Assembly: GCA_021201235.1 (NCBI GenBank)
Contig: JAJQFI010000024.1
Span: 62,001 to 126,000, forward strand
Direction of reading: 5' to 3'
DNA from: Oscillospiraceae bacterium
Lineage (GTDB): Bacteria > Bacillota > Clostridia > Oscillospirales > Ruminococcaceae
DNA length: 64,000 bases
A program made the position numbers and the translations under genes. Shown here piece by piece: positions 1 to 64,000 of this stretch; within the stretch, counting starts at the first letter, position 1; each line of letters opens with the position of its first letter. The notes beneath the pieces are model-generated. The model was given only the letters and a program-made list of their open reading frames with translations, was not told the DNA's origin and did no database searches.

Positions 1-509
1 TTGAACAAATCGTTCTTTCTGACCATAGGCTCGCCGCCTGTGTAGATATACATGTAACAACCAAGCTCCTTGCCTTGCTTAACGATAGAATCTATCGTTT
101 CGAGGCTCAGATTGAGCTTGTTTCCGTACTCAGCCGCCCAGCAACCGGTGCAATGGAGATTGCATGCCGACGTGGGGTCAAGAAGAATCGCCCAAGGAAC
201 ATTGCAGTTATACTTTTTCGACATCTCCTGCTGATAGGCATATCCGTCTATACTGTCATTAAGAAGTAAATTTTCGAAAACAGCTTTACGAACGCCCGGG
301 TCAAGCTCATACATTTTCATCATGAGCTGATACCAGTTATTTTTTTCTTCGACTGCTTTTTTTATAATTGCAATCTGCCTCTGGAATGTCTCTCCGTTAT
401 AGCTCTTCTCGAGCATATTAATAAGCTTTGGAATATTCTCTTCGGGATTTTTCTCGAGGTAGTTGAATGCCTGCCTGATTCCGAAATTCTTAAGAAGATT
501 TTTCTTCAT
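1..509 (-). CDS. Radical SAM protein, N-terminal part (cut by window edge)
   Basis: The visible 169 residues begin with about 110 helical residues and then carry the radical SAM iron-sulfur motif C-x3-C-x2-C (C116, C120, C123, in SACNLHCTGCW), followed about 20 residues later by the TGGEP motif that contacts SAM. Family members bind a 4Fe-4S cluster and cleave SAM to start radical chemistry; the substrate cannot be read from this fragment. The ATG at 509 follows a GAAAGGA-type ribosome site. The gene diverges from a cysteine-less relative at 739, with which it shares the N-terminal region and the segment around Y-N-x-[IV]-P-W. The C-terminal half, including any SPASM domain, lies outside the window. 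Confidence 0.85.
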   Translation of the reverse strand, partial: MKKNLLKNFGIRQAFNYLEKNPEENIPKLINMLEKSYNGETFQRQIAIIKKAVEEKNNWYQLMMKMYELDPGVRKAVFENLLLNDSIDGYAYQQEMSKKYNCNVPWAILLDPTSACNLHCTGCWAAEYGNKLNLSLETIDSIVKQGKELGCYMYIYTGGEPMVRKNDLF

Positions 510-650
510 TTATATCTGTCCTTTCTTGTGTGCAGAGTATTTCTCCGCTTTCCTTTATATTATTTTAATTCAAGCAAAGAAAAAAAGTCATTGGACACGA
601 AAGCACAAAGTGTGGTAAAATCGGACCTCACAAAAAAGTGTTACTTTTCG

Positions 651-672
651 GGACAAAACAGTTTATTTGTCC
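651..672. promoter_or_regulatory. 22-bp inverted repeat upstream of the radical-SAM-like/patatin operon
   Basis: Perfect 7-bp arms GGACAAA and TTTGTCC are separated by 8 bp. The repeat abuts the weak -35 (674-679) of a promoter whose -10 TATAAT is at 697-702. A near-identical repeat with the same arm and spacer length lies at 3252-3273 next to the TetR gene, so this is a candidate TetR operator. A partial copy (GGACAC...GTGTG) lies at 593-614. Confidence 0.5.
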
Positions 673-738
673 GTGTTTAAAAAAAGGACAGCAGTTTATA
701 ATTAGTACGTCTGAATTTTGTTTGAAAGAGGGTTTCTT

Positions 739-1743
739 ATGGAACAGAAAACAACTCAAATCAACGCAAAATCTATTATCGAAGCATATGTCGGCAAGAA
801 GCTTGAAGCTATGCGCGACAATCCCGACCGGGAATCAAGAAATCTCGTCGATCTGGCACTTGGTCTTTCCGCAGGGAGATTTCAGAAGCATTTCCTGAGC
901 ATAGCTCATTCCATGCTTGAAGACGAGAACAGCCCTTATTACGCACTTATTCATGATGCAATCAAAAATGTGGGAACGGCAAATATCCTTAAATTCGGAA
1001 TGAACATCGGCTACAACAGCTTTACTGCCGGTGCAAGAACAATAAGAAATCTTGAAAAAGAACGTGGTTATAATATCCCGTGGGTCATAACATTCTATGT
1101 TGATGACAAATCATTCTCGCAGGAAGCATACACCGAAGCAATCAGACAAGGAAAGAAGATGGGAATATATACCTACGTCTTCTTCTGCGAAGACATTCCC
1201 GGAAAGCTCACGGAGATATTCGACGATGAGACTGAATGTGCTTTTATGCTGTTTTCGGATGCCGAAAATATCGAAAAAGAGATATTGTCACAGGCAAGCG
1301 AAATCAAAAATCTTATGCTATGCGTCAAATACTCCGATTCAGCGGCTGAAGTATGTGAGGACTTAAGAAGCAATAAAGCTCTCTACTCGTTGTGGTATGA
1401 GTATGATAAGAATCCAATGTGTGAGAATCTTCTCAACACAGCAGATGAGCTTCATCCGGTGCTGACCTTCTTTGTCAGAACCGGTGACGACTACTCAGGC
1501 TATAGTAACACATACAACGAAGTATGTAAGCTCAGGAATTCGAGAACTGCCGCAAGCGCTCCCATGGAATTCTCGGGAACATGCAGAATGGTTGATGAAA
1601 TAATTTCAGATGATTCTTGCATCGCTGTATTCGACGAATCCGGCAAGCTGATTTCCGTTTGTAACTCCGAACAGGATTATAATTTCAGAAATCAGGCGCT
1701 TGCAGAGATTTTTGAAAAGTGCTATCCTAAGGCTGTCAAGTAA
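739..1743 (+). CDS. Degenerate radical SAM-fold protein lacking the Fe-S cysteines
   Basis: This 334-residue protein aligns by eye with the divergent radical SAM enzyme at 1-509. Both have a helical N-terminal region, then YNIPW (here residue 111) versus CNVPW, then a helix E-A-I-R-Q-G-K-K-M-G versus D-S-I-V-K-Q-G-K-E-L-G, then a strand. The loop that carries CxxxCxxC in the active protein is replaced by VDDKSFSQEA, and TGGEP is replaced by CEDIP. It should therefore be unable to bind the cluster or SAM and may be a partner or regulator. ATG 739 has a GAAAGAGG site 7 bases upstream; an in-frame TTG at 718 lacks one. Patatin follows after 21 bases. Function unknown. Confidence 0.7.
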   Translation: MEQKTTQINAKSIIEAYVGKKLEAMRDNPDRESRNLVDLALGLSAGRFQKHFLSIAHSMLEDENSPYYALIHDAIKNVGTANILKFGMNIGYNSFTAGARTIRNLEKERGYNIPWVITFYVDDKSFSQEAYTEAIRQGKKMGIYTYVFFCEDIPGKLTEIFDDETECAFMLFSDAENIEKEILSQASEIKNLMLCVKYSDSAAEVCEDLRSNKALYSLWYEYDKNPMCENLLNTADELHPVLTFFVRTGDDYSGYSNTYNEVCKLRNSRTAASAPMEFSGTCRMVDEIISDDSCIAVFDESGKLISVCNSEQDYNFRNQALAEIFEKCYPKAVK

Positions 1744-1764
1744 AAATTGAAAGAGGGAAATAAT

Positions 1765-2604
1765 ATGAAAACGGGAATTGTAGATGTCGGCGGCAGAATG
1801 AGAGGAATCTATGCCTGTGGCATTATGGACTATTGCATGGAGCATGGCATAAACTTTGACTTGGGAATCGGTGTTTCTGCCGGTGCCGCAAACATTTGCA
1901 CGTTTCTTGCAGGACAGAAATGCAGAAATTACATGTTCTACACTGAATATAATGCAAGAAAAGAATCTATGAGCCTTTCTAATCTCCTAAAGAAAGGCTC
2001 ATACATAGATATGGACTATATTTACGGAAAGCTCAGTAATGCGGATGGGGAGTATCCCTTTGACTTTGATGCCTTACTGACTAACCCCGCAGAGCTATTG
2101 GTTGTAGCCGAGAATGCAATAACCGGCGAGGCAAAATACTTCACCAAGGACTATATCAGTCAGGACAATCTCGACATTGTGAAAGCCTCCTGCTCAATTC
2201 CATATGTCAACAAACCATACTATGTTGATGGCGAGCCGTACTTTGACGGAGCCCTCGGTGATCCTGTTCCGGTTGAGAAATCAATCTCTATGGGATGCGA
2301 TAGAGTGGTTCTGATTCTCAGCAAGCCCCGTGATGTCCTCAGGCTTCCGAAGCGCGACATTGCAATAGCAAAGAGAATCAGAAAAGAATATCCCGTCTCT
2401 GCCGAAAGAATCAGCGGCAGGGCAGACCACTACAACTCTCAGCTTGAAACGGCAAAGAAATTAGAGGCAGAGGGCAAGGTTCTCATTCTTGCTCCCGATG
2501 ACACCTGTGGAGTGGATACCCTGACCAAAGAAAAAGAACCCCTTGATAAACTTTATCAGAAGGGGATTAAAGATGCAGAAAAAATCCCGCCGTTCTTGGC
2601 TTAA
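1765..2604 (+). CDS. Patatin-like phospholipase
   Basis: A 279-residue cytoplasmic-type patatin (YjjU-like). The glycine-rich oxyanion loop DVGGRMRG is at residues 6-13, the nucleophile elbow is GVSAG (about residues 38-42), and the second dyad residue is in DGALGD (about residues 161-166). The family uses a Ser-Asp dyad to release acyl chains from lipids. It is cotranscribed with the radical-SAM-like gene 21 bases upstream and converges on the TetR gene. ATG 1765 was chosen because AAAGAGGG lies 7 bases upstream; the TTG at 1747 has no ribosome site. The physiological lipid is not evident. Confidence 0.85.
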   Translation: MKTGIVDVGGRMRGIYACGIMDYCMEHGINFDLGIGVSAGAANICTFLAGQKCRNYMFYTEYNARKESMSLSNLLKKGSYIDMDYIYGKLSNADGEYPFDFDALLTNPAELLVVAENAITGEAKYFTKDYISQDNLDIVKASCSIPYVNKPYYVDGEPYFDGALGDPVPVEKSISMGCDRVVLILSKPRDVLRLPKRDIAIAKRIRKEYPVSAERISGRADHYNSQLETAKKLEAEGKVLILAPDDTCGVDTLTKEKEPLDKLYQKGIKDAEKIPPFLA

Positions 2605-2624
2605 CCTGAACGACGGGTAAAAAT

Positions 2625-3170
2625 TCAGTTCTCCGAAGGAAGGATCTTGTCCAATATTTTTGAAAACGAGCGAGCGCAGGACGCAATCTTCTTTAAGAAC
2701 TCGTCAGGTGTGTCACATTTCTTTGAAGTAAGCCATCTTTCGATTGTGCAAACAAGAGCGTCGGCATAAAAATTGAGCTGAAAGTCTTCATATTCGTTCA
2801 AAAGCTCGCCAAAGCTCGAGCGCAACGTTACACGAAGCATTTCTCTGAAGTAGTCGGAAAACGAGTTCTGGCCTTCAATCTGAAGCGCAGGCTTGTAGAA
2901 CTTGCGGTTGTCGTAAAGGTAATAGCAGAGAACACCAAAAAGTTCCCAGCTCGTCTTTGCTGAGTTATCTCTGACGAGAAGCAAAAACTCGGAATCGAAA
3001 ACCCAGTTTACAAGGTCATACTTGTCCTTGAAATGATAATAGAAGCTTTTTCTGTTCATCCCACATCTTTCACAGATATCGGTTACACTGATTTTTGAAA
3101 AAGGCTCTTCGGTCATCAATTCTTTCAGCGAAGATGCAAGAGCACGCTTTGTGATATTCGAATCTGCCAC
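2625..3170 (-). CDS. TetR/AcrR family regulator (DhaS-like C-terminal domain)
   Basis: This 181-residue protein has an N-terminal TetR helix-turn-helix (about residues 23-50, ISVTDICERCGMNRKSFYYHF) and an all-helical C-terminal domain of the DhaS/TetR_C type. The start is GTG at 3170, with GGAGG 7 bases upstream; the ATG four bases further upstream is out of frame. It diverges from the AI-2E-type transporter gene, and the region between them holds an inverted repeat (3252-3273) also found before the patatin operon. It probably controls itself, the transporter and the radical SAM/patatin genes. The ligand is unknown. Confidence 0.85.
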   Translation of the reverse strand: MADSNITKRALASSLKELMTEEPFSKISVTDICERCGMNRKSFYYHFKDKYDLVNWVFDSEFLLLVRDNSAKTSWELFGVLCYYLYDNRKFYKPALQIEGQNSFSDYFREMLRVTLRSSFGELLNEYEDFQLNFYADALVCTIERWLTSKKCDTPDEFLKKIASCARSFSKILDKILPSEN

Positions 3171-3251
3171 TCATATTCCTCCCTTCGTCGCAATATTACT
3201 ATTGTACTAAAATTTCGACAACTTTTCAAGTACCATGTGTCAAAGAATCAC

Positions 3252-3273
3252 GGACAATCTACTACTTTTGTCC
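3252..3273. promoter_or_regulatory. Second copy of the GGACAA-N-TTGTCC inverted repeat
   Basis: Arms GGACAAT and TTTGTCC (6 of 7 pair) are separated by 8 bp, giving the same 22-bp geometry as 651-672. The site lies in the tetR/transporter divergent region, 8 bp before the transporter ribosome site, where a bound repressor would block transcription. Its left arm extends to ATCACGGACAAT, whose reverse complement also occurs at 12894-12905. Confidence 0.5.
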
Positions 3274-3294
3274 AAACAATAAAGGAGAAATTGT

Positions 3295-4497
3295 ATGAAC
3301 CTCAGTTGGAGAACCTGTCTCAAGGCTGTCGTGAGCGCAGCAATACTATTCTTGTTTGTACACTTCGTCGACAGCATATTCGCGGCTTTGGGCATTGCTA
3401 TGAATGCGCTCAATCCGCTTATCGCAGGGCTCGTAATCGCATATGTAGTAAATATCCCAACGAGCTTTTATGAGCGGCACTACTTTCCGAACAGTGAGAA
3501 AAGCTCTGTGGCAAAAAGCCGCAGACCGGTCTGCATGCTCTTAGGCTACCTGACTATAATTCTCGTTATTGTTTTGGTGCTTCTGCTCGTAATTCCGCAG
3601 TTCGTTTCCTGCATCAAGACCTTCATAGATCAACTTCCGTCGCTGGTTCTTTCAATTCTTGAGAACAAGACGGTCGTGGGACTCCTTCCCGACAGCATTA
3701 TAGAATGGCTTGAAGGCATTAATTGGAACGAAATAGCTTCCAACGTAAGCAGTATTATCGGTATAATATCGTTGCTTTCAACAAGCATAACCGATGTAAT
3801 AAGCGATATTCAAGGCACCGTGAACACGGTAACAAGTGTTGCTCCCGCAGTGGTATCTGTTCTGTCCACCGCTATAATCGGCGTTGTATTCTCAGTGTAT
3901 TTTCTCTCCGCCAAAGACAGACTTCTCAGGCAGTTCAAAAAGCTTTCCGAAACCTATCTCAAGCCCAAGTGGCACGACAGAATTTATTATGTCTTGGGAA
4001 CTCTCAACGAAAGCTATCACGGCTACATCGTTGTCCAGTGCACGGAAGCGGTTCTTTTGGGAACGCTCTGCACCATCGGAATGCTGATATTACAGCTTCC
4101 GTATCCCACCATGATAGGTGCGCTGATCGGATTGACTGCACTCATTCCTATAGCAGGAGCATGGATAGGAACGATAATCGGCGCATTCATGATACTGACA
4201 GTAAGCCCGATTCAGGCAGTGATATTCATACTTTTCATTCTGGTTCTGCAGTTTGTCGACAACTACTTCATTTATCCGAGAATAGTAGGTAAGTCAATCG
4301 GACTTCCATCCGTATGGGTGCTCGCCGCCGTCAGCGTAGGCGGAGGGATATTCGGAATTCCCGGAATGCTCATTTGCGTGCCGTTGTTCTCAGCGATATA
4401 CAAGCTTTTAAAGACAGATGTCGATAAGAGAAACGGCGAAAGTGGGGAATCGGGCGAGGTTCCCAAAATTGAGACGATTGAAAACGCGGAAACGTGA
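3295..4497 (+). CDS. AI-2E family transporter (PerM/YdiK type)
   Basis: A 400-residue polytopic membrane protein with the AI-2E exporter family layout. A hydrophobic pair is followed by LNPLIAGLVIAYVVNIP, then a long soluble insertion (about residues 110-200), then a cluster of C-terminal membrane helices containing the family signature around GALIGLTALIPIAGAWIG and QFVDNYFIYPRIVGKSIGL. Members export autoinducer-2, peptides or ions, so the substrate is open. ATG 3295 has AAAGGAG 7 bases upstream. It diverges from tetR. A bidirectional terminator at 4505-4532 separates it from tRNA-Ala. Confidence 0.88.
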   Translation: MNLSWRTCLKAVVSAAILFLFVHFVDSIFAALGIAMNALNPLIAGLVIAYVVNIPTSFYERHYFPNSEKSSVAKSRRPVCMLLGYLTIILVIVLVLLLVIPQFVSCIKTFIDQLPSLVLSILENKTVVGLLPDSIIEWLEGINWNEIASNVSSIIGIISLLSTSITDVISDIQGTVNTVTSVAPAVVSVLSTAIIGVVFSVYFLSAKDRLLRQFKKLSETYLKPKWHDRIYYVLGTLNESYHGYIVVQCTEAVLLGTLCTIGMLILQLPYPTMIGALIGLTALIPIAGAWIGTIIGAFMILTVSPIQAVIFILFILVLQFVDNYFIYPRIVGKSIGLPSVWVLAAVSVGGGIFGIPGMLICVPLFSAIYKLLKTDVDKRNGESGESGEVPKIETIENAET

Positions 4498-4504
4498 ATA
4501 TAAA

Positions 4505-4532
4505 ACAAAAAATCCTCTTCCGAGAATTTTTT
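4505..4532. terminator. Bidirectional terminator between AI-2E gene and tRNA-Ala
   Basis: The hairpin AAAAATCCTC-TTCC-GAGAATTTTT is flanked by A and T runs, so it can stop the plus-strand transporter gene and the minus-strand tRNA-Ala. Confidence 0.65.
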
Positions 4533-4534
4533 AT

Positions 4535-4610
4535 TGGTGGACCCGATGGGACTTGAACCCACGCTCTCCGCGTTGCGAACGCGGCGCTTTACCAACTAAG
4601 CCACGAGCCC
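4535..4610 (-). tRNA. tRNA-Ala (anticodon CGC)
   Basis: Reading the minus strand gives a full cloverleaf. The acceptor GGGCTCG pairs with CGGGTCC, the anticodon arm CCGCG-TTCGCAA-CGCGG presents CGC, the T-loop is GTTCAAGTC, and the 3' CCA is encoded. Its promoter on the minus strand has -35 TTGACA (4649-4654), a 17-base spacer and -10 TAAAAT (4626-4631). Confidence 0.95.
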
Positions 4611-4707
4611 GTATCAACGAGAATTATTTTATCTCTAAATGCGCCGTTTGTCAAGTCATTTTTGAGATTTTTCTCGTTGAATTTGAATTTAAATGCGTCC
4701 GGATGCA

Positions 4708-6039
4708 TCAGTCTTTGTCTTCGTCCTCGTCTTCGTTGACCTCTGGAGGAAGCTTTTTGACGATTGCGTAGTCAATCATGTGATCCTTTACATTTTTGAC
4801 GTCAATCGCAAGCCCGCAGGACTCGCACTGGAAGCTTTCGCCCTCCTCGGGAACTCTGCTTATAATCTCGCAGATAAATCCGCTGAACGTGTCAAACGTG
4901 TCTGTCGGTAGCGATACCCCAAGAGCTTCCTCAACCTCGTCAAGCTCGGCACAGCCCTGGATGCACCATGTGTCTTCGTCAAGCTCTGCAATGTCGTCAG
5001 GCTTCGGAGGAGCTTCTTCCTCTTCGAGCTCGCCGACGAGCTCCTCTATAAGGTCGTGAAGAGTAACAATACCCGACATTCCGCCATATTCATCCAGGAC
5101 AACGGCAAAGTAGTTTCTAGATTTCTTCATTTCGGCAAACAGAGCGTTCGCACGCATTTCCTCGGGAACAAAGAACGGCTTATTGACGGCATGCTCCATC
5201 ATGTAGTCGATGCTTCTGTCTTCGGAACGGAAATAGTCCTTGGTGTCAAGAATTCCGACGACATTATCTGGCGAGTCCTGACATACAGGATAATATGAAT
5301 GTCGGCTCTCCATAATTGTCTTTGCCCAGATTTCTTCGCCATCCTCGATATAGAGGAATATAACATCTCTGCGACGCGTGCTGACCTGCTCGGCAGTCAT
5401 ATCGGTGAAATCGAAAACGTTATTGATAAGCTCGCTCTCTTCCTCCATAATGGTGCCCTGCTCGTTGCCTTCGGCAAGCATCAGCTTGATTTCCTCTTCC
5501 GTAACGACATCATCATCGCTGTTGGGGTCGATTCCCAGAATTCTGAGGACCCCATTGGTTGACTTTGTAAGTAACCAGACGAGCGGAGCGCATAATTTCG
5601 ACATGACATACATCATTCCGGAAAGCCCGAGAGCAATCTGCTCGGTTTTCTTCATCGCAAGCCTTTTAGGGACAAGCTCGCCGAAAACTATACTGAAATA
5701 GGTCACAAGAAGCGTCACGATAACAAGGATAACGGGGTAGAGAACAGCTCTTGTAACCGGAATCCCAACGCTTATGAGCGCCTCTGTAAGAGGGTCCGCA
5801 AAGTTGTCAGCGGCGATAGCACCGCCGAGCAAGCTTGCCAAGGTTATTGCAACCTGAATCGTTGCCAGGAATTTGGACGGCTCCTCAGTAAGCGCAAGAA
5901 GCTTCTTTGCTCTTTTGTCACCATCCTGAGCCATCTGTTTAAGCTTGGTGTCGTTCATGGAAATGACGGCGATTTCGGCACAGGAAAAGACGGAATTAAA
6001 CGCTATAAGTAATATTTGCAATATAATTGCCTGAACCAT
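4708..6039 (-). CDS. CNNM/CBS-domain transporter (HlyC/CorC family)
   Basis: A 443-residue protein with an N-terminal CNNM (DUF21) membrane domain of four hydrophobic segments, including FNSVFSCAEIAVISMN and the FGELVPKRLAMKK motif. A CBS pair (about residues 200-335) and a C-terminal CorC_HlyC domain follow. The family is linked to Mg2+/Co2+ efflux; the hemolysin name is historical. The ATG at 6039 begins MVQAIILQ; an upstream TTG would add an unlikely tail. A promoter at 6256-6284 leaves a leader of about 210 bases that contains a possible small ORF. The C-terminus is strongly acidic (EDEDEDKD). Confidence 0.88.
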   Translation of the reverse strand: MVQAIILQILLIAFNSVFSCAEIAVISMNDTKLKQMAQDGDKRAKKLLALTEEPSKFLATIQVAITLASLLGGAIAADNFADPLTEALISVGIPVTRAVLYPVILVIVTLLVTYFSIVFGELVPKRLAMKKTEQIALGLSGMMYVMSKLCAPLVWLLTKSTNGVLRILGIDPNSDDDVVTEEEIKLMLAEGNEQGTIMEEESELINNVFDFTDMTAEQVSTRRRDVIFLYIEDGEEIWAKTIMESRHSYYPVCQDSPDNVVGILDTKDYFRSEDRSIDYMMEHAVNKPFFVPEEMRANALFAEMKKSRNYFAVVLDEYGGMSGIVTLHDLIEELVGELEEEEAPPKPDDIAELDEDTWCIQGCAELDEVEEALGVSLPTDTFDTFSGFICEIISRVPEEGESFQCESCGLAIDVKNVKDHMIDYAIVKKLPPEVNEDEDEDKD

Positions 6040-6118
6040 GATTAGTATAAGATCCTTTCGTAAAAACAGTATGAAACACAAAAAGGCACAGCCTTTCACA
6101 ACGTTATGAAGACCATAC

Positions 6119-6205
6119 CTACTCAATCATTCTGTCTAAAACGACGCAAGATGCTACTATATACTCAGTATTGTGGTCACAATCCCCATCGGAACTGTCA
6201 TCCAT
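6119..6205 (-). CDS. Possible 28-residue leader peptide upstream of the CNNM gene
   Basis: Within the leader of the CNNM transporter mRNA an ATG at 6205 opens a 28-codon frame (MDDSSDGDCDHNTEYIVASC..., ending DRMIE), with AGGAG about 11 bases upstream. It is followed by a short hairpin (AAAGGC-TGT-GCCTTT at 6082-6096) and then the transporter start. An acidic leader peptide before an Mg2+-linked transporter could be regulatory, but the ribosome site is distant and the ORF may be chance. Confidence 0.25.
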   Translation of the reverse strand: MDDSSDGDCDHNTEYIVASCVVLDRMIE

Positions 6206-6255
6206 CAAGTCTCACACTCCTAATAAATACTCGCCGAAAATATCCGGTTGCGATA

Positions 6256-6284
6256 AATATATCATATTCTCGAAGTTTTGTCAA
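6256..6284 (-). promoter_or_regulatory. Promoter of the CNNM transporter
   Basis: On the minus strand TTGACA (6279-6284) is followed by a 17-base spacer and TATATT (6256-6261). Predicted transcription starts near 6249, giving an unusually long leader of about 210 bases. Confidence 0.7.
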
Positions 6285-6322
6285 TAGGTGATTGGGGACA
6301 AATGAACTAATTCGAGCAAAGA

Positions 6323-6354
6323 TAAAAAAATAACCTCCGAAAAATCGGAGGTTG
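6323..6354 (-). terminator. Terminator of tRNA-Arg
   Basis: A perfect 9-bp stem AACCTCCGA / TCGGAGGTT with a TTTT loop is followed on the minus strand by A and a run of seven T, directly after the CCA end of the tRNA. Confidence 0.9.
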
Positions 6355-6428
6355 GCGCGCCCGGGGGGATTCGAACCCACGACCTACCGGTTCGTAGCCG
6401 GGCACTCTATCCACTGAGCTACGGGCGC
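6353..6428 (-). tRNA. tRNA-Arg (anticodon ACG)
   Basis: The cloverleaf is complete. Acceptor GCGCCCG pairs with CGGGCGC, the anticodon loop CTACGAA gives ACG, the T-arm is GTGGGTTCGAATCCC and CCA is encoded. The minus-strand promoter is TTGACA (6484-6489), 17 bases, TATTAT (6461-6466). Confidence 0.95.
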
Positions 6429-6560
6429 ATTTGCAAGCGGTATTCCGCTCACAGTTAGATATAATAACACACCGACTTAAATTTGTCAAGGCTTTTTTCT
6501 TCAAATTCTGTACCAAAAACATAACCGCACAACTGTCACATTTTGTACCTCTATTTACTA

Positions 6561-6589
6561 TTGCAAACAGGAAAGCTTTTTGATATAAT
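6561..6589 (+). promoter_or_regulatory. Promoter of lon
   Basis: TTGCAA (6561-6566), 17-base spacer, TATAAT (6584-6589). The leader to the lon start is about 115 bases and includes a 7-bp hairpin TGCGCAA/TTGCGCA (6665-6682). No CIRCE or CtsR operator was recognised. Confidence 0.65.
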
Positions 6590-6711
6590 AGGACAAGTAG
6601 TATTTTTCCGTATAAGCTACGGGACATATTGCTTCTGAATAATTATGAAATAACTATTTGTGCCTGCGCAACGTTTTGCGCATCGCATTTGTACTGATAA
6701 GGAGAAAGATA

Positions 6712-9132
6712 ATGACACCTACAAGAAATACTCAGCTGAGTCTGCCGTGTGTCGCAACTAGAGACTTTATCGTCATGCCTCATATGTCTTTGAAGTTTGA
6801 TGTTATGCGTCCCAAGTCCGTGGCGGCTCTTCGGGAGGCACTCCTCGGCGACAGACTCGTTTTCATGACCGCACAGAAGGACATAAACATCTCAGACCCC
6901 GCAGAAAATGATATCTACAAAATAGGCACAGTATGCGAAATAAAGCAGATTATAAATCTCAGCGAAGGAGCTTCTAGAGTCAGGGTAGAGGGTCTGTACA
7001 GAGCCAAGCTTCTCGAATATTCCGATGACGGAATCAGCCTTCATGCGGTTGTCAAGCCGATGAAAAACTATGGCAAGGATAAAATCCCCGATGAGGAGAT
7101 TGACGCCTTCTGCCGTGTCGTAAAGGCGGCGTTTGAGGCTTACTCCTCAGTCGTTCCGAGAATGCCTGATGAACTCAAGCATGCTGTCATGACTGCAGAC
7201 GACCCTGTAATGCTTTTTGAGAGCATAGTCTTCAATATTCCGATGCTCACCGAAGACCGTCAGCAGCTTCTGGAGGCTAACACGCTCAGTGAAAAGCTCT
7301 CAATAACCCTGGCTCTTCTCACAAGAGAGACTCAGGTATTGTCAATCGAGAACGATATACATACCAAGGTCAGTGAGGCTATAGACAAGGGTCAGAGGGA
7401 ATATTATCTCCGCGAAGAGCTTCGCATCATCAAGGATGAGCTCGGCGAAACCGACGATATCGACGAAGAGGCAGAAGAGTATGTCGAAAAGATATACAGC
7501 CTCAAGCTCAACGAAGAATGCACCGAAAAGCTCATATCCGAGGCTGAAAGGCTTATGAAGATGCCCTACGGCTCTCAGGAGGCGGCTGTAATAAGAAGCT
7601 ATCTCGATACCGTTCTGGAGCTTCCGTGGAATGTTGAAACGGAGGATAATCTCGATATCGAAAAGGTTTCCGCTCAGCTCGACAAAGACCACTACGGCAT
7701 GAAGAAGGTCAAGGAAAGAATTCTTGAACTCCTGTCTGTCAGAGTGCTCAACAGCGACGTAAAGGGTCAGATTATCTGCCTTGTCGGACCTCCCGGCGTC
7801 GGAAAGACTTCAATCGGCAAGTCAATTGCGGACGCTCTCGGAAGAAAGTACGTCAGGGTCTCACTCGGCGGAGTTAAGGACGAAGCCGATATAAGAGGTC
7901 ACAGAAAGACCTACATAGGCTCAATGCCCGGAAGAATCATAACAGCCGTCAAGCAGGCGGGTTCAAGCAATCCTCTCATACTTCTTGACGAAATTGACAA
8001 GATGGCTAACGATTTCAGGGGAGACCCCGCAAGCGCAATGCTCGAGGTTCTCGACAGCGAGCAGAACAAGGAGTTCAGAGACCACTATATCGAGCTACCA
8101 TTTGATTTGTCTCATGCTATCTTTGTAACCACTGCAAATAACATAGACACCATCTCACCTCCGCTTCTTGACAGAATGGACGTTATCGAGCTTCCGAGCT
8201 ACACTCGCGAAGAAAAGTTCGAGATAGCAAAACGCCATCTCGTTCCGAAGCAGGTTAAGCTTAACGGTCTTAACGGCAATAAAATCCGCTTCACAGATGC
8301 GGCTCTCTACGAGCTTGTCGACTACTACACAAGGGAAGCCGGCGTCAGAAGCCTCGAAAGACTTTTAGCAACCGTCTGCCGTAAAGCCGCAAAGGAAATC
8401 GTAACAGGCGAATCCCACAGAGTTACGGTCTCTCCCAAAACGATAGAAGAGTACCTCGGTGCAAGAAAGTACCTGGGCGACCTGAAATCGGATAAGTCTC
8501 AGGTCGGCGAAGTCAACGGTCTTGCATGGACTTCCGTCGGCGGCACTCTGATGCCTCTTGAAGTTCTCTCGGTTCCCGGCAAGGGAGTAATAGAGCTTAC
8601 GGGCTCTTTGGGCGATGTCATGAAGGAAAGCGCTAAGATTGCCGTGACATACGCAAGAAGCGTTGCGGATAAGTACGATATAGACAGCGATTTCTACCAG
8701 AAGCGAGACATCCATATCCATGCACCGGAGGGTGCGGTTCCGAAGGATGGACCTTCGGCGGGTGTAACGCTTGCGACGGGAATAATCTCTGAGCTTTCCG
8801 GATTGAAGGTCCGTTCGGATGTAGCTATGACCGGAGAAATAACGCTTCGCGGAAAAGTTCTTGCAATAGGCGGACTCAGAGAGAAAACAATGGCGGCATA
8901 CAAAGCCGGAATCAAGACAGTCATCATTCCCGCCGCCAACAAGCCCGATCTTGAAGAAGTCGACGACAAGGTCAAGCAGGGATTGGACTTCGTCTTTGCC
9001 GATACTATTGAGGATGTCCTCGATGTTGCGTTAATTCGGGAACAAACTGAACAGAGGAAGACGATAAACCCAGCGGCTTTCAAACAGGTTGAGAAAACTC
9101 CCGTGGGGGTGCGACTCGATGGGAAACGGTAA
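6712..9132 (+). CDS. lon: Endopeptidase La (Lon protease)
   Basis: An ATP-dependent serine protease of 806 residues, the normal size, that degrades damaged and regulatory proteins in the cytoplasm. The N-terminal LON substrate domain is followed by the AAA+ module with Walker A GPPGVGKTS (about residue 360) and Walker B ILLDEIDKM. The protease domain has catalytic Ser in KDGPSAG (about 682) and Lys in GGLREK, 43 residues later as in E. coli Lon. ATG 6712 follows AAGGAG; the upstream TTG at 6658 has no site. It overlaps engB by 14 bases, a conserved Firmicutes arrangement. Confidence 0.97.
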   Translation: MTPTRNTQLSLPCVATRDFIVMPHMSLKFDVMRPKSVAALREALLGDRLVFMTAQKDINISDPAENDIYKIGTVCEIKQIINLSEGASRVRVEGLYRAKLLEYSDDGISLHAVVKPMKNYGKDKIPDEEIDAFCRVVKAAFEAYSSVVPRMPDELKHAVMTADDPVMLFESIVFNIPMLTEDRQQLLEANTLSEKLSITLALLTRETQVLSIENDIHTKVSEAIDKGQREYYLREELRIIKDELGETDDIDEEAEEYVEKIYSLKLNEECTEKLISEAERLMKMPYGSQEAAVIRSYLDTVLELPWNVETEDNLDIEKVSAQLDKDHYGMKKVKERILELLSVRVLNSDVKGQIICLVGPPGVGKTSIGKSIADALGRKYVRVSLGGVKDEADIRGHRKTYIGSMPGRIITAVKQAGSSNPLILLDEIDKMANDFRGDPASAMLEVLDSEQNKEFRDHYIELPFDLSHAIFVTTANNIDTISPPLLDRMDVIELPSYTREEKFEIAKRHLVPKQVKLNGLNGNKIRFTDAALYELVDYYTREAGVRSLERLLATVCRKAAKEIVTGESHRVTVSPKTIEEYLGARKYLGDLKSDKSQVGEVNGLAWTSVGGTLMPLEVLSVPGKGVIELTGSLGDVMKESAKIAVTYARSVADKYDIDSDFYQKRDIHIHAPEGAVPKDGPSAGVTLATGIISELSGLKVRSDVAMTGEITLRGKVLAIGGLREKTMAAYKAGIKTVIIPAANKPDLEEVDDKVKQGLDFVFADTIEDVLDVALIREQTEQRKTINPAAFKQVEKTPVGVRLDGKR

Positions 9133-9727
9133 TCATCGCTTCGATAACGCGGAATTCTTCGCGGCATATGGTACGTTTGAACAGCTTCCGAAGCCGGAGA
9201 AAACTGAAATTGTTTTCGTCGGGCGTTCAAATGTCGGTAAGTCCTCGCTGATTAATAAGATTTTCGCAAGAAAATCCCTTGCCCGAGTCAGCTCTGAGCC
9301 AGGAAAAACAAGAACAATCAACTTTTACCGCCTCGGGGAGATTTATTTCGTGGATCTTCCCGGGTACGGTTATGCAAAAGTCTCAAAGTCCGAAAAGGCG
9401 AGATGGAATAAACTTATTTCCGGATACCTTTCCGACCCCGAGCGTGATATCGGAATAGTATTCTCGCTTATAGACATGCGGCATCCGCCGACAGCAGATG
9501 ACATCACAATGATAAACTTTCTTATCGACACCGAGCTTCCGTTCTGCATTGTCCTGACTAAATCGGATAAGCTGAACAAATCCAAAAGGGCGGCACGTCT
9601 TGAAGCCCTGAAGGATGAAATACCCTGCCTTTCGCAGATAACCGTAATTCCGTTTTCAGCATTGTCCGGAGAGGGAACAGAGGAAATCAGGGGAGTTATC
9701 GAAGAAGTTACGGAAAATCAGGACTAA
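9119..9727 (+). CDS. engB: Ribosome biogenesis GTPase EngB/YsxC
   Basis: A 202-residue GTPase needed for large ribosomal subunit assembly. The G motifs are all visible: G1 GRSNVGKSS, G2 region PGKTRTINF, G3 DLPGYGYAK, G4 TKSDK and G5 SALSG. ATG 9119 lies inside the end of lon with GGGGGTG 7 bases upstream, suggesting translational coupling. The lon-engB order is typical of Firmicutes. Confidence 0.95.
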   Translation: MGNGNHRFDNAEFFAAYGTFEQLPKPEKTEIVFVGRSNVGKSSLINKIFARKSLARVSSEPGKTRTINFYRLGEIYFVDLPGYGYAKVSKSEKARWNKLISGYLSDPERDIGIVFSLIDMRHPPTADDITMINFLIDTELPFCIVLTKSDKLNKSKRAARLEALKDEIPCLSQITVIPFSALSGEGTEEIRGVIEEVTENQD

Positions 9728-9765
9728 AATTTCGTCAATCTTTCACAAATATATTGATATAGGTC

Positions 9766-9794
9766 TTTACTTTTTACTTTCAGTATGTTAAAAT
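9766..9794 (+). promoter_or_regulatory. Promoter of the YerC-methyltransferase pair
   Basis: TTTACT (9766-9771), 17-base spacer, TAAAAT (9789-9794), ahead of the ATG at 9852. Confidence 0.5.
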
Positions 9795-9851
9795 GTGTTT
9801 GTACGAAATACAAAATCGAGATTTTGAACAAGACATTGAAAAGGTGATAAC

Positions 9852-10160
9852 ATGAATCCAAAATCCAACAAAAAGCATATCGAGGACCTTTATGCGGCAA
9901 TCCTTACTCTCGAAACCCGTGACGAATGCGAGCAATTTTTCGCAGATTTGTGCACCGCTATCGAAGTCGACACCCTTGCACAGCGTTTCGAGGTTGCCAA
10001 GATGCTCAAAGAAGGGCACATCTATGCAGATATAGTTGTCGCTACCGGTGCTTCGACAGCTACTATCAGCCGTGTCAATCGTTCTGTCAACTACGGAGTC
10101 GGCGGATATGACATTGCCCTCGGCAGACTCAAGGAAAATGAATCCGACAGCGAAAACTGA
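9852..10160 (+). CDS. YerC/YecD family TrpR-like DNA-binding protein
   Basis: This 102-residue protein belongs to the TrpR superfamily as found in Firmicutes (YerC). The helix-turn-helix is at about residues 55-80, in YADIVVATGASTATISRVNR, preceded by the helical ALAQRFEVAKML-like scaffold. The role of YerC is not settled; tryptophan binding should not be assumed. ATG 9852 follows AAGGTG. Its last 23 bases overlap a methyltransferase gene, so the two are probably cotranscribed. Confidence 0.85.
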   Translation: MNPKSNKKHIEDLYAAILTLETRDECEQFFADLCTAIEVDTLAQRFEVAKMLKEGHIYADIVVATGASTATISRVNRSVNYGVGGYDIALGRLKENESDSEN

Positions 10161-10896
10161 TAGCTACGGCATTTTTGCCGACTACTATGATCGGTTCACA
10201 AAAAACGTGAGCTATGTTTCTTATGCCAGAAGGATAGACGAAATCGTCATGCAGAGGCACATGAAGCGTGGCTCTGTTGTTGATATAGGCTGTGGGACGG
10301 GGACTATTGATTTGCTTTTAGCCAAAATGGGCTATCGGGTTACCGGAATCGACCGTTCCTATGAAATGCTTACGGTTGCCGATAAAAAGCTACGGGACGC
10401 CGGGTTGAAAGCCACATTTGTCCGTCAGGACATGACAAAGTTGACTTTGCCGCAAAAGGCGGATGTGATTATATCGACTCTTGACGGCATCAACCACCTG
10501 AAATCCGCAGATGATGTATTAACGACGTTTTCACGGGTATCGAAAAATCTCAGGCATGGTGGCACCTTTGTCTTTGACATGAATACAATATACAAGCATA
10601 GAAGTATTCTCGGCAATAACTGTTTTATCTTTGATACCGATGATGTCTATCTCGGCTGGCAGAATGATTACAGGGCATGTGATGAGAGTGTGCTGATTAC
10701 TCTTGATTTCTTTGTCAGAGAAGATAAAATCAGGCGTTATACCGAATCGTTCAGAGAAAAAGCCTATCCCGTAATGAAGATTTTCGGTATGCTCATCAAA
10801 TCTGGGCTTGTTCCACTTGAAATCTACGACGGCATCGGTCATAAACCGCCGAAGAAAACGTCTGACAGACTGCTCATAATTGCGGGCAAGCTTTGA
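10138..10896 (+). CDS. Class I SAM-dependent methyltransferase
   Basis: A 252-residue Rossmann-fold methyltransferase. Motif I is VVDIGCGTGTIDLLL (about residues 44-58), the acidic motif II end is GIDRSYEML, and the motif III region is VIISTLDGINHL. It resembles the methyltransferase family with a small C-terminal DUF-like beta extension. The substrate is unknown. ATG 10138 (MNPTAKTDSYG) overlaps the YerC-like gene by 23 bases and follows AAGGAAA. hslO begins 16 bases downstream. Confidence 0.85.
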   Translation: MNPTAKTDSYGIFADYYDRFTKNVSYVSYARRIDEIVMQRHMKRGSVVDIGCGTGTIDLLLAKMGYRVTGIDRSYEMLTVADKKLRDAGLKATFVRQDMTKLTLPQKADVIISTLDGINHLKSADDVLTTFSRVSKNLRHGGTFVFDMNTIYKHRSILGNNCFIFDTDDVYLGWQNDYRACDESVLITLDFFVREDKIRRYTESFREKAYPVMKIFGMLIKSGLVPLEIYDGIGHKPPKKTSDRLLIIAGKL

Positions 10897-10912
10897 ACTA
10901 AGGAAGATACAA

Positions 10913-11782
10913 ATGGGAAGAATAGTAAGAACAATATCAAAAGACGCATCCGTTGTCTGCTCTGCTATTGACGGGACAGACATCGTCTCTGAAATAGAGA
11001 AAATTCACAGGACCTCCGCAGTCGTAACCGCCGCTCTCGGCAGACTTGCGATGGGAACCTCGCTTATCGGCTTCGGCTTAAAGGACGAGGGCGACAGCGT
11101 AACCCTCAGAATCAACGGTGGGGGACCAATCGGAAGCCTGACTGCCGTATCCGACTACCTCGGAAATGTAAAATGCTATTGCGATAACAATATCGTCGAA
11201 ATTCCATTAAGACCCGACGGTAAACTCAATGTCGGCGGAGCAGTTGGCACAGACGGCACGCTCTCGGTTATCAAGGACCTTGGATTGAAAGAGCCATACA
11301 TCGGACAGACAGAGCTCGTGAGCGGAGAAATAGCCGAAGATATTACCGAATACTTTGCCGAAAGCGAACAGACCCCGACAGTCTGCGCGCTCGGAGTACT
11401 GGTTAATCCCGGCCTGACCGTCAAGCGAGCCGGAGGATTTCTTTTACAGCTTCTTCCTTTTGCCCCCGATGAGTCGATGGACATAATCGAAAGAAATATC
11501 TCGAAAATCTCGAGCGTTACGAGTCTCATGGAGCAGGGAATGAGTGCCGAGGATATCGCTCTTATGACACTTGATGGACTCGAGCCGAACGCGCTTGATG
11601 ATTTCGAAGTGAGCTATCGTTGCGACTGTTCGCGCGAAAGAACCGAAAGGATTCTGAAGAGCCTCGGAGAAAAAGAACTAAAAGAGCTATCGCAGGATGA
11701 GACAACGGAAGTCAAATGCCATTTCTGCGGCAAAGCATATAATTTCACTTCTGCGGAAATTCTTTCTCTTATAGAAAAATAG
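10913..11782 (+). CDS. hslO: Redox-regulated chaperone Hsp33
   Basis: A 289-residue chaperone activated by oxidation and unfolding. The N-terminal domain (about residues 1-180) carries RINGGGPIGSL. The C-terminal zinc centre has C-x-C (YRCDCSRER) and C-x2-C (VKCHFCGKAY), the four cysteines that release zinc on oxidation. ATG 10913 follows AAGGAAG. It ends only 3 bases before the -35 of the tRNA-Cys promoter. Confidence 0.96.
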   Translation: MGRIVRTISKDASVVCSAIDGTDIVSEIEKIHRTSAVVTAALGRLAMGTSLIGFGLKDEGDSVTLRINGGGPIGSLTAVSDYLGNVKCYCDNNIVEIPLRPDGKLNVGGAVGTDGTLSVIKDLGLKEPYIGQTELVSGEIAEDITEYFAESEQTPTVCALGVLVNPGLTVKRAGGFLLQLLPFAPDESMDIIERNISKISSVTSLMEQGMSAEDIALMTLDGLEPNALDDFEVSYRCDCSRERTERILKSLGEKELKELSQDETTEVKCHFCGKAYNFTSAEILSLIEK

Positions 11783-11785
11783 GTC

Positions 11786-11843
11786 TTGACAAATGGCGCA
11801 TTCTCGTGTATAATACTGGAGTCGGTTGCGAAAAGCGACCGAC
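11786..11843 (+). promoter_or_regulatory. Consensus promoter and leader hairpin of tRNA-Cys
   Basis: TTGACA (11786-11791), 17 bases, TATAAT (11809-11814) is a perfect consensus promoter. Transcription should start near 11821, directly at a 9-bp hairpin GTCGGTTGC-GAAAA-GCGACCGAC (11821-11843) that precedes the tRNA by 7 bases. The hairpin may guide or delay 5' processing. Confidence 0.75.
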
Positions 11844-11850
11844 GGAATAC

Positions 11851-11924
11851 GGTGTCATAGCCAAGTGGTAAGGCGTAGGACTGCAACTCCTTGACCCCCG
11901 GTTCAAATCCGGGTGACACCTCCA
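11851..11924 (+). tRNA. tRNA-Cys (anticodon GCA)
   Basis: Acceptor GGTGTCA pairs with TGACACC, the anticodon loop CTGCAAC gives GCA, the T-arm is CCGGTTCAAATCCGG and CCA is encoded. A 12-bp GC-rich terminator follows directly. Confidence 0.95.
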
Positions 11925-11926
11925 AA

Positions 11927-11957
11927 AAATCCCCGACTGCTTCGGTCGGGGATTTTC
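11927..11957. terminator. Terminator of tRNA-Cys, shared with the araC-type gene
   Basis: The stem ATCCCCGAC / GTCGGGGAT is flanked by an A run on one side and a T run on the other, so it can serve both the tRNA (plus) and the convergent AraC-family gene (minus). Confidence 0.85.
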
Positions 11958-11968
11958 TTGTTTTTACG

Positions 11969-12733
11969 CTACTCATGTTGTTCGTTTTTTCGATAAGCCA
12001 GTGGGGAAGTGCCGGTAACGGCTTTGAACTGCCGACAGAAATGCTCAACATTCTGATAACCGCAAAGGCTCGCTATCTTCTGAGAGTTGAAATCGGTCGT
12101 TACAAGATAATTCTTTGCAAGATCGATTCGCATACTGACAACGTCCTGCATACACGAGACGCCAAATTGCTTTTTGTAGATGTTCTGGAGATAGCCGGAG
12201 CTTAAATGAAGCTTGTCCGCCATTATGTCCACTGTCCAATGATAGTAAGGCTTAAGCCTTATCTCATATCTCAAATCTATAAGTGCCCTCTGCTGATCTG
12301 TAATCTCGGCTTCCTGTGCCGATTCTTTGATTTTCCACAGAAGCATCCTTAAGAGCATTGATATTGACATCGACGAATAGTCAAACCTGAAATAATTCTC
12401 CATAGACAAGAGCTCAAAGAGCTTCTGAAAGCTTTCGGGGGAATTTAGCTGAACCAAAGTCTCCGTCGGGACGTTGTCATTCGTTACGAAGCTTTCGTCA
12501 GTCTTGAATCTCACATAATCGTTGACATAAGGACAGTTATACGCCTGATAGTAAGCAAGGGCGTTCGGGGGATACAGGATTGCACTGTTGGGATGGCAGA
12601 TAATATCGCCCGAGGGCAGATGAAACAGCGCCGGAGATTTGACGTACAGAAGCAACCAGAAGTCATTCCTTACTCCGTATACAAAATCCTCCGGATGGGT
12701 TGCATTGAGCTGCATAAAGCATATATCAATCAT
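11969..12733 (-). CDS. AraC family transcriptional regulator
   Basis: A 254-residue regulator with an N-terminal cupin-like sensing domain and a C-terminal AraC double helix-turn-helix (about residues 155-250, ending CGYQNVEHFCRQFKAVTGTSPLAYRK, the family signature). AraC proteins of this type usually sense sugars. The ATG at 12733 follows GGGAGG. Its minus-strand promoter is TTGACA (12796-12801), 17 bases, CATACT (12773-12778). It diverges from the cohesin-type surface gene, and two 12-bp direct repeats lie between them. Confidence 0.9.
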   Translation of the reverse strand: MIDICFMQLNATHPEDFVYGVRNDFWLLLYVKSPALFHLPSGDIICHPNSAILYPPNALAYYQAYNCPYVNDYVRFKTDESFVTNDNVPTETLVQLNSPESFQKLFELLSMENYFRFDYSSMSISMLLRMLLWKIKESAQEAEITDQQRALIDLRYEIRLKPYYHWTVDIMADKLHLSSGYLQNIYKKQFGVSCMQDVVSMRIDLAKNYLVTTDFNSQKIASLCGYQNVEHFCRQFKAVTGTSPLAYRKNEQHE

Positions 12734-12849
12734 AATAAGCCTCCCGTTGGTAAGAACACTTCACCTGGTCCCAGTATGAAACATTTTTTTGAAAATGTCA
12801 AGTGGATATCAGGTATTTTGGGTGAGAATCAATCAATCTCAGGTGAAAA

Positions 12850-12906
12850 TGTCCGTGATGTCAAACATGATTTGTGAGTTTGCTATTGCAAAATTGTCCG
12901 TGATGT
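12850..12906. repeat. Two direct copies of TGTCCGTGATGT, 45 bp apart
   Basis: Identical 12-mers at 12850-12861 and 12895-12906. The second lies inside the 17-base spacer of the cohesin-gene promoter (TTGCAA 12886-12891, TAAAAT 12909-12914). They are candidate binding sites for the divergent AraC protein or for the regulator acting at 651 and 3252, whose repeats contain the same TTGTCCGTG core. Confidence 0.5.
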
Positions 12907-12961
12907 GCTAAAATGTATGAAAAGCTAATCTCAGCAGTAAATCTGTGGATGGGGATGTATA

Positions 12962-13977
12962 ATGATGAAAACAAAAAGAATAATCTGTATTGTACTGGCA
13001 ACCGTGATGATGTCCGTTCTGGCGGTGAACACTTTTGCCATAGCCGTTGTTACGGCATCAACCTCAGCAAGTGCCAAACAGGGCGATGAAGTAGCGGTTT
13101 CCGTATCAATCACCGATTTATCCGGAATCGTCTCCGGAACAGTAAAGGTATCATACAACACGAGCGAACTGAAATATGTGAAGTCACGTTATGACAGCAG
13201 TGTAGTTTCAACTCCGCGTTCCAGTGGTGGAACTGTAACATTCTCCATAAACAACAGCAGTGGAGGCAATCTCAGCGGAACGCTTGCAACTATTACTTTC
13301 ACGACTCTTGCCGATGAGTATACACAGTGCTACATCAGCGTTGAAATCAGCGACGCCGTAGATGCTCCGGAGAATCCGTCACAGTAAACGGCAACACGAC
13401 CGTCCTGGTAATCGAAGACGACGAGGGAAATACCTATGATCCCAATGCTGTCACCAATAATGATGACGATGACGACAGTGACTCCGATGACAACAGTGAA
13501 GCAGTTACTACCACCGCTGAAGCCGAAGTAACCACAACCAGCGAAACCGAAGAGGAAGTAGTCATTGATGACGACCCTGAGGTAGCGGAAGCAACCACAA
13601 CAGCCGCAACAACAACGGAAGCCACGACAACCACGACAAAGGCAACAACTACAGAAGCTACGACAACAACCCGTGCGACTACCACAACAGCCGCTACCAC
13701 TACAACCGAAGCAACCACAACAACAGAAGAAACCACTACGGAAGCCACAACAACCACCGAAGTAACTACTTCTGAAGTAACCACATCCGAAACAATCATC
13801 AGCTCCGATTCAACCGCTACTCTCGTCACATCTGACGAAACGGCGGCATTCGCAACTGTTGATGATTCGGAAGAGGACAAGAGTAAAGCGTCATTCCAGA
13901 CAATAGCGGTCGTTCTGGTCGTATTGGCGCTGACAGTAATCGGTGTTATTATTCTTGAGGTATTCAGAAGAAGGTAA
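12962..13977 (+). pseudogene. Cohesin-type surface protein, frameshifted before its Thr-rich linker
   Basis: The first frame (12962-13387) encodes a signal peptide and a compact cohesin-like domain (KQGDEVAVSVSITDLSG, SYNTSELKYVKS), then stops at 13385 after DAPENPSQ. The -1 frame, open from 13345, continues with VTVNGNTTVLVIEDDEG, an acidic stretch, a Thr-rich linker of about 90 residues, a membrane segment and FRRR, ending at 13977. One missing base between 13345 and 13384 would join them into a protein of about 338 residues anchored by its C-terminus. No slippery heptamer is visible. Sequencing error, recent mutation and phase variation are all possible. Confidence 0.75.
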
Positions 13978-13995
13978 AATCCTAAGGAGGATAAA

Positions 13996-14859
13996 ATGCA
14001 ACAAACACTGTCTAAAATATTCAATAAAAAAGTCATTCTGCCGATTCTTATAGCTATAGTCGTGATAATCGTTTTAGCTAACTGTATCACGGTTGTCTCG
14101 GCAGGACATACAGGAGTACTCGTCACACTGGGAAAAGTTGAAGATAACGTTTTTCAGGAAGGACTTCATTTCAAAGCGCCGTTCATTCAGGAAGTCATAG
14201 AGATTGACAACCGCATAACCAAGCTTGAGGTTTCGACCGAAGCGTTTTCAAAAGACCTTCAGACCGTTTCAACTACTCTCGCCATCAATTATCGTGTCGA
14301 CACGAGCATGTCCTACAGTATTTATAAGAATGTAGGAAGCGATTATGAAATGGTTCTCATAACTCCCGCCGTGAACGAAGTTCTTAAGGCTACAGTCTCG
14401 CAGTATACGGCAGAGGAGAGTGTAACCAACAGGACTCTTATATCCGACGGATTGTTGGAGGGGCTCAACGAAAAGTTGAACGACAGCGGTCTATACATTA
14501 CCGATGTCAATATCATCGACTTCGACTTCTCCGAGGCTTACATCACGGCTATTGAAGAAAAACAGGTAGCTCAGCAACAGCTTCTCAAGGCAGAAACCGA
14601 GAAGGAAACCACGATAACCAACGCTGAGGCAGAAGCGGAAGCAATGAAGATTCAGGCGGAGGCAGAAGCGGAAGCCAACAGGATTCTTTCCGAGTCCATC
14701 TCCGATGAACTTGTTGAATACTACAAGATTGAGAAGTGGGACGGCAAGCTCCCGACTATAACCGGTAGCGGTTCTATGATGCTCGATGTGAGCTCGATTC
14801 TTGAATCATCAGACACAAGCTCTGATTCCGCAACCGTTTCCGACTCTACGGGCGAATAA
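13996..14859 (+). CDS. SPFH/prohibitin-family membrane protein
   Basis: A 287-residue protein with one N-terminal membrane helix (about residues 13-35), an SPFH domain (GHTGVLVTLGKVEDNVFQEG onward), and an Ala/Glu-rich coiled coil (AEAEAEAMKIQAEAEAEAN, about residues 212-232). It ends in a Ser-rich tail. Such proteins oligomerise and organise membrane microdomains. ATG 13996 follows AAGGAGG. It sits 18 bases after the cohesin-type gene and 4 bases before a lipoprotein gene, so the three are likely one transcript. Confidence 0.85.
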   Translation: MQQTLSKIFNKKVILPILIAIVVIIVLANCITVVSAGHTGVLVTLGKVEDNVFQEGLHFKAPFIQEVIEIDNRITKLEVSTEAFSKDLQTVSTTLAINYRVDTSMSYSIYKNVGSDYEMVLITPAVNEVLKATVSQYTAEESVTNRTLISDGLLEGLNEKLNDSGLYITDVNIIDFDFSEAYITAIEEKQVAQQQLLKAETEKETTITNAEAEAEAMKIQAEAEAEANRILSESISDELVEYYKIEKWDGKLPTITGSGSMMLDVSSILESSDTSSDSATVSDSTGE

Positions 14860-14863
14860 AACC

Positions 14864-15598
14864 ATGAAAATTTTCAGAAAATTGATATCAATAGCATTGA
14901 TTGTGACTGTGACATTGTGTCTGAGCGGTTGCTCATTTTTCGACACGCTGACAGCATATGGTCTCTATTCGAGAGCGGTCAGCAAACTCGAAAAAGCCGG
15001 AGGATATGATGCCGATTGTGTTATGTCCATCTCATTTGACATATTGGGCGAAACGCTTACTTCCGAGACGGTAATGAATATCAAAGAGAATTCGACCGGA
15101 ACTCAGACTGTGACCGAAATGGATGGCGAAACAATCACAAGCACCTATATAGACGACAAAGTCTATGTTGAGTACGGAGACACCCTGATTTTCTACACCG
15201 TAACCGACAGCGATTCGACCGAATCAATCGGCGATGCCAACCTGCCCGAGCTTGCAGAGGATATTTTCGACAACATAAGCGTTGTCAAAAACGATGACGG
15301 AACAAAGCAGATTGCAATCGTTCTGGAGAGTGAAGACGCCGAAAGCATATTGGGCTCGTTTGTCGCTGATCTGGACGACCTGACTTTTGACGATATCATC
15401 TACACCATGATTTTCGACAGCAGTAACGATCTCTACATGATGACTCTGTCTTGCAGTGCATCAATGGATGTCCTTGGTTACACCATTATCGGCTATGTCA
15501 CTGCCGAATATACATTCATAGATTTCGGCACAGCTCCCGAGTTTGACCTTGGGCACGACGAAAGCGAGTTCGAAGACGGTGGGGAATACAGCGACTGA
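14864..15598 (+). CDS. Putative lipoprotein
   Basis: This 244-residue protein starts with a lipoprotein signal and lipobox LSGC (residues 20-23). The rest is an acidic beta-rich domain with repeated Thr/Glu/Asp-rich strands (GETLTSETVMNIKENSTGT), reminiscent of LolA/LppX-like or DUF6612-like folds; I cannot assign a family. It follows the SPFH gene by 4 bases and probably works at the outer face of the membrane with it. ATG 14864 is the first good start. Confidence 0.7.
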   Translation: MKIFRKLISIALIVTVTLCLSGCSFFDTLTAYGLYSRAVSKLEKAGGYDADCVMSISFDILGETLTSETVMNIKENSTGTQTVTEMDGETITSTYIDDKVYVEYGDTLIFYTVTDSDSTESIGDANLPELAEDIFDNISVVKNDDGTKQIAIVLESEDAESILGSFVADLDDLTFDDIIYTMIFDSSNDLYMMTLSCSASMDVLGYTIIGYVTAEYTFIDFGTAPEFDLGHDESEFEDGGEYSD

Positions 15599-15632
15599 CG
15601 CAAAGCACATCAAAAAAATCCGAAATCAACTA

Positions 15633-15661
15633 TTGACAACACGTTTTCAATGTGGTATCAT
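15633..15661 (+). promoter_or_regulatory. Promoter of tRNA-Ser
   Basis: TTGACA (15633-15638), 17 bases, TATCAT (15656-15661), 33 bases upstream of the mature tRNA. Confidence 0.75.
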
Positions 15662-15694
15662 ATTGGGGCTGTGAAATTCACGGCTCCCATCTAT

Positions 15695-15782
15695 GGAGAG
15701 GTATCGAAGCGGTCATAACGAGGCGGTCTTGAAAACCGTTTGGTCAAAAGCCACAAGGGTTCGAATCCCTTCCTCTCCGCCA
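15695..15782 (+). tRNA. tRNA-Ser (anticodon TGA)
   Basis: A class II tRNA of 88 bases. Acceptor GGAGAGG pairs with CCTCTCC, the anticodon loop CTTGAAA gives TGA, and a long variable arm (TTTGGTCAAAAGCC region) and encoded CCA are present. Confidence 0.95.
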
Positions 15783-15784
15783 AT

Positions 15785-15823
15785 CGCCAAACGACGCATT
15801 TACGCCGTTTGGCGTTATTTTTT
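15785..15823 (+). terminator. Terminator of tRNA-Ser
   Basis: The long stem CGCCAAACGACG / CGCCGTTTGGCG (one mismatch) with loop CATTTA is followed by TTATTTTTT. Confidence 0.9.
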
Positions 15824-15840
15824 GCCCATTCTCATCTCTG

Positions 15841-15862
15841 AAATCTTAATCAAATCTTAATC
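15841..15862 (+). promoter_or_regulatory. Tandem 11-bp direct repeat upstream of the ABC exporter operon
   Basis: AAATCTTAATC occurs twice head to tail with an 11-bp period. It ends 9 bp before the -35 TTGAAC (15872-15877) of a promoter with -10 TATAAT (15896-15901). One-helical-turn direct repeats at this distance are typical of OmpR-type response regulator activation sites. No two-component system lies in the window. Confidence 0.55.
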
Positions 15863-15933
15863 TTTGAAATATTGAACCCTCCCTGCAAACTGTGATATAA
15901 TATACTTAAGACAAAAAAATCCGGGGTGATAAT

Positions 15934-16494
15934 ATGATAAAGACTTCGATTCCGCACAGCTTTGAGTGGGTTGTGGTGGAACTTATAATATCACTTATTG
16001 TCTGCTGTATAAGTTACAGTAGACATAGGTTGATAGCAAGGCTTTTACTAATTTTTCTTGCAACGTTTGGCACTTGTAATTTCATCTCGCTTATAGTCCT
16101 TCCTTTTCCAATAGCACTGACATATCCGGATGGCTACAGCTACGATTTCATGAGCCAGTTTGCAGAGTTTGACATAGCGGCGATAACGACCTATTTCTGG
16201 GACTATGTTTCGAGCCGTTCAAGGTTCATAACTGCGCCGTTTCTGTTTACGTTTTTCGGAACGATCCTTTTCAAACGCCTTCGCAGACCGCTTGTGTTCT
16301 TACTTTCGCTTGTTGGTGCGCCAGTGCTCTATATGCTTGTTAATGTCGCAATCAACACCGTTGTCAAGTACACCATGACGAGGATTTATCCCGTCAATCT
16401 CATATTGATAGTTATCGGCTACGCCCTCGGTTGGCTTCTTTCGATGCTGATTCTGCGAGCTTTCCCATCGATTGATCGGAAACTAAAGCAATGA
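15934..16494 (+). CDS. Hypothetical membrane protein of the ABC exporter operon
   Basis: I do not recognise this 186-residue protein. It has four or five hydrophobic segments (about residues 12-27, 34-60, 98-112, 118-140, 150-172) and a basic C-terminus (SIDRKLKQ). ATG 15934 follows CGGGGTGAT. Its stop overlaps the start of the first permease gene (ATGA), so it is translationally coupled to an ABC exporter and may be an accessory or immunity-like subunit. Confidence 0.7.
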   Translation: MIKTSIPHSFEWVVVELIISLIVCCISYSRHRLIARLLLIFLATFGTCNFISLIVLPFPIALTYPDGYSYDFMSQFAEFDIAAITTYFWDYVSSRSRFITAPFLFTFFGTILFKRLRRPLVFLLSLVGAPVLYMLVNVAINTVVKYTMTRIYPVNLILIVIGYALGWLLSMLILRAFPSIDRKLKQ

Positions 16495-17567
16495 ACCGTC
16501 ACGCTTTCTATCTGAAAAGAGCATTCCGGCAGATGACTGCTAAACCAGCGAGCTTTGTGATAATCGTATTTTCGTTCACTGTCTGTGCTTTTTCGCTCTT
16601 CGTCCTGATAAACGAGCTTCTCTATTCGACTACGTTTTTTCTGCACCAAGGCGAAAGCCGCAGAACATTTACGATAACATCCAGTGTTTCGGATAATTCT
16701 AAGCTTATAGAAGCACTTTCAGAAAGTGACGTCTTGCCTGAAATCTCGGAATTTGTCGGGCTGAGTGCCTACCCAAAAGGCGGGAACAGTCAGTATATTC
16801 AGGCTGTCCTTTGCAGTGTCAACGACTCAAGAATCACTGGCGAGCCTGACGTTACCATTGGCAGAACCTTCTCCGAAATCGAGCTTGAGAACGGCGAAGA
16901 TGTCATCATCTGGTGCAATAATGAAATCTATATAAACAGCGGTCTGAGAGAGTATAAATCAGTCGGCGACAGCGTGATTATTGGCAACGGAGTTTACTCT
17001 GTCATCGGCATAAGTGAAACCGATATTTATCTTCCGTTCTCGACTGCTCTGAAAACCGGCGATTTCGACATCAGGCTGAATGGCATAGTATTCTCGGAAA
17101 TCCCGACAAAACCGGAGATTGAAATCTTAGAAACCATTGCGACGGTCAACGACTGCACAGTGAAATCGAGGTATCAGGCAGAGCTTAGCGACTTTTTAGA
17201 GAACGGCATGGAGTGCACAGTTATAATCATCGGGATAATACTCTGTGTCATCTGCATCGTGTCGTCGCTATTTGATTACATGGTCAGGAGCATGTCCTAT
17301 GAATACAACATCTATAAGCTTCTGGGTATTTCTCGAGCCGGACTTTTTGAGCTACTTTATCTGCCTCTTTTCATCATGACCGTAGTCTCACTCGTTGCGG
17401 GATATGCTCTTTTTTGCCTGTCAAAACCGCTCCAGAGGCTTCTCAACATGTATGGTCAGGTGAACTTGGCAAGCGGAGTTGTAGTTTTTGCGATAATGCT
17501 CGTTGTCATGCTCTCGGTAACTGTTCCGAAATACAACCGTCTTTTCTCGGGAGGTGCCAGACTATGA
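16491..17567 (+). CDS. ABC transporter permease, FtsX/MacB type (first)
   Basis: A 358-residue MacB-like permease. One N-terminal membrane helix (about residues 21-43) is followed by an extracytoplasmic domain of about 195 residues and then three C-terminal helices of an FtsX domain (about 243-265, 287-312, 325-347) with the coupling segment YEYNIYKLLGISRAG. The start overlaps the preceding stop, and its own stop overlaps the second permease gene. Family members export peptides, lipoproteins or antimicrobials, or act in signalling; the substrate is unknown. Confidence 0.8.
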   Translation: MNRHAFYLKRAFRQMTAKPASFVIIVFSFTVCAFSLFVLINELLYSTTFFLHQGESRRTFTITSSVSDNSKLIEALSESDVLPEISEFVGLSAYPKGGNSQYIQAVLCSVNDSRITGEPDVTIGRTFSEIELENGEDVIIWCNNEIYINSGLREYKSVGDSVIIGNGVYSVIGISETDIYLPFSTALKTGDFDIRLNGIVFSEIPTKPEIEILETIATVNDCTVKSRYQAELSDFLENGMECTVIIIGIILCVICIVSSLFDYMVRSMSYEYNIYKLLGISRAGLFELLYLPLFIMTVVSLVAGYALFCLSKPLQRLLNMYGQVNLASGVVVFAIMLVVMLSVTVPKYNRLFSGGARL

Positions 17568-18511
17568 GGCTTATTATTCTCTCGAATCTCAAAGACAGAT
17601 TTCCCGCCTACGTCAGAGTGGCACTTATGCTGACGGTCATGATGTTCATCCTGTCTTCGCTTATGGGCGACTTACTTCCGCTGATTCAGATAAGGCAAGC
17701 TTATTCGAGTCTTGGGCTTGAAAATGCTGTCGCCATTACTGCTGATTCAGATATAAAGTCTGTGGTTGAAGACTTAGGCGGAAAGTACCTCGGTGTGAGC
17801 TTCCACGGAAAATACACCTATGACAGCTTCGCTTATTTACAGCTGGTCGAAGCAGATTATTTTGAGAATCTCAACTATTCTTTCAAGAAACAGACGAGCT
17901 TTGAAGTTGTGGACGGCTACCCTGCCGTGGTGGTTTCAAGCCTTGGGAGCTACTATTCGCTCGGCGAGACCTACACTGAAATCCTTTCCGGCAAGGATAA
18001 AACCGAAGTCACATTCACGGTTGTCGGCATACTTAAAAACGATTTCGTCTATCTGACGCCTTCCGAAGATAGCCCGTCGTCAGTGGTCTCCGAGCAGAGC
18101 AACTATATTTTTCTCATAACTGACGAGGACGATGGCATTTTTACGAAAAAAGACGTTTATGGCGCACTTGCAAGCGGCGATATAACCGACTTTTGCAGTA
18201 AGATTGTAAGCACTGGCTTGGTGGAATCAGCCGTATCAACTGCCGACAGGTTCGCAGAATATTGCGCTCTGGAGCTTGAAATTATGGGAATGACGGTGAT
18301 GCTCGCAATTATCTCTATTCTTCTTTGCTTAGCCGGAGTTATTTCAAACTCGATCCTTTCAAGAACAGTGTTTGCGGAGAAATACTGCATAATCTCCACT
18401 TGTGGAGCGAGCCCGGCACAATGTCGGGCAATTCAAATCATCACAGATTTAATCCCGATAATTGCCGCTGTCGCCATTTTTGTGGTGATAAGTGTCTTGA
18501 GAAATCTTTGA
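17564..18511 (+). CDS. ABC transporter permease (second), divergent FtsX type
   Basis: A 315-residue permease with a helix at about residues 17-37, an extracytoplasmic domain, and C-terminal helices around LEIMGMTVMLAIISILLCLAGV and LIPIIAAVAIFVVISVL. It ends early: only two C-terminal helices are clear, against three in the first permease, so it may be a reduced half. ATG 17564 overlaps the upstream TGA and follows GGGAGGTG. The ATPase gene begins 12 bases downstream. Confidence 0.75.
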   Translation: MRLIILSNLKDRFPAYVRVALMLTVMMFILSSLMGDLLPLIQIRQAYSSLGLENAVAITADSDIKSVVEDLGGKYLGVSFHGKYTYDSFAYLQLVEADYFENLNYSFKKQTSFEVVDGYPAVVVSSLGSYYSLGETYTEILSGKDKTEVTFTVVGILKNDFVYLTPSEDSPSSVVSEQSNYIFLITDEDDGIFTKKDVYGALASGDITDFCSKIVSTGLVESAVSTADRFAEYCALELEIMGMTVMLAIISILLCLAGVISNSILSRTVFAEKYCIISTCGASPAQCRAIQIITDLIPIIAAVAIFVVISVLRNL

Positions 18512-18523
18512 GGAGGGATAACC

Positions 18524-19192
18524 ATGTCGATAGCAATTAAGAACATTCACAAGACCTACAACGCCGGAAAAGGAAGCGAAGTCAAGGCGTTGAACGGCAT
18601 CAGTCTTGAAATCAATGACGGTGAAATGCTTGCGATTATGGGAAAATCAGGCTCCGGCAAGTCAACGCTTCTCAAGATTTTAGGCTGTGCTGATACTGAT
18701 TTTGAAGGTGAATATCTCCTGAATGGTGCCAATGTCAGAACGCTTTCAACGAAACAGCTTGCCAAAATCCGCAATAAGGAAATCGGGATAGTTCTGCAAA
18801 ACTTCGGCTTGATTCCGAATATGTCCGTTTACGACAACGTCCGTGTGCCGGTCTGTCTCGGCGGGAAGCATGACAAGAAGGCTACCGATGAGAGAATTGC
18901 TGGGCTTCTTAAAAGTCTTCAGATTGAGGACAAGCGCGACACCGACATCTCCGAGCTTTCTGGCGGTCAACAACAGAGAACAGCCATTGCGAGAGCACTC
19001 GTGAATCAGCCGAAAATAATTCTTGCGGATGAGCCCACTGGCGCACTCGATAAAACCACTGCAAGCGACATAATGGATGTGTTCGGGAAACTCAACGAAC
19101 AGGGTATAACTATAGTAATTGTTACCCATGACAATGCAACAGCTCAGAAATGCGACAGAGTTGTTTTGATAGAAGATGGCAAGATTAAGTAG
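18524..19192 (+). CDS. ABC transporter ATP-binding protein, MacB/LolD type
   Basis: A 222-residue ATPase that powers the two permeases upstream. Walker A is GKSGSGKST (about residues 40-48), the Q-loop is VLQNFGLIPNMSVYDNV, the signature LSGGQQQRTAIARAL and Walker B IILADEPTGALD, with the switch His in VTHD. ATG 18524 follows AGGAGGG. A strong terminator (19198-19229) closes the operon. Confidence 0.93.
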   Translation: MSIAIKNIHKTYNAGKGSEVKALNGISLEINDGEMLAIMGKSGSGKSTLLKILGCADTDFEGEYLLNGANVRTLSTKQLAKIRNKEIGIVLQNFGLIPNMSVYDNVRVPVCLGGKHDKKATDERIAGLLKSLQIEDKRDTDISELSGGQQQRTAIARALVNQPKIILADEPTGALDKTTASDIMDVFGKLNEQGITIVIVTHDNATAQKCDRVVLIEDGKIK

Positions 19193-19197
19193 TTACG

Positions 19198-19229
19198 AAA
19201 AGCACTCATCGGGTTGAGTGCTTTTTTTG
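19198..19229 (+). terminator. Terminator of the ABC exporter operon
   Basis: The stem AAAAGCACTCA / TGAGTGCTTTT with loop TCGGGT is followed by a T run. Confidence 0.9.
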
Positions 19230-19290
19230 TTATGTATAATTGAATACAGCCGTGAGAAACTATCCAAATGAAAAAAATCTAAAATACCCC

Positions 19291-19376
19291 TTGACAACCA
19301 CTCAGATATAGTGTATACTATATTCAGTTAGCCGAGCCTAACTATATTTTAAGATTTGCAGTTAGCAAACGCTAAC
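19291..19376 (+). promoter_or_regulatory. Promoter with two DtxR/IdeR-like boxes before DUF3793-flavodoxin
   Basis: The promoter is TTGACA (19291-19296), 17 bases, TATACT (19314-19319). Two 16-bp palindromes follow: GTTAGCCGAGCCTAAC (19327-19342) and GTTAGCAAACGCTAAC (19361-19376), 34 bp apart from centre to centre. The TTAG...CTAA core resembles DtxR-family iron boxes. Their position at and after the start site fits repression by an iron-loaded regulator. Confidence 0.65.
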
Positions 19377-19398
19377 TTATAATCACGGAGGTGATGTA

Positions 19399-19950
19399 AT
19401 GCCCGATGAGCTCTTGGTTCGTCATTGCGCGCCGACTATGGCGGGAATAAAGACAGCCGCTATGTTCAACTATCATTATGAGGATGAGCAGTCGCTCCAC
19501 GAAAGCGTCTGCAACCTGAACAAAACAATCACGCCGAAGGGGATGTGCATGATAATTCTTCGGCGTCAGAATAACACTGCGCTTATCTATCTCTATCGTC
19601 CGGATATGCTGAAATCCGACCTTTCCGACAGCCTCGGGAAGAGTATTCTTGACGAACGTGGGTATCCTACTGATAACGTCAACAGATGCCTGTGGAGGCT
19701 GAGAGACAGGCTCTCGGAATCAGCCGAGTTCCCTCATGAAATCGGGCTGTTCCTCGGTTACCCGCCGGAGGACGTTAAGGGCTTCATAGATAATAATGCC
19801 GAAAGTGCCAAGTGCGTCGGTTTCTGGAAGGTATACGGCGACGAAAAAGCCGCCAAGGAGAAATTCCGTCAATACAGACAGTGCATCGGCAGTTACTGCA
19901 AGCACTACAACAAATATCATTCACTCGACAGGCTTCTTGTAGCCACATGA
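19399..19950 (+). CDS. DUF3793 family protein
   Basis: A 183-residue soluble protein of DUF3793. Recognisable segments are CAPTMAGIKTAAMFN near the start, GMCMIILRRQNNTALIYLYRP in the middle, and the conserved EIGLFLGYPPEDVKGFI plus CVGFWKVYGDEKAAKEKF. A C-terminal CKHYNKYHSL adds Cys/His that could bind metal. The function is unknown; the family is often found beside flavodoxins and iron uptake genes, as here. ATG 19399 follows GGAGGTGA. The iron-box-like palindromes upstream suggest induction in iron starvation. Confidence 0.85.
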   Translation: MPDELLVRHCAPTMAGIKTAAMFNYHYEDEQSLHESVCNLNKTITPKGMCMIILRRQNNTALIYLYRPDMLKSDLSDSLGKSILDERGYPTDNVNRCLWRLRDRLSESAEFPHEIGLFLGYPPEDVKGFIDNNAESAKCVGFWKVYGDEKAAKEKFRQYRQCIGSYCKHYNKYHSLDRLLVAT

Positions 19951-19970
19951 ATTCAGAAAGGAAGATAAGA

Positions 19971-20393
19971 ATGTCAAAAGTAGCAGTAGTTTATTGGAGC
20001 GGTACGGGAAATACCGAGCAGATGGCAAACGCCGTTCTGGAAGGTATCAATAAAGCAGGCGGTGAGGGAGAGCTCTTCACAGCCTCCGAATTCGATACAT
20101 CCACAGTATCCGTATACGACGCCATAGCCTTCGGTTGCTCCGCCATGGGTGACGAACAGCTTGAAGAAAGTGAATTCGAGCCGATGTTCCAAGCCTGCGA
20201 GTCGGCTCTTAACGGCAAAAAGATTGCCCTTTTCGGCTCTTACGGATGGGGAGACGGAGAATGGATGCGCTCATGGGAAGAAACTTGCCGTAATGACGGC
20301 GCAATCCTTGCCTGTGAAAGCGTCATCTGCAACGACGCTCCCGATGAAGAAGCAATATCCTCCTGCCAAGCCCTCGGTGCGGCTTTGGTGTAA
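19971..20393 (+). CDS. Flavodoxin (short chain)
   Basis: A 140-residue flavodoxin. The FMN phosphate loop WSGTGNTEQMANA is at residues 8-20, with FGCSAMGDEQLEE and FGSYGWGDGEWM lining the flavin as in clostridial flavodoxins. It is a one-electron carrier that replaces ferredoxin when iron is scarce, which fits the iron-box-like sites upstream of its operon. ATG 19971 follows AAAGGAAG, 20 bases after DUF3793. A terminator follows at 20427-20466. Confidence 0.93.
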   Translation: MSKVAVVYWSGTGNTEQMANAVLEGINKAGGEGELFTASEFDTSTVSVYDAIAFGCSAMGDEQLEESEFEPMFQACESALNGKKIALFGSYGWGDGEWMRSWEETCRNDGAILACESVICNDAPDEEAISSCQALGAALV

Positions 20394-20426
20394 GCAATCA
20401 TGATACATGCGGTATCCACCGCAAAG

Positions 20427-20466
20427 AAACCCGAGTAGGGAAGTGCTCCTTACTCGGGTTTTCTTT
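20427..20466 (+). terminator. Terminator of the flavodoxin operon (repeat copy 1)
   Basis: The stem ACCCGAGTA / TACTCGGGT encloses GGGAAGTGCTCCT and is followed by TTTCTTT. The same 36-base element, with one mismatch, recurs at 21296-21331 after the next gene. Confidence 0.85.
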
Positions 20467-20483
20467 ATGTAGATAAAAAGTTC

Positions 20484-20512
20484 TTTACAAAATCGACCGT
20501 ATATGCTATAAT
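20484..20512 (+). promoter_or_regulatory. Promoter of the TM2-domain gene and its leader RNA
   Basis: TTTACA (20484-20489), 17 bases, TATAAT (20507-20512). The predicted start near 20519 coincides with the first base of a 12-base arm that closes the leader RNA. Confidence 0.75.
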
Positions 20513-20518
20513 GACTAT

Positions 20519-20623
20519 GCCAAACAATCTAAATAATTATGCCACCCATCGGGAAAGCTACCTTGGTAAAAGGTGTTTTCTCTCTTTCTCTTTTTCCCTT
20601 TGGGTGCATTGAGATTGTTTGGC
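20519..20623 (+). ncRNA. Structured leader RNA of unknown class, about 105 nt
   Basis: The first 12 bases GCCAAACAATCT (20519-20530) are perfectly complementary to AGATTGTTTGGC (20612-20623). Inside, TGCcACCC (from 20540) can pair with GGGTGCA (20602-20608), GGGAAA with TTTCCC, and ACCTT with AAGGT, giving a long closed fold. A terminator-like hairpin follows at 20648-20672. The order promoter, closed RNA, terminator, gene is that of a riboswitch or attenuator, but I cannot match it to a known class. A small MITE-like repeat is the alternative, though no target duplication is seen. Confidence 0.5.
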
Positions 20624-20647
20624 GACAATGAGGGACTCACTTTTTCG

Positions 20648-20678
20648 GTGCGTTCCTTGTGGGCGCACTTTTTTATTT
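20648..20678 (+). terminator. Leader terminator before the TM2-domain gene
   Basis: The stem GTGCG(TTCC) / (GGG)CGCAC is followed by TTTTTTATTT. The flanking TTTTTCGG (about 20641) and CCGAAAAA (about 20682) can pair around it, giving an alternative fold. It ends about 37 bases before the TM2 start codon. Confidence 0.6.
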
Positions 20679-20714
20679 GTGCCGAAAAATCTTTATTATA
20701 GTGGAGGAAATACC

Positions 20715-21272
20715 ATGAACGAGACAACAAATAGCCTGAATGACGAGGACATCAATGTAACAACAACTGACTCTACACCGGTTGCGACACACGATGAAGA
20801 ACAAATCACAACTAACCAACAATTCAATTATGATCCCTATACTGGTAAACCGCTCTATAAGTATGACCCGTTCACTGGACAACCACTGACAGGAAATGAG
20901 CAATCGCAACAATTTCAGCAAGTCATCAACGAGAATGGGCAAGTTAGCTATACAACCATTACCAGCGATAAAAGTTGGAAGAAAGCAGTACATCTTTCTT
21001 TGTGGGGATTAGGACTACACCACTTTTACGTTGGTAGAGTTGGATGGGGAATATTCGGTTTTCTAAAAGGATTGCTTACATGGATGACAGGTACTTTTTT
21101 CATTTTTTACCCGCTTATAGCAATATCTGACGCCTCTTCTTTCAGTTTTGCTACATATGGTGAATACTTTGCTCGAACCATAATCTATTACTTACTGTTT
21201 AATGACGTCAGCTTCATTCAGCTTGCAACAAAAACTTACAGAGACGCATCTGGCGCACCTCTAAGAAAGTAA
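20715..21272 (+). CDS. TM2 domain-containing protein
   Basis: This 185-residue protein has a Thr/Asn/Gln-rich N-terminus with two tandem copies of YDP[YF]TG[KQ]PL (about residues 36-55), then a TM2 domain with the LGLHHFYVGRVGWGIFGFLK signature (about residues 100-120) and further hydrophobic segments. TM2 proteins are small membrane proteins of unknown function. ATG 20715 follows GGAGGAAA; the frame stays open upstream into the leader (CVPCGRTF) but lacks a ribosome site there. The gene looks more AT-rich than its neighbours and lies between two copies of the same terminator, hinting at insertion or duplication. Confidence 0.8.
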   Translation: MNETTNSLNDEDINVTTTDSTPVATHDEEQITTNQQFNYDPYTGKPLYKYDPFTGQPLTGNEQSQQFQQVINENGQVSYTTITSDKSWKKAVHLSLWGLGLHHFYVGRVGWGIFGFLKGLLTWMTGTFFIFYPLIAISDASSFSFATYGEYFARTIIYYLLFNDVSFIQLATKTYRDASGAPLRK

Positions 21273-21295
21273 TCCCATAGCTTTGAATAAGAAAT

Positions 21296-21332
21296 CCGAG
21301 TAGGGAAGCGCTCCTTACTCGGGTTTTCTTTT
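21296..21332 (+). terminator. Terminator of the TM2 gene (repeat copy 2)
   Basis: CCGAGTAGGGAAGCGCTCC plus TTACTCGGGTTTTCTTTT is a copy of 20431-20466 with one base changed. It may also act on the convergent arsR-type gene. Confidence 0.8.
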
Positions 21333-21342
21333 CATATTAGAT

Positions 21343-21708
21343 TCATTCCTCCGGACAAGTAATCTCCATTATCTTCTCAATAATCAGATGCAAAGACTGG
21401 CTTTGGATATTGTCGGCGGCTTTATAGTAGACCTCTTTGCCTTCACGGCGGCTGGTGATAAGACCGCTGGCTTTGAGGAGCTTCAGGTGATGAGAAACCG
21501 CTGGGCTTGTCATGCCCATGAGGGCAGAAATGTTGATGACACATTCCTCACAATGGCAAAGAAGCCAGAAAATCTGAACCCGGCTACAGTCGCCAAGCTG
21601 TCGGAATACGTCGGCAACAGCCTGAAAATCAGTCTTTTCGAGGGTTTCCTTCAATGATTCTATATCATATTCATCGGTGTGATGATGGGGGAGCAGTTCT
21701 TCGGGCAT
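21343..21708 (-). CDS. ArsR/SmtB family metal-responsive repressor
   Basis: A 121-residue winged-helix repressor with DNA-recognition helix MTSPAVSHHLKLLKASGLI (about residues 70-88). Metal ligands are likely in LLCHCEECVINIS (CxCxxC, at the alpha-3 position used by CadC-like sensors for Cd/Pb/Zn) and in the N-terminal HHHTDE. ATG 21708 follows AAGGAG. It diverges from an HMA protein and a P-type ATPase, whose promoter contains a 24-bp inverted repeat that it should bind. Confidence 0.92.
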   Translation of the reverse strand: MPEELLPHHHTDEYDIESLKETLEKTDFQAVADVFRQLGDCSRVQIFWLLCHCEECVINISALMGMTSPAVSHHLKLLKASGLITSRREGKEVYYKAADNIQSQSLHLIIEKIMEITCPEE

Positions 21709-21832
21709 TATTTTATCTCCTTGTGTCGTAATTCTGAGTATATTATAACACAACAAAACCGGTTAGACAAGGCTTATTGTGAGGCAGTCTCGGAGCAAAT
21801 GTTGATTTTTTCAAAAAAATTTGATTTTCCTA

Positions 21833-21897
21833 TTGACAAACATGTAGAGACGGCATATAATGTAATAGGACGTTTAAACGACTGCTTAATCGTTTAA
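21833..21897 (+). promoter_or_regulatory. Promoter and ArsR operator of the metal efflux operon
   Basis: The promoter is TTGACA (21833-21838), 17 bases, TATAAT (21856-21861). Downstream, TTAAACGA (21874-21881) and TCGTTTAA (21890-21897) form a perfect 8-bp inverted repeat with 8-bp spacer around the start region. This is the right place and size for ArsR/SmtB repression. Confidence 0.75.
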
Positions 21898-21937
21898 TAC
21901 TGCTAATCCAATTCTTACTCAGGAAAGGTGATTCAAG

Positions 21938-22156
21938 ATGAAGAAGACCTATAATATCGAAGTTGACTGCGCTAACTGTGCCAATCTCATGGAGGGTGCG
22001 GCTAAAAAGACCGAAGGCGTTATGAACGCTGTTGTGAACTTCATGACGCAGAAGATGATTGTCGAGTTTGAAGAGGGCGTCAACGAGGCTAAGGTCATGA
22101 AAAGTGTGCTCAAGGCTTGCCGCAAAGTCGAGCCCGATTGCGAAATAGAAATCTGA
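21938..22156 (+). CDS. Heavy-metal-associated (HMA) domain protein
   Basis: A 72-residue ferredoxin-fold metal-binding protein. The metal site is in EVDCANCANLMEG (C-x2-C), with the hydrophobic core and strand pattern of HMA domains (KKTEGVMNAVVNFMTQKMIVEFE). It likely hands metal to the P-type ATPase 26 bases downstream, which lacks its own N-terminal HMA domain. The operon is under the ArsR-type operator at 21874-21897. Confidence 0.9.
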   Translation: MKKTYNIEVDCANCANLMEGAAKKTEGVMNAVVNFMTQKMIVEFEEGVNEAKVMKSVLKACRKVEPDCEIEI

Positions 22157-22182
22157 ATCCACAGGCAAGGGAAGAGATTGAT

Positions 22183-24063
22183 ATGACAAAGAAGCAAAAG
22201 AAGATGCTTGCAAGGATTCTTGTCACTGCATTGATGATGATTCTTCTGATGATACTGCCGGTTTCGGGCATTCCACAGTTGATTCTCTACTTGGTCGCAT
22301 ACATAATAATCGGCTATGACATTCTGCTTAAGGCTTTCAGGGGGATTCTGAATGGCAGGGTGTTTGATGAGAACATTCTGATGGCGATAGCCACCGTCGG
22401 AGCATTTGCGCTTGCAATCTATGATCAGAGCGGGGAATACAGCGAAGCGATTGCCGTCATGCTATTCTACCAGATAGGTGAGCTGTTCCAGAGCTATGCC
22501 GTTGGGAAAAGCCGCCGCAGTATAAGCGACCTGATGGACATACGCCCCGATTATGCCAATATCGAGATTGATGGCAAGCTCACTCAGGTTTCGCCCGATG
22601 AAGTCGGGATAGGTAGCATAATCGTCGTCCAGCCGGGCGAGAAGATTCCGATTGACGGCATTATCGAAGAGGGAACATCCACTCTCAATACTTCCGCACT
22701 GACCGGCGAAAGTCTCCCGAGGGATGTCCACACCGGCGACGAAGTAATCAGTGGTTGCATCAACATGACAGGACTTCTGAAAATCAGAACCGCAAAAGAA
22801 TTCGGCGAATCAACCGTCTCAAAGATTCTTGATTTGGTCGAAAATGCAAGCTCACGCAAATCTAAATCAGAGGATTTCATCTCAAAATTTGCAAGAATCT
22901 ATACTCCCGCCGTATGCGGCTCCGCACTTGCGTTGGCGATAATCCCGCCCATTGTCAGACTGGTTATGGGCCTTCCTGCAGAATTCAACGACTGGATTTA
23001 TCGTGCGCTCACTTTCCTCGTAATCAGTTGCCCGTGTGCATTGGTTGTCAGCATTCCACTCAGCTTCTTTGCCGGAATCGGCGGAGCAAGCAAAGAGGGA
23101 ATACTTATCAAGGGTTCGAACTATCTTGAAACTCTCTCGGAGACGAAATATGTAGTCTTCGACAAGACAGGGACCCTCACTGAAGGCTCATTTGAAGTAA
23201 ACGCAATTCACCACGGCACTATCGACAATTCAAGGCTCATCGAGCTTGCGGCACTTACCGAGAGCGCATCATCTCATCCCATAAGCAAGAGTCTCCAACA
23301 TGCCTATGGCAAAGAACTTGACCGAAGCCGGGTTTCCGATATCTCCGAAATCAGCGGAGAAGGAGTAATTGCAAATGTCGACGGTCACAGCGTAGCGGTC
23401 GGCAACAAGAAAATGATGCAACGAGTGGGGAGTGAGTACATCTCCTGCCATTCTGTCGGCACTATAATTCATGTTGCCGTTGACGGAAGCTACTGCGGAC
23501 ACATAGTGATTTCCGACGTCATAAAACCGAATTCAAAAGAAGCTATCAGATCTCTGAAGCAATCCGGAATTGAGAAAACAATAATGCTCAGCGGTGACTC
23601 AAAAGCAGTCGCCGAAAGTGTTGCTAATGAACTGGGAATTGATGAAGTACACGGCGAACTGATGCCTGATGATAAAGTCGCAAAAGTCGAAGAACTCCTT
23701 GAAGCCAAGAGAAGCGGCAAGTTAGCTTTCGTAGGCGACGGCATTAACGATGCTCCCGTCCTCTCAAGGGCAGACATAGGCATCGCAATGGGCGCCATGG
23801 GCTCCGACGCCGCAATAGAAGCGGCAGACGTGGTCCTTATGGATGACGACCCGGTTAAGATTGCAAAAGCTATCAGGATATCTAAAAAGTGTCTGAGAAT
23901 AGTCAAGGAAAACATCGTCTTCGCAATAGGAGTAAAGCTCATCTGCCTTGTATTGGGCGCACTCGGAATGGCAAGCATGTGGCTTGCGATATTCGCCGAT
24001 GTCGGAGTGATGGTTCTGGCGGTCCTCAATGCGATAAGAGCATTGTTTGTCAGAAAGCTTTGA
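22183..24063 (+). CDS. Heavy metal translocating P-type ATPase (P1B, Zn/Cd/Pb type)
   Basis: This 626-residue efflux pump has the actuator motif TGES, the metal-binding membrane motif CPC (ISCPCALVVS, about residue 282), the phosphorylation site DKTGTLTEG (about residue 327), the P1B-specific HP in SSHPISKS, and the hinge GDGINDAPVL. Gut Clostridia often split the N-terminal HMA into a separate gene, as here. CPC plus a CadC-like regulator favours Zn/Cd/Pb over Cu. ATG 22183 (MTKKQKKML) follows AAGGGAAGAG. A terminator lies at 24079-24119. Confidence 0.93.
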   Translation: MTKKQKKMLARILVTALMMILLMILPVSGIPQLILYLVAYIIIGYDILLKAFRGILNGRVFDENILMAIATVGAFALAIYDQSGEYSEAIAVMLFYQIGELFQSYAVGKSRRSISDLMDIRPDYANIEIDGKLTQVSPDEVGIGSIIVVQPGEKIPIDGIIEEGTSTLNTSALTGESLPRDVHTGDEVISGCINMTGLLKIRTAKEFGESTVSKILDLVENASSRKSKSEDFISKFARIYTPAVCGSALALAIIPPIVRLVMGLPAEFNDWIYRALTFLVISCPCALVVSIPLSFFAGIGGASKEGILIKGSNYLETLSETKYVVFDKTGTLTEGSFEVNAIHHGTIDNSRLIELAALTESASSHPISKSLQHAYGKELDRSRVSDISEISGEGVIANVDGHSVAVGNKKMMQRVGSEYISCHSVGTIIHVAVDGSYCGHIVISDVIKPNSKEAIRSLKQSGIEKTIMLSGDSKAVAESVANELGIDEVHGELMPDDKVAKVEELLEAKRSGKLAFVGDGINDAPVLSRADIGIAMGAMGSDAAIEAADVVLMDDDPVKIAKAIRISKKCLRIVKENIVFAIGVKLICLVLGALGMASMWLAIFADVGVMVLAVLNAIRALFVRKL

Positions 24064-24078
24064 TTTAATATTTTTCAT

Positions 24079-24119
24079 ACCCGTCGTGACTTGTTGAAGT
24101 TGCGACGGGTTTTAAAATT
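24079..24119 (+). terminator. Terminator of the metal efflux operon
   Basis: The stem ACCCGTCG / CGACGGGT with a 16-base loop is followed by TTTAAAATTT. Confidence 0.8.
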
Positions 24120-24198
24120 TTATCACCTCAAAATTCGCCTGTTTCCGCCTTTGAAAGTTGCACTTTTTCTGTCATAACGCCGAAATTAATATTTGCTC

Positions 24199-24227
24199 TT
24201 GAAATAATCCCGTCAAATTGATATAGT
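24199..24227 (+). promoter_or_regulatory. Promoter of the Na/Pi symporter-glyA-fhs group
   Basis: TTGAAA (24199-24204), 17 bases, TATAGT (24222-24227), leaving a leader of about 65 bases before the ATG at 24302. Confidence 0.55.
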
Positions 24228-24301
24228 AGAAGTGTGAGAATGTGTTTTGATGTAATGAGAATGTTAAAGAAAAGTAAAGACGACGTCTTGAAAGGACACT
24301 T

Positions 24302-26068
24302 ATGGACTTAGCTCATATTATTTCTCTTATCGGTGGAGTGGCGTTCTTCCTCTTTGGAATGGAAACAATGGGAAACGGGCTTAAAAGCCTTGCCGGAAAC
24401 AGGATGGAAGAAATCCTGTTCAGGCTTTCTTCTCCTGCTATCAAAGGCTTCTTCCTTGGAATTCTGGTAACCGCCGTAATCCAATCTTCCGGTGCCACAA
24501 CCGTTATGGTTATAAGCTTCGTAAGTGCCGGAACGATGACCCTCACTCAGGCTATCCCGATTGTCCTCGGCACTAACATAGGTACCACAATGACCGGCTG
24601 GATTCTTTCCATTTCCGGTTCCGAAAGTGTTGCCGGTCAGCTCCTTTCCACAGAAGTTCTCATCGCAGTATTTGCGACAATAGGCGCGCTTCTTTACATG
24701 TTCACAAGTAAGAATTCGACCAAGAGTATCGGTCTTGTCCTTCTGGGACTCAGTACCATTCTTTTGTCAATGTCTCTTATAAGCGATTCCGTCGACCCGT
24801 TAAAAGAAAGCGAAGCCTTCCAGAATATACTTCTTCTGTTCAAGAACCCGGTTCTCGGCGTTCTTGCAGGTGTATTCGTGGCGGCTGTTATTCAGTCGTG
24901 CTCCGCCGGCGTCGGCATCTTGCAGGCACTTTGTACATCGGTTGTAATTCCGTACAGTGTCTGCCTCCCTTTGATTTTAGGTATAAATATAGGCGCAAGC
25001 TCTCCCGTTCTGATTGCAATGATAGGGAAGAATAAAAACTCCAAGCGAACGGCTTTGGTATATCTCATCGCAAATATACTGACTGCTGTACTTGTAGCTA
25101 TTATTCTTGTTCCCATTAATGCAATCACAGGAGGGCTTTCATTTATGAATGAGAGTGCAACGACAACCGGCATCGCACTTATGAACTCAGTTATCAGTGT
25201 CGTCGGAATGGTAGCACTGCTTCCTGCAAGCAAGCTTATCGAGAAGATCTGCTATATCGTAATCAAGCCTGACCCTTCAGAGAGCGAAGATACGAGTGAG
25301 ATTGACTCGCTCGACGAAAACCTTCTTGACTACGTTCCCGCCGCAATCGAAGTCAGCCGAAAAGCCGCTCTCAAAATGTGCGATATTGCAAGAAAGAACA
25401 TATTCCGTGCAATCAGACTCATAACCGAATATGACAAGTCGAAATACCAAAAGGTTGCCGAGAAAGAATCCCTTTGCGACAAGTATGAGGACAAGCTCGG
25501 AAACTATCTCGTCAAGATAGGTAAGAACGTCATGGACGAGAAGCAACAGGCTATTTCAAGCGAGCTTCTGAGCGTAATAGGTGACTTCGAGAGAATAAGC
25601 GATCATGCGGCAAATATCGCAGAGAACGCCGAAGAGATTCACGATAAAAAGATTGTATTCTCCGATGAGGCGGCAATGGAATTGCAAATCCTCACTGATG
25701 CCATCAGCGAGATTATCAATCTAGCATCGTCCGCATTCGTCGAGAGAAGACGCGATCTGGCAGTTAAAGTCGAGCCGCTCGAAGAAACCATCGACGAAAT
25801 GTCCAAAGTTATCAAGAACAATCATATCGAGCGTGTACAGTCGGGTGCATGCACGATAGTTACGGGATTCGTCTACAGTGATCTTCTCACAAACTTTGAG
25901 AGAGTTGCCGACCACTGCTCGAATATAGCGCTTTCCGTTCTTCATAGTTATGACTTGAACGCAGAAGGGCATACATACGTCGCACAGATTTCCGATTCGC
26001 CAGAATTCAAACAAAATCTTGACGACTACAGAAAGAAATATCTTTTTGCTGTCGCAAAGAGTAAATAA
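24302..26068 (+). CDS. Na/Pi cotransporter family protein with PhoU-like domain
   Basis: A 588-residue membrane protein. Its two inverted Na/Pi_cotrans repeats carry [17 protein letters not shown] (about residues 61-77) and [14 protein letters not shown], the paired QSS/QSC motifs of the family, and it has eight or more hydrophobic segments. A C-terminal cytoplasmic PhoU-like helical domain spans about residues 350-560. It imports or exports phosphate with sodium. ATG 24302 follows GAAAGGA. glyA starts 19 bases downstream, so it is probably cotranscribed. Confidence 0.92.
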
Positions 26069-26087
26069 ATGCAAAGGAGCAATCACC

Positions 26088-27326
26088 ATGTTTTTTGAAG
26101 AGCTGAAAAACTTTGATCCGGAGGTAGCCGCATCATGTGAGCGGGAGCTTAACCGCCAGCGCCACAACATCGAGCTTATCGCCTCGGAAAATATCGTTTC
26201 CGAAGGAGTGCTTTTGGCGGCAGGAAGCGTTCTCACAAACAAGTACGCCGAGGGTTATCCCGCAAAGAGATACTACGGCGGATGCCAGTATGTCGACGAA
26301 GTCGAGGAAATCGCAAGAGAACGTGCAAAAAAGCTCTTCGGAGCGGAGCATGCAAACGTTCAGCCCCATAGCGGTGCAAACGCAAACCTCGCCACCTTCT
26401 TTGCACTTTTACAGCCGGGTGACACCGTTCTTTCCATGAGCCTTGCTCACGGAGGACACCTTTCACACGGTTCACCTGTCAACATTTCCGGCAAGTACTT
26501 CCACATTGTTCCTTACGGCGTTTCCGATGAAACCCAGACCATAGATTACGATGAAGTTGAGCGTCTGGCTCTTGAGTGCAAGCCCAAGCTCATTCTTGCA
26601 GGCGCTTCCGCATATCCGAGAATCATCGACTTCAAGCGTTTCCGCGAGATTGCTGACGAAGTAGGAGCTTATCTGATGGTAGACATGGCTCACATCGCCG
26701 GTCTCGTCGCCGCAGGTCTTCATCCGAGCCCGATTCCATATGCCGACGTTGTAACAACCACAACCCATAAGACCTTGAGAGGACCCAGAGGCGGGCTTAT
26801 TCTCTGCAAAGAGCAGTATGCAAAGGCAATAGACAAGGCTATCTTCCCCGGAACACAGGGCGGACCGCTTATGCACATCATTGCTGCAAAAGCTGTAGCT
26901 TTCGGCGAAGCTCTTACCCCTGAATTCAAGGACTATCAAAAGCAGATTATCGCAAACGCTCAGACTCTTGCAAGCGAATTCACTGCTCACGGAATCAAGC
27001 TCGTTTCCGGAGGAACCGATAATCACCTCATGCTCCTTGATTTAAGAGGAACAGGCGTAACCGGCAAAGAGCTCGAGCACCGTCTTGATGAGGTTCATAT
27101 CACTGCAAACAAGAATGCCATCCCCAATGACCCCGAAAGCCCGTTCATCACAAGTGGCTTGAGAGTCGGCACTCCCGCTGTAACCACCAGAGGCTTCGGC
27201 GAGAACGAAATGAAGCTCATAGCCGGCTGGATTTGCGAATGCATCACCGATTTCGATGCAAATAAAGAAAGAATCACAAACGAGGTTGTCTCGCTTTGCG
27301 AGAAATTTCCGATTTACGACAAGTAA
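26088..27326 (+). CDS. glyA: Serine hydroxymethyltransferase
   Basis: A 412-residue PLP enzyme that interconverts serine and glycine and charges tetrahydrofolate with a methylene group. The PLP lysine is in [14 protein letters not shown] (about residue 227); the N-terminal [10 protein letters not shown] and [13 protein letters not shown] motifs are intact. ATG 26088 follows CAAAGGAG. fhs follows after 20 bases, so two tetrahydrofolate one-carbon entry enzymes are paired. Confidence 0.97.
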
Positions 27327-27346
27327 TTTCCTGAGAGGTGAACGAT

Positions 27347-29017
27347 ATGAAAACAGACATCGAAATAGCTCAGGAATCTCAGATGCTTCCTATAACCAAG
27401 ATTGCCGAGATTGCTGGAATTGATGAGGATTCGATTGAGCAATACGGAAAATACAAGGCTAAGGTCGACCCAAAAATCATCAATGACGATTCAAGAAAGA
27501 ATGGCAAGCTTATTCTCGTAACCGCAATCACTCCGACGCCTGCAGGCGAGGGCAAAACCACCACAACAATCGGTCTTGCCGACGGGTTAAGAAAAATAGG
27601 GAAGAACTCTGTCGTTGCCCTTCGTGAGCCTTCATTGGGTCCCGTTTTCGGAATCAAGGGCGGAGCCGCAGGCGGCGGATATGCTCAGGTTGTCCCTATG
27701 GAGGATATCAATCTTCATTTCACCGGCGACTTTCACGCTATAGGTGCCGCAAACAATCTTCTTGCGGCTATGATTGACAATCACATTCAGCAAGGGAACG
27801 CCCTCGGAATCGACCCGAGAAGAATCACATGGAAGAGATGCGTCGACATGAATGACCGTCAGCTAAGATTTATTGTTGACGGCTTAGGTGGAAAGCCCAA
27901 CGGCACGCCCCGCGAGGATGGCTTCGATATAACCGTTGCAAGCGAAATTATGGCGGTATTCTGCCTTGCAAGCTCCATCGACGACCTTAAAGACAGACTG
28001 GGGAAAATTATAATCGGTTATACTTATTCTGGAGAACCCGTGACGGCTTCTCAGCTCAAGTCTGTCGGCGCAATGGCGGCGCTTCTCAAGGATGCCCTGA
28101 AGCCGAATCTTGTTCAGACTCTGGAGCACACCCCTGCACTTGTCCACGGCGGACCCTTTGCAAATATCGCACATGGTTGCAATTCAGTACTGGCAACAAA
28201 GCTCGCAATGAAGCTTGGCGATTATGCCGTAACGGAAGCCGGCTTCGGTGCTGATTTGGGCGCTGAGAAGTTCCTTGACATCAAGTGCCGCATGGCAGGA
28301 CTCACGCCTTCTGCGGTTGTAATAGTCGCGACCGTCAGAGCCCTTAAGATGCACGGCGGTCTTGCTAAGACCGAGCTCGGAAAAGAGGATCTGGATGCTT
28401 TGAAGAAAGGTCTTCCGAATCTCTTAAGACATGTTTCCAATATCAAGAATGTCTACGGTTTGCCTTCCGTAGTCGCAGTAAACAGATTCCCGACAGATAC
28501 GGATGCCGAGGTAAATCTCGTTATTGAAGAATGCCGCAAGCTCGGCGTAAACACCGTTCTCTCCGATGTCTGGGCAAAGGGTGGGGAAGGCGGAATCGAA
28601 CTCGCCAACGAAGTTGTCAGACTTTGCGAGGAAGAGACTCCGAACTTCACCTTCAGCTATTCCGATGACATGAGCCTCGAGGAGAAGATTAACGCCGTCG
28701 TCACCAAGGTCTATGGCGGAAACGGCGTCACCTATCTCCCTACGGCAAAGAAGGAGCTTGCAAGGCTCACAGAGCTCGGTTTCGGAAAGCTTCCCGTTTG
28801 CATAGCAAAGACTCAGTATTCCTTCTCCGACGACCCGACAAAGCTCGGCGCACCCGAAGACTTCACCGTTACTGTCAAGAACGTAAAGGTATCAGCCGGT
28901 GCCGGTTTCGTGGTTGTTCTGACAGGGGATATAATGACTATGCCGGGTCTCCCGAAATCTCCTGCGGCAGAAAGAATAGACGTAACCTCGGACGGAGTAA
29001 TAACAGGACTCTTCTAA
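27347..29017 (+). CDS. fhs: Formate-tetrahydrofolate ligase
   Basis: This 556-residue enzyme makes 10-formyl-THF from formate and ATP. The nucleotide loop [16 protein letters not shown] lies near residues 59-74, and the formate/THF region [15 protein letters not shown] follows. ATG 27347 is preceded by GAGAGG; a GTG at 27338 overlaps that ribosome site. It follows glyA, and a strong bidirectional terminator ends the unit. Confidence 0.97.
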
Positions 29018-29026
29018 GCAAATAAT

Positions 29027-29059
29027 AAAAGCCGACAGTTTCTGCACTGTCGGCTTTTT
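29027..29059. terminator. Bidirectional terminator between fhs and tRNA-Pro
   Basis: The stem AAAAGCCGACAGT / ACTGTCGGCTTTT with loop TTCTGC serves fhs on the plus strand and tRNA-Pro on the minus strand. Confidence 0.92.
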
Positions 29060-29076
29060 GTCGTCCGCGACGACGA

Positions 29077-29153
29077 TGGTCGGGATGACAGGACTCGAAC
29101 CTGCGGCATCCTGCTCCCAAAGCAGGCGCTCTACCAAACTGAGCCACATCCCG
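29077..29153 (-). tRNA. tRNA-Pro (anticodon TGG)
   Basis: Acceptor CGGGATG pairs with CATCCCG, the anticodon arm CCTGC-TTTGGGA-GCAGG gives TGG, and the T-arm and encoded CCA are present. The minus-strand promoter is TTGACA (29195-29200), 17 bases, TATAAT (29172-29177), a perfect consensus. Confidence 0.95.
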
Positions 29154-29292
29154 TTTGAATTGACATCATGTATTATAGCCGTATTTTTGCAATCTGTCAA
29201 TAGCTTTTTTTCTGAACTTTCATATAAATGGCGGGGGTATAAGTCATTTTTATAAGTAGAGGCGATAATTTTTGCTGTTCTTCGAAAAAGTG

Positions 29293-29321
29293 TTGACATG
29301 TGATTGTGCAAATGGTATAAT
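29293..29321 (+). promoter_or_regulatory. Consensus promoter of the secreted protein gene
   Basis: TTGACA (29293-29298), 17 bases, TATAAT (29316-29321), with a strong AGGAGG ribosome site at 29350-29355. This predicts very high expression. Confidence 0.85.
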
Positions 29322-29362
29322 GAAGACGGTTAAAAACCATATTATATTAGGAGGAAAATAAC

Positions 29363-30010
29363 ATGAAGAAAATTTTGGCAATTGTCATGGCAGTCGCAAT
29401 GGTTATGGCTCTTTCTGTAACCGCTTTTGCAGCTGAGACTGAGATTGCTCTCACAACTGACAACCTCGGTTACTACAATGATGCTACCGAAGTTGACGGT
29501 GGACTTAACTCCAGCGGAGAGCAGTTTGTTGTTAGCCTTCCCGAAGTTGTTGAGAAGGGTGAGACCATCACCATCCACATCAAGGGAACATCTGACGGCG
29601 ACTTCAGAGTATGGCTCGTAAACGGTGCAAATACTGACTCTGACTTGTGGCTTTCTACCGAAAATGGTTTCGCTGGTGGCGAGTTTGACTACACTATCGA
29701 TCTTACCATGAACGACCATGATGGCAACGGCGACACCAGTTCTGACGGTATCAACTTCAAGGGCATTGCTTATGGCACTAACCTCGACAACTTCACCCTT
29801 ACCTATCTTGCTATAGTTACCGATGGCGAAGAGGTTGTTGCTGAGTCTTCTGACGATGCTACCGAAGAGACCGCTGAGGCTTCTGAGGAAACCGCTGAGG
29901 CTACCGAAGAAACCACTGCTACCACTACCAATGCTGACACCGGCGTTGTTCTGGCTGTTCTCCCGATGGCTGTAGCTGCTGCTGCTGTTGTAGCTTCCAA
30001 GAGAAGATAA
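29363..30010 (+). CDS. Abundant secreted surface protein with NADTG-type C-terminal anchor signal
   Basis: A 215-residue protein with a signal peptide cleaved near AFAAE (residues 21-25), a beta-rich domain of about 130 residues resembling a carbohydrate-binding fold (EFDYTIDLTMNDHDGNG), and a Glu/Thr-rich linker with EETAEA repeats. The tail NADTG, then a hydrophobic stretch, then SKRR has the layout of a sortase signal in which NxDTG replaces LPxTG. Perfect promoter, strong ribosome site and GCT/ACC-rich codons indicate high expression. The family is unknown to me. Confidence 0.75.
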   Translation: MKKILAIVMAVAMVMALSVTAFAAETEIALTTDNLGYYNDATEVDGGLNSSGEQFVVSLPEVVEKGETITIHIKGTSDGDFRVWLVNGANTDSDLWLSTENGFAGGEFDYTIDLTMNDHDGNGDTSSDGINFKGIAYGTNLDNFTLTYLAIVTDGEEVVAESSDDATEETAEASEETAEATEETTATTTNADTGVVLAVLPMAVAAAAVVASKRR

Positions 30011-30040
30011 TTTCGGAACTCCGATAAGACAACTGAAAAG

Positions 30041-30070
30041 AAATGCCTCCTTTCGGAGGCATTCTTTTTA
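30041..30070. terminator. Bidirectional terminator after the surface protein gene
   Basis: The stem AATGCCTCC / GGAGGCATT with loop TTTC is flanked by an A-rich stretch and TCTTTTTA; it can also stop the convergent CotH gene. Confidence 0.9.
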
Positions 30071-30104
30071 TGGCATATTTTATGCTATATTCGGAACAGA
30101 GAAG

Positions 30105-31757
30105 TCATCCCCAGAGTGTATTCAGATACTCAACTCTGTTTCTTGTCCATCTTATTGTTGCGAGCGCACTTGAAGAACGGCTCTTTCCGTCCTTGTCAAA
30201 ATCATCCGAATAGGTCTCAACAGTTTCCGTTACCTCGTCCAGAGCTTCCAGAATATAGGAATATCTTTCCTGCCATTTCTCGCTTACAAGCTCCTGGAAC
30301 CAATCGGCAGAGTAGAGGAGTATAAGCCATGGATTCGAACGGTCCCCCCAGTTGTCGACGAAATAGTCATCCTTGAATTTTGCCGCATAAAGTCCGCCGT
30401 CTGCATCCGAGCTGTAGTCTTCGTATGCCCAACTGAAATCCCAAGGTGCCACACAGGTAAGTACGGGATAAATCGAATTTTCACTGAAATCAACCGCAAA
30501 GAAGAAGCTTCCTCCGCCGACATCCTGGTCGTTCACAATCTCATAGGTGATGTACATATCCACAAACGACTCGATATCCATAACCTGAGATATGCAATCA
30601 TATGCCGACTCGAACTCGTCCTGTGCCAGAGTCAGAGTAAAATCATCGTCGACTCTGTCAACACGGTAGTATTCGCCATATTTTATTGCACGCATTGCAA
30701 CCTCGTAGCAGACCTCAAAATATCTTTCGATAAAGTCGAGCTGTTCCTCAGAATACAGGTCGTTTCTTACAGTATAGTAATACTTGACAGGAACCCTTGA
30801 AGTCCCGTATACATCGGTTATCGACTCGTTATTGTAGTTCAGAAGAAATCTCCATGTTTCGCCGCTTGAGTAGTTGTCGAGCTCTACGAGATAGCCTATA
30901 TCCGTCCCGGTATAGCCTTCCTCGGCTTCGGTGATTGCAACTCTGTTCTCGTTCTCCTGAGTCTGTTCACAGAGAAGATATATACCCATGTACTCTTCGT
31001 TGATATAAACCTGAACGAAGGTGGAATCGGAGACGTAATACATCCCTGCGTTAATTGCCGCCGCAAGAGTAAACGCAAGATGGTCTCTTACGCCGTAGTT
31101 GTAGGTCTTCAGAAGTACCCACGATTTGCATTTTGCCCCGTCATTGAGTCCAAGAACAGACTGCTTCTTCGTAAACTTGATTCGGTAGGGTGCACCGTTG
31201 GCTCTTATCTGGTCGACGTCACCATAATATGCGCTGGCATTGCCTCTGACTCTTATCTGAGCCTCTGTCGCATCCATGACATACTCGGAATCGCAGTTCA
31301 TAATCTCAACGATGCAGTTCACATACTCGTCGAGTGAAAGGACCTCCTGCTCGTCTTCTGTTGAAACGGAAATAATCGGAAGCTCACATTCTTCGCAAAT
31401 CTGTGAGTAGAAGCTGCTCCGTTCACTCCTTGAGAGTCCATACATCTCGTATAAATCGTCGGGAGTCAGGCTGTCATATGTGAAATCTTCGGTGTAGTCA
31501 TCCACAATCAGACCGGAATCACCGGTAACAGCTGATGTTGCTTCAGTAACAGCCCCGGTCGCCGTTGTAGAATCGGATTGTGTGACTACATAGGACGGTA
31601 CGTTTTCGGATACGGTTGTAGCTTCTTCGGATGATGAGGCTGTTGTGGTCGTACTTTCACTTACATCAGATATTTCGGTTCGGGTACAAGCGGTCATACT
31701 GCTCGTGAGAACTACCACGGCACACACTACCGCCATAATCCTTCTTCTGTCATTCAT
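30105..31757 (-). CDS. CotH kinase family lipoprotein
   Basis: A 550-residue exported lipoprotein (lipobox MTAC at residues 21-24) with a Ser/Thr-rich spacer to about residue 85. The CotH domain follows: AQIRVRGNASAYYG, YRIKFTKKQSVLGL, KSWVLLKTY, GIYLLCEQTQ, and the metal-binding region APWDFSWAYED. CotH of Bacillus phosphorylates spore coat proteins; secreted clostridial members are less understood. ATG 31757 follows AAGGAAG. The minus-strand promoter is TTGAAA (31844-31849), 17 bases, TAAAAT (31821-31826). Upstream, a 15-mer (31868-31882) matches the repeat before the ABC exporter. Confidence 0.85.
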   Translation of the reverse strand: MNDRRRIMAVVCAVVVLTSSMTACTRTEISDVSESTTTTASSSEEATTVSENVPSYVVTQSDSTTATGAVTEATSAVTGDSGLIVDDYTEDFTYDSLTPDDLYEMYGLSRSERSSFYSQICEECELPIISVSTEDEQEVLSLDEYVNCIVEIMNCDSEYVMDATEAQIRVRGNASAYYGDVDQIRANGAPYRIKFTKKQSVLGLNDGAKCKSWVLLKTYNYGVRDHLAFTLAAAINAGMYYVSDSTFVQVYINEEYMGIYLLCEQTQENENRVAITEAEEGYTGTDIGYLVELDNYSSGETWRFLLNYNNESITDVYGTSRVPVKYYYTVRNDLYSEEQLDFIERYFEVCYEVAMRAIKYGEYYRVDRVDDDFTLTLAQDEFESAYDCISQVMDIESFVDMYITYEIVNDQDVGGGSFFFAVDFSENSIYPVLTCVAPWDFSWAYEDYSSDADGGLYAAKFKDDYFVDNWGDRSNPWLILLYSADWFQELVSEKWQERYSYILEALDEVTETVETYSDDFDKDGKSRSSSALATIRWTRNRVEYLNTLWG

Positions 31758-31909
31758 TTTCAATACTTCCTTAATATAAATCGGACAAGCCGGTTATCTT
31801 TCTTTTCGATATCAGTCTACATTTTACCATACGGCATGGCACTTTTCAAGATACAAAACGGTTACAAAAAGATTAAGATTTGTCGGGCATCATTACTCTA
31901 ACAAAACGG

Positions 31910-31938
31910 TTGACAAGAGCCGTCGAATCGAGTAAAAT
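31910..31938 (+). promoter_or_regulatory. Promoter of the pseudouridine synthase gene
   Basis: TTGACA (31910-31915), 17 bases, TAAAAT (31933-31938). Confidence 0.7.
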
Positions 31939-31968
31939 ATTCTTATAGAGAAGATTTCGAGGTATGAT

Positions 31969-32928
31969 ATGAAGAGCTACAAAATCAATCACAACGATGC
32001 AGGTCAGCGGGTGGATAAGTTTATCACAAAAGCCGTCCCTAAGCTCCCGCAATCGCTTATGTACAAATATATCCGCATCAAGAGGATAAAGTTGAATCAT
32101 TCAAGGTGCGAAATATCAACGAGACTGAAAGAAGGCGACATCTTAGAGCTCTACATCAACGATGAGTTCTTCGAGGCACCTTCCGAAAGTGATTTTCTCC
32201 TCGTCAGCAGTAAGATAGAACCCGTCTATGAAGACGAAAATATACTGATAGTTGATAAGCCATGTGGATTGGTTGTTCATGAAGATGATGAGAACACAAT
32301 CGATACACTCATAAATCGCATCAAGAAATATCTCTACGAAAAAGGGGAGTATAATCCTGAAGAAGAGGCGAGCTTTGCACCGTCGCTCTGCAACCGCCTT
32401 GACAGAAACACCGAGGGGCTCGTGATATGCGCAAAGAATTCCGAAAGCCTCAGAATCCTGAATCAAGCCGTCAAAGAAAGACGAATCAAGAAAAAGTATC
32501 TCTGCGCTGTAATAGGTGAACCAAAACCGAAAGAAGCTGTAGTAAAAGCGTATCTCATCAAGAACGAAGATGAGAATACGGTCAGGGTTTATGATAAGTC
32601 TGTAAATAACTCAAAAGAGATTATCACCGGCTACAGAGTTCTCTCAACAAACGGCGATTTGTCATTGTGTGAGATCGACCTCATCACCGGCAGAACTCAT
32701 CAGATAAGAACGCATATGGCACATATCGGACATCCCGTCTTGGGCGACGGAAAGTATGGCTTGGGCGAAATCAACAGAAAATACTCAGTAAAAACTCAGG
32801 CGCTTCAGGCACACAGCCTGAAATTCGAGCTCGGAGACATAGGCGGAAGCCTTGCATATCTCGAAGGCAAAGAATTTACAGCAAAACCCGCTTGGTTTCA
32901 GGAGAAATTCTTCCCCGACTACAAGTAA
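31969..32928 (+). CDS. RluA-family pseudouridine synthase (RluC/RluD-like)
   Basis: This 319-residue enzyme isomerises uridines in 23S rRNA. An N-terminal S4 RNA-binding domain (GQRVDKFITKAVPKLPQSL) is followed by the catalytic domain with the nucleophilic Asp in CNRLDRNTEGLVI (about residue 145) and the conserved LITGRTHQIRTHMAHIGHPVLGD. The exact uridine target is not decidable. ATG 31969 has a modest GAGGT site. A TSCPD gene follows after 36 bases. Confidence 0.93.
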   Translation: MKSYKINHNDAGQRVDKFITKAVPKLPQSLMYKYIRIKRIKLNHSRCEISTRLKEGDILELYINDEFFEAPSESDFLLVSSKIEPVYEDENILIVDKPCGLVVHEDDENTIDTLINRIKKYLYEKGEYNPEEEASFAPSLCNRLDRNTEGLVICAKNSESLRILNQAVKERRIKKKYLCAVIGEPKPKEAVVKAYLIKNEDENTVRVYDKSVNNSKEIITGYRVLSTNGDLSLCEIDLITGRTHQIRTHMAHIGHPVLGDGKYGLGEINRKYSVKTQALQAHSLKFELGDIGGSLAYLEGKEFTAKPAWFQEKFFPDYK

Positions 32929-32964
32929 ATAATACAATTTGTATAAAAGTAAGGAGTAACAAAA

Positions 32965-33207
32965 ATGACTTATACCTATCAGACAAAAGGAACCTGCTCA
33001 AGGCAGATTAATTTCGAGGTTGAAAACGGCGTTATCGGCGATGTTTCCTTCGTCGGCGGCTGCAACGGCAACCTCAAGGGCATTTCAAGCCTTGTAAAGG
33101 GCATGAAGGTCGAGGATGCGATTGCCAAGCTCGAAGGAATCAAGTGCGGCGCAAAGAACACATCCTGCCCCGACCAGTTCGCTCAGGCTCTTAAATCCGC
33201 GCTTTGA
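32965..33207 (+). CDS. TSCPD domain protein (TIGR03905 family)
   Basis: An 80-residue small protein with the defining C-terminal NTSCPDQFAQAL motif and conserved cysteines at GTCS, GGCNG, IKCG and TSCPD. The domain also occurs at the C-terminus of some ribonucleotide reductases and is probably a metal or redox site; the function is unknown. ATG 32965 follows AAGGAG. A terminator follows at 33238-33271. Confidence 0.9.
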   Translation: MTYTYQTKGTCSRQINFEVENGVIGDVSFVGGCNGNLKGISSLVKGMKVEDAIAKLEGIKCGAKNTSCPDQFAQALKSAL

Positions 33208-33237
33208 TTTTCAGACTCGGAACTTCACTCAAGAAAG

Positions 33238-33271
33238 AATCAGGAAATGCTTATTGCGGCTCCTGATTTTT
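33238..33271 (+). terminator. Terminator of the TSCPD gene
   Basis: The stem AATCAGGA / TCCTGATT is followed by a T run. Confidence 0.75.
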
Positions 33272-33292
33272 CCATGTGCTTTAATTTCACCA

Positions 33293-33321
33293 TTGACATT
33301 TAAGTCGTAACGTGATACTAT
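33293..33321 (+). promoter_or_regulatory. Promoter of uvrBA
   Basis: TTGACA (33293-33298), 17 bases, TACTAT (33316-33321). I see no GAAC-N4-GTTC LexA box between the promoter and the start codon. Confidence 0.6.
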
Positions 33322-33353
33322 AATAACAAACGTTTCAATATTCGGAGGCTGTT

Positions 33354-35309
33354 ATGGACAAATTCGTGCTTAAAAGTAAATACAAGCCCACCGGCGACCA
33401 GCCTCAGGCGATTGAAAAGCTTTCTGATGGTATAAACAGCGGAATGAAAAAACAGACGCTTCTCGGAGTTACCGGCTCGGGAAAAACCTTCACGATGGCT
33501 AACGTCATTGCCAACGTCAACCGTCCGACTCTTGTGTTGGAACCCAATAAAACCCTTGCGGCACAGATTTGCTCGGAGCTTCGGGAATTTTTCCCCGATA
33601 GTGCGGTAGAGTTCTTTGTTTCGTACTACGATTACTACCAACCTGAGGCTTATATCCCGGCAACTGATGTCTATATCGAAAAAGACTCAGATGTCAATGA
33701 CGAAATCGACCGTTTAAGGCACTCGGCAACAGCTGCACTGACCGAAAGGCGTGACGTTGTAATAGTCGCAAGTGTTTCCTGCATCTACTCTCTCGGCGAC
33801 CCGGAGGAGTACAGGAGTATGATTGTCTCTGTCCGTAAAGGCATGACCAAATCACGCGATGACCTTATCCACGAGCTTGTCTCAATCCAATACGAAAGAA
33901 ACGATATAGATTTCCAAAGAAACCGTTTCAGAGTAAGAGGGGACACCGTCGACGTTTTTCCGACAAGCTATAACGAAACAGCAATAAGAATCGAATTCTT
34001 CGGCGATGAGGTCGACAGAATTACTGAAGTCAACGTCGTCACCGGCGAAGCTGTCAGAACTCTTCTTCACGTTGCAATTTTTCCTGCATCTCACTACATC
34101 ACCGGCAAGGAAAGACTCAACGCCGCAATTCACGATATCGAGGATGAGATGCACGAAAGGGTTGAGTTCTTCAAGTCTCAGGACAAGCTCATCGAGGCTC
34201 AGAGAATCGAACAGCGTGTCAACTACGACATGGAAATGCTCCAGGAGGTCGGTTTTTGCAGCGGAATCGAAAACTATTCAAGAGTCCTTGCAAGACGCGA
34301 ACCGGGTGCGGTTCCGTTCACACTTCTTGACTTCTTCCCGAATGATTTTCTTCTCATTGTGGATGAATCACACGTTGCGCTACCGCAGGTAAGGGGAATG
34401 TTCGCAGGGGACAGAGCAAGAAAGCAGACTCTTGTGGATTACGGCTTCCGTCTTCCATCAGCACTTGACAACCGCCCGCTTACGTTTGACGAGTTTTATT
34501 CAAGATGCGACCAGGCGGTCTTTGTGTCTGCGACTCCCGGAGACTTTGAACTTTCAGAATCGGAGCAGGTTGTCGAGCAGATTATCCGCCCGACGGGGCT
34601 TCTTGACCCACTTATTGAAGTCAAGCCGACTGCCGGACAGATTGACGATCTGGTTCTCGAAATCAACGAGCGTGCCGAGAAGAACGAGCGCGTTCTGGTC
34701 ACCACTCTTACCGTGAAAATGGCTGAAGACCTGACGGGATATCTCCAGAAGCTCGGTATCAGAGTAAGATATATGCACCACTCAATCGACACTATCGAGC
34801 GAATGGAAATTATAAGAGACTTAAGACTCGGTGAATTTGACGTTCTGGTAGGAATTAATCTTCTCAGAGAAGGCTTGGACCTTCCGGAGGTTTCTCTTGT
34901 TGCAATCCTGGATGCAGATAAAGAAGGGTTCCTAAGAAGCGAACGCTCTCTTATCCAGACCATAGGAAGAGCCGCAAGAAATTCAAGCGGCAAAGTCATC
35001 ATGTACGCCGACAGCGTTACGGATTCTATGGAAAAAGCTATCACCGAGACCGAAAGACGCCGAGCTATTCAGGAAGAATATAACATTCAGCATGGTATAA
35101 CTCCAAAAACCATAGTAAAAGACGTCCACGATGTTATCGAAATATCCTCGAAGAAAGACGTCAACAAGAAAGCCGTTCACTACACCAAGAAGGAACGTAT
35201 GGAACTCATAGACAAGCTTTCAAAGCAGATGAGAGAAGCCGCAAGACAGCTTAACTTCGAGCAGGCGGCTTACTTAAGAGACAAGATAGCTGAACTGAGA
35301 AAGGAATGA
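33354..35309 (+). CDS. uvrB: Excinuclease ABC subunit B
   Basis: The 651-residue helicase-like subunit of nucleotide excision repair. Walker A is GVTGSGKTF (about residue 38), the DNA-clamping beta-hairpin is in [12 protein letters not shown], helicase motifs [10 protein letters not shown] and TIGRAARN are present, and a C-terminal UVR domain ([17 protein letters not shown]) contacts UvrC. The ATG at 33354 follows CGGAGG. uvrA begins 7 bases after it, the usual uvrBA operon. Confidence 0.98.
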
Positions 35310-35316
35310 TGATTAT

Positions 35317-38163
35317 ATGGAAAACGAAAATGTCGGAAACAATCAGATAGTAATAAAGGGTGCAAGAGAGCATAATCTCAAAAATATAGATGTAACTATC
35401 CCGAGGGACAAATTTGTGGTGTTCACCGGTCTTTCGGGCTCAGGAAAATCTTCTTTGGCTTTTGATACAATATTTGCAGATGGTCAAAGAAGGTATATCG
35501 AAAGCCTTTCCTCCTATGCAAGAATGTTCCTGGGGCAGATGGACAAGCCGGATGTCGACAGCATTGATGGGCTTTCTCCTGCAATTTCCATTGATCAGAA
35601 AACCACTTCAAACAATCCTCGTTCAACCGTTGGAACCGTAACCGAAATTTACGACTACTTAAGACTCCTTTATGCAAGAATCGGTGTTCCTCACTGTCCT
35701 GTTTGCGGAAGAGAAATCAAAAGGCAGTCCGTCGACCAGATTGTCGACAGGATAATGGAGCTCCCGGAGGGCACCAAGATTCAGCTCCTTGCTCCTATAG
35801 TCAGAGGCAGAAAGGGCGAATATGTCAAAGAGCTCGAACAACTCAAGAAATCCGGATATGTGAGAGTAAGAATCGACGGCATAATCTACGACCTTGCGGA
35901 AAAAATCAAGCTTGAAAAGAACAAAAAGCACACAATCGAAGTGGTTGTCGACCGCCTTGTCATCAAGCCGGAAATCCGCTCAAGGCTTTCCGGAAGCATT
36001 GAGATTGTAACTTCACTTTCAGGCGGACTCGCAGTTGTCGACGTCATTGACGGCGAAGAAATGATGTTTTCCCAGAACTACGCTTGTCCTGAACATGGCA
36101 TATCAATGGAAGAGCTGTCGCCAAGAATGTTTTCGTTTAATAACCCATACGGAGCTTGCCCAGACTGCACGGGTCTCGGAATGTTTTTACAGGTCGACCC
36201 CAAAAAGGTTATCCCGAACGACGAGCTGACAATCAGGCAGGGCGGAATCAGGGCCGACGGTTGGAATACTTTGAACGACGATTCATTTACAATGATTTAC
36301 TACAACGCCATCAGTGAGAAGTACGGAATCTCTCTTGACACACCAATCAAGGATTTGCCGAAGGATGCGATAGATATATTCCTGTATGGAACCCAAGGGC
36401 AAAAGCTTTCGTTCAAGCGTCCCGAAGAATGGGGTGGGGGATACTGGATTCAGCCATTTGAGGGTGTTATAAACAATCTTGACAGGCGTTATCGTTCATC
36501 GGAAAGCGATGCGACTAAAGCCAAAATTGAAGAATACATGAGTGAAGTTAAATGCAAAACCTGCCATGGCGACAGACTCAAGAAAGAGGTTTTGGGTGTA
36601 ACCGTGGGCGGATTGAACATTGCCGAGCTCTGCAAGCTCTCAATAAGCGACACTATTGACTTCTTCGATAATCTTCAGCTCACTGAGCGTGAACTTCTTA
36701 TCGCTTCACAGATTCTGAAAGAGATTAAATCAAGATTAGGATTTCTTAAGAACGTCGGTCTTGATTACTTATCGCTGTCCCGTTCAAGCTCAACACTTTC
36801 CGGCGGTGAAAGCCAGCGCATAAGGCTTGCAACACAGATTGGCTCGTCACTCGTCGGAGTTCTCTATATTTTGGATGAGCCAAGTATCGGTCTTCATCAA
36901 AGGGACAATGCCAAGCTGATAGCGTCTCTAAAGAGGCTCAGAGACTTAGGCAACACACTAATAGTGGTTGAACATGACAAGGAGACAATGCTTGCGGCTG
37001 ACTATATCGTCGATGTAGGACCTGGAGCCGGAGTTCACGGGGGTGAAATCGTCTGCACTGGTACGCCACAGGATATCATGAACTGCGAACGTTCGATAAC
37101 CGGCGCATATCTGAGCGGCAGGAAAAAAATTCCGATTCCAAGCGAAAGAAGAAAGGGAAGCGGTGCCAAGCTCAGGGTAATAGGTGCCGCAGAAAACAAT
37201 CTGCAGAAGATAAATGTCGATTTTCCTCTTGGGACGTTCACCTGTGTAACCGGTGTATCTGGTAGCGGCAAGAGCTCGCTCGTCAACGAAATTCTCTATA
37301 AAGAGCTTGCAGTCAAGCTCAACCGTGCCAAAATCGTTCCGGGAGCTTTCAAGAAGATCGAAGGGCTTGAGAATCTTGATAAGGTTATAAACATCGACCA
37401 ATCTCCGATAGGAAGAACTCCGAGGTCTAATCCTGCAACATATACAGGTGTATTTAACGACATCCGTGAGTTATTCGCCTTGACAAACGACGCCAAGATG
37501 CGTGGCTACGCCCAAGGGCGCTTCTCCTTTAACGTCAGAGGCGGCAGATGCGAAGCCTGTGAGGGCGACGGCATCATCAAGATAGAAATGCACTTCCTGC
37601 CGGATGTTTACGTTCCTTGCGAGGTCTGCCACGGTTCACGCTACAATAGAGAAACGCTTGAGGTCAAGTATAAAGGCAAGAGCATTGCAGACGTACTCGA
37701 CATGACCATTGAGGAAGCCTGCTCGTTCTTTGAGAATATGCCGAAGATTTATCGTAAGATTAAAACTCTCAAGGATGTTGGCTTGGGATATCTGAAGTTA
37801 GGACAGCCCTCAACCACTCTTTCGGGCGGCGAAGCCCAGCGCGTCAAGCTTGCGACCGAGCTTTCGAGAAAGGCTACCGGCAGAACGATATACATCCTCG
37901 ACGAGCCCACGACCGGACTTCACACCGACGACGTTGCAAGACTCATTGACATGCTCGAACAGCTCTGTGACAACGGCAACACGGTGGTAGTCATCGAGCA
38001 TAACTTAGATGTTATCAAGTGTGCCGACTACATCATCGACTTGGGTCCCGAAGGAGGTTCCGGCGGAGGTACGGTAATTGCAACCGGCACTCCCGAGGAA
38101 GTCGCTGAAAATCCGAATTCCTACACCGGGCAATACCTCAAAAAAGCTCTCGAATGGAGATAA
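35317..38163 (+). CDS. uvrA: Excinuclease ABC subunit A
   Basis: The 948-residue damage sensor of nucleotide excision repair, with two ABC ATPase halves. Walker A motifs are GLSGSGKSS (about residue 38) and GVSGSGKSS (about residue 650); signatures are [12 protein letters not shown] and [12 protein letters not shown]. Zinc modules are visible in [11 protein letters not shown] and the second-half CEACEGDG...[10 protein letters not shown]. The length is normal and the gene is directly downstream of uvrB. Confidence 0.98.
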
Positions 38164-38210
38164 AAATAATCCGCCGGTTACATGCCGACGAATTTTTGTA
38201 TTATCAATTA

Positions 38211-38942
38211 TCAGTGCCGTTCGTCAGAATCGAACGTCTCACAGAATCTTGCGGAAAATGCAGGCTCCTCTCCTGCGGCATACAAATGCGAAGTATCACC
38301 GAATGCCGCCATTCTGAATGAAGCTATGCCTTGCTCGCGCTCTTCGGTGTAAAGTGTGGTAACAGAAGACGGCGCCGCGCAGAAATTCTGTCCGAGGACA
38401 ATAGGGGATATGCTCAGAAGATGCCCAAGAAGCTGGCACTCGATTCCGAAGTGACAGAAAAGAACGATGGTGTCTCTGTTTGGATTTACAGCATCATAGT
38501 ATCTGCCATTTCGACGATAGCCATGCTTTTCTAAAAGTTTATCAAGCCCATCCGTAACTGCTTTGTAAAGAGCAGGGTAGTCGCCCTTCTCCATAAAATC
38601 AACGTGCATAAACTTGTCTTTATCATAGAGGTCATCGCACTTTGTGAAGAACGACGGCATGAAGTCCCAAGTTATAACAGTTTCGCCTTCTTCGAGATAC
38701 GGCGGTGTTACCTGACAATAGTAAAATTCTTTGAGCCATTCGAGGGTCTCAGCCTCTCTCCCCATCTTCTTAAGTGTCAGTGAAGCGGTGTCCTGAGCGC
38801 GTTCGAGAGGTGAACAGTAAAAAGCCTTTACATCAAGCTTCGATAGCCTGTCACTCAAGAGCTCCGCCTCACGCCAACCCTTTTCGGTGAGAGAATCTAT
38901 GGAATAGTCGGGGTCCGCATGTCTTACAATCAAAAGCCGCAT
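38211..38942 (-). CDS. Histidine phosphatase family protein
   Basis: A 243-residue member of the phosphoglycerate mutase-like histidine phosphatases. The catalytic motif is LIVRHADPDYS (RHG variant RHA, residues 6-8), with SPLERAQDTA and FCHFG providing further phosphate-pocket residues. The substrate is unknown. ATG 38942 follows AAGGAG; the longer upstream frame is antisense to a terminator and unlikely. It converges on uvrA. Confidence 0.9.
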   Translation of the reverse strand: MRLLIVRHADPDYSIDSLTEKGWREAELLSDRLSKLDVKAFYCSPLERAQDTASLTLKKMGREAETLEWLKEFYYCQVTPPYLEEGETVITWDFMPSFFTKCDDLYDKDKFMHVDFMEKGDYPALYKAVTDGLDKLLEKHGYRRNGRYYDAVNPNRDTIVLFCHFGIECQLLGHLLSISPIVLGQNFCAAPSSVTTLYTEEREQGIASFRMAAFGDTSHLYAAGEEPAFSARFCETFDSDERH

Positions 38943-38979
38943 ATTTATCTCCTTTTCGAAAAAGATTACAATGGAATAA

Positions 38980-39006
38980 GAGCCCCGAGAATAAATCTCA
39001 GGGCTC
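38980..39006 (-). terminator. Terminator of perR-rubrerythrin
   Basis: Stem GAGCCCTGAGA / TCTCGGGGCTC on the minus strand, 13 bases after the rubrerythrin stop, with one mismatch and a modest T-rich tail. Confidence 0.6.
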
Positions 39007-39019
39007 CGAGGAAGTAGAA

Positions 39020-39553
39020 TTAGTAATTTTCTTTTCTTACTTCGAAGAAGCTTCCGGGATGAGCGCATACAGGGCATACAGCCGGAGCCTTCTTGCCGAT
39101 AACGAGATGTCCGCAGTTACGGCACTCCCACATGGTCTCTTCGCTCTTCTCGAATACCTTCTGCATCTCAACGTTGTCAAGAAGCTTAAGATATCTCTCT
39201 TCGTGAGCCTTCTCAATCTCGCCGACCATTCTGAACTGAGCAGCAAGAACCTTGAAGCCCTCTTCCTCAGCTTCCTTGGCGAAGGTAGCGTACATATCCG
39301 TCCACTCATAGTTTTCGCCCTCGGCGGCAGCCTTGAGGTTCTCGGGAGTAGAGCCGATTCCGTCAAGAGCCTTGAACCAGAGCTTTGCGTGCTCCTTCTC
39401 ATTCTCAGCAGTCTTGAGGAAAATCTCAGCTATCTGCTCATAGCCTTCCTTCTTTGCAACAGAAGCAAAGTATGTATACTTATTTCTTGCCTGAGATTCG
39501 CCGGCAAATGCAGTCATAAGATTCTGTTCGGTTTTTGTTCCTTTAAGTTCCAT
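39020..39553 (-). CDS. rbr: Rubrerythrin
   Basis: A 177-residue non-haem iron peroxidase that reduces hydrogen peroxide in anaerobes. The four-helix diiron domain has the E-x2-E/H ligand motifs ([33 protein letters not shown]), and the C-terminal rubredoxin-like domain has two CxxC pairs ([18 protein letters not shown]). ATG 39553 follows AAGGAGA. It lies 44 bases after the PerR-like gene and probably shares its peroxide-controlled promoter. Confidence 0.96.
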
Positions 39554-39597
39554 TTCAAGTTCTCCTTTGTGTTTAGTTTTTATATTACACGACGGTT

Positions 39598-39990
39598 TTA
39601 TAAACTGTCGTCAGTAACCATATTTTTTTGTTTGCAATCTTCACAGATGTAGTGAGCGTTGACATCGTAATAGATGAGATTAACCCCAAGCTTGTCGGAA
39701 AGCTCTTCTCCTATATCGTCAATAGGGAAGTCGTCAACCCTTCCGCAGGAATTGCAGATGAGGTGCCCATGCGGCAGGAAAGACTTATCATAGCAGTCGG
39801 AAAACCCACGAAGACTTATGAGCCTTATTTCCTTGTCCTCACAAAGCTTTCCAAGGTTGCGATAAACAGTTCCGAGGGCAATGCTCGGCATACTCTTTCT
39901 CGCCTCGGTGAAAATTTCCTCGGCGGTGAGGTGGCGGTCGGAGCTGTATATAATCTCCTTTATCAGTTGTCGCTGTCTTGTCATGCTCAT
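39598..39990 (-). CDS. perR: Fur family regulator, PerR-like
   Basis: A 130-residue Fur-family repressor. The N-terminal winged helix contains [14 protein letters not shown] and [11 protein letters not shown]; the C-terminal domain has the [10 protein letters not shown] and HYICEDC pairs that hold structural zinc. Pairing with rubrerythrin and the box at 40001-40013 points to PerR, a peroxide sensor. The ATG at 39990 is chosen, though the ATG two codons on (39984) has a better GGTGATG site. A longer start at 40047 would lie upstream of the predicted transcription start. Confidence 0.88.
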
Positions 39991-40000
39991 CACCAAAATT

Positions 40001-40047
40001 AAGAATGATTCTTGATTTATGATAACATATGACAACAGTCTTGTCAA
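40001..40047 (-). promoter_or_regulatory. perR promoter with a PerR/Fur box at the start site
   Basis: The minus-strand promoter is TTGACA (40042-40047), 17 bases, TATCAT (40019-40024). The predicted start overlaps AAGAAT-G-ATTCTT (40001-40013), a 6-1-6 inverted repeat (nearly 7-1-7) of the Fur/PerR type, implying autoregulation. Confidence 0.75.
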
Positions 40048-40194
40048 GAGCTTTTCAGAATATTTTTCAGAAAATATTCTCTGAGTTTAGCAGATATTGT
40101 CGACATAAAGCTCTTGTAATATTGCTCGGAAAATGGTATAATCATAGCTGTCAGTGTAGGTTCGTCGGTGTGTACATGTTTTTCGGAGGTCATG

Positions 40195-41934
40195 ATGAAA
40201 AAATCAGTATTGCTTTTTACTCTTATTTTCACTATTCTGACTCTCACGTCATGCACACAAAGAGCTTCATCAAGCGATACGACCGGATCGATAACGATTG
40301 AAACCTATGCCTCGATTACCACGCAGGCAACTTCTACCGAAGCAGAGACAGCTCCGGTCTACTCAACAATAGAAACCTCTGATTCTTCTGTCACCACCGC
40401 GCCGGAAAGTGATTCCGAAACAACAGCGGTTGTCGAGACGGAAATATCCGAAGATTATACAATAACTGATTACGAGGCTGTAATGTATGCCGTAGCATCG
40501 GTAAACGTAAGACAATTTCCCGATGCGGACAGTGACAGAATCGGTCATCTTGACAAGGGCGAAAGCGTCAACGTTACGGGGATTGTCTCCAACGGTTGGT
40601 ACCGAATCGAGTTTAAGAACAGCGAGTATTTCGTAAACGGAAGATATCTTTCTGACGTGTATGAAGAAGACGAAGAAACCACAACGGTTGCGACAACCAC
40701 AGTAACTACAGCCGCCACTACCATAGCAACGACTGCTTCAGCTGTCACGTCTGCTACCACTACAACCGCAAGCGATGAAGACGTTGACATCGACGACGAA
40801 GTTGACGTAGATGAAATTGTCTCACAGCTCGGGACAAGCAGTTACACCGCACTCAATTATTCCACCGTAAAAGCTGTCTGGTTTGCGTACCTCGATATAG
40901 ACACTATGCTTGCGGGAGCAACCGAGTCGGAATTTACCGAATCCATTTCGGAAGCATTCGCCTATGTAGCATCATTAGGCTGTAATACCGTTTATGTACA
41001 CGTCAGAGCTTTCGGCGACGCATATTACTATTCAAGCTATTATCCGTTTACATCCGCGTATTCGGGAACGATAGGGGACAAGCCTTCATATGACCCGCTT
41101 GAAATTATGATTACCGAGGCTCATAAGCTTGGGCTTTCGTTCCACGCTTGGGTTAATCCCATGAGAACAACAACCAAGAAAAATCTTGAGGCTATGAGTT
41201 CATCATATACTCTCAAGCAGTGGTATTCTTCAAGCTCCACAAACGGAACCTATCTTGTCTATGACAGCGACACCGGCTACTATTGGCTCAGTCCGGCTTA
41301 TTCGGCAGTGAGAGAGCTTATATGTGCCGGCATTGCGGAAATCGTCTCGAATTATGATGTCGACGGCATACATATCGACGATTATTTCTATCCCACAACC
41401 GATGAATCGTTTGACAAGCTTGCGTTTTCAGTTTCGGGAAGCAGTAATCTCGCTCAATGGCGCAGGGATACGGTCAGCCAGCTTGTCAAGGAAATCTATT
41501 CAACCGTCAAATCCTGCAATTCAAGCGTTCTGTTCGGAGTTTCCCCACAAGGAAATCTTGATAACAACTTAAACAAGCTCTATGCCGACGTTGAGCTTTG
41601 GTGCTCAACAACCGGATATCTTGACTACATCGTCCCACAGATTTATTACGGCTATTCGGGAAGCCTTCCGTTTGACACAACCGCTGTTCAGTGGGAGAAT
41701 ATCGTAACAAGCTCATCGGTAAAACTCATCTGCGGAATCGCCGCATACAAGGTCGGAACGACCACCGAGTGGAGCTCGGGAAGCATGCTTTCAAAACAGA
41801 CCGATTACATATCGTCTCTTTCCGGCTATTCGGGATGTGCATATTACCGCTACAGCTCATTGGTCTCCGGTTCATCCGACACAATTCTCTCAGGAGAAAT
41901 TGCAAGCCTCATAAAGTCCCTCGCCAACTATTAA
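40195..41934 (+). CDS. GHL10-family glycosidase-like lipoprotein with SH3 domain
   Basis: A 579-residue exported lipoprotein (lipobox LTSC at residues 17-20). In order: a Ser/Thr-rich spacer, a bacterial SH3 domain (about residues 97-153, ASVNVRQFPDADSDRIGHL), a Thr-rich linker, and a GHL10 (DUF187/YngK/DigH-type) TIM barrel (about residues 222-575). Barrel motifs are VKAVWFAYLD, GCNTVYVHVRAFG, FHAWVNPMR, VDGIHIDDYFYP and VPQIYYGY. DigH of E. coli, in this family, cuts peptidoglycan strands stripped of peptides. ATG 40195 has GGAGGT at proper spacing. The amidase fusion follows after 27 bases. Confidence 0.88.
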   Translation: MKKSVLLFTLIFTILTLTSCTQRASSSDTTGSITIETYASITTQATSTEAETAPVYSTIETSDSSVTTAPESDSETTAVVETEISEDYTITDYEAVMYAVASVNVRQFPDADSDRIGHLDKGESVNVTGIVSNGWYRIEFKNSEYFVNGRYLSDVYEEDEETTTVATTTVTTAATTIATTASAVTSATTTTASDEDVDIDDEVDVDEIVSQLGTSSYTALNYSTVKAVWFAYLDIDTMLAGATESEFTESISEAFAYVASLGCNTVYVHVRAFGDAYYYSSYYPFTSAYSGTIGDKPSYDPLEIMITEAHKLGLSFHAWVNPMRTTTKKNLEAMSSSYTLKQWYSSSSTNGTYLVYDSDTGYYWLSPAYSAVRELICAGIAEIVSNYDVDGIHIDDYFYPTTDESFDKLAFSVSGSSNLAQWRRDTVSQLVKEIYSTVKSCNSSVLFGVSPQGNLDNNLNKLYADVELWCSTTGYLDYIVPQIYYGYSGSLPFDTTAVQWENIVTSSSVKLICGIAAYKVGTTTEWSSGSMLSKQTDYISSLSGYSGCAYYRYSSLVSGSSDTILSGEIASLIKSLANY

Positions 41935-41961
41935 CTTGGCTCAACCCTCAAAGGTGAACAC

Positions 41962-44907
41962 ATGAAAAAAACTCTTTCCGTTCTATTATCCTTGGTGCTT
42001 CTTTTTACAACAGTCTTTCCGTACAGCGGAACGGCTTTGATTGTGTTTGCCGATGACGAGGTTTCCGAAGAAGAAACGGTTGAAAGCGAAGAAACCACCG
42101 AAATTATCACCGCCGCAACCGCCGAGGATGTCTTTTCATTCCCCGACGATATGCGTGCCACATACATAACAATCGGATATGACTTCTTTACCGATATCGA
42201 CCAATCAGCAGATATCACCTCCGAGGAAATAAGCGAAATATTCTCGAATCTTGAGAGCTATAGTTTCAACACGATTATCATTAATACCAGTTACGACGGC
42301 GTTATTTATTACGAAATTGACGCAAAGATATATCTCAACGGCTCACCGCTGGACATGCTTATCGAAGCCGCAAGAGACCACAACTACTATGTCTACATTA
42401 CATTTGACTTGGAAGACGCTATAGAGGCTAACGAGCTTGAAACCGTAAGCGACAGAATCGACTATCTCTCACAGTGCGCCCATAAGCTCGCAAATAAGTA
42501 CCTGATAGACGGAATCATAATCGACGGCTATTATGCCGATGTCGATGAAAACAGCTATGAAAACTATCTTAGATACGGTTCGGGAATCGGATATGATAAT
42601 TGGCTTCTTGACAACAGCGAATACATATTCAGCCTTGTCAGCAACGCAATTCACTCGACAAGCAATACCGTCGCCGTGGGTCTTGCCGCCACAAACGCAT
42701 GGATGAACGATGAGAACGATCCCAATGGTTCCGATACCAAGGATGATTTCGAAGCACTTGCAGACGGATACTCAGACACCAAAGCTTATATCGAAAACGG
42801 CTATGCCGATTTCGTGATAGTCACCTGCTACGGCGGCTTGGAATCAACCGAGCTCAACTTTACAAGTATTATTTCTTGGTGGAATGAGCTTGCCGAAGCA
42901 AGCGGCATTCCGATGTTCATAAGCCATGCCAACGACAGAATAAGCACGTCCGATACCTCTTGGGCATCCGACCAGATTCTGAAACAGCTCGAAGGGTGTG
43001 CAGACTATTCGGCATATCAGGGCAGTGTCTTCCGCTCATATGAATCTCTCGTCAAGAACGTCGGAAGCAGTACCGATGCCCTTGTAAAATACTATGACGG
43101 TCTTATTGACACAGATTCTCTCTATACTCAGCTTGAGATGGTTCTTCCCACCAAGACGAATTACACAACCTACGAGACAACCGTAAAGTTCCAGGGCACT
43201 TACGACTCCAACTTCGACGTTTACTTCAACGGCGATATTATAACCCTCAACGAAGCCGGCAACTTCTACTTCGAGGAAGAGCTTGAGGTCGGTGTAAATA
43301 CCTTCACATTCCAGAACAAAGCTAACGTAGTTACCTACAAGATTACAAGAAAGGTTGATGTTATCCAATCGGTTGAGCCCGAAGAAGGAACTACCATGAA
43401 CGTCGAAGGCTCAACAAAGATTTCAATCAGTGCCGTTGCATACTCAGGCTCCACCGTCACGGCAACTCTGAATGGCGAAACAATTAAACTCGTCGAACAG
43501 ACATCCGGCTCCGATGACCTCGATGAGAACTCGAGCTATGCGATATTCACCGGTACAATCACGGCTCCCGAAGGCATCGTCGGCGAAGAGCAGGATTTGG
43601 GATACATCTACATCAGCGGTAACTACAAGGATCTCAGCTACGAAGATGTAACTGCCGCGAGAATAATTGTCAATGCGATTTCACCGACAGCGGAAGCAAC
43701 TCAACTTGTCGTTGTAAAGAATGATAATACCTTAGCTTATGACTACTACTCAACTGATGCTATTGCAATACCGACCTCGCCGAGACTTCCTGCCGGAACA
43801 ATCGACGTACTCGTAAACGAAGTCACCTACAGTGTCACATCCGAAGGCGTAAGCCAGACCGTCAAGTACTACCTTACAGCATCAGGCTTAAGACTCAAGG
43901 CGTCCGACTGCACTCTTGTTGACGGTTATACGATAGTGAACAATTCCATAGAGACGACGAATTCGTATACCAACAGCGACGGTGACACGGTTCTTACATT
44001 CAACCTCGACTATCAGACACCGTTTACGATTTCCTATTCGCCGCTGACATTCGGAACGGGAGTAAGCGGAACATATTCCGTCAGCAGCTTTGACCCTGAC
44101 TATGTCATAATAACGTTCGACTACGTCACAAGCTACTCAGGGCTCCCGTCGTTCAGCTCCGATTCTCTGTTCAGCAGTGCGGAGTGGCAGACCGTGACGG
44201 TTGACGGAGAGACAAAGATTCAGCTCAAGCTCAAACTCAGAAAGAGCGGCGTATTCGCAGGATACTCTGCGGATTACGATGATGCCGGAAATCTGACGTT
44301 CACGTTCAACGGCTACAATTCAAGCCTTGCAGGTGCGGTTATAGTGGTCGACCCGGGACACGGATATAACACCAGTTCAACCACTTTGGACCCCGGAGCC
44401 GTCGGTCACGTTGTAGAACGAGTAATAAATCTTGCAATCGCAAAGCTTCTCGTTTCAAAGCTTCAGGCGGCAGGCGCAACAGTTTACATGATTCCGAGCG
44501 ACACAACATATATCAGCGTTTACGATCGCTCGGAATATGCAAGAAAATATAATCCCGACCTGTATATCTCCATACACTGCAACAGTGTGACAAACGGAGA
44601 AGGGGTGCGGGGCGTTGAAACCTACTACTTCACGCCATTCTCCGAACCCATTGCCACGCTTGTAGCAGAGAAGATGGCGGAATACTACGAGGACTATGTT
44701 TATAAAGACGGCAAAAGCCGCAACAGGGGAGCGAAATATAACTACTTTGCTGTAACTCTTGAACAGGAATTTCCGTCGATATTGGTTGAGTGCGGCTTCG
44801 TCACAGACTACACTGAAGCTATGGCACTTAACGATTCTACAGTGCAAAGCGGGCTTGCTGACGCCATCGTCGAAGCTATCGAAGAATACTTTGCCGCAAA
44901 TCAGTGA
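41962..44907 (+). CDS. Secreted N-acetylmuramoyl-L-alanine amidase fused to a GHL10-like barrel
   Basis: A 981-residue protein with a signal peptide ending near VFADDE. A GHL10-like barrel (about residues 60-385) is recognisable from MRATYITIGYDFF, FNTIIINTSY and LIDGIIIDGYYADVD, but the IDDYFYP acid pair of its neighbour is reduced to IDGYYAD, so catalysis is doubtful. Beta domains span about 390-785. The C-terminal Amidase_3 domain (about 790-978) keeps the zinc ligands and catalytic Glu: VVDPGHG, VVERVINLA, ISIHCNS, ILVECGF. It should cut the MurNAc-peptide bond outside the cell. Confidence 0.9.
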   Translation: MKKTLSVLLSLVLLFTTVFPYSGTALIVFADDEVSEEETVESEETTEIITAATAEDVFSFPDDMRATYITIGYDFFTDIDQSADITSEEISEIFSNLESYSFNTIIINTSYDGVIYYEIDAKIYLNGSPLDMLIEAARDHNYYVYITFDLEDAIEANELETVSDRIDYLSQCAHKLANKYLIDGIIIDGYYADVDENSYENYLRYGSGIGYDNWLLDNSEYIFSLVSNAIHSTSNTVAVGLAATNAWMNDENDPNGSDTKDDFEALADGYSDTKAYIENGYADFVIVTCYGGLESTELNFTSIISWWNELAEASGIPMFISHANDRISTSDTSWASDQILKQLEGCADYSAYQGSVFRSYESLVKNVGSSTDALVKYYDGLIDTDSLYTQLEMVLPTKTNYTTYETTVKFQGTYDSNFDVYFNGDIITLNEAGNFYFEEELEVGVNTFTFQNKANVVTYKITRKVDVIQSVEPEEGTTMNVEGSTKISISAVAYSGSTVTATLNGETIKLVEQTSGSDDLDENSSYAIFTGTITAPEGIVGEEQDLGYIYISGNYKDLSYEDVTAARIIVNAISPTAEATQLVVVKNDNTLAYDYYSTDAIAIPTSPRLPAGTIDVLVNEVTYSVTSEGVSQTVKYYLTASGLRLKASDCTLVDGYTIVNNSIETTNSYTNSDGDTVLTFNLDYQTPFTISYSPLTFGTGVSGTYSVSSFDPDYVIITFDYVTSYSGLPSFSSDSLFSSAEWQTVTVDGETKIQLKLKLRKSGVFAGYSADYDDAGNLTFTFNGYNSSLAGAVIVVDPGHGYNTSSTTLDPGAVGHVVERVINLAIAKLLVSKLQAAGATVYMIPSDTTYISVYDRSEYARKYNPDLYISIHCNSVTNGEGVRGVETYYFTPFSEPIATLVAEKMAEYYEDYVYKDGKSRNRGAKYNYFAVTLEQEFPSILVECGFVTDYTEAMALNDSTVQSGLADAIVEAIEEYFAANQ

Positions 44908-44914
44908 AAAATAC

Positions 44915-44943
44915 TTGAAATTATGCGATGTATGTTGTATAAT
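44915..44943 (+). promoter_or_regulatory. Promoter of nfnAB
   Basis: TTGAAA (44915-44920), 17 bases, TATAAT (44938-44943), followed by AAAGGAGG and a GTG start at 44978. Confidence 0.75.
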
Positions 44944-44977
44944 AGCAAGTAATAAGGTTTCCAAAGGAGGACTAACC

Positions 44978-45826
44978 GTGTATAAAATTTTAGAAAAACG
45001 CGAGCTCAATGATTCAGTTACACTAATGGTGATTGACGCTCCGCTTATTGCCAAGAAGGTAAAAGCCGGACAGTTTATCATCTTCAGAACTGACGAGTTG
45101 GGCGAAAGAATCCCGCTGACCGTTGCGGATTACGACCGTGAGAAGGGCACAATCACCATCATCTTCCAGAAGGTCGGAAAATCCACTTATCAGCTCGGCA
45201 CAATGGAGCAAGGTGACAGCATCCTCGATGTAGTAGGACCGCTTGGTGTTGCTTCCGAGTTTGGCGAGAACGTCAAGCATGCTTGTGTTATCGGCGGCGG
45301 CGTTGGTTGCGCTATTGCATATCCTTCAGCAAAGGCTCTTCACAACATGGGCGTCAAGGTCGACATCATTGCCGGTTTCAGAAGCAAGGATATCGTTATT
45401 CTTGAGGATGAAATGAGAGCTGTATGCGACAATTATTACATCACAACCGATGACGGTACTTATGGCAAGAAGGGCTTCGTTACCAATCAGCTTCAGGAAC
45501 TCATCGACAGCGGTGAACAGTATGACCTCGTTATCGCTATCGGTCCCGTTCCGATGATGAAGTTCGTTTGCGGCGTTACTCGTCCTTACAATATCAAGAC
45601 TATGGTTTCCCTCAATCCTATCATGATTGACGGTACCGGAATGTGCGGCGGATGCAGAGTCACTGTTGGCGGCAAGACCAAGTATGCTTGTGTTGACGGT
45701 CCCGACTTTGACGGTTTCGAGGTTGACTTCAACGAGCTTATGAGAAGAAACTCCGCTTACAGAGAGCAGGAAGCTCACGATAAAGAACACATTTGCAGAT
45801 TAACAGGAGGAGTCAGACATGCCTAA
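44978..45826 (+). CDS. nfnA: NADH-dependent ferredoxin:NADP oxidoreductase small subunit (NfnA)
   Basis: A 282-residue ferredoxin-NADP reductase-like subunit with an FAD domain (RIPLTVADYDREKGTI), an NAD domain (CVIGGGVGCAIAYPSAKAL) and a C-terminal [2Fe-2S] site (GTGMCGGCRVTVGGKTKYAC). With the GltA-like partner overlapping by 8 bases it forms the electron-bifurcating transhydrogenase NfnAB, balancing NADH, NADPH and ferredoxin. A sulfide dehydrogenase annotation is the older alternative. The GTG start follows AAAGGAGG at ideal spacing. Confidence 0.93.
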   Translation: MYKILEKRELNDSVTLMVIDAPLIAKKVKAGQFIIFRTDELGERIPLTVADYDREKGTITIIFQKVGKSTYQLGTMEQGDSILDVVGPLGVASEFGENVKHACVIGGGVGCAIAYPSAKALHNMGVKVDIIAGFRSKDIVILEDEMRAVCDNYYITTDDGTYGKKGFVTNQLQELIDSGEQYDLVIAIGPVPMMKFVCGVTRPYNIKTMVSLNPIMIDGTGMCGGCRVTVGGKTKYACVDGPDFDGFEVDFNELMRRNSAYREQEAHDKEHICRLTGGVRHA

Positions 45827-47201
45827 TATGCAAGCTCAGAAAACGCCCATTACCGAGCAGGATCCCAAGGTAAGGGCAAGAAACTTTAAAGAAGTATGCT
45901 TGGGCTATACAGCCGAAGAAGCTATGAACGAGGCAGCAAGATGCCTTAACTGCAAGAACAGACCTTGCGTAAGCGGATGCCCTGTCAGCGTAAAAATTCC
46001 TGACTTCCTGGCTCAGGTCAAGGAAGGCAATTTTGAAGAAGCTTACAAAATTATCACCTCCACCAACGGTCTTCCCGCAGTCAGCGGTCGTGTTTGCCCG
46101 CAGGAAAGCCAGTGCGAGGGTAAGTGCGTAAGAGGAATCAAGGGCGAGCCCGTTGCAATCGGTAAGCTCGAGAGATTCTGCGCCGACTATATGGCTGACA
46201 AGAAGCTCGAGCAGGAAAAGGCTGAGCCCAACGGCATCAAGGTTGCGGTTGTTGGTTCCGGTCCTTCCGGTCTTACCTGTGCCGCAGACCTTGCTAAGCT
46301 CGGCTACAGCGTAACCATTTTCGAAGCATTCCATACTGCCGGCGGCGTTCTGATGTATGGTATTCCCGAATTCAGACTTCCCAAGGCTACCGTTCAGCAC
46401 GAAGTTGATAACTTAAAGGCTCTCGGCGTTGAAATAAAGACTGACATGGTTATCGGTAAGATTCTCTCTATCGACGAAATCATGGAAATGGGCTACAAGG
46501 CCGTATTCGTTGGAACCGGTGCAGGTCTTCCCAACTTTATGAACATCCCCGGCGAATCACTTGTTGGTGTATTCTCCGCTAACGAATACCTTACAAGAAT
46601 CAACCTCATGAAGGGCTATCTCGAAGAATACGATACACCTGTCCGCAAGTATAACTCTGTTGCAGTAGTTGGCGGCGGTAACGTTGCTATGGATGCCGCT
46701 CGTTGCGCTATGCGTCTCGGTGCTGAGCATGTTTACGTTATCTATCGTCGTTCCGAAGCTGAAATGCCCGCAAGAAAAGAAGAGGTACATCATGCCAAGG
46801 AAGAAGGAATCGAGTTCCTGTTCCTCAACAATCCTACTGAAATTCTCGGCGACGAGAACGGTGCTGTAAACGGCATCAAGTGCGTTAAGATGGAGCTCGG
46901 CGAGCCGGATGCAGGCGGAAGACGTTCTGTAAAGGCTATTCCCGATTCAGAGTATGTCATCCCGATTGATGCCTGTGTCATGGCAATCGGTACTTCTCCC
47001 AACCCGCTTATTCGTTCGACCACCGAAGGTCTCGAAGCCAATAAGCACGGTTGCCTCGTTGTCAATGAGGACATGCTCACCACCAAGGAAGGCGTTTATG
47101 CCGGCGGCGATGCTGTAACAGGTGCCGCTACCGTTATCCTCGCTATGGGTGCAGGTAAGACTGCCGCTAAGGCAATGGACGAATACATCAAGTCTCTTTG
47201 A
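45819..47201 (+). CDS. nfnB: NADPH-binding GltA-like subunit (NfnB)
   Basis: This 460-residue flavoprotein is homologous to the glutamate synthase small subunit. The N-terminal double cluster has CLNCKNRPCVSGCPVSVKIP and CPQESQCEGKCV; the FAD loop is VVGSGPSGLTCAADLAKLG, the NADPH loop VVGGGNVAMDAARCAMRLGA, and the closing FAD motif is GVYAGGDAVTGAATVI. It starts 8 bases inside nfnA. No glutamate synthase large subunit is nearby, which supports the Nfn assignment. Confidence 0.94.
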   Translation: MPNMQAQKTPITEQDPKVRARNFKEVCLGYTAEEAMNEAARCLNCKNRPCVSGCPVSVKIPDFLAQVKEGNFEEAYKIITSTNGLPAVSGRVCPQESQCEGKCVRGIKGEPVAIGKLERFCADYMADKKLEQEKAEPNGIKVAVVGSGPSGLTCAADLAKLGYSVTIFEAFHTAGGVLMYGIPEFRLPKATVQHEVDNLKALGVEIKTDMVIGKILSIDEIMEMGYKAVFVGTGAGLPNFMNIPGESLVGVFSANEYLTRINLMKGYLEEYDTPVRKYNSVAVVGGGNVAMDAARCAMRLGAEHVYVIYRRSEAEMPARKEEVHHAKEEGIEFLFLNNPTEILGDENGAVNGIKCVKMELGEPDAGGRRSVKAIPDSEYVIPIDACVMAIGTSPNPLIRSTTEGLEANKHGCLVVNEDMLTTKEGVYAGGDAVTGAATVILAMGAGKTAAKAMDEYIKSL

Positions 47202-47243
47202 TTTTACTCAAAGACCGCGAATTGACACTTGGAGGAGGATACA

Positions 47244-47693
47244 ATGTCAACAGCACTAATAACACTTCTTACGTCCGATACATCGACAACAACTGCAACG
47301 ATGGGTTGGTCATCCATCATCTGGATGGTCGTAATCTTGGTTGCGTTCTACTTCATCCTTATCAGACCTCAGCGCAAAAAGGACAAGCAGGATGCCGAGA
47401 TGAGAAAGAACCTTCAGCTCGGTGACGAGGTCGTCACTGCAGGCGGTATAGTCGGTATCATCTGCAAGATTGAGGAAGAAACCGTTGTTATCGAGACCGG
47501 TGGAGACAGAAGCAGACTCAGAGTCAGACGCTGGGCTATCTCTCAGAATCTTGATGCTGAAAAGGAAGCGGCAGCCGCCAAGAATTCAAAGTCAGCTTCT
47601 CCCGCAAAGGACAAGAAGAAGGACAAGAAATCCGACAAGCAGGAAGATTCAAAGTCTGAAAGCACAGCTTCCGAGTCGGAGACAAAGAAGTAA
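47244..47693 (+). CDS. yajC: Preprotein translocase subunit YajC
   Basis: A 149-residue protein of the Sec accessory complex. One N-terminal helix (SSIIWMVVILVAFYFILI) precedes the family motif RPQRKKDKQ and the small domain LGDEVVTAGGIVGIICKI. The C-terminal 50 residues are an unusual Lys/Ser/Glu-rich charged tail. ATG 47244 follows GGAGGAGG. Confidence 0.94.
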   Translation: MSTALITLLTSDTSTTTATMGWSSIIWMVVILVAFYFILIRPQRKKDKQDAEMRKNLQLGDEVVTAGGIVGIICKIEEETVVIETGGDRSRLRVRRWAISQNLDAEKEAAAAKNSKSASPAKDKKKDKKSDKQEDSKSESTASESETKK

Positions 47694-47715
47694 AATTCGA
47701 CTTCTAAACGATTAT

Positions 47716-47757
47716 CCCTTCGAATACTGTTTACTATGCAGTATTCGGAGGGTTTTC
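47716..47757 (+). terminator. yajC terminator whose stem contains the next gene's ribosome site
   Basis: CCCT-t-CGAATACTG (47716-47729) pairs with CAGTATTCG-g-AGGG (47739-47752), followed by TTTTCTTT. The 3' arm includes GGAGGG (47747-47752), the ribosome site for the ATG at 47761, so the fold would both end transcription and hide that site. Confidence 0.75.
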
Positions 47758-47760
47758 TTT

Positions 47761-48129
47761 ATGCAATTTTACAAGAAAGGAATAATAGCGGGATTTCTGT
47801 CCCTGACAGCGTTTGTTGTCGTGATTGCCATGCTCTTCGGCGTAATTATGACGCTTATGGACGTGCCGGATGAAATAGTCGGTATAGCGGGAACTCTAAT
47901 ATTATCAACCGGCTGTCTTCTGGCAAGCTACGTCTCAACACAGATTGTAAGAAACAAAGGGCTTATGCAGGGGTTTATCATTGCGGGAATTGTGTCTGCA
48001 ATACTTCTAATAATTTGCCTCATAGCAGACAAAGCTCTTACAGTTGCGTGCTTTGAAAAGATGATTTGCTGTACGCTATTCTCAGTCATCGGCGGCATCA
48101 AGGGAATAAACACAAAGCATTGCAAGTAA
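47761..48129 (+). CDS. TIGR04086 family membrane protein
   Basis: A 122-residue protein with four hydrophobic helices (about residues 8-33, 39-58, 67-90, 98-115), the TIGR04086 (YrzE-like) layout commonly found after yajC in Clostridia. The function is unknown. ATG 47761 has GGAGGG 8 bases upstream, within the yajC terminator stem. Confidence 0.85.
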   Translation: MQFYKKGIIAGFLSLTAFVVVIAMLFGVIMTLMDVPDEIVGIAGTLILSTGCLLASYVSTQIVRNKGLMQGFIIAGIVSAILLIICLIADKALTVACFEKMICCTLFSVIGGIKGINTKHCK

Positions 48130-48134
48130 TAAGC

Positions 48135-48161
48135 ATATCGGGAGTATTTTTCTCATAGAAT
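48135..48161 (+). promoter_or_regulatory. Candidate SigE promoter of spoIIIAA-AH
   Basis: ATA (48135-48137), 16 bases, CATAGAAT (48154-48161) resembles the mother-cell SigE consensus (ATA, 16-18, CATACAAT). No vegetative promoter is evident in this 60-bp gap. SigE control is known for spoIIIA in Bacillus. Confidence 0.45.
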
Positions 48162-48191
48162 TGGACAGGCAATGAAAAAGGAGATGTGAAA

Positions 48192-49100
48192 ATGAACGGA
48201 TTCAAAAGCGCCATAGAACTTTTGCAACCAAAGCTTCGTCAAATCTTCGAGCGACTACCTCCAGCCGACATTGACAGCATTAACGAAATAAGACTTCGTT
48301 TGGGAAGGCATGTTTCTGTATCTACAGTCAAAGGTAATCTCTATATAACGGAAACCGGTGAGCTAACGGAGGATTCCTCTTTTGCTATAATCACGGAGCC
48401 GTCGGACATAGAATATACCTTCAAAAACGCTTTCTCTTACTCTCTGCACAGCTACTCAAAAGAGCTGTGTATGGGCTACATAACCGTCGGAAGCGGCAAC
48501 AGGGTAGGAATCTGCGGAACCGCAGTAACAAACGCAAGCGACTTACGAAGCGTCGAGACAATCAAATATGTCTCTTCGATCAATATAAGAATAGCAAGAG
48601 AAAAAAGAGGCTTTGCTGAGAAGCTTATAAACATGTGCGTGAGCTCAAAGCCGTCAGGGGTTCTGATTATAGGAGCACCTGCAACCGGCAAGACAACTCT
48701 TCTAAGAGACACAACGCGTCTCTTGAGCTCAAGGTTCAAAATCTCGCTCATAGACGAGCAAAACGAAATCTCTGCCACACACAGAGACACTGCACAAAAT
48801 GATATAGGGGAGTTGACTGATGTATTTGTTGGCTATCCCAAGCATATCGGCATCTCGACGGCGGTGAGGGTGATGTCTCCTGATGTGATAGTCGTAGATG
48901 AGATAGGCTCGGAAGAAGAGCTACAGGCTCTCGAATTCGCTTTACACTCAGGAGTTACTCTGATTACCGCCGTACATTCGGAAAGCCTTGAAGAAGCAAA
49001 GAAGAAACGGATAGTCAAGGCTCTTATTTCGGAAAATGCTTTTCAGTATGCGGCAGTTCTCGGAAGAAATTATGAGTACGAGATTATAAAGATTGGTTAG
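48192..49100 (+). CDS. spoIIIAA: Stage III sporulation protein AA (secretion ATPase)
   Basis: A 302-residue AAA/secretion-type ATPase of the mother cell that powers the SpoIIIA-SpoIIQ feeding-tube complex. Walker A is GAPATGKTTLL (about residue 158), Walker B DVIVVDEIGSEEE, with LIDEQNEIS between them. ATG 48192 follows AAGGAG; the GTG two codons earlier is too close to that site. It is the first of eight genes in order AA-AH. Confidence 0.96.
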   Translation: MNGFKSAIELLQPKLRQIFERLPPADIDSINEIRLRLGRHVSVSTVKGNLYITETGELTEDSSFAIITEPSDIEYTFKNAFSYSLHSYSKELCMGYITVGSGNRVGICGTAVTNASDLRSVETIKYVSSINIRIAREKRGFAEKLINMCVSSKPSGVLIIGAPATGKTTLLRDTTRLLSSRFKISLIDEQNEISATHRDTAQNDIGELTDVFVGYPKHIGISTAVRVMSPDVIVVDEIGSEEELQALEFALHSGVTLITAVHSESLEEAKKKRIVKALISENAFQYAAVLGRNYEYEIIKIG

Positions 49101-49581
49101 ACTTCTGTTATATTCAGCTGTCGTGATCTCATGCTTTCTGATTTCCAACGAACAGCTCAATCGCGAGAGGCGTAAAATCCGGATTGCAAAAGAGCTTGAA
49201 AACGTAATTTTTCAAATGGAAGCACTTCTTAAATACGGTTCCTATGATGTCTATCAGCTCTGCGAAAAATGCTTTTCGGATATCACTGCATTTGATGCGA
49301 GTGGTTTCACAATGATTACGGGCAGCTTTTCGGAAAGCTTCCTGAAAGCCTGTAAGAAATCGCTTGACGATGCGAGCGAAAGAACAGGATCCGCATTTAT
49401 GAAAATCTCCGAATTTCTCGGAATGTACGAATCGGAAACGCAGATATCGGGACTTGAGACCATACTTGGCGAAATAAAAAGCGACAGAATCGCCATGGAA
49501 AATGAACTTGCAGGCAAAAGAAAGCTTTATCTCTGCCTTGGAGCGTTCTCAGGGATTGTTATATGTTTGGTATTGATGTGA
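49093..49581 (+). CDS. spoIIIAB: Stage III sporulation protein AB
   Basis: A 162-residue protein with hydrophobic ends (residues 3-19 and 147-162) and a helical middle, resembling a type II secretion F-like subunit. Recognition is mainly by position and by the NVIFQMEALLKYG segment. The TTG start at 49093 overlaps the spoIIIAA stop. Confidence 0.9.
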   Translation: MVRLLLYSAVVISCFLISNEQLNRERRKIRIAKELENVIFQMEALLKYGSYDVYQLCEKCFSDITAFDASGFTMITGSFSESFLKACKKSLDDASERTGSAFMKISEFLGMYESETQISGLETILGEIKSDRIAMENELAGKRKLYLCLGAFSGIVICLVLM

Positions 49582-49590
49582 GGGTAGCTT

Positions 49591-49785
49591 ATGGATGTTG
49601 ATTTGATATTCAAAATTGCGGGAGTAGGAATAATCGTGGCGGTTCTGAGTCAGCTTATGAAACGTTCCGAACGTGACGAGCAGGCTTTAATGATTACAAT
49701 TGCTGGTCTTGTCGTCGTCATGCTGATGCTTGTAAGTGAAATTGCCGAGCTTTTCGACACCGTCAAGAGCACATTCGGATTTTAG
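49591..49785 (+). CDS. spoIIIAC: Stage III sporulation protein AC
   Basis: A 64-residue two-helix membrane protein with the family sequence IFKIAGVGIIVAVLSQLMK and GLVVVMLMLVSEIAELF. It is a component of the mother-cell channel complex. ATG 49591 follows AGGGTAG. Confidence 0.95.
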   Translation: MDVDLIFKIAGVGIIVAVLSQLMKRSERDEQALMITIAGLVVVMLMLVSEIAELFDTVKSTFGF

Positions 49786-49805
49786 ATTAGAAATGGACTG
49801 CGGAC

Positions 49806-50198
49806 GTGGATATTCTTGCTATAGCGGCACTCTGCATAGTTACAGCCATAATTGCAAAGACAATTCAGCCCACCAATCAGGACATTGCGATTGTCATCAC
49901 AATTGCCGGTGTAACGGCTGTAGTTTTCTCGATTATCGGCACAATCTCGGATGTGCTCTACGAGGTTCAGAACCTGGCAGGCATTTCCGACATAAGTGGC
50001 ACATATATCTCGATAGTATTTCGGGTACTGGGAATATGCTATGTATGTGAGATTTCGTCATCCTGTTGCAGAGATTGCGGAGAAAGTGCGCTTGCAAGCA
50101 TTATTGACATAGCCGGGAGAGTCGCAGTATCCGTAATTTGTTTGCCACTCATCAAAAGCTTCATACAGACCATCGAAAGCATATTGGAGTTAGGATAA
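49806..50198 (+). CDS. spoIIIAD: Stage III sporulation protein AD
   Basis: A 130-residue protein with four hydrophobic helices, partner of SpoIIIAC. Recognisable segments are LCIVTAIIAKTIQPTNQDIA and SIVFRVLGICYVCEISSSCCRDCGE, where the RVLGI...CRD pattern is typical. The start is GTG at 49806 with a weak ribosome site, so translation may depend on coupling to spoIIIAC. Confidence 0.94.
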   Translation: MDILAIAALCIVTAIIAKTIQPTNQDIAIVITIAGVTAVVFSIIGTISDVLYEVQNLAGISDISGTYISIVFRVLGICYVCEISSSCCRDCGESALASIIDIAGRVAVSVICLPLIKSFIQTIESILELG

Positions 50199-50202
50199 AA
50201 AT

Positions 50203-51291
50203 ATGGGAAGAAAAATCATTCTATTCGTATTAATGCTGATATTACTGACGCTGAAGGTTTCCGCAATTGACTATGAAAGTGAACTAGGTATTGATTTTGA
50301 GGATTTGCAAGTCGGCGATGTAGAAGAATTCTTAGAAAACAACGAAGTCGACATATCTAATCCCGAAACAGTACAGAATATTTCAGCAGGTTCAATCCTC
50401 AACTATTTCACCTCAGCATTCAAATCCGCACTCAAAAAGCCCGCAAGCGTCTTTATATGCGTGCTAGTCATCTCGCTTGTAAGCGAAGCGGTGATGTCAA
50501 TATCTCAGCATTCGGGAATCTACGGTGAGATATTCACTCTTATATGCTTCCTATGTATAACTCCGATGATAATCTCCTCATTTTCTGATATGCTCAGTGT
50601 GATGAAGTCGCAGGAAGCTTTCATGGCTTTGTACATACCGATATTTGCCGCTATAACCGCCGCATCAGGAAACACTGCCGGTGCTGGAGCTTACAACGCA
50701 CTTGTTCTTTATGCCTCCGAAGCGGTTTCGCTGATTGCAGGACAGGTTCTGAAGCCAATACTAGTATGTATGCTGGTTATGTCCTGCACACAAGCAGTAA
50801 ATCCCGATTTGCCGAATCTCACAGGCACTTTGAAAAGGGCTCTGACCTATATCGTCGGCGTTATCATGACAGTATTCGTTGGAGTTATCGGACTTCAGAC
50901 AACGGTCGGAAGAACAGGGAACAGTATTTTGCTAAGAGCCGGAAGATATCTTGTGTCAAGTTTTGTGCCACTGATTGGAATGTCGCTATCCGAATCTTAT
51001 CAGACTGTCAGCCAGAGCCTCGGAACTCTTCGCTCGGCTGTCGGAGCTCTTGGAATAGTAATAATAGTCCTGATTCTTGCTGTTCCGATTATAACAATGT
51101 GCGTGTACAGAACTACTTTTATAATTCTTGACTGGACTTGCAGTATTACTGGCTCATACAGACTGAGCGCACTTATGCGAGGAATCGGAGATGTCTACTC
51201 ATTCGGAGTAACGCTTCTGATAATATACGCTCTGATGTTTCTGATTTCAACCGGGATGATAATGCTTATAGGCAGTGAGGCATACATATGA
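50203..51291 (+). CDS. spoIIIAE: Stage III sporulation protein AE
   Basis: A 362-residue protein with an N-terminal signal-like helix, an acidic stretch of about 60 residues, and six to eight membrane segments in the C-terminal two thirds (PASVFICVLVISLVSEAVMS, ALTYIVGVIMTVFVGVIGLQ). It is the largest membrane component of the SpoIIIA complex. ATG 50203 lies 4 bases after spoIIIAD. Confidence 0.95.
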   Translation: MGRKIILFVLMLILLTLKVSAIDYESELGIDFEDLQVGDVEEFLENNEVDISNPETVQNISAGSILNYFTSAFKSALKKPASVFICVLVISLVSEAVMSISQHSGIYGEIFTLICFLCITPMIISSFSDMLSVMKSQEAFMALYIPIFAAITAASGNTAGAGAYNALVLYASEAVSLIAGQVLKPILVCMLVMSCTQAVNPDLPNLTGTLKRALTYIVGVIMTVFVGVIGLQTTVGRTGNSILLRAGRYLVSSFVPLIGMSLSESYQTVSQSLGTLRSAVGALGIVIIVLILAVPIITMCVYRTTFIILDWTCSITGSYRLSALMRGIGDVYSFGVTLLIIYALMFLISTGMIMLIGSEAYI

Positions 51292-51764
51292 CGGCTGTAA
51301 AGAATATCACCTTGACAGCCTGCATACTATCACTTGTATACATGATTGTGATGATGCTGACGCCGGATAGCTTCAAGCAGAAGATGAAGACTGTCATCTC
51401 GATACTCACAGCCCTCACAATTGCCGGAGCAATTCTTAATATCGACTTTTCTTTTGACGAAGAAATTGACGCAGATTTGCTCTATGAATCCGATTACATC
51501 TATAACGGCTTGGTTATCAGTGAGTTGGAACAGCGCCTTGCCGACAGTATACTTCTCATATATGAGGAGAACGACATACCGGTCGAAAAAATCTCGGTTG
51601 AAACTAATATCGACGATGAAAACAGCATATCTATTAGTAAAATAAGCCTGACAATCAGAGGCGAATCTGAGGCTTACGAAAGTAAAATCCGCAAAGTAAC
51701 CAGGGATAAAATCGGGGAAGTAACACTTGAAATGAGCTTTTCGGAGGACGTAGATGAATCTTGA
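51288..51764 (+). CDS. spoIIIAF: Stage III sporulation protein AF
   Basis: A 158-residue protein with two N-terminal helices (about residues 6-24 and 33-52) and a soluble domain with the ring-building fold shared by SpoIIIAG and AH (VEKISVETNIDDENSISISKI). The ATG overlaps the spoIIIAE stop (ATGA). Confidence 0.93.
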   Translation: MTAVKNITLTACILSLVYMIVMMLTPDSFKQKMKTVISILTALTIAGAILNIDFSFDEEIDADLLYESDYIYNGLVISELEQRLADSILLIYEENDIPVEKISVETNIDDENSISISKISLTIRGESEAYESKIRKVTRDKIGEVTLEMSFSEDVDES

Positions 51765-52248
51765 CAGACTAAAAGATAAGTTCAGGCTTACTAGCAAACA
51801 GCTGATTTATCTTGGCGTTGCTGTTCTTTCGGTTATTCTGATTCTTACACTTAACAGCTTTGAGAGTGAAGATGAAGTTTCCGGGGATTCAGAGACAATT
51901 CCGGATGTGAGTTCAGAATACGCAGAAGAGCTCAAAATTCAGCTCGAAGAGATTATTTCAAAGATTGACGGCGTTGGTGACGTGACAGTCATGCTGACAA
52001 TAGAGAGCTCGGCTTCTTATGTCTACACAACAGATATTGACAAAGACGAGCTTGAAACAAAAACAGAAACAGTTATCATCGGAAACAAGGAGGCGTTAAT
52101 AGAGAGAATAGACAATCCACAGGTAAGCGGTGTACTCGTAGTCTGTACAGGAGGCGATAGGGCAGTAATTCAGGAACAGGTCATAAAAGCGGTTTCGACC
52201 GTTTTGGATATACCATCGAATAAAGTTTATGTAGCAAAAAGCAACTAA
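51754..52248 (+). CDS. spoIIIAG: Stage III sporulation protein AG
   Basis: A 164-residue protein with one N-terminal helix (LIYLGVAVLSVILILTL) and an extracytoplasmic ring domain (KIDGVGDVTVMLTIES, GVLVVCTGGDRAVIQEQV). SpoIIIAG forms a large ring in the intermembrane space of the engulfed forespore. It overlaps spoIIIAF by 11 bases. Confidence 0.95.
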   Translation: MNLDRLKDKFRLTSKQLIYLGVAVLSVILILTLNSFESEDEVSGDSETIPDVSSEYAEELKIQLEEIISKIDGVGDVTVMLTIESSASYVYTTDIDKDELETKTETVIIGNKEALIERIDNPQVSGVLVVCTGGDRAVIQEQVIKAVSTVLDIPSNKVYVAKSN

Positions 52249-52260
52249 GGAGAGATTTCA

Positions 52261-52842
52261 ATGGCAACTGCAATGGCAAAAAGAAATAGAAAAATCAGAT
52301 TCGACCCGAAGATTTCAAAAAGGCAGATAATCATCACATGTCTCGTATTGCTTCTGGGAATAGCCGTATATGCGAATTATGAGCTTACAAACTCTGACCT
52401 GAAAGCAACTGATGTTGTCACAAGCCTTGACATGAGTGACGTATACGGCGAGATAACATACGTAAATGGCACTGAGATAGTTGACTACTCATCTGACGAT
52501 TACTTTGCGCAAGCAAGGCTTGAAAAGCTCACATCAAGAGATGAGGCAGTCGAGACTCTTAAAATGATGCTCGACAGAGGAGACATTTCGGACGAAGAGC
52601 TTGCGACCTATACAGAGAATGCTGTAGCGCTTTCTTCACTGATAGAAAGTGAGACGATTGTAGAAAATCTGGTTATAGCGGCTGGCTTTGAAGACTGTGT
52701 CTGCTATCTGGACGGCGAAAATGCAAATATAGTTGTAAAGTCAGAAGGCTTGACAAGCGTACAGGCGGCACAAATCAAAGACATTTTGCTCTCGGAAGTG
52801 GATGTTGAGAATGAAAATATCAGAATTTTTGAGGCAAAGTAG
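52261..52842 (+). CDS. spoIIIAH: Stage III sporulation protein AH
   Basis: A 193-residue protein with a single helix (about residues 22-40, IIITCLVLLLGIAVYANY) and a ring domain that binds forespore SpoIIQ (NLVIAAGFEDCVCYLDGENANIVVKSEGLT). It closes the spoIIIA operon. Confidence 0.95.
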   Translation: MATAMAKRNRKIRFDPKISKRQIIITCLVLLLGIAVYANYELTNSDLKATDVVTSLDMSDVYGEITYVNGTEIVDYSSDDYFAQARLEKLTSRDEAVETLKMMLDRGDISDEELATYTENAVALSSLIESETIVENLVIAAGFEDCVCYLDGENANIVVKSEGLTSVQAAQIKDILLSEVDVENENIRIFEAK

Positions 52843-52871
52843 TTGTTTCGGCGACCGATTTGTGCTATACT
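52843..52871 (+). promoter_or_regulatory. Promoter of the asp23-nusB-...-recN block
   Basis: TTGTTT (52843-52848), 17 bases, TATACT (52866-52871), immediately after the spoIIIAH stop. Confidence 0.55.
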
Positions 52872-52944
52872 GTATTTGTATATTTATGCGAAGCAGACTT
52901 ATCGTCTCTTCCGTACCTTATGACGAATATAGGAGGACAAATAA

Positions 52945-53298
52945 ATGGAAGTCACAGAAAAGAAAAGAAAGGGAACTCTCAGAGTATCCGAGAACGTCAT
53001 AATCCAGATTGCAAAGAATGCGGCTTTGGAGGTCAGCGGCGTTTCAAAGATTTCGGTCCGCCCGTTTGATATACTCAAAATGTTTTCAAGCAAGATGGAT
53101 AACACTGCAATCAGAGTTACCATGCTTGACGGCGTTGCAAAGATATCCATATCGATTATTGTGTACAGCGGCTATAATGTAACCGACGTATGCACGCAGA
53201 TTCAAGATAAGGTTAAAGCCGCAGTTCAGTCGATGACGGGCGTGACCGTGTCAAAGGTAAATGTCTCGGTAGTCGATGTTGATTTTTCCGAGAGTTAG
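52945..53298 (+). CDS. Asp23/Gls24 family envelope stress protein
   Basis: A 117-residue Asp23/Gls24 domain protein (GTLRVSENVIIQIAKNAALE, KISISIIVYSGYNVTDVCTQIQDKVKAAVQ). Such proteins associate with the membrane and envelope stress. It stands before nusB, a standard arrangement in Clostridia. ATG 52945 follows AGGAGG. A short hairpin ACCAAGC/GCTTGGT lies between it and nusB (53321-53344). Confidence 0.93.
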   Translation: MEVTEKKRKGTLRVSENVIIQIAKNAALEVSGVSKISVRPFDILKMFSSKMDNTAIRVTMLDGVAKISISIIVYSGYNVTDVCTQIQDKVKAAVQSMTGVTVSKVNVSVVDVDFSES

Positions 53299-53385
53299 TA
53301 CAAATAAAAACGGATATAACCAAGCTGATAAAACGGCTTGGTTTCCGTGCGTTAAAATCATTTCTAAAATAGGCAGGAAGTTTAA

Positions 53386-53790
53386 ATGGGCATTACAAGG
53401 CATGATATAAGAGAGTCGGAGTTTATCTTTATCTTCGAAAAAGCGTTCCGTGACGAATCGCCGGCAGAGCTGATAGAAATCTCCAAAGATAACGAAGCGG
53501 TCACTGTTAACGAAGAAGTTATCTCTACGGTTGAAGGCGTTTATGAACATCTTGAAGAAATAGACGAGATAATATCCCAGTTCAGCACGAAAAGAAGCAT
53601 CGACAGAATCCCGAAAATCAATCTTGCGGCACTCAGGCTCGCAGTATACGAAATCAAATACCTTTCGGACAGAATACCTGTCAAGGTTTCAATTAACGAA
53701 GCCGTCGGTCTCGTCAACAAGTACGCTCAGGAATCCGACGTTACTTTTGTAAACGGAGTTCTTGGTGCATACTCGAGAAATCTCTCATGA
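53386..53790 (+). CDS. nusB: Transcription antitermination factor NusB
   Basis: A 134-residue all-helical protein that binds boxA RNA with NusE in rRNA antitermination. Family features are the basic N-terminus (TRHDIRESEFIFIFEKAF) and the C-terminal IPVKVSINEAVGLVNKYAQESDVTFVNGVLGA. ATG 53386 follows AGGAAG. It overlaps the next gene by 4 bases. Confidence 0.95.
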   Translation: MGITRHDIRESEFIFIFEKAFRDESPAELIEISKDNEAVTVNEEVISTVEGVYEHLEEIDEIISQFSTKRSIDRIPKINLAALRLAVYEIKYLSDRIPVKVSINEAVGLVNKYAQESDVTFVNGVLGAYSRNLS

Positions 53791-54734
53791 GCAAGCTCTA
53801 CTTGGGTATTGATACCAGCAATTATACAACCTCCGCCGCAGTATATGATTCCGAAAGTCGTTCGGTACGTCAGAATAAGAAGCTCTTAAGTGTAAAATCC
53901 GGTGAGGTAGGGCTTAGACAGTCAGAAGCGGTATTCCAGCATGTAAAACAGCTTCCCGATGTTATAGACGGTCTTACAGGAAAGGGTGAGAGTATAACGG
54001 CTATAGGCGTTTCCTCGCGTCCGAGAAACATAGAAGGCTCGTATATGCCGTGTTTTATGGTAGGGGAGACGATTGCAAAATGCATTTCGGCGATAGGGAA
54101 TATCCCTCTTTACGAAACCTCTCATCAGGTTGGACACATCTTGGCGGCACTTTACTCATGCCAAAGGCTTGATCTGATAGAAAGCGATAAGCCATTTATT
54201 GCATTTCACGTCAGTGGAGGTACAACCGATTGCCTGCTCGTAAAAGCGGATAAAGAAGAAGTAATCAAGGCAACAGAGATATCTTCATCTCTCGACTTAA
54301 AGGCGGGACAGCTCATAGACAGAGTCGGTGTAATGCTCGGTCTCGGATTTCCTTGCGGAAAAGAATTGGAAAAGCTCGCAAGCGAATCGACCGCAAGATT
54401 CAAGCCGAGAGCAACAATAAAAGACGGAAGCTGTTGTCTTTCTGGCATAGAAAATCAATGCAGAGACATGTTTGACAAAGGCGCAGAAAAGTGCGATATA
54501 GCCTTATATGCACTGAAATCTGTCGAAGCGGCTGTATATGAGATGACCGTATGCGCTATAAATAAATTCGGCTCGCTTCCGATAGTGTACGCCGGAGGCG
54601 TCATGTCGGACAAGCTGATACGGGTAAGACTTGAAAAAGATTTTGATTCTTATTTCGCGGAACCGGCTTTCTCACAAGACAATTCCGTCGGAGTTGCAAT
54701 ATTCTCGGCAATAAAGGATGGGTGTAAACTTTGA
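53787..54734 (+). CDS. TsaD-related ASKHA (peptidase M22-like) paralogue
   Basis: A 315-residue homologue of the tRNA-modifying enzyme TsaD. It keeps the ATPase phosphate loops (LGIDTSNYTTSAA, HVSGGTTDCLLV, YAGGVMSDKLIR) and a metal site HQVGH (about residue 113), but is shorter and differs around the adenosine site (DNSVGVA). This paralogue recurs between nusB and xseA in Clostridia and its function is unknown. A true tsaD is expected elsewhere in the genome. The start overlaps nusB. Confidence 0.85.
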   Translation: MSKLYLGIDTSNYTTSAAVYDSESRSVRQNKKLLSVKSGEVGLRQSEAVFQHVKQLPDVIDGLTGKGESITAIGVSSRPRNIEGSYMPCFMVGETIAKCISAIGNIPLYETSHQVGHILAALYSCQRLDLIESDKPFIAFHVSGGTTDCLLVKADKEEVIKATEISSSLDLKAGQLIDRVGVMLGLGFPCGKELEKLASESTARFKPRATIKDGSCCLSGIENQCRDMFDKGAEKCDIALYALKSVEAAVYEMTVCAINKFGSLPIVYAGGVMSDKLIRVRLEKDFDSYFAEPAFSQDNSVGVAIFSAIKDGCKL

Positions 54735-55927
54735 ATTCAATACTTTCGGTTTCGGCACTCAATACCTATATTTCATTCAAGCTTAAAAACGACCCAAAGC
54801 TAAAGGGCATCGCCGTAAAGGGCGAGATTTCCGATATATCAATCAATCACACGTCGGGGCACATATTCTTTACCCTGACAGACGGAAGCTCAAATATAAG
54901 AGCTGTAATGTTTTCGCAAAACGCCTCGAGACTCAGCTTTTATCCTGAAACAGGGCAAGTAGTCATAGCCTTTGGCGGAGTCGACGTATACGAACGAAAC
55001 GGAGTTTATCAGCTCAACTGCACTCAGCTTGTTCCTGACGGAAAGGGCACTGAATATATAGCTTTAGCACAACTAAAAGAACAACTCGCCAAAGAGGGCG
55101 TATTCTCGAAGCCAAAAAAGTCACTTCCGCAGTATCCTTCGAAGGTTGCGGTCGTCACATCACCGTCGGGAGCTGCAATACACGATGTTATGAGCACCGT
55201 TGCAAGGAGATATCCTCTTGCAGAGGTTAAGCTTTTTCCGACAACGGTTCAGGGGCTTGAAGCTCCGGCGAGCATTTCAAATGCACTTTCACTTGCGGAT
55301 AAAAGTGAATCCGATGTTATTATACTCACAAGAGGTGGCGGCTCGGATGACGATTTATCCTGCTTCAATACAAAAGCCGTTGTTATGGCGGTTTACGCTT
55401 GCAAAACTCCGGTTGTTTCCGCTATCGGACACGAGGTTGACCTGACTTTATCAGACCTCGTGGCAGATGTAAGAGCCGCAACCCCTACCGCCGCGGCAGA
55501 GCTTTGCACTCCCGATATGTCGGCTATTTCCTCGGAAATATCGAGACTTAAGCAGGAGATTACAAGATTGACAGACAGAAAGCTTTATGCTCTTTCAAAT
55601 GCCGTTTCAAGCTACAAATCAATAATTGGGGCTTTATCGCCGGAGAATAAGCTTATGAGAACAGAGTATCAGCTCGGCACGATGCAAGAGTCTATGAAGA
55701 CTTCAATTTCTCACAGGCTTAGACTGTACGAAGCACAGATATCGGGCTGTATTAACACCTTGTCCGCCGCTGACCCGATGAATATACTTGGCAAAGGCTA
55801 TGCTTTGATTTACAAGGATTCACACCTTGTAACAGAAAGTTCAGGATTAAGCGGCAAAATACAAATCGTTATGAAAGACGGACAAGCCGAGGCAAAAGTT
55901 TTACAAGAAAATGAGGAACAGATATGA
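54731..55927 (+). CDS. xseA: Exodeoxyribonuclease VII large subunit
   Basis: The 398-residue nuclease subunit that degrades single-stranded DNA. An OB-fold N-terminal domain (GIAVKGEISDISINHTSGHIFFTLTD) precedes the catalytic core with VAVVTSPSGAAIHDVM, ILTRGGGSDDDLSCFN and SAIGHEVDLTLSDLVADVRAATPTAAAE in the conserved order. The start is TTG at 54731, overlapping the previous stop, with AAGGATG upstream. Confidence 0.96.
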   Translation: MNSILSVSALNTYISFKLKNDPKLKGIAVKGEISDISINHTSGHIFFTLTDGSSNIRAVMFSQNASRLSFYPETGQVVIAFGGVDVYERNGVYQLNCTQLVPDGKGTEYIALAQLKEQLAKEGVFSKPKKSLPQYPSKVAVVTSPSGAAIHDVMSTVARRYPLAEVKLFPTTVQGLEAPASISNALSLADKSESDVIILTRGGGSDDDLSCFNTKAVVMAVYACKTPVVSAIGHEVDLTLSDLVADVRAATPTAAAELCTPDMSAISSEISRLKQEITRLTDRKLYALSNAVSSYKSIIGALSPENKLMRTEYQLGTMQESMKTSISHRLRLYEAQISGCINTLSAADPMNILGKGYALIYKDSHLVTESSGLSGKIQIVMKDGQAEAKVLQENEEQI

Positions 55928-56112
55928 ACTTTGACGAGTCAATAAAAAGGCTGAAAGAAATATGCGCGAAGCTTAACGATGATAAGACATCTCTTGAGGA
56001 GACCGTTGCTCTTTACAAAGAGGGAATGGCTCTCTCCGAAGAGTGCTTGAAGCGTATAAACGATATAAGAAGCGAGCTGAATGAAAGCGAAGGCGACAAA
56101 AATGAAGCCTGA
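55924..56112 (+). CDS. xseB: Exodeoxyribonuclease VII small subunit
   Basis: A 62-residue coiled-coil subunit with the family sequence FDESIKRLKEICAKLNDDKTSLEETVALYKEGM. It overlaps xseA (ATGA) and ispA. Confidence 0.95.
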   Translation: MNFDESIKRLKEICAKLNDDKTSLEETVALYKEGMALSEECLKRINDIRSELNESEGDKNEA

Positions 56113-56998
56113 GCTTAAAGCTGTATTTCAGCGTGACGTAGAAGCGGTTGACTCGTATCTTTTAAGCAATGGATATATTTCTAAGTCTGACGACAATGAA
56201 AATAGAATAATAGACGCCGAGTTTTACGCCCTGACAGCGGGCGGAAAGCGGATAAGACCGGTTCTTTGCATCGAGTTTTACAAGCTTTTCGGAGGCAAAG
56301 GGGATGTAACAGAAATTGCATCCTGCCTTGAACTGATGCACACGTTTTCTCTCATACACGATGACATGCCGGAAATGGACAATGACGATATGCGAAGAGG
56401 CAAGCCCTCTGTACACTGTGCATACGGTGTCGATACTGCGCTTTTAGCCGGCGATGGTCTTGCAATACTCCCGTTTGAGATTATCTCTGATAGAGCTCTG
56501 AGTGGGGACATATCACCCGAAACCGCAGTCAGGCTCGTAAACTGCCTTTCAAAAGCGGCAGGGAATCAAGGGATGATAATGGGGCAGAGGCTTGACCTCA
56601 TCTCGGAAAACGAGAAAATCGACTTGGAATTCTTAAAAAGAATGTCGTCCCTCAAAACCGGTTGTATCTTAAGTGCATCTGCGCAATTCGGAGCAATACT
56701 CGCCGGTGCCAATGATAAAGACATTATGAAAGCCGCTGAATATGCCGAGAACTTCGGACTTGCATTCCAGATAATTGACGATATTCTGGATATTACGGGA
56801 AGCGAAAACGAGCTCGGAAAGCCAATCGGAAGCGATGAAAAGCGAAGCAAGGACACCTACGCCACCACTATGGGTGTAGATGCGGCATACAACGAGGCTA
56901 AACGCTATACAGAAACGGCAGTTGCCGCAATTTCGAACATAGACGGCTCGGAGCTGTTATGCGAGCTTGCATATGACCTGCTTGACAGAAGACATTAA
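56102..56998 (+). CDS. ispA: Geranyl/farnesyl diphosphate synthase
   Basis: A 298-residue trans-prenyltransferase that makes farnesyl diphosphate for undecaprenyl and quinone-type lipids. The first Asp-rich motif is in HDDMPEMDNDDMRRGKPSVH and the second in FQIIDDILDITG. ATG 56102 overlaps xseB by 11 bases; an in-frame ATG at 56081 would add seven residues but has a weaker ribosome site. dxs, feeding the same pathway, follows. Confidence 0.94.
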   Translation: MKPELKAVFQRDVEAVDSYLLSNGYISKSDDNENRIIDAEFYALTAGGKRIRPVLCIEFYKLFGGKGDVTEIASCLELMHTFSLIHDDMPEMDNDDMRRGKPSVHCAYGVDTALLAGDGLAILPFEIISDRALSGDISPETAVRLVNCLSKAAGNQGMIMGQRLDLISENEKIDLEFLKRMSSLKTGCILSASAQFGAILAGANDKDIMKAAEYAENFGLAFQIIDDILDITGSENELGKPIGSDEKRSKDTYATTMGVDAAYNEAKRYTETAVAAISNIDGSELLCELAYDLLDRRH

Positions 56999-57019
56999 CA
57001 TACGAAAAGAGAGATAGTT

Positions 57020-58840
57020 TTGAAGAACAACCTGCTTGAGAGCCTTACTCTACCCGAGGATCTGAAAAAGCTCAGCTTGGAAGAAGAACAGGAGCTTTGC
57101 GCAGAAATACGCGATAAAATAATCAATACCGTTGCCGAAAACGGCGGACATTTGTCGTCAAATCTGGGAGTTGTCGAGCTCACCGTTGCAATACATAAAG
57201 TTTTTGAATCCCCGAAGGACAAAATAGTTTTCGATGTCGGGCATCAGTGCTATACCCATAAGCTTCTTACCGGTCGTCTCGACGAATTTGATACGATTCG
57301 TCAGAAAGGCGGGCTTTCCGGCTTTTCAAATCCCGAAGAATCTGTTCATGACCCGGTCATAAGCGGTCACAGTTCGACTTCGATATCATCGGCTCTCGGA
57401 ATTGCCGAAGCTATGAAGCTGAAGGGAGACAACCATCACGCTATCGCAGTTATCGGCGATGGTGCAATGACCGGCGGTCTTTCATACGAAGGTCTCAACA
57501 ATGCTGGAAGAAGCGGAGCAAATATTATCGTTATCCTTAATTATAACGAAATGTCCATCTCCAAAAATATCGGCGGCTTGGCGGAATATCTCTCAAAGCT
57601 TCGAATCAAGAAGTCCTATCGCACGATCAAAAACACCACAAGGGGAATTATCTCCGCAGTGCCTTTGATAGGTAAGCCGGTTTCTGATTTTCTCAGCGAC
57701 TCAAAGGATGTAGTCAGGGAAAAGATGCTCCACAGTACGATGTTTGAGGACCTCGGCTTCCAGTTTGTCGGACCGGTTGACGGACACGACCTTAGTGAGC
57801 TCGAAGATGCGCTTTCATATGCAAAGTCTCTCGGCGGACCTGTATTGATTCAGGTAAACACAAAGAAGGGCAAAGGCTATAAGCCCGCAGAGAAAAACCC
57901 CGGAAACTATCACGGTGTTGCAGGATTCGATGTCAAGACCGGTCTTCTGCCGGAGCATAAATATGATTTCACAGACGCTTTCGGACAAGCTCTTACAAGT
58001 CTCGCCGACAAAGATGACAGAATCTGTGCTATTACCGCATCCATGAAATACGGAACAGGTTTGCAATACTTCAAGAAAAAGCATCCCGAAAGATATTTTG
58101 ACGTAGGAATTGCCGAGGGACATGCCGTGACCTTTGCGGCAGGACTTGCCGAAATGGGCATGATACCTGTATTTGCGGTCTATTCATCATTCCTCCAGAG
58201 AAGTTATGACGAGCTTATTCACGATGCCGCAATAGGCAATGTTCATATGGTAATCGGCATCGACCACGCGGGAATTGTCGGCTCGGACGGCAGAACCCAT
58301 CAGGGAACCTTCGATATCCCGTTCCTGACTACCATTCCGAATATCACAATTTACTCTCCCTCAAACTATAAAGAACTCGAAACCTGCCTCGAGAAAGCGA
58401 TTTTTGATGACACAGGCATCGCGGTTGTCAGATATCCAAAATCGGGTGAAGCATCGGAAACTGTCTGTGAAAGCGATTATGCGGTTACCGAGAGAAACAG
58501 TGACACTCTCATCATTTCCTACGGCAGGGAGGCAGGAGAAGCGGAAAAAGTTGCTGAAAAGCTCGGTCGCGATTTCATGAAGCTTGTCAAGGTGTTCCCG
58601 CTGAATGGTGAACTCGAAAACATTATATCCGGATATGACAAAGCTTATATCTTCGAAGAATGTGAATATGAGGGCTCAATAGGGCAGAAGCTAAGGTCTG
58701 TCTGCCCAAATGTTGAAGCTCACGCAATTAACGGCTTTGTGCCTCATATGAAAGTGTGTGAAGCTATTGAGCTTTATGGGCTTTCCGAACATCAGATAGA
58801 GCTCACTGTCAGGAAAGAGCAAGCCGATGCCGAGGCTTGA
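57020..58840 (+). CDS. dxs: 1-deoxy-D-xylulose-5-phosphate synthase
   Basis: A 606-residue thiamine-diphosphate enzyme starting the MEP isoprenoid pathway from pyruvate and glyceraldehyde phosphate. The ThDP motif is VIGDGAMTGGLSYEGLNN, the catalytic Glu is in DVGIAEGHAVTFAAGLA, and HVGHQCY-type GHQCYTHKLLTG is present. The TTG start at 57020 follows AAAGAGAG. The end overlaps tlyA by 14 bases. Confidence 0.97.
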   Translation: MKNNLLESLTLPEDLKKLSLEEEQELCAEIRDKIINTVAENGGHLSSNLGVVELTVAIHKVFESPKDKIVFDVGHQCYTHKLLTGRLDEFDTIRQKGGLSGFSNPEESVHDPVISGHSSTSISSALGIAEAMKLKGDNHHAIAVIGDGAMTGGLSYEGLNNAGRSGANIIVILNYNEMSISKNIGGLAEYLSKLRIKKSYRTIKNTTRGIISAVPLIGKPVSDFLSDSKDVVREKMLHSTMFEDLGFQFVGPVDGHDLSELEDALSYAKSLGGPVLIQVNTKKGKGYKPAEKNPGNYHGVAGFDVKTGLLPEHKYDFTDAFGQALTSLADKDDRICAITASMKYGTGLQYFKKKHPERYFDVGIAEGHAVTFAAGLAEMGMIPVFAVYSSFLQRSYDELIHDAAIGNVHMVIGIDHAGIVGSDGRTHQGTFDIPFLTTIPNITIYSPSNYKELETCLEKAIFDDTGIAVVRYPKSGEASETVCESDYAVTERNSDTLIISYGREAGEAEKVAEKLGRDFMKLVKVFPLNGELENIISGYDKAYIFEECEYEGSIGQKLRSVCPNVEAHAINGFVPHMKVCEAIELYGLSEHQIELTVRKEQADAEA

Positions 58841-59615
58841 TTACTATCTCACATCAAACGGCTATTTTTCAAGCCGCGAGCGGGCTAAAGAAGCAATCAA
58901 AAATTGTGAAGTAACCGTGAACGGAAAAGTGTGCTGTAAGCCTGCACTCGAAGTTTCAGACAGAGATGTCGTTAATTTTACGGGCGCTCAGCTTAAGTAT
59001 GTCGGTCGTGGCGGATTGAAGCTCGAAGCGGCTATAAGCGCTTTTAACATAGAGCTTGATGAACTTACATGTGCCGATTTGGGAGCATCTACCGGCGGGT
59101 TTACCGACTGTATGCTACAGAACGGCGCCAGAAAAGTCTACTCAATAGATGTCGGTCACGGACAGCTCGCAGAAAAGCTCCTCAACGATACCAGAGTGGT
59201 AAACATCGAAGGCGTTAATGTCAAAGACATTGCTATAAGTACGACAGGCGAAACAGTAGATTTCGTGACTGCCGATCTGTCGTTTATATCCGTTAAATTT
59301 GCCATCTCAGCCGCTGTAAAAATACTGAAAGCTGATGGCAGAACCGTATTCCTGATAAAGCCTCAGTTTGAAGCGGGAAAAGGGGCAATTGGAAAAGGTG
59401 GCATTGTGAAAAGCAAATCGGTTCACATAAGAGTTTTACAGGATATTTACGATTACCTTCTTTCAAACGGTTTTAGCGTAATCGGCATAATTCCATCGCC
59501 GATAAAAGGCGGAGACGGAAATATCGAGTATCTTGCGTACTGCACAAGAGACTCCGAAAGCAACATAGCACCGGATTTCAATGAAATCGTAAATAGTGCA
59601 TTTTCACAAGCATAA
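58827..59615 (+). CDS. tlyA: TlyA family rRNA 2'-O-methyltransferase
   Basis: This 262-residue protein has an N-terminal S4 domain (RLDYYLTSNGYFSSRERAKEAI) and an FtsJ-like methyltransferase domain (CADLGASTGGFTDCMLQNGA, VTADLSFISVK, FLIKPQFEAGK). TlyA methylates 16S and 23S rRNA; the hemolysin label is historical. ATG 58827 lies inside dxs. Confidence 0.95.
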   Translation: MPRLDYYLTSNGYFSSRERAKEAIKNCEVTVNGKVCCKPALEVSDRDVVNFTGAQLKYVGRGGLKLEAAISAFNIELDELTCADLGASTGGFTDCMLQNGARKVYSIDVGHGQLAEKLLNDTRVVNIEGVNVKDIAISTTGETVDFVTADLSFISVKFAISAAVKILKADGRTVFLIKPQFEAGKGAIGKGGIVKSKSVHIRVLQDIYDYLLSNGFSVIGIIPSPIKGGDGNIEYLAYCTRDSESNIAPDFNEIVNSAFSQA

Positions 59616-59635
59616 AATCTCATCAAAGGGCGGTC

Positions 59636-60517
59636 ATGGTCATGACAGTATTTATATATCCAAATCTTGAAAAGCTCCATTCTGAGGAATGCACCGAACA
59701 GGTTATAGAAATTCTTATGTCTCTCGGAGTTACGGTTCTGATGACTCCTGACACAAACCGTGTTTTCGGAAATAAGGCGATTGAGGAGCCTACAATCAAC
59801 GATGCCGTTTCAAGGTGCGATATTGTCATAACAATCGGCGGTGACGGAACAATTCTCAAGATTGCTTCTCTTGCGGCACAACATAAGAAAAAGCTCCTTG
59901 GTATCAACTGCGGAAGGCTTGGATTTATGGCTTCACTCGAAAGAAGCGAGCTTGGTTGCCTTAAGAATCTCTGCACGGGAGATTACAAAACCGAGCAAAG
60001 AATGATGCTTGATGTGACCGTCAGATTCGGTAACGGCGAAAGCCGTACCGAAACAGTCCTGAATGACGTTGTCATAACTCACGACTTCAAGGAAAGCCTC
60101 AACGACTTCACGGTTCTTGCCGACGGCATTGCGGTATCGCATTTAAGAGCCGATGGTCTTATCTTCTCGACTCCTACGGGTGCATCAGCATATGCTCTTT
60201 CCGCCGGAGGACCGCTTATCGAACCTTCCATGGACTGCATAGAATTTACCCATATCTGCCCACATTCGCTTTCCGCAAGAGCAATGATATTCGACCCGAA
60301 TAAAGTTATCGAAGTCAGAACAAGAGCCTCCGGCTCTATAGCTATGCGTGCAGACGGTGGAGAGGCAATTTCGATTACATCCGACGACAGTGTCTATATA
60401 AAAAAGTCTCCGTTAAGCCTTTCGGTAATCGACATTCACGGCGACAACTACTTTAAATCGGTTTCAACCAAGCTTATGAACAACGCAAAGGAAGTCGAGG
60501 AGGCTTACGACAGATGA
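59636..60517 (+). CDS. nadK: NAD kinase
   Basis: A 293-residue enzyme that phosphorylates NAD to NADP. The motif TIGGDGTILKIA (about residues 65-76) and the NE/D-type segment TVLNDVVITHD are present, with STPTGASAYALSAGGP at the NAD site. ATG 59636 follows AAAGGG. It overlaps argR by 4 bases. Confidence 0.96.
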   Translation: MVMTVFIYPNLEKLHSEECTEQVIEILMSLGVTVLMTPDTNRVFGNKAIEEPTINDAVSRCDIVITIGGDGTILKIASLAAQHKKKLLGINCGRLGFMASLERSELGCLKNLCTGDYKTEQRMMLDVTVRFGNGESRTETVLNDVVITHDFKESLNDFTVLADGIAVSHLRADGLIFSTPTGASAYALSAGGPLIEPSMDCIEFTHICPHSLSARAMIFDPNKVIEVRTRASGSIAMRADGGEAISITSDDSVYIKKSPLSLSVIDIHGDNYFKSVSTKLMNNAKEVEEAYDR

Positions 60518-60963
60518 AAAATGACCGAAAAAAAGCCATTCTTGATATAGTTTCCAACTATGAAGTCGACACTCAGGAAACACTACAGGCGTTGCTTCTT
60601 GAACGAGGCTTCAACGTAACCCAAGCCACCGTTTCAAGAGACATAAAACAGTTGGCACTACTGAAAACTATGGGTCCGAACGGCAGTTACAAGTATACGG
60701 TTCCGCCAAAACCGCAGGAAACGAGTGCAAGATTGTCATTCAAATCTCTGTATGCCGATTCCGTAATTTCGATAGACCGTGCAATAAACATCGTAGTCAT
60801 CAAATGTTATGCGGGAATGGCAAACGCTGTCTGCTCGAAGCTTGACGCGGCGGCTTACAGCGGCGTTGTCGGTACTCTTGCAGGGGACGATACCATATTC
60901 GTTCTAATGCGTGAAGAAAATGATGCCAAAGCCTTGATGGACGAACTCGGTGGCATGCTCTAA
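60514..60963 (+). CDS. argR: Arginine repressor
   Basis: A 149-residue hexameric regulator. The N-terminal winged helix (LQALLLERGFNVTQATVSRDIKQL) binds ARG boxes, and the C-terminal domain has the arginine pocket motif GTLAGDDTIFVLMR. Its place between nadK and recN is the usual Firmicutes order. Confidence 0.96.
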   Translation: MKNDRKKAILDIVSNYEVDTQETLQALLLERGFNVTQATVSRDIKQLALLKTMGPNGSYKYTVPPKPQETSARLSFKSLYADSVISIDRAINIVVIKCYAGMANAVCSKLDAAAYSGVVGTLAGDDTIFVLMREENDAKALMDELGGML

Positions 60964-60999
60964 TTATTTGGGAAATTTCTCTTTGGAGGCGATTAATCG

Positions 61000-62670
61000 G
61001 TGCTCTACGAACTTCATATTGAAAAACTCGCTGTAATCGAAAACGCAACGATTCGCTTTGGAGAGCATTTCAACGTCTTTACCGGCGAAACCGGAGCAGG
61101 AAAATCAATCCTTATCGGCGGAATCAATGCAATACTCGGACAACGCGTTTATAAGGACATAATAAGAGAGGGAACAGACAAAGCTTATGTCAGTGCAGTC
61201 TTCACGGACTGCCCGCAAGCAGTTTCGGACAAACTGAGCGAGCTTGGACTTGATTGCGACAACGAGCTGATTATTTCAAGGGAAATCAATTCAGACGGCA
61301 GAAGCACCGCCAGAATTAACTCACGACCGGTTACAATTTCGGCACTCCATGAAATAGGCGACCTGCTCGTCAATATCCATGGTCAGCACGACAATCAGAA
61401 CCTGCTCGACCAATCAAAGCATCTTGATATTCTCGACAGCTATGCCCGCTCAGATGAATTGCTTTTAAGCTACCAGAAATCTTTCAGGGAGCTTCAATCA
61501 ACCGCGCGGGAGCTCAACAAGCTGAAAACCGAAAAGAGTCAGAATGCAAGGCGCGAAGAGTACCTTGCGGAAATAATAGAAGATATAGGCTCACTTGAAA
61601 TCACCGTCGGAGAAGACGAGAAAATAGAAGAGCGGTTCAGACTTCTTGACAACGCCGTATCTCTGAAAAATGCTCTTACGGCGGCGACCGCCTGCCTCTC
61701 CGAAACAGAATCGGATAACAGTGCAGGGGATCTGATATCTCAAGCCTATAGTGAGCTTGAATCAAACGAAGACATTCTTCCTGTTTTGAAGCCCTTAAAT
61801 GAACGTCTGTCCGCTATCGGAATCGAGCTTGAAGATATAGCCGCAGAACTCACAAAGCTCCGCGACAGCCTCGAAATCGACGACAGCGAATATGCTTCAC
61901 TTACCCAAAGAAGAAACGATTTGAAGCGCATTAAACGCAGATACGGCACATCTTTGGACGAAGTTATAAAAGTCTATGAGGACGCTGTTCAGGAATCGCA
62001 GGGGCTTGCTTCGTTCGATGATAAGATTTCGGAGCTTGAGGAAAAGAAGTCTCAGCTTCTGATTGAAGTCACGAAGAAAGCTGAAGAGCTTTCGAAGCAT
62101 CGTGAGGAAGCCTCGGAAAGATTCTCGAAACAAGTTGCGGAAGAGCTCTCGTTCTTAAATATGCCAAATGTAAAGCTTGAAGTCAGAAGCTCAAAGGGCA
62201 AGCTTACCCTAAGCGGAATGGACTCTATTGAGTTTCTGATTTCCGCCAACAAGGGCGAATCTCCGAAGCCCCTTGCAAAGATTGCTTCCGGCGGTGAGCT
62301 TTCGAGGATTATGCTTGCTCTCAAGACTGTTCTTGCCGACAGAGACTCAATTCCGACTCTTATATTTGATGAAATAGATTCAGGCGTCAGTGGCAGAGCG
62401 GCCCAGAAAATTGGAATCAAGCTTAAGGAAATATCACGCAAGCATCAGGTCATATGCGTAACACACCTGGCGCAAATTGCGATTATGGCGGACGACCATA
62501 TGTTAATTGAAAAGCATGAATCGGGAGAGAGGACGGTTACTGATGTAACTCATCTCGATTTCGATGAACGTAAATACGAAATAGCACGAATATTGGGCGG
62601 CGACAATATTACTGAAACAGTGCTTAAGGATGCCGAAGAACAACTTAAAAATGCTACGAAAGGTGAATAA
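61000..62670 (+). CDS. recN: DNA repair protein RecN
   Basis: A 556-residue SMC-like ATPase for double-strand break repair. Walker A is GETGAGKSILIGG (about residue 30), the coiled coils cover about residues 150-370, the ABC signature is ASGGELSRIMLALK, and Walker B TLIFDEIDSGVSGRAA. The GTG start at 61000 follows TTGGAGG. Confidence 0.96.
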   Translation: MLYELHIEKLAVIENATIRFGEHFNVFTGETGAGKSILIGGINAILGQRVYKDIIREGTDKAYVSAVFTDCPQAVSDKLSELGLDCDNELIISREINSDGRSTARINSRPVTISALHEIGDLLVNIHGQHDNQNLLDQSKHLDILDSYARSDELLLSYQKSFRELQSTARELNKLKTEKSQNARREEYLAEIIEDIGSLEITVGEDEKIEERFRLLDNAVSLKNALTAATACLSETESDNSAGDLISQAYSELESNEDILPVLKPLNERLSAIGIELEDIAAELTKLRDSLEIDDSEYASLTQRRNDLKRIKRRYGTSLDEVIKVYEDAVQESQGLASFDDKISELEEKKSQLLIEVTKKAEELSKHREEASERFSKQVAEELSFLNMPNVKLEVRSSKGKLTLSGMDSIEFLISANKGESPKPLAKIASGGELSRIMLALKTVLADRDSIPTLIFDEIDSGVSGRAAQKIGIKLKEISRKHQVICVTHLAQIAIMADDHMLIEKHESGERTVTDVTHLDFDERKYEIARILGGDNITETVLKDAEEQLKNATKGE

Positions 62671-62672
62671 CT

Positions 62673-63242
62673 ATGATACTTTGTTTTCTTGCAGACGGCT
62701 TTGAAGAAGTTGAGGCTCTGACTCCTATAGATTGCCTCAGAAGATGCAAAAAGGAAGTTAAAACTATAGGCATAGGCGGTAAAACTCAGATTCATGGCTC
62801 TCATGCCGTCACTGTAAAGGCTGATATTGCTGACATCGACTACTACCTGTCCGACGATATAGAAATGATTATTCTTCCCGGCGGAAAGACAGGAACCGAT
62901 AATCTTGAAAAAAGCGTACTCGTAAAGCAGGCGATAGATATCTGCATGACGAAGAATCTTCCCATCGCCGCAATATGCGCCGCTCCTTCAATTCTCGGAC
63001 ACAGGGGACTTCTTAAGGGCAAGAAAGCCGTTTGCTATACAGGTTTTGAGAAAGAGCTTATCGGCGCCGAGGTTCTTGACACTGCAGTTGCCATCGACGG
63101 AAATATCATCACCGGTTGCGGAATGGGTGGGGCACTTGAGTTCTCCTATGCGATAGTTTCAAAGCTTATTTCAAAAGAAAAAGCCGATGAGCTGATGGAT
63201 TCTCTCAACGTAAGACAGCGCAAGATTGATATTGAAATTTAA
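62673..63242 (+). CDS. DJ-1/PfpI family protein
   Basis: A 189-residue DJ-1-type protein. The nucleophile Cys sits in IAAICAAPSILG (about residue 100), with the acidic partner in LADGFEEVEALTP (about residue 14), as in DJ-1/YajL. Proposed roles are oxidative-stress sensing or deglycation. It starts 2 bases after recN and is likely cotranscribed. Confidence 0.93.
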   Translation: MILCFLADGFEEVEALTPIDCLRRCKKEVKTIGIGGKTQIHGSHAVTVKADIADIDYYLSDDIEMIILPGGKTGTDNLEKSVLVKQAIDICMTKNLPIAAICAAPSILGHRGLLKGKKAVCYTGFEKELIGAEVLDTAVAIDGNIITGCGMGGALEFSYAIVSKLISKEKADELMDSLNVRQRKIDIEI

Positions 63243-63273
63243 CCTATAAAGAATTCCGACATAAAGGTGAAAT

Positions 63274-64000
63274 ATGAGCGATAATAATAACTACGAAAAT
63301 ATTGATGAGCTTCTTTCCTCAATGCTGAATGAGACACGTTCATCTCAGGCACAAAATGCGACCACCGGGCAGGCTGTTGCTTCCGAGGAAGTGAAAACCG
63401 CTTCGGAGAACTTGTCAAAAACCTCGGTAATGAGTCGCGCAGTGCGAATTGACGACGAAATCGATTCGGACAGTGTTTCCGGTCAGACGAATGTTTTCAA
63501 CTTCGGAACGTTTCAATCTCAGAACGGCAGAACCGCACTGGTATCCGACGACGAAGAAGAACAGCAGGAGACGCCCGTAAAAAAAGCGGAAAAGCCTCAT
63601 AAGAAAAAGAAGAAAAAACGCAGAAAAAGAAATTATACCGCTTATGGTGGCATAGTCTTGGCTACGTTTGTTTTGTGCGCTTCAATACTGATATCTCTTT
63701 TCATAATAGTCGTAATAAGAGATGTACTGGGAATAGAAGACAACGACAATCAGTTTACCATCTATGTAGAAGAGGGCTCTTCGACGTGGGATATTGCCGA
63801 ACAGCTCTATGACGAGGGCGTTATCCAGTACAAAGAGGTATTCGTTGCCTTTGCCAGAATTATGGGTGCTGACGGAAACATGTATCCCGGTGACCTCGAT
63901 GTTGCATATAACATGAGTTACGCTGACATTATAGACGACCTGATGGAAGCCAGAGAATCGAAAGAAACCGTGACCATCACGTTTATCGAAGGCATCACTC
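63274..64000 (+). CDS. mltG: Endolytic transglycosylase MltG (YceG), N-terminal part
   Basis: The window cuts this gene after 242 residues. A Ser/Glu-rich cytoplasmic region of about 110 residues ends in a basic run (HKKKKKKRRKR), followed by one membrane helix (GGIVLATFVLCASILISLFI) and a LysM-like domain (FTIYVEEGSSTWDIAEQLYDEGVI). MltG cuts nascent peptidoglycan at the membrane. ATG 63274 follows AAAGGTGA. Confidence 0.88.
   Translation, partial: MSDNNNYENIDELLSSMLNETRSSQAQNATTGQAVASEEVKTASENLSKTSVMSRAVRIDDEIDSDSVSGQTNVFNFGTFQSQNGRTALVSDDEEEQQETPVKKAEKPHKKKKKKRRKRNYTAYGGIVLATFVLCASILISLFIIVVIRDVLGIEDNDNQFTIYVEEGSSTWDIAEQLYDEGVIQYKEVFVAFARIMGADGNMYPGDLDVAYNMSYADIIDDLMEARESKETVTITFIEGIT

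Follow-up and report, generated by a model that had tools for sequence, protein, structure and literature searches.

Why does a relative of a radical SAM enzyme that lacks the characteristic cysteines stand beside the enzyme itself, and what does it do there? The question is raised by the left 4.5 kb of a 64,000-nucleotide stretch of DNA from an Oscillospiraceae bacterium (G000:C9:62001-126000, here called the window), in which the genes A, B, P, T and X follow one another in this order (Table 1). A first-pass annotation had seen in B the pseudoenzyme subunit of a lipid- or membrane-modifying system, formed with A and the patatin-like hydrolase P and placed under the nearby TetR protein T.

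Table 1. Features of the left part of the window (window coordinates; operators are predictions)
Feature	Position	Strand	Basis
A: radical SAM/SPASM enzyme, N-terminal part in window	1..509	-	Radical_SAM 3.5e-17, SPASM 1.3e-4
Possible second-operator remnant	593..614		GGACA left half kept, right half lost
Predicted T operator GGACAAAACAGTTTATTTGTCC, A-B divergent promoter region	651..672		palindrome search
B: cluster-less pseudo-radical-SAM protein, 334 aa	739..1743	+	homology to A, fold, motif loss
P: patatin-like acyl hydrolase with DUF6363, optional passenger	1765..2604	+	Patatin 1.1e-18, DUF6363 1.7e-11
T: DhaS-type TetR regulator, convergent to B, GTG start	2625..3170	-	TIGR02366
Second predicted T operator GGACAATCTACTACTTTTGTCC, between T and X	3252..3273		palindrome search
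X: AI-2E family permease, divergent from T across operator	3295..4497	+	9.1e-44

Gene organisation and sets of loci

The frame of A (509..1, reverse strand) crosses the edge of the window; in the host genome the gene is complete (G000:C9:61151-62509) and encodes 452 amino acids, and it is this complete protein that gave the two domain matches in Table 1. Its AF2 structure prediction reached a pLDDT of 86.3. No model scored above its cut-off among the best 25 of 51 NCBIfam matches of A; a membrane-spanning-lipid synthase is a role that we take to be possible for it. B starts with the ATG at 739, and the patatin gene most likely starts with the ATG at 1765, since GAAAGAGGG lies directly upstream. 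A promoter scan found 5 promoters where 5.1 were expected, and an Rfam scan of positions 1-12000 found three tRNAs and nothing else.

Loci with B were collected in two sets: the best 80 of 154 named relatives found, ten of which are close relatives of the window (78-95% identity), and 31 loci from 297 genomes of the taxonomic family. The two sets overlap by at least seven contigs of identical length (for example L096/G271 and L120/G038), so that the pooled counts used below (107, 100 and 116) contain duplicates. Neighbours were counted only where the flank was sufficient, and many of the sequences come from metagenome bins.

Relationship of B to the radical SAM enzymes

A direct comparison of B with A gave a BLASTP E-value of 5e-7 at 18% identity. 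Comparison of the two profiles with hhalign gave 5.7e-41 over 330 columns, and the likeness is therefore not due to chance. In the joint alignment the motifs YNIPW and CNVPW are in register, B is without the CxxxCxxC loop, and TGGEP is replaced. The structure predicted for B with AF2 (pLDDT 88.4, pTM 0.89) had radical SAM proteins as its best matches with Foldseek and VIA. By descent and by its modelled fold, a partial TIM-barrel, B can be placed in the radical SAM superfamily. The description of B as a cysteine-less radical SAM relative, made in the first-pass annotation from the sequence, is thus confirmed in the profiles, the motifs and the structural match.

The signatures of an active enzyme are missing throughout the pooled set of B proteins. 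CxxxCxxC, which binds the 4Fe-4S cluster, was found at the position that it has in the enzymes in none of 116 B frames; the single C...C..C among them (L057, from residue 238) lies outside this position. The GGEP motif for SAM was likewise found in 0 of 116 B frames, compared with 84 of 84 A frames, and the SPASM cysteines of A are not kept in B in the aligned pair from the window. The absence of CxxxCxxC at the enzyme position and of GGEP separates B from the radical SAM/SPASM enzymes SuiB, PqqE and SkfB and from viperin. Searches with Pfam and NCBIfam gave no match for B of the window (queried as the longer frame from 718), and none of 25 B family members matched any of these models at 0.01. 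In this B differs from TIGR04347, an annotated pseudo-SAM model and a weak match of A, in which a radical SAM relative is likewise named a pseudo-enzyme. The B profile matched no PDB chain sequence at E <= 1, and a PHROGs search gave a single weak match (0.018). Nothing on B was found in searches of open-access papers, a result of little weight, as the result lists were partly swamped by unrelated papers. Metagenome bins labelled Oscillospiraceae or Ruminococcus are the source of the ten named relatives closest to B of the window (78-95% identity). At residue 281, B of the window has a Thr where 99% of 105 B rows and 100% of 76 A rows have an Asp.

A tree built with a quick method from 30 B, 32 A and 7 outgroup proteins, in which several long B branches were flagged, showed B as one clade with a support of 100 on a long stem. 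When compared with its congeners, B had dN/dS values of 0.06-0.21 in 7 pairs, and A had values of 0.02-0.035 in 5 pairs; several of these pairs were near saturation in dS. These ratios demonstrate purifying selection at the level of the B sequence. The faster evolution of B compared with A could be taken as the mark of a functionless, decaying remnant of a duplicated A, an explanation to which we give almost no credence: although dS is near saturation in several pairs, dN/dS is well below 1, and the single supported clade, the conserved residues and the conserved promoter sites speak against decay. B as a pseudogene was rejected on the ratios, the clade and the residues. The residues R31, R34, D38, Q49, G91, T96, R103 and E106 are conserved in B and different in A, and all lie in the helical domain; several barrel residues are common to both proteins. 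Judged by the alignment, the catalytic centre of B has been lost and parts of the barrel have been retained, and B may have gained a new surface.

Neighbourhoods of B

The divergent arrangement of A and B seen in the window recurs in 42 of 70 eligible named loci and in 12 of 27 family loci. T follows B convergently in 49 of 62 named and 18 of 26 family loci. Of the 55 named loci with sequence on both flanks, 32 have A and T, 13 have T only, 2 A only and 8 neither; for the 23 such family loci the numbers are 10, 7, 0 and 6. Among the named loci, 18 of 72 had a patatin gene directly after B, and among the family loci 4 of 28. The patatin-centred system that had been proposed for this locus is not supported by these counts, on which we also rejected a patatin-based operon as the core of the system.

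Other families recur within 4.5 kb of B or A (141 loci: 116 with B, pooled, and 25 with A only; families named by Pfam on one representative each), namely the DegV family (31), cation P-type ATPases (24), ABC ATPases (21) and VTT-domain proteins (11). DegV-family proteins are fatty-acid-binding proteins; the genes (PF02645, checked on one representative) are found at L162:1206-2027 and in 30 further B or A loci. In view of patatin, and of the DegV-family genes in many loci, a link to lipids is possible. One locus from a bin labelled Chloroflexi (L119) contains the complete A-B-patatin-T cluster, by transfer or by misbinning.

The regulator T

T passed the DhaS model TIGR02366 narrowly, with 131.7 bits against a curated cut-off of 129. 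All 47 B-linked T proteins scanned matched the model at E <= 1e-5, their standing relative to the cut-off not being given. The nearest solved relatives of T by sequence are 4mk6 (8.5e-21) and DhaS (2iu5, 8.3e-15). A GQNS[FL] motif in the C-domain was present in 91 of 97 T proteins compared with none of 22 other TetR proteins of the loci, a contrast that is partly circular, as the motif is part of the profile by which T was selected. DhaK and DhaQ belong to the Dak1 family. Of the 29 T genomes, 5 contain a Dak1 protein, and the host genome is among the 24 that do not; the search was positive for the L. lactis genome used as control. By its model match T is classed with the DhaS-type regulators, and most of the T genomes have neither DhaK nor DhaQ. 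A classical dha regulator was rejected, as the genome has no Dak1. The NCBIfam label (DhaS equivalog, dihydroxyacetone kinase activator) is probably an over-annotation, since the score is barely above the cut-off and the genome is without Dak1.

A TetR gene of another class adjoins A in 8 of 22 A-only loci (L185, L186, L187, L190, L192, L193, L194 and L197). The T profile gave these proteins scores of 49-111, compared with about 290 for T, and no GGAC operator is located before A there. All eight match TIGR02366, the one score given (54 bits) being below the cut-off. A may be TetR-controlled more generally.

Co-occurrence and co-divergence of A, B and T

Among the 297 family genomes, B was found in 31, A in 34 and T in 29; B and T share 25 genomes, B and A 18, and T and A 13 (Fisher 1e-26, 7e-12 and 1e-6, values that ignore kinship). 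In 393 genomes of the class, B was found in 14 and T in 17, and all 14 B genomes contained T (Fisher 4e-23, again irrespective of kinship). The host genome is part of both sets. T was found in none of the 16 family genomes that have A and lack B, and 12 of the 25 family genomes with both B and T are without A. In the family, B was called at E <= 1e-9 (30 genomes) with the addition of G064 at 1.7e-7; the other 13 of 44 genomes matching at 1e-3 gave A-type frames of 455-628 aa. The call for A was E <= 1e-100 (34 of 58 genomes matching at 1e-20), in assemblies that may be incomplete. T was called at 200 bits or more in the family (29 of 123 genomes matching at 1e-22), while class calls required at least 194 bits for B (next score 129) and at least 199 for T (next 173). 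The T cuts of 200 and 199 were chosen after the scores had been seen, and in the family the next lower scores are 194 in G007, which is without B, and 190 in G151, which has it. The three profiles were built partly from genomes that were then searched; T and B profiles came partly from the same family genomes, and co-detection is therefore favoured there.

The association of B and T extends beyond direct neighbourhood. Of the 25 family genomes with both, 7 have them on different contigs, and in at least six (G107, G035, G213, G267, G143 and G064) they are not neighbours, since at least one gene lies well inside its contig and the other is absent from it. In G223 each gene is at the end of its contig, so that a gap could separate true neighbours, and the different contigs of B and T in G324 from the class may also reflect a gap. 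In six of the 31 B genomes no T reached the cut: the adjacent T of G151 scored 190 bits, B is at a contig end in G137 and G067, and G052 is 66% complete; G062 and G274, both 99% complete, remain unexplained. T without B was found in the family in G281 and G060 (both beside a P-type-ATPase-like frame), G148 and G225 (beside an MMPL-like frame), and in the class in G343, G487 and G497. Since T stands beside A without B in G343 and G487, it can exist, and presumably also act, without B.

Protein distances were compared for 40 loci with A, B and T (47 before near-duplicates were dropped). The correlation between B and T was high (rho 0.81) and, given A, still amounted to 0.70, a value reached in none of 500 permutations; the partial correlations were 0.23 for B and A given T (11 of 500) and 0.25 for A and T given B (7 of 500). 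In these distances the divergence of B tracks that of T, not that of A, and shared transfer of a B-T block could add to the correlation. Taken by co-occurrence and neighbourhood, the DhaS-type TetR protein T is the closest companion of B.

These data bear directly on the idea that B forms a heterodimer with A as the pseudoenzyme subunit of a lipid-modifying system. B is a paralogue of A and frequently its divergent neighbour, A is present in 18 of the 31 B genomes (Fisher 7e-12), and patatin and DegV-family genes are nearby, all of which speaks for such a heterodimer. However, 13 of 31 B genomes are without A, 16 of 34 A genomes are without B, and most of the correlation between B and A vanishes once T is taken into account. 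An obligate A-B enzyme thus finds no support, and we regard a subunit role of B as improbable. The survey of homologues proposed in the first-pass annotation gave a mixed answer: the outcome that would have refuted the reading, homologues of B mostly without A, did not arise, but patatin proved to be an optional neighbour. The TetR protein is indeed nearby; it had been given an incidental role, although it is a more constant partner of B than A is. As a whole, the earlier reading is partly supported.

Predicted operators

The palindrome GGACA-N12-TGTCC occurs twice in the window (Table 1) where 0.03 sites were expected. The whole 2.06-Mb genome contains five such sites, compared with one in the reversed control, and the other three are inside reading frames, one of them TetR-like. 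Of 111 pooled loci, 4 were left out because their flank was too short. In 62 of the other 107 the 300 nt before B contain GGAC-N14-GTCC, compared with 0 or 1 for four control half-sites and four altered spacings; in the remaining 45 of 107 loci no exact operator was found before B. Within 350 nt before T it was present in 39 of 97 cases, with 0-3 for six controls. In A-only loci it was found neither before A (0/22) nor before the other TetR genes (0/12). X, divergent from T across the second predicted operator, is a possible target of T.

The operators are often doubled. An exact site was present in 51 of 100 pooled loci (congeners left out), and 30 of the 51 had another site, with one mismatch or none, at a distance of 57 or 58 bp. 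A spacing of 29 bp was found in three loci, and the other spacings from 23 to 119 occurred on average in 0.04 loci and in at most 2. The remnant in the window lies exactly 58 bp before the intact site, with 4 mismatches in 8 scored bases. Exact spacings of 57/58 bp are seen, among others, at L121:5335/5393, L155:7826/7884 and L174:7843/7872/7901, the last with 29-bp spacing as well. Because the spacing is fixed at 57/58 bp, the doubled sites suggest cooperative binding. In the eight genomes in which B and T are on separate contigs, a site with at most one mismatch was found before B only in G107 and G324, and none before T. Similar but decayed palindromes were seen by eye in separate-contig genomes of the genus g36.

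Operators before B would be just as well explained if T, as an ordinary repressor or activator, simply controlled B, and if B were an effector with a separate function, either as a binding protein or with a new, non-radical activity in the old barrel. The operator precedes B also without a neighbouring T in G107, B is found without A or T nearby in L050, L051, L053 and L054, and T is found without B in seven genomes. However, a partial correlation of 0.70 together with near-complete co-occurrence would exceed what is expected for a regulator and one of several targets, and T has a further apparent target in X (operator at 3252). We consider the target explanation rather unlikely, yet the main competitor.

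B as a possible co-regulator of T

In the dha operon system of Lactococcus lactis, DhaS is an activator, which is unusual for TetR proteins, and works with DhaQ, a dead paralogue of DhaK; the DhaS site is GGACACAT-N6-ATTTGTCC. Here, too, a DhaS-type TetR protein stands beside a catalytically dead paralogue of the enzyme that it possibly controls, and the 22-bp palindromes with GGACA and TGTCC half-sites predicted between enzyme and dead copy, and again between T and X, resemble the DhaS motif. The two systems differ in that B goes back to a radical SAM enzyme instead of DhaK, that the putative co-regulator is not of the Dak1 family, and that the operators here are often doubled. A physical complex, ligand sensing and activation of transcription, as in the DhaS-DhaQ system, would be putative properties of B and T. 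In the literature, DhaQ is named a coactivator and DhaS an activator (the latter also in PMC12647141), and in one case DhaS is said to be both activator and repressor.

Because the locus repeats the DhaS-DhaQ layout with different parts, we favour B as a pseudoenzyme co-regulator of T, tentatively and at slightly less than an even chance. B would be a paralogue of a radical SAM enzyme in which the iron-sulfur and SAM site has disappeared and which now acts in the service of T. In both the A/B and the T/X promoter region, the GGAC-N14-GTCC palindrome would be the binding site of T. The barrel of B might bind a small ligand, possibly a lipid or else the substrate or product of A, and B could alter the activity of T by direct contact through its remodelled N-terminal helical domain. 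The regulon would presumably comprise A, X, B and T, with a sign of regulation that is likewise conjectural. That B travels more closely with T than with the working enzyme A suggests that a dead enzyme is now part of a gene switch. It is conceivable, though we are less than convinced, that B bridges or tunes T dimers on the doubled operators 58 bp apart, thereby reporting the level of the substrate or product of A, and that the conversion took place once, long ago.

If B is a co-regulator, the DhaQ principle would have arisen a second time and independently, from an enzyme superfamily unrelated to the first. Dead enzyme paralogues as partners of DhaS-type TetR proteins would then be a repeatable design that reaches beyond dihydroxyacetone metabolism, and gene control would be added to the roles of the radical SAM fold. 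Such a finding would also offer a handle on A, as any ligand of B should lie near what A converts or produces.

A lipid signal for B and T is plausible because of the patatin and DegV-family neighbours and because a pneumococcal regulator with a DhaS-like fold is tied to membrane homeostasis. According to the accessible part of the report (PMC12647141), the predicted fold of this TetR-family protein, SPV_0647, resembles 4MK6 and DhaS, and its link to fakB3 is a speculation of the authors. 4MK6 and DhaS are also the nearest PDB relatives of T by sequence, the likeness to SPV_0647 being one of fold description; that part of the report mentions no radical SAM relative, which sets SPV_0647 apart from T.

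A cation P-type ATPase gene (Pfam checked on L040) is located near T in L231, L232, L040 and L043, in the first two of which B is absent. Since it is near T even where B is absent, the ATPase may be another target of T.
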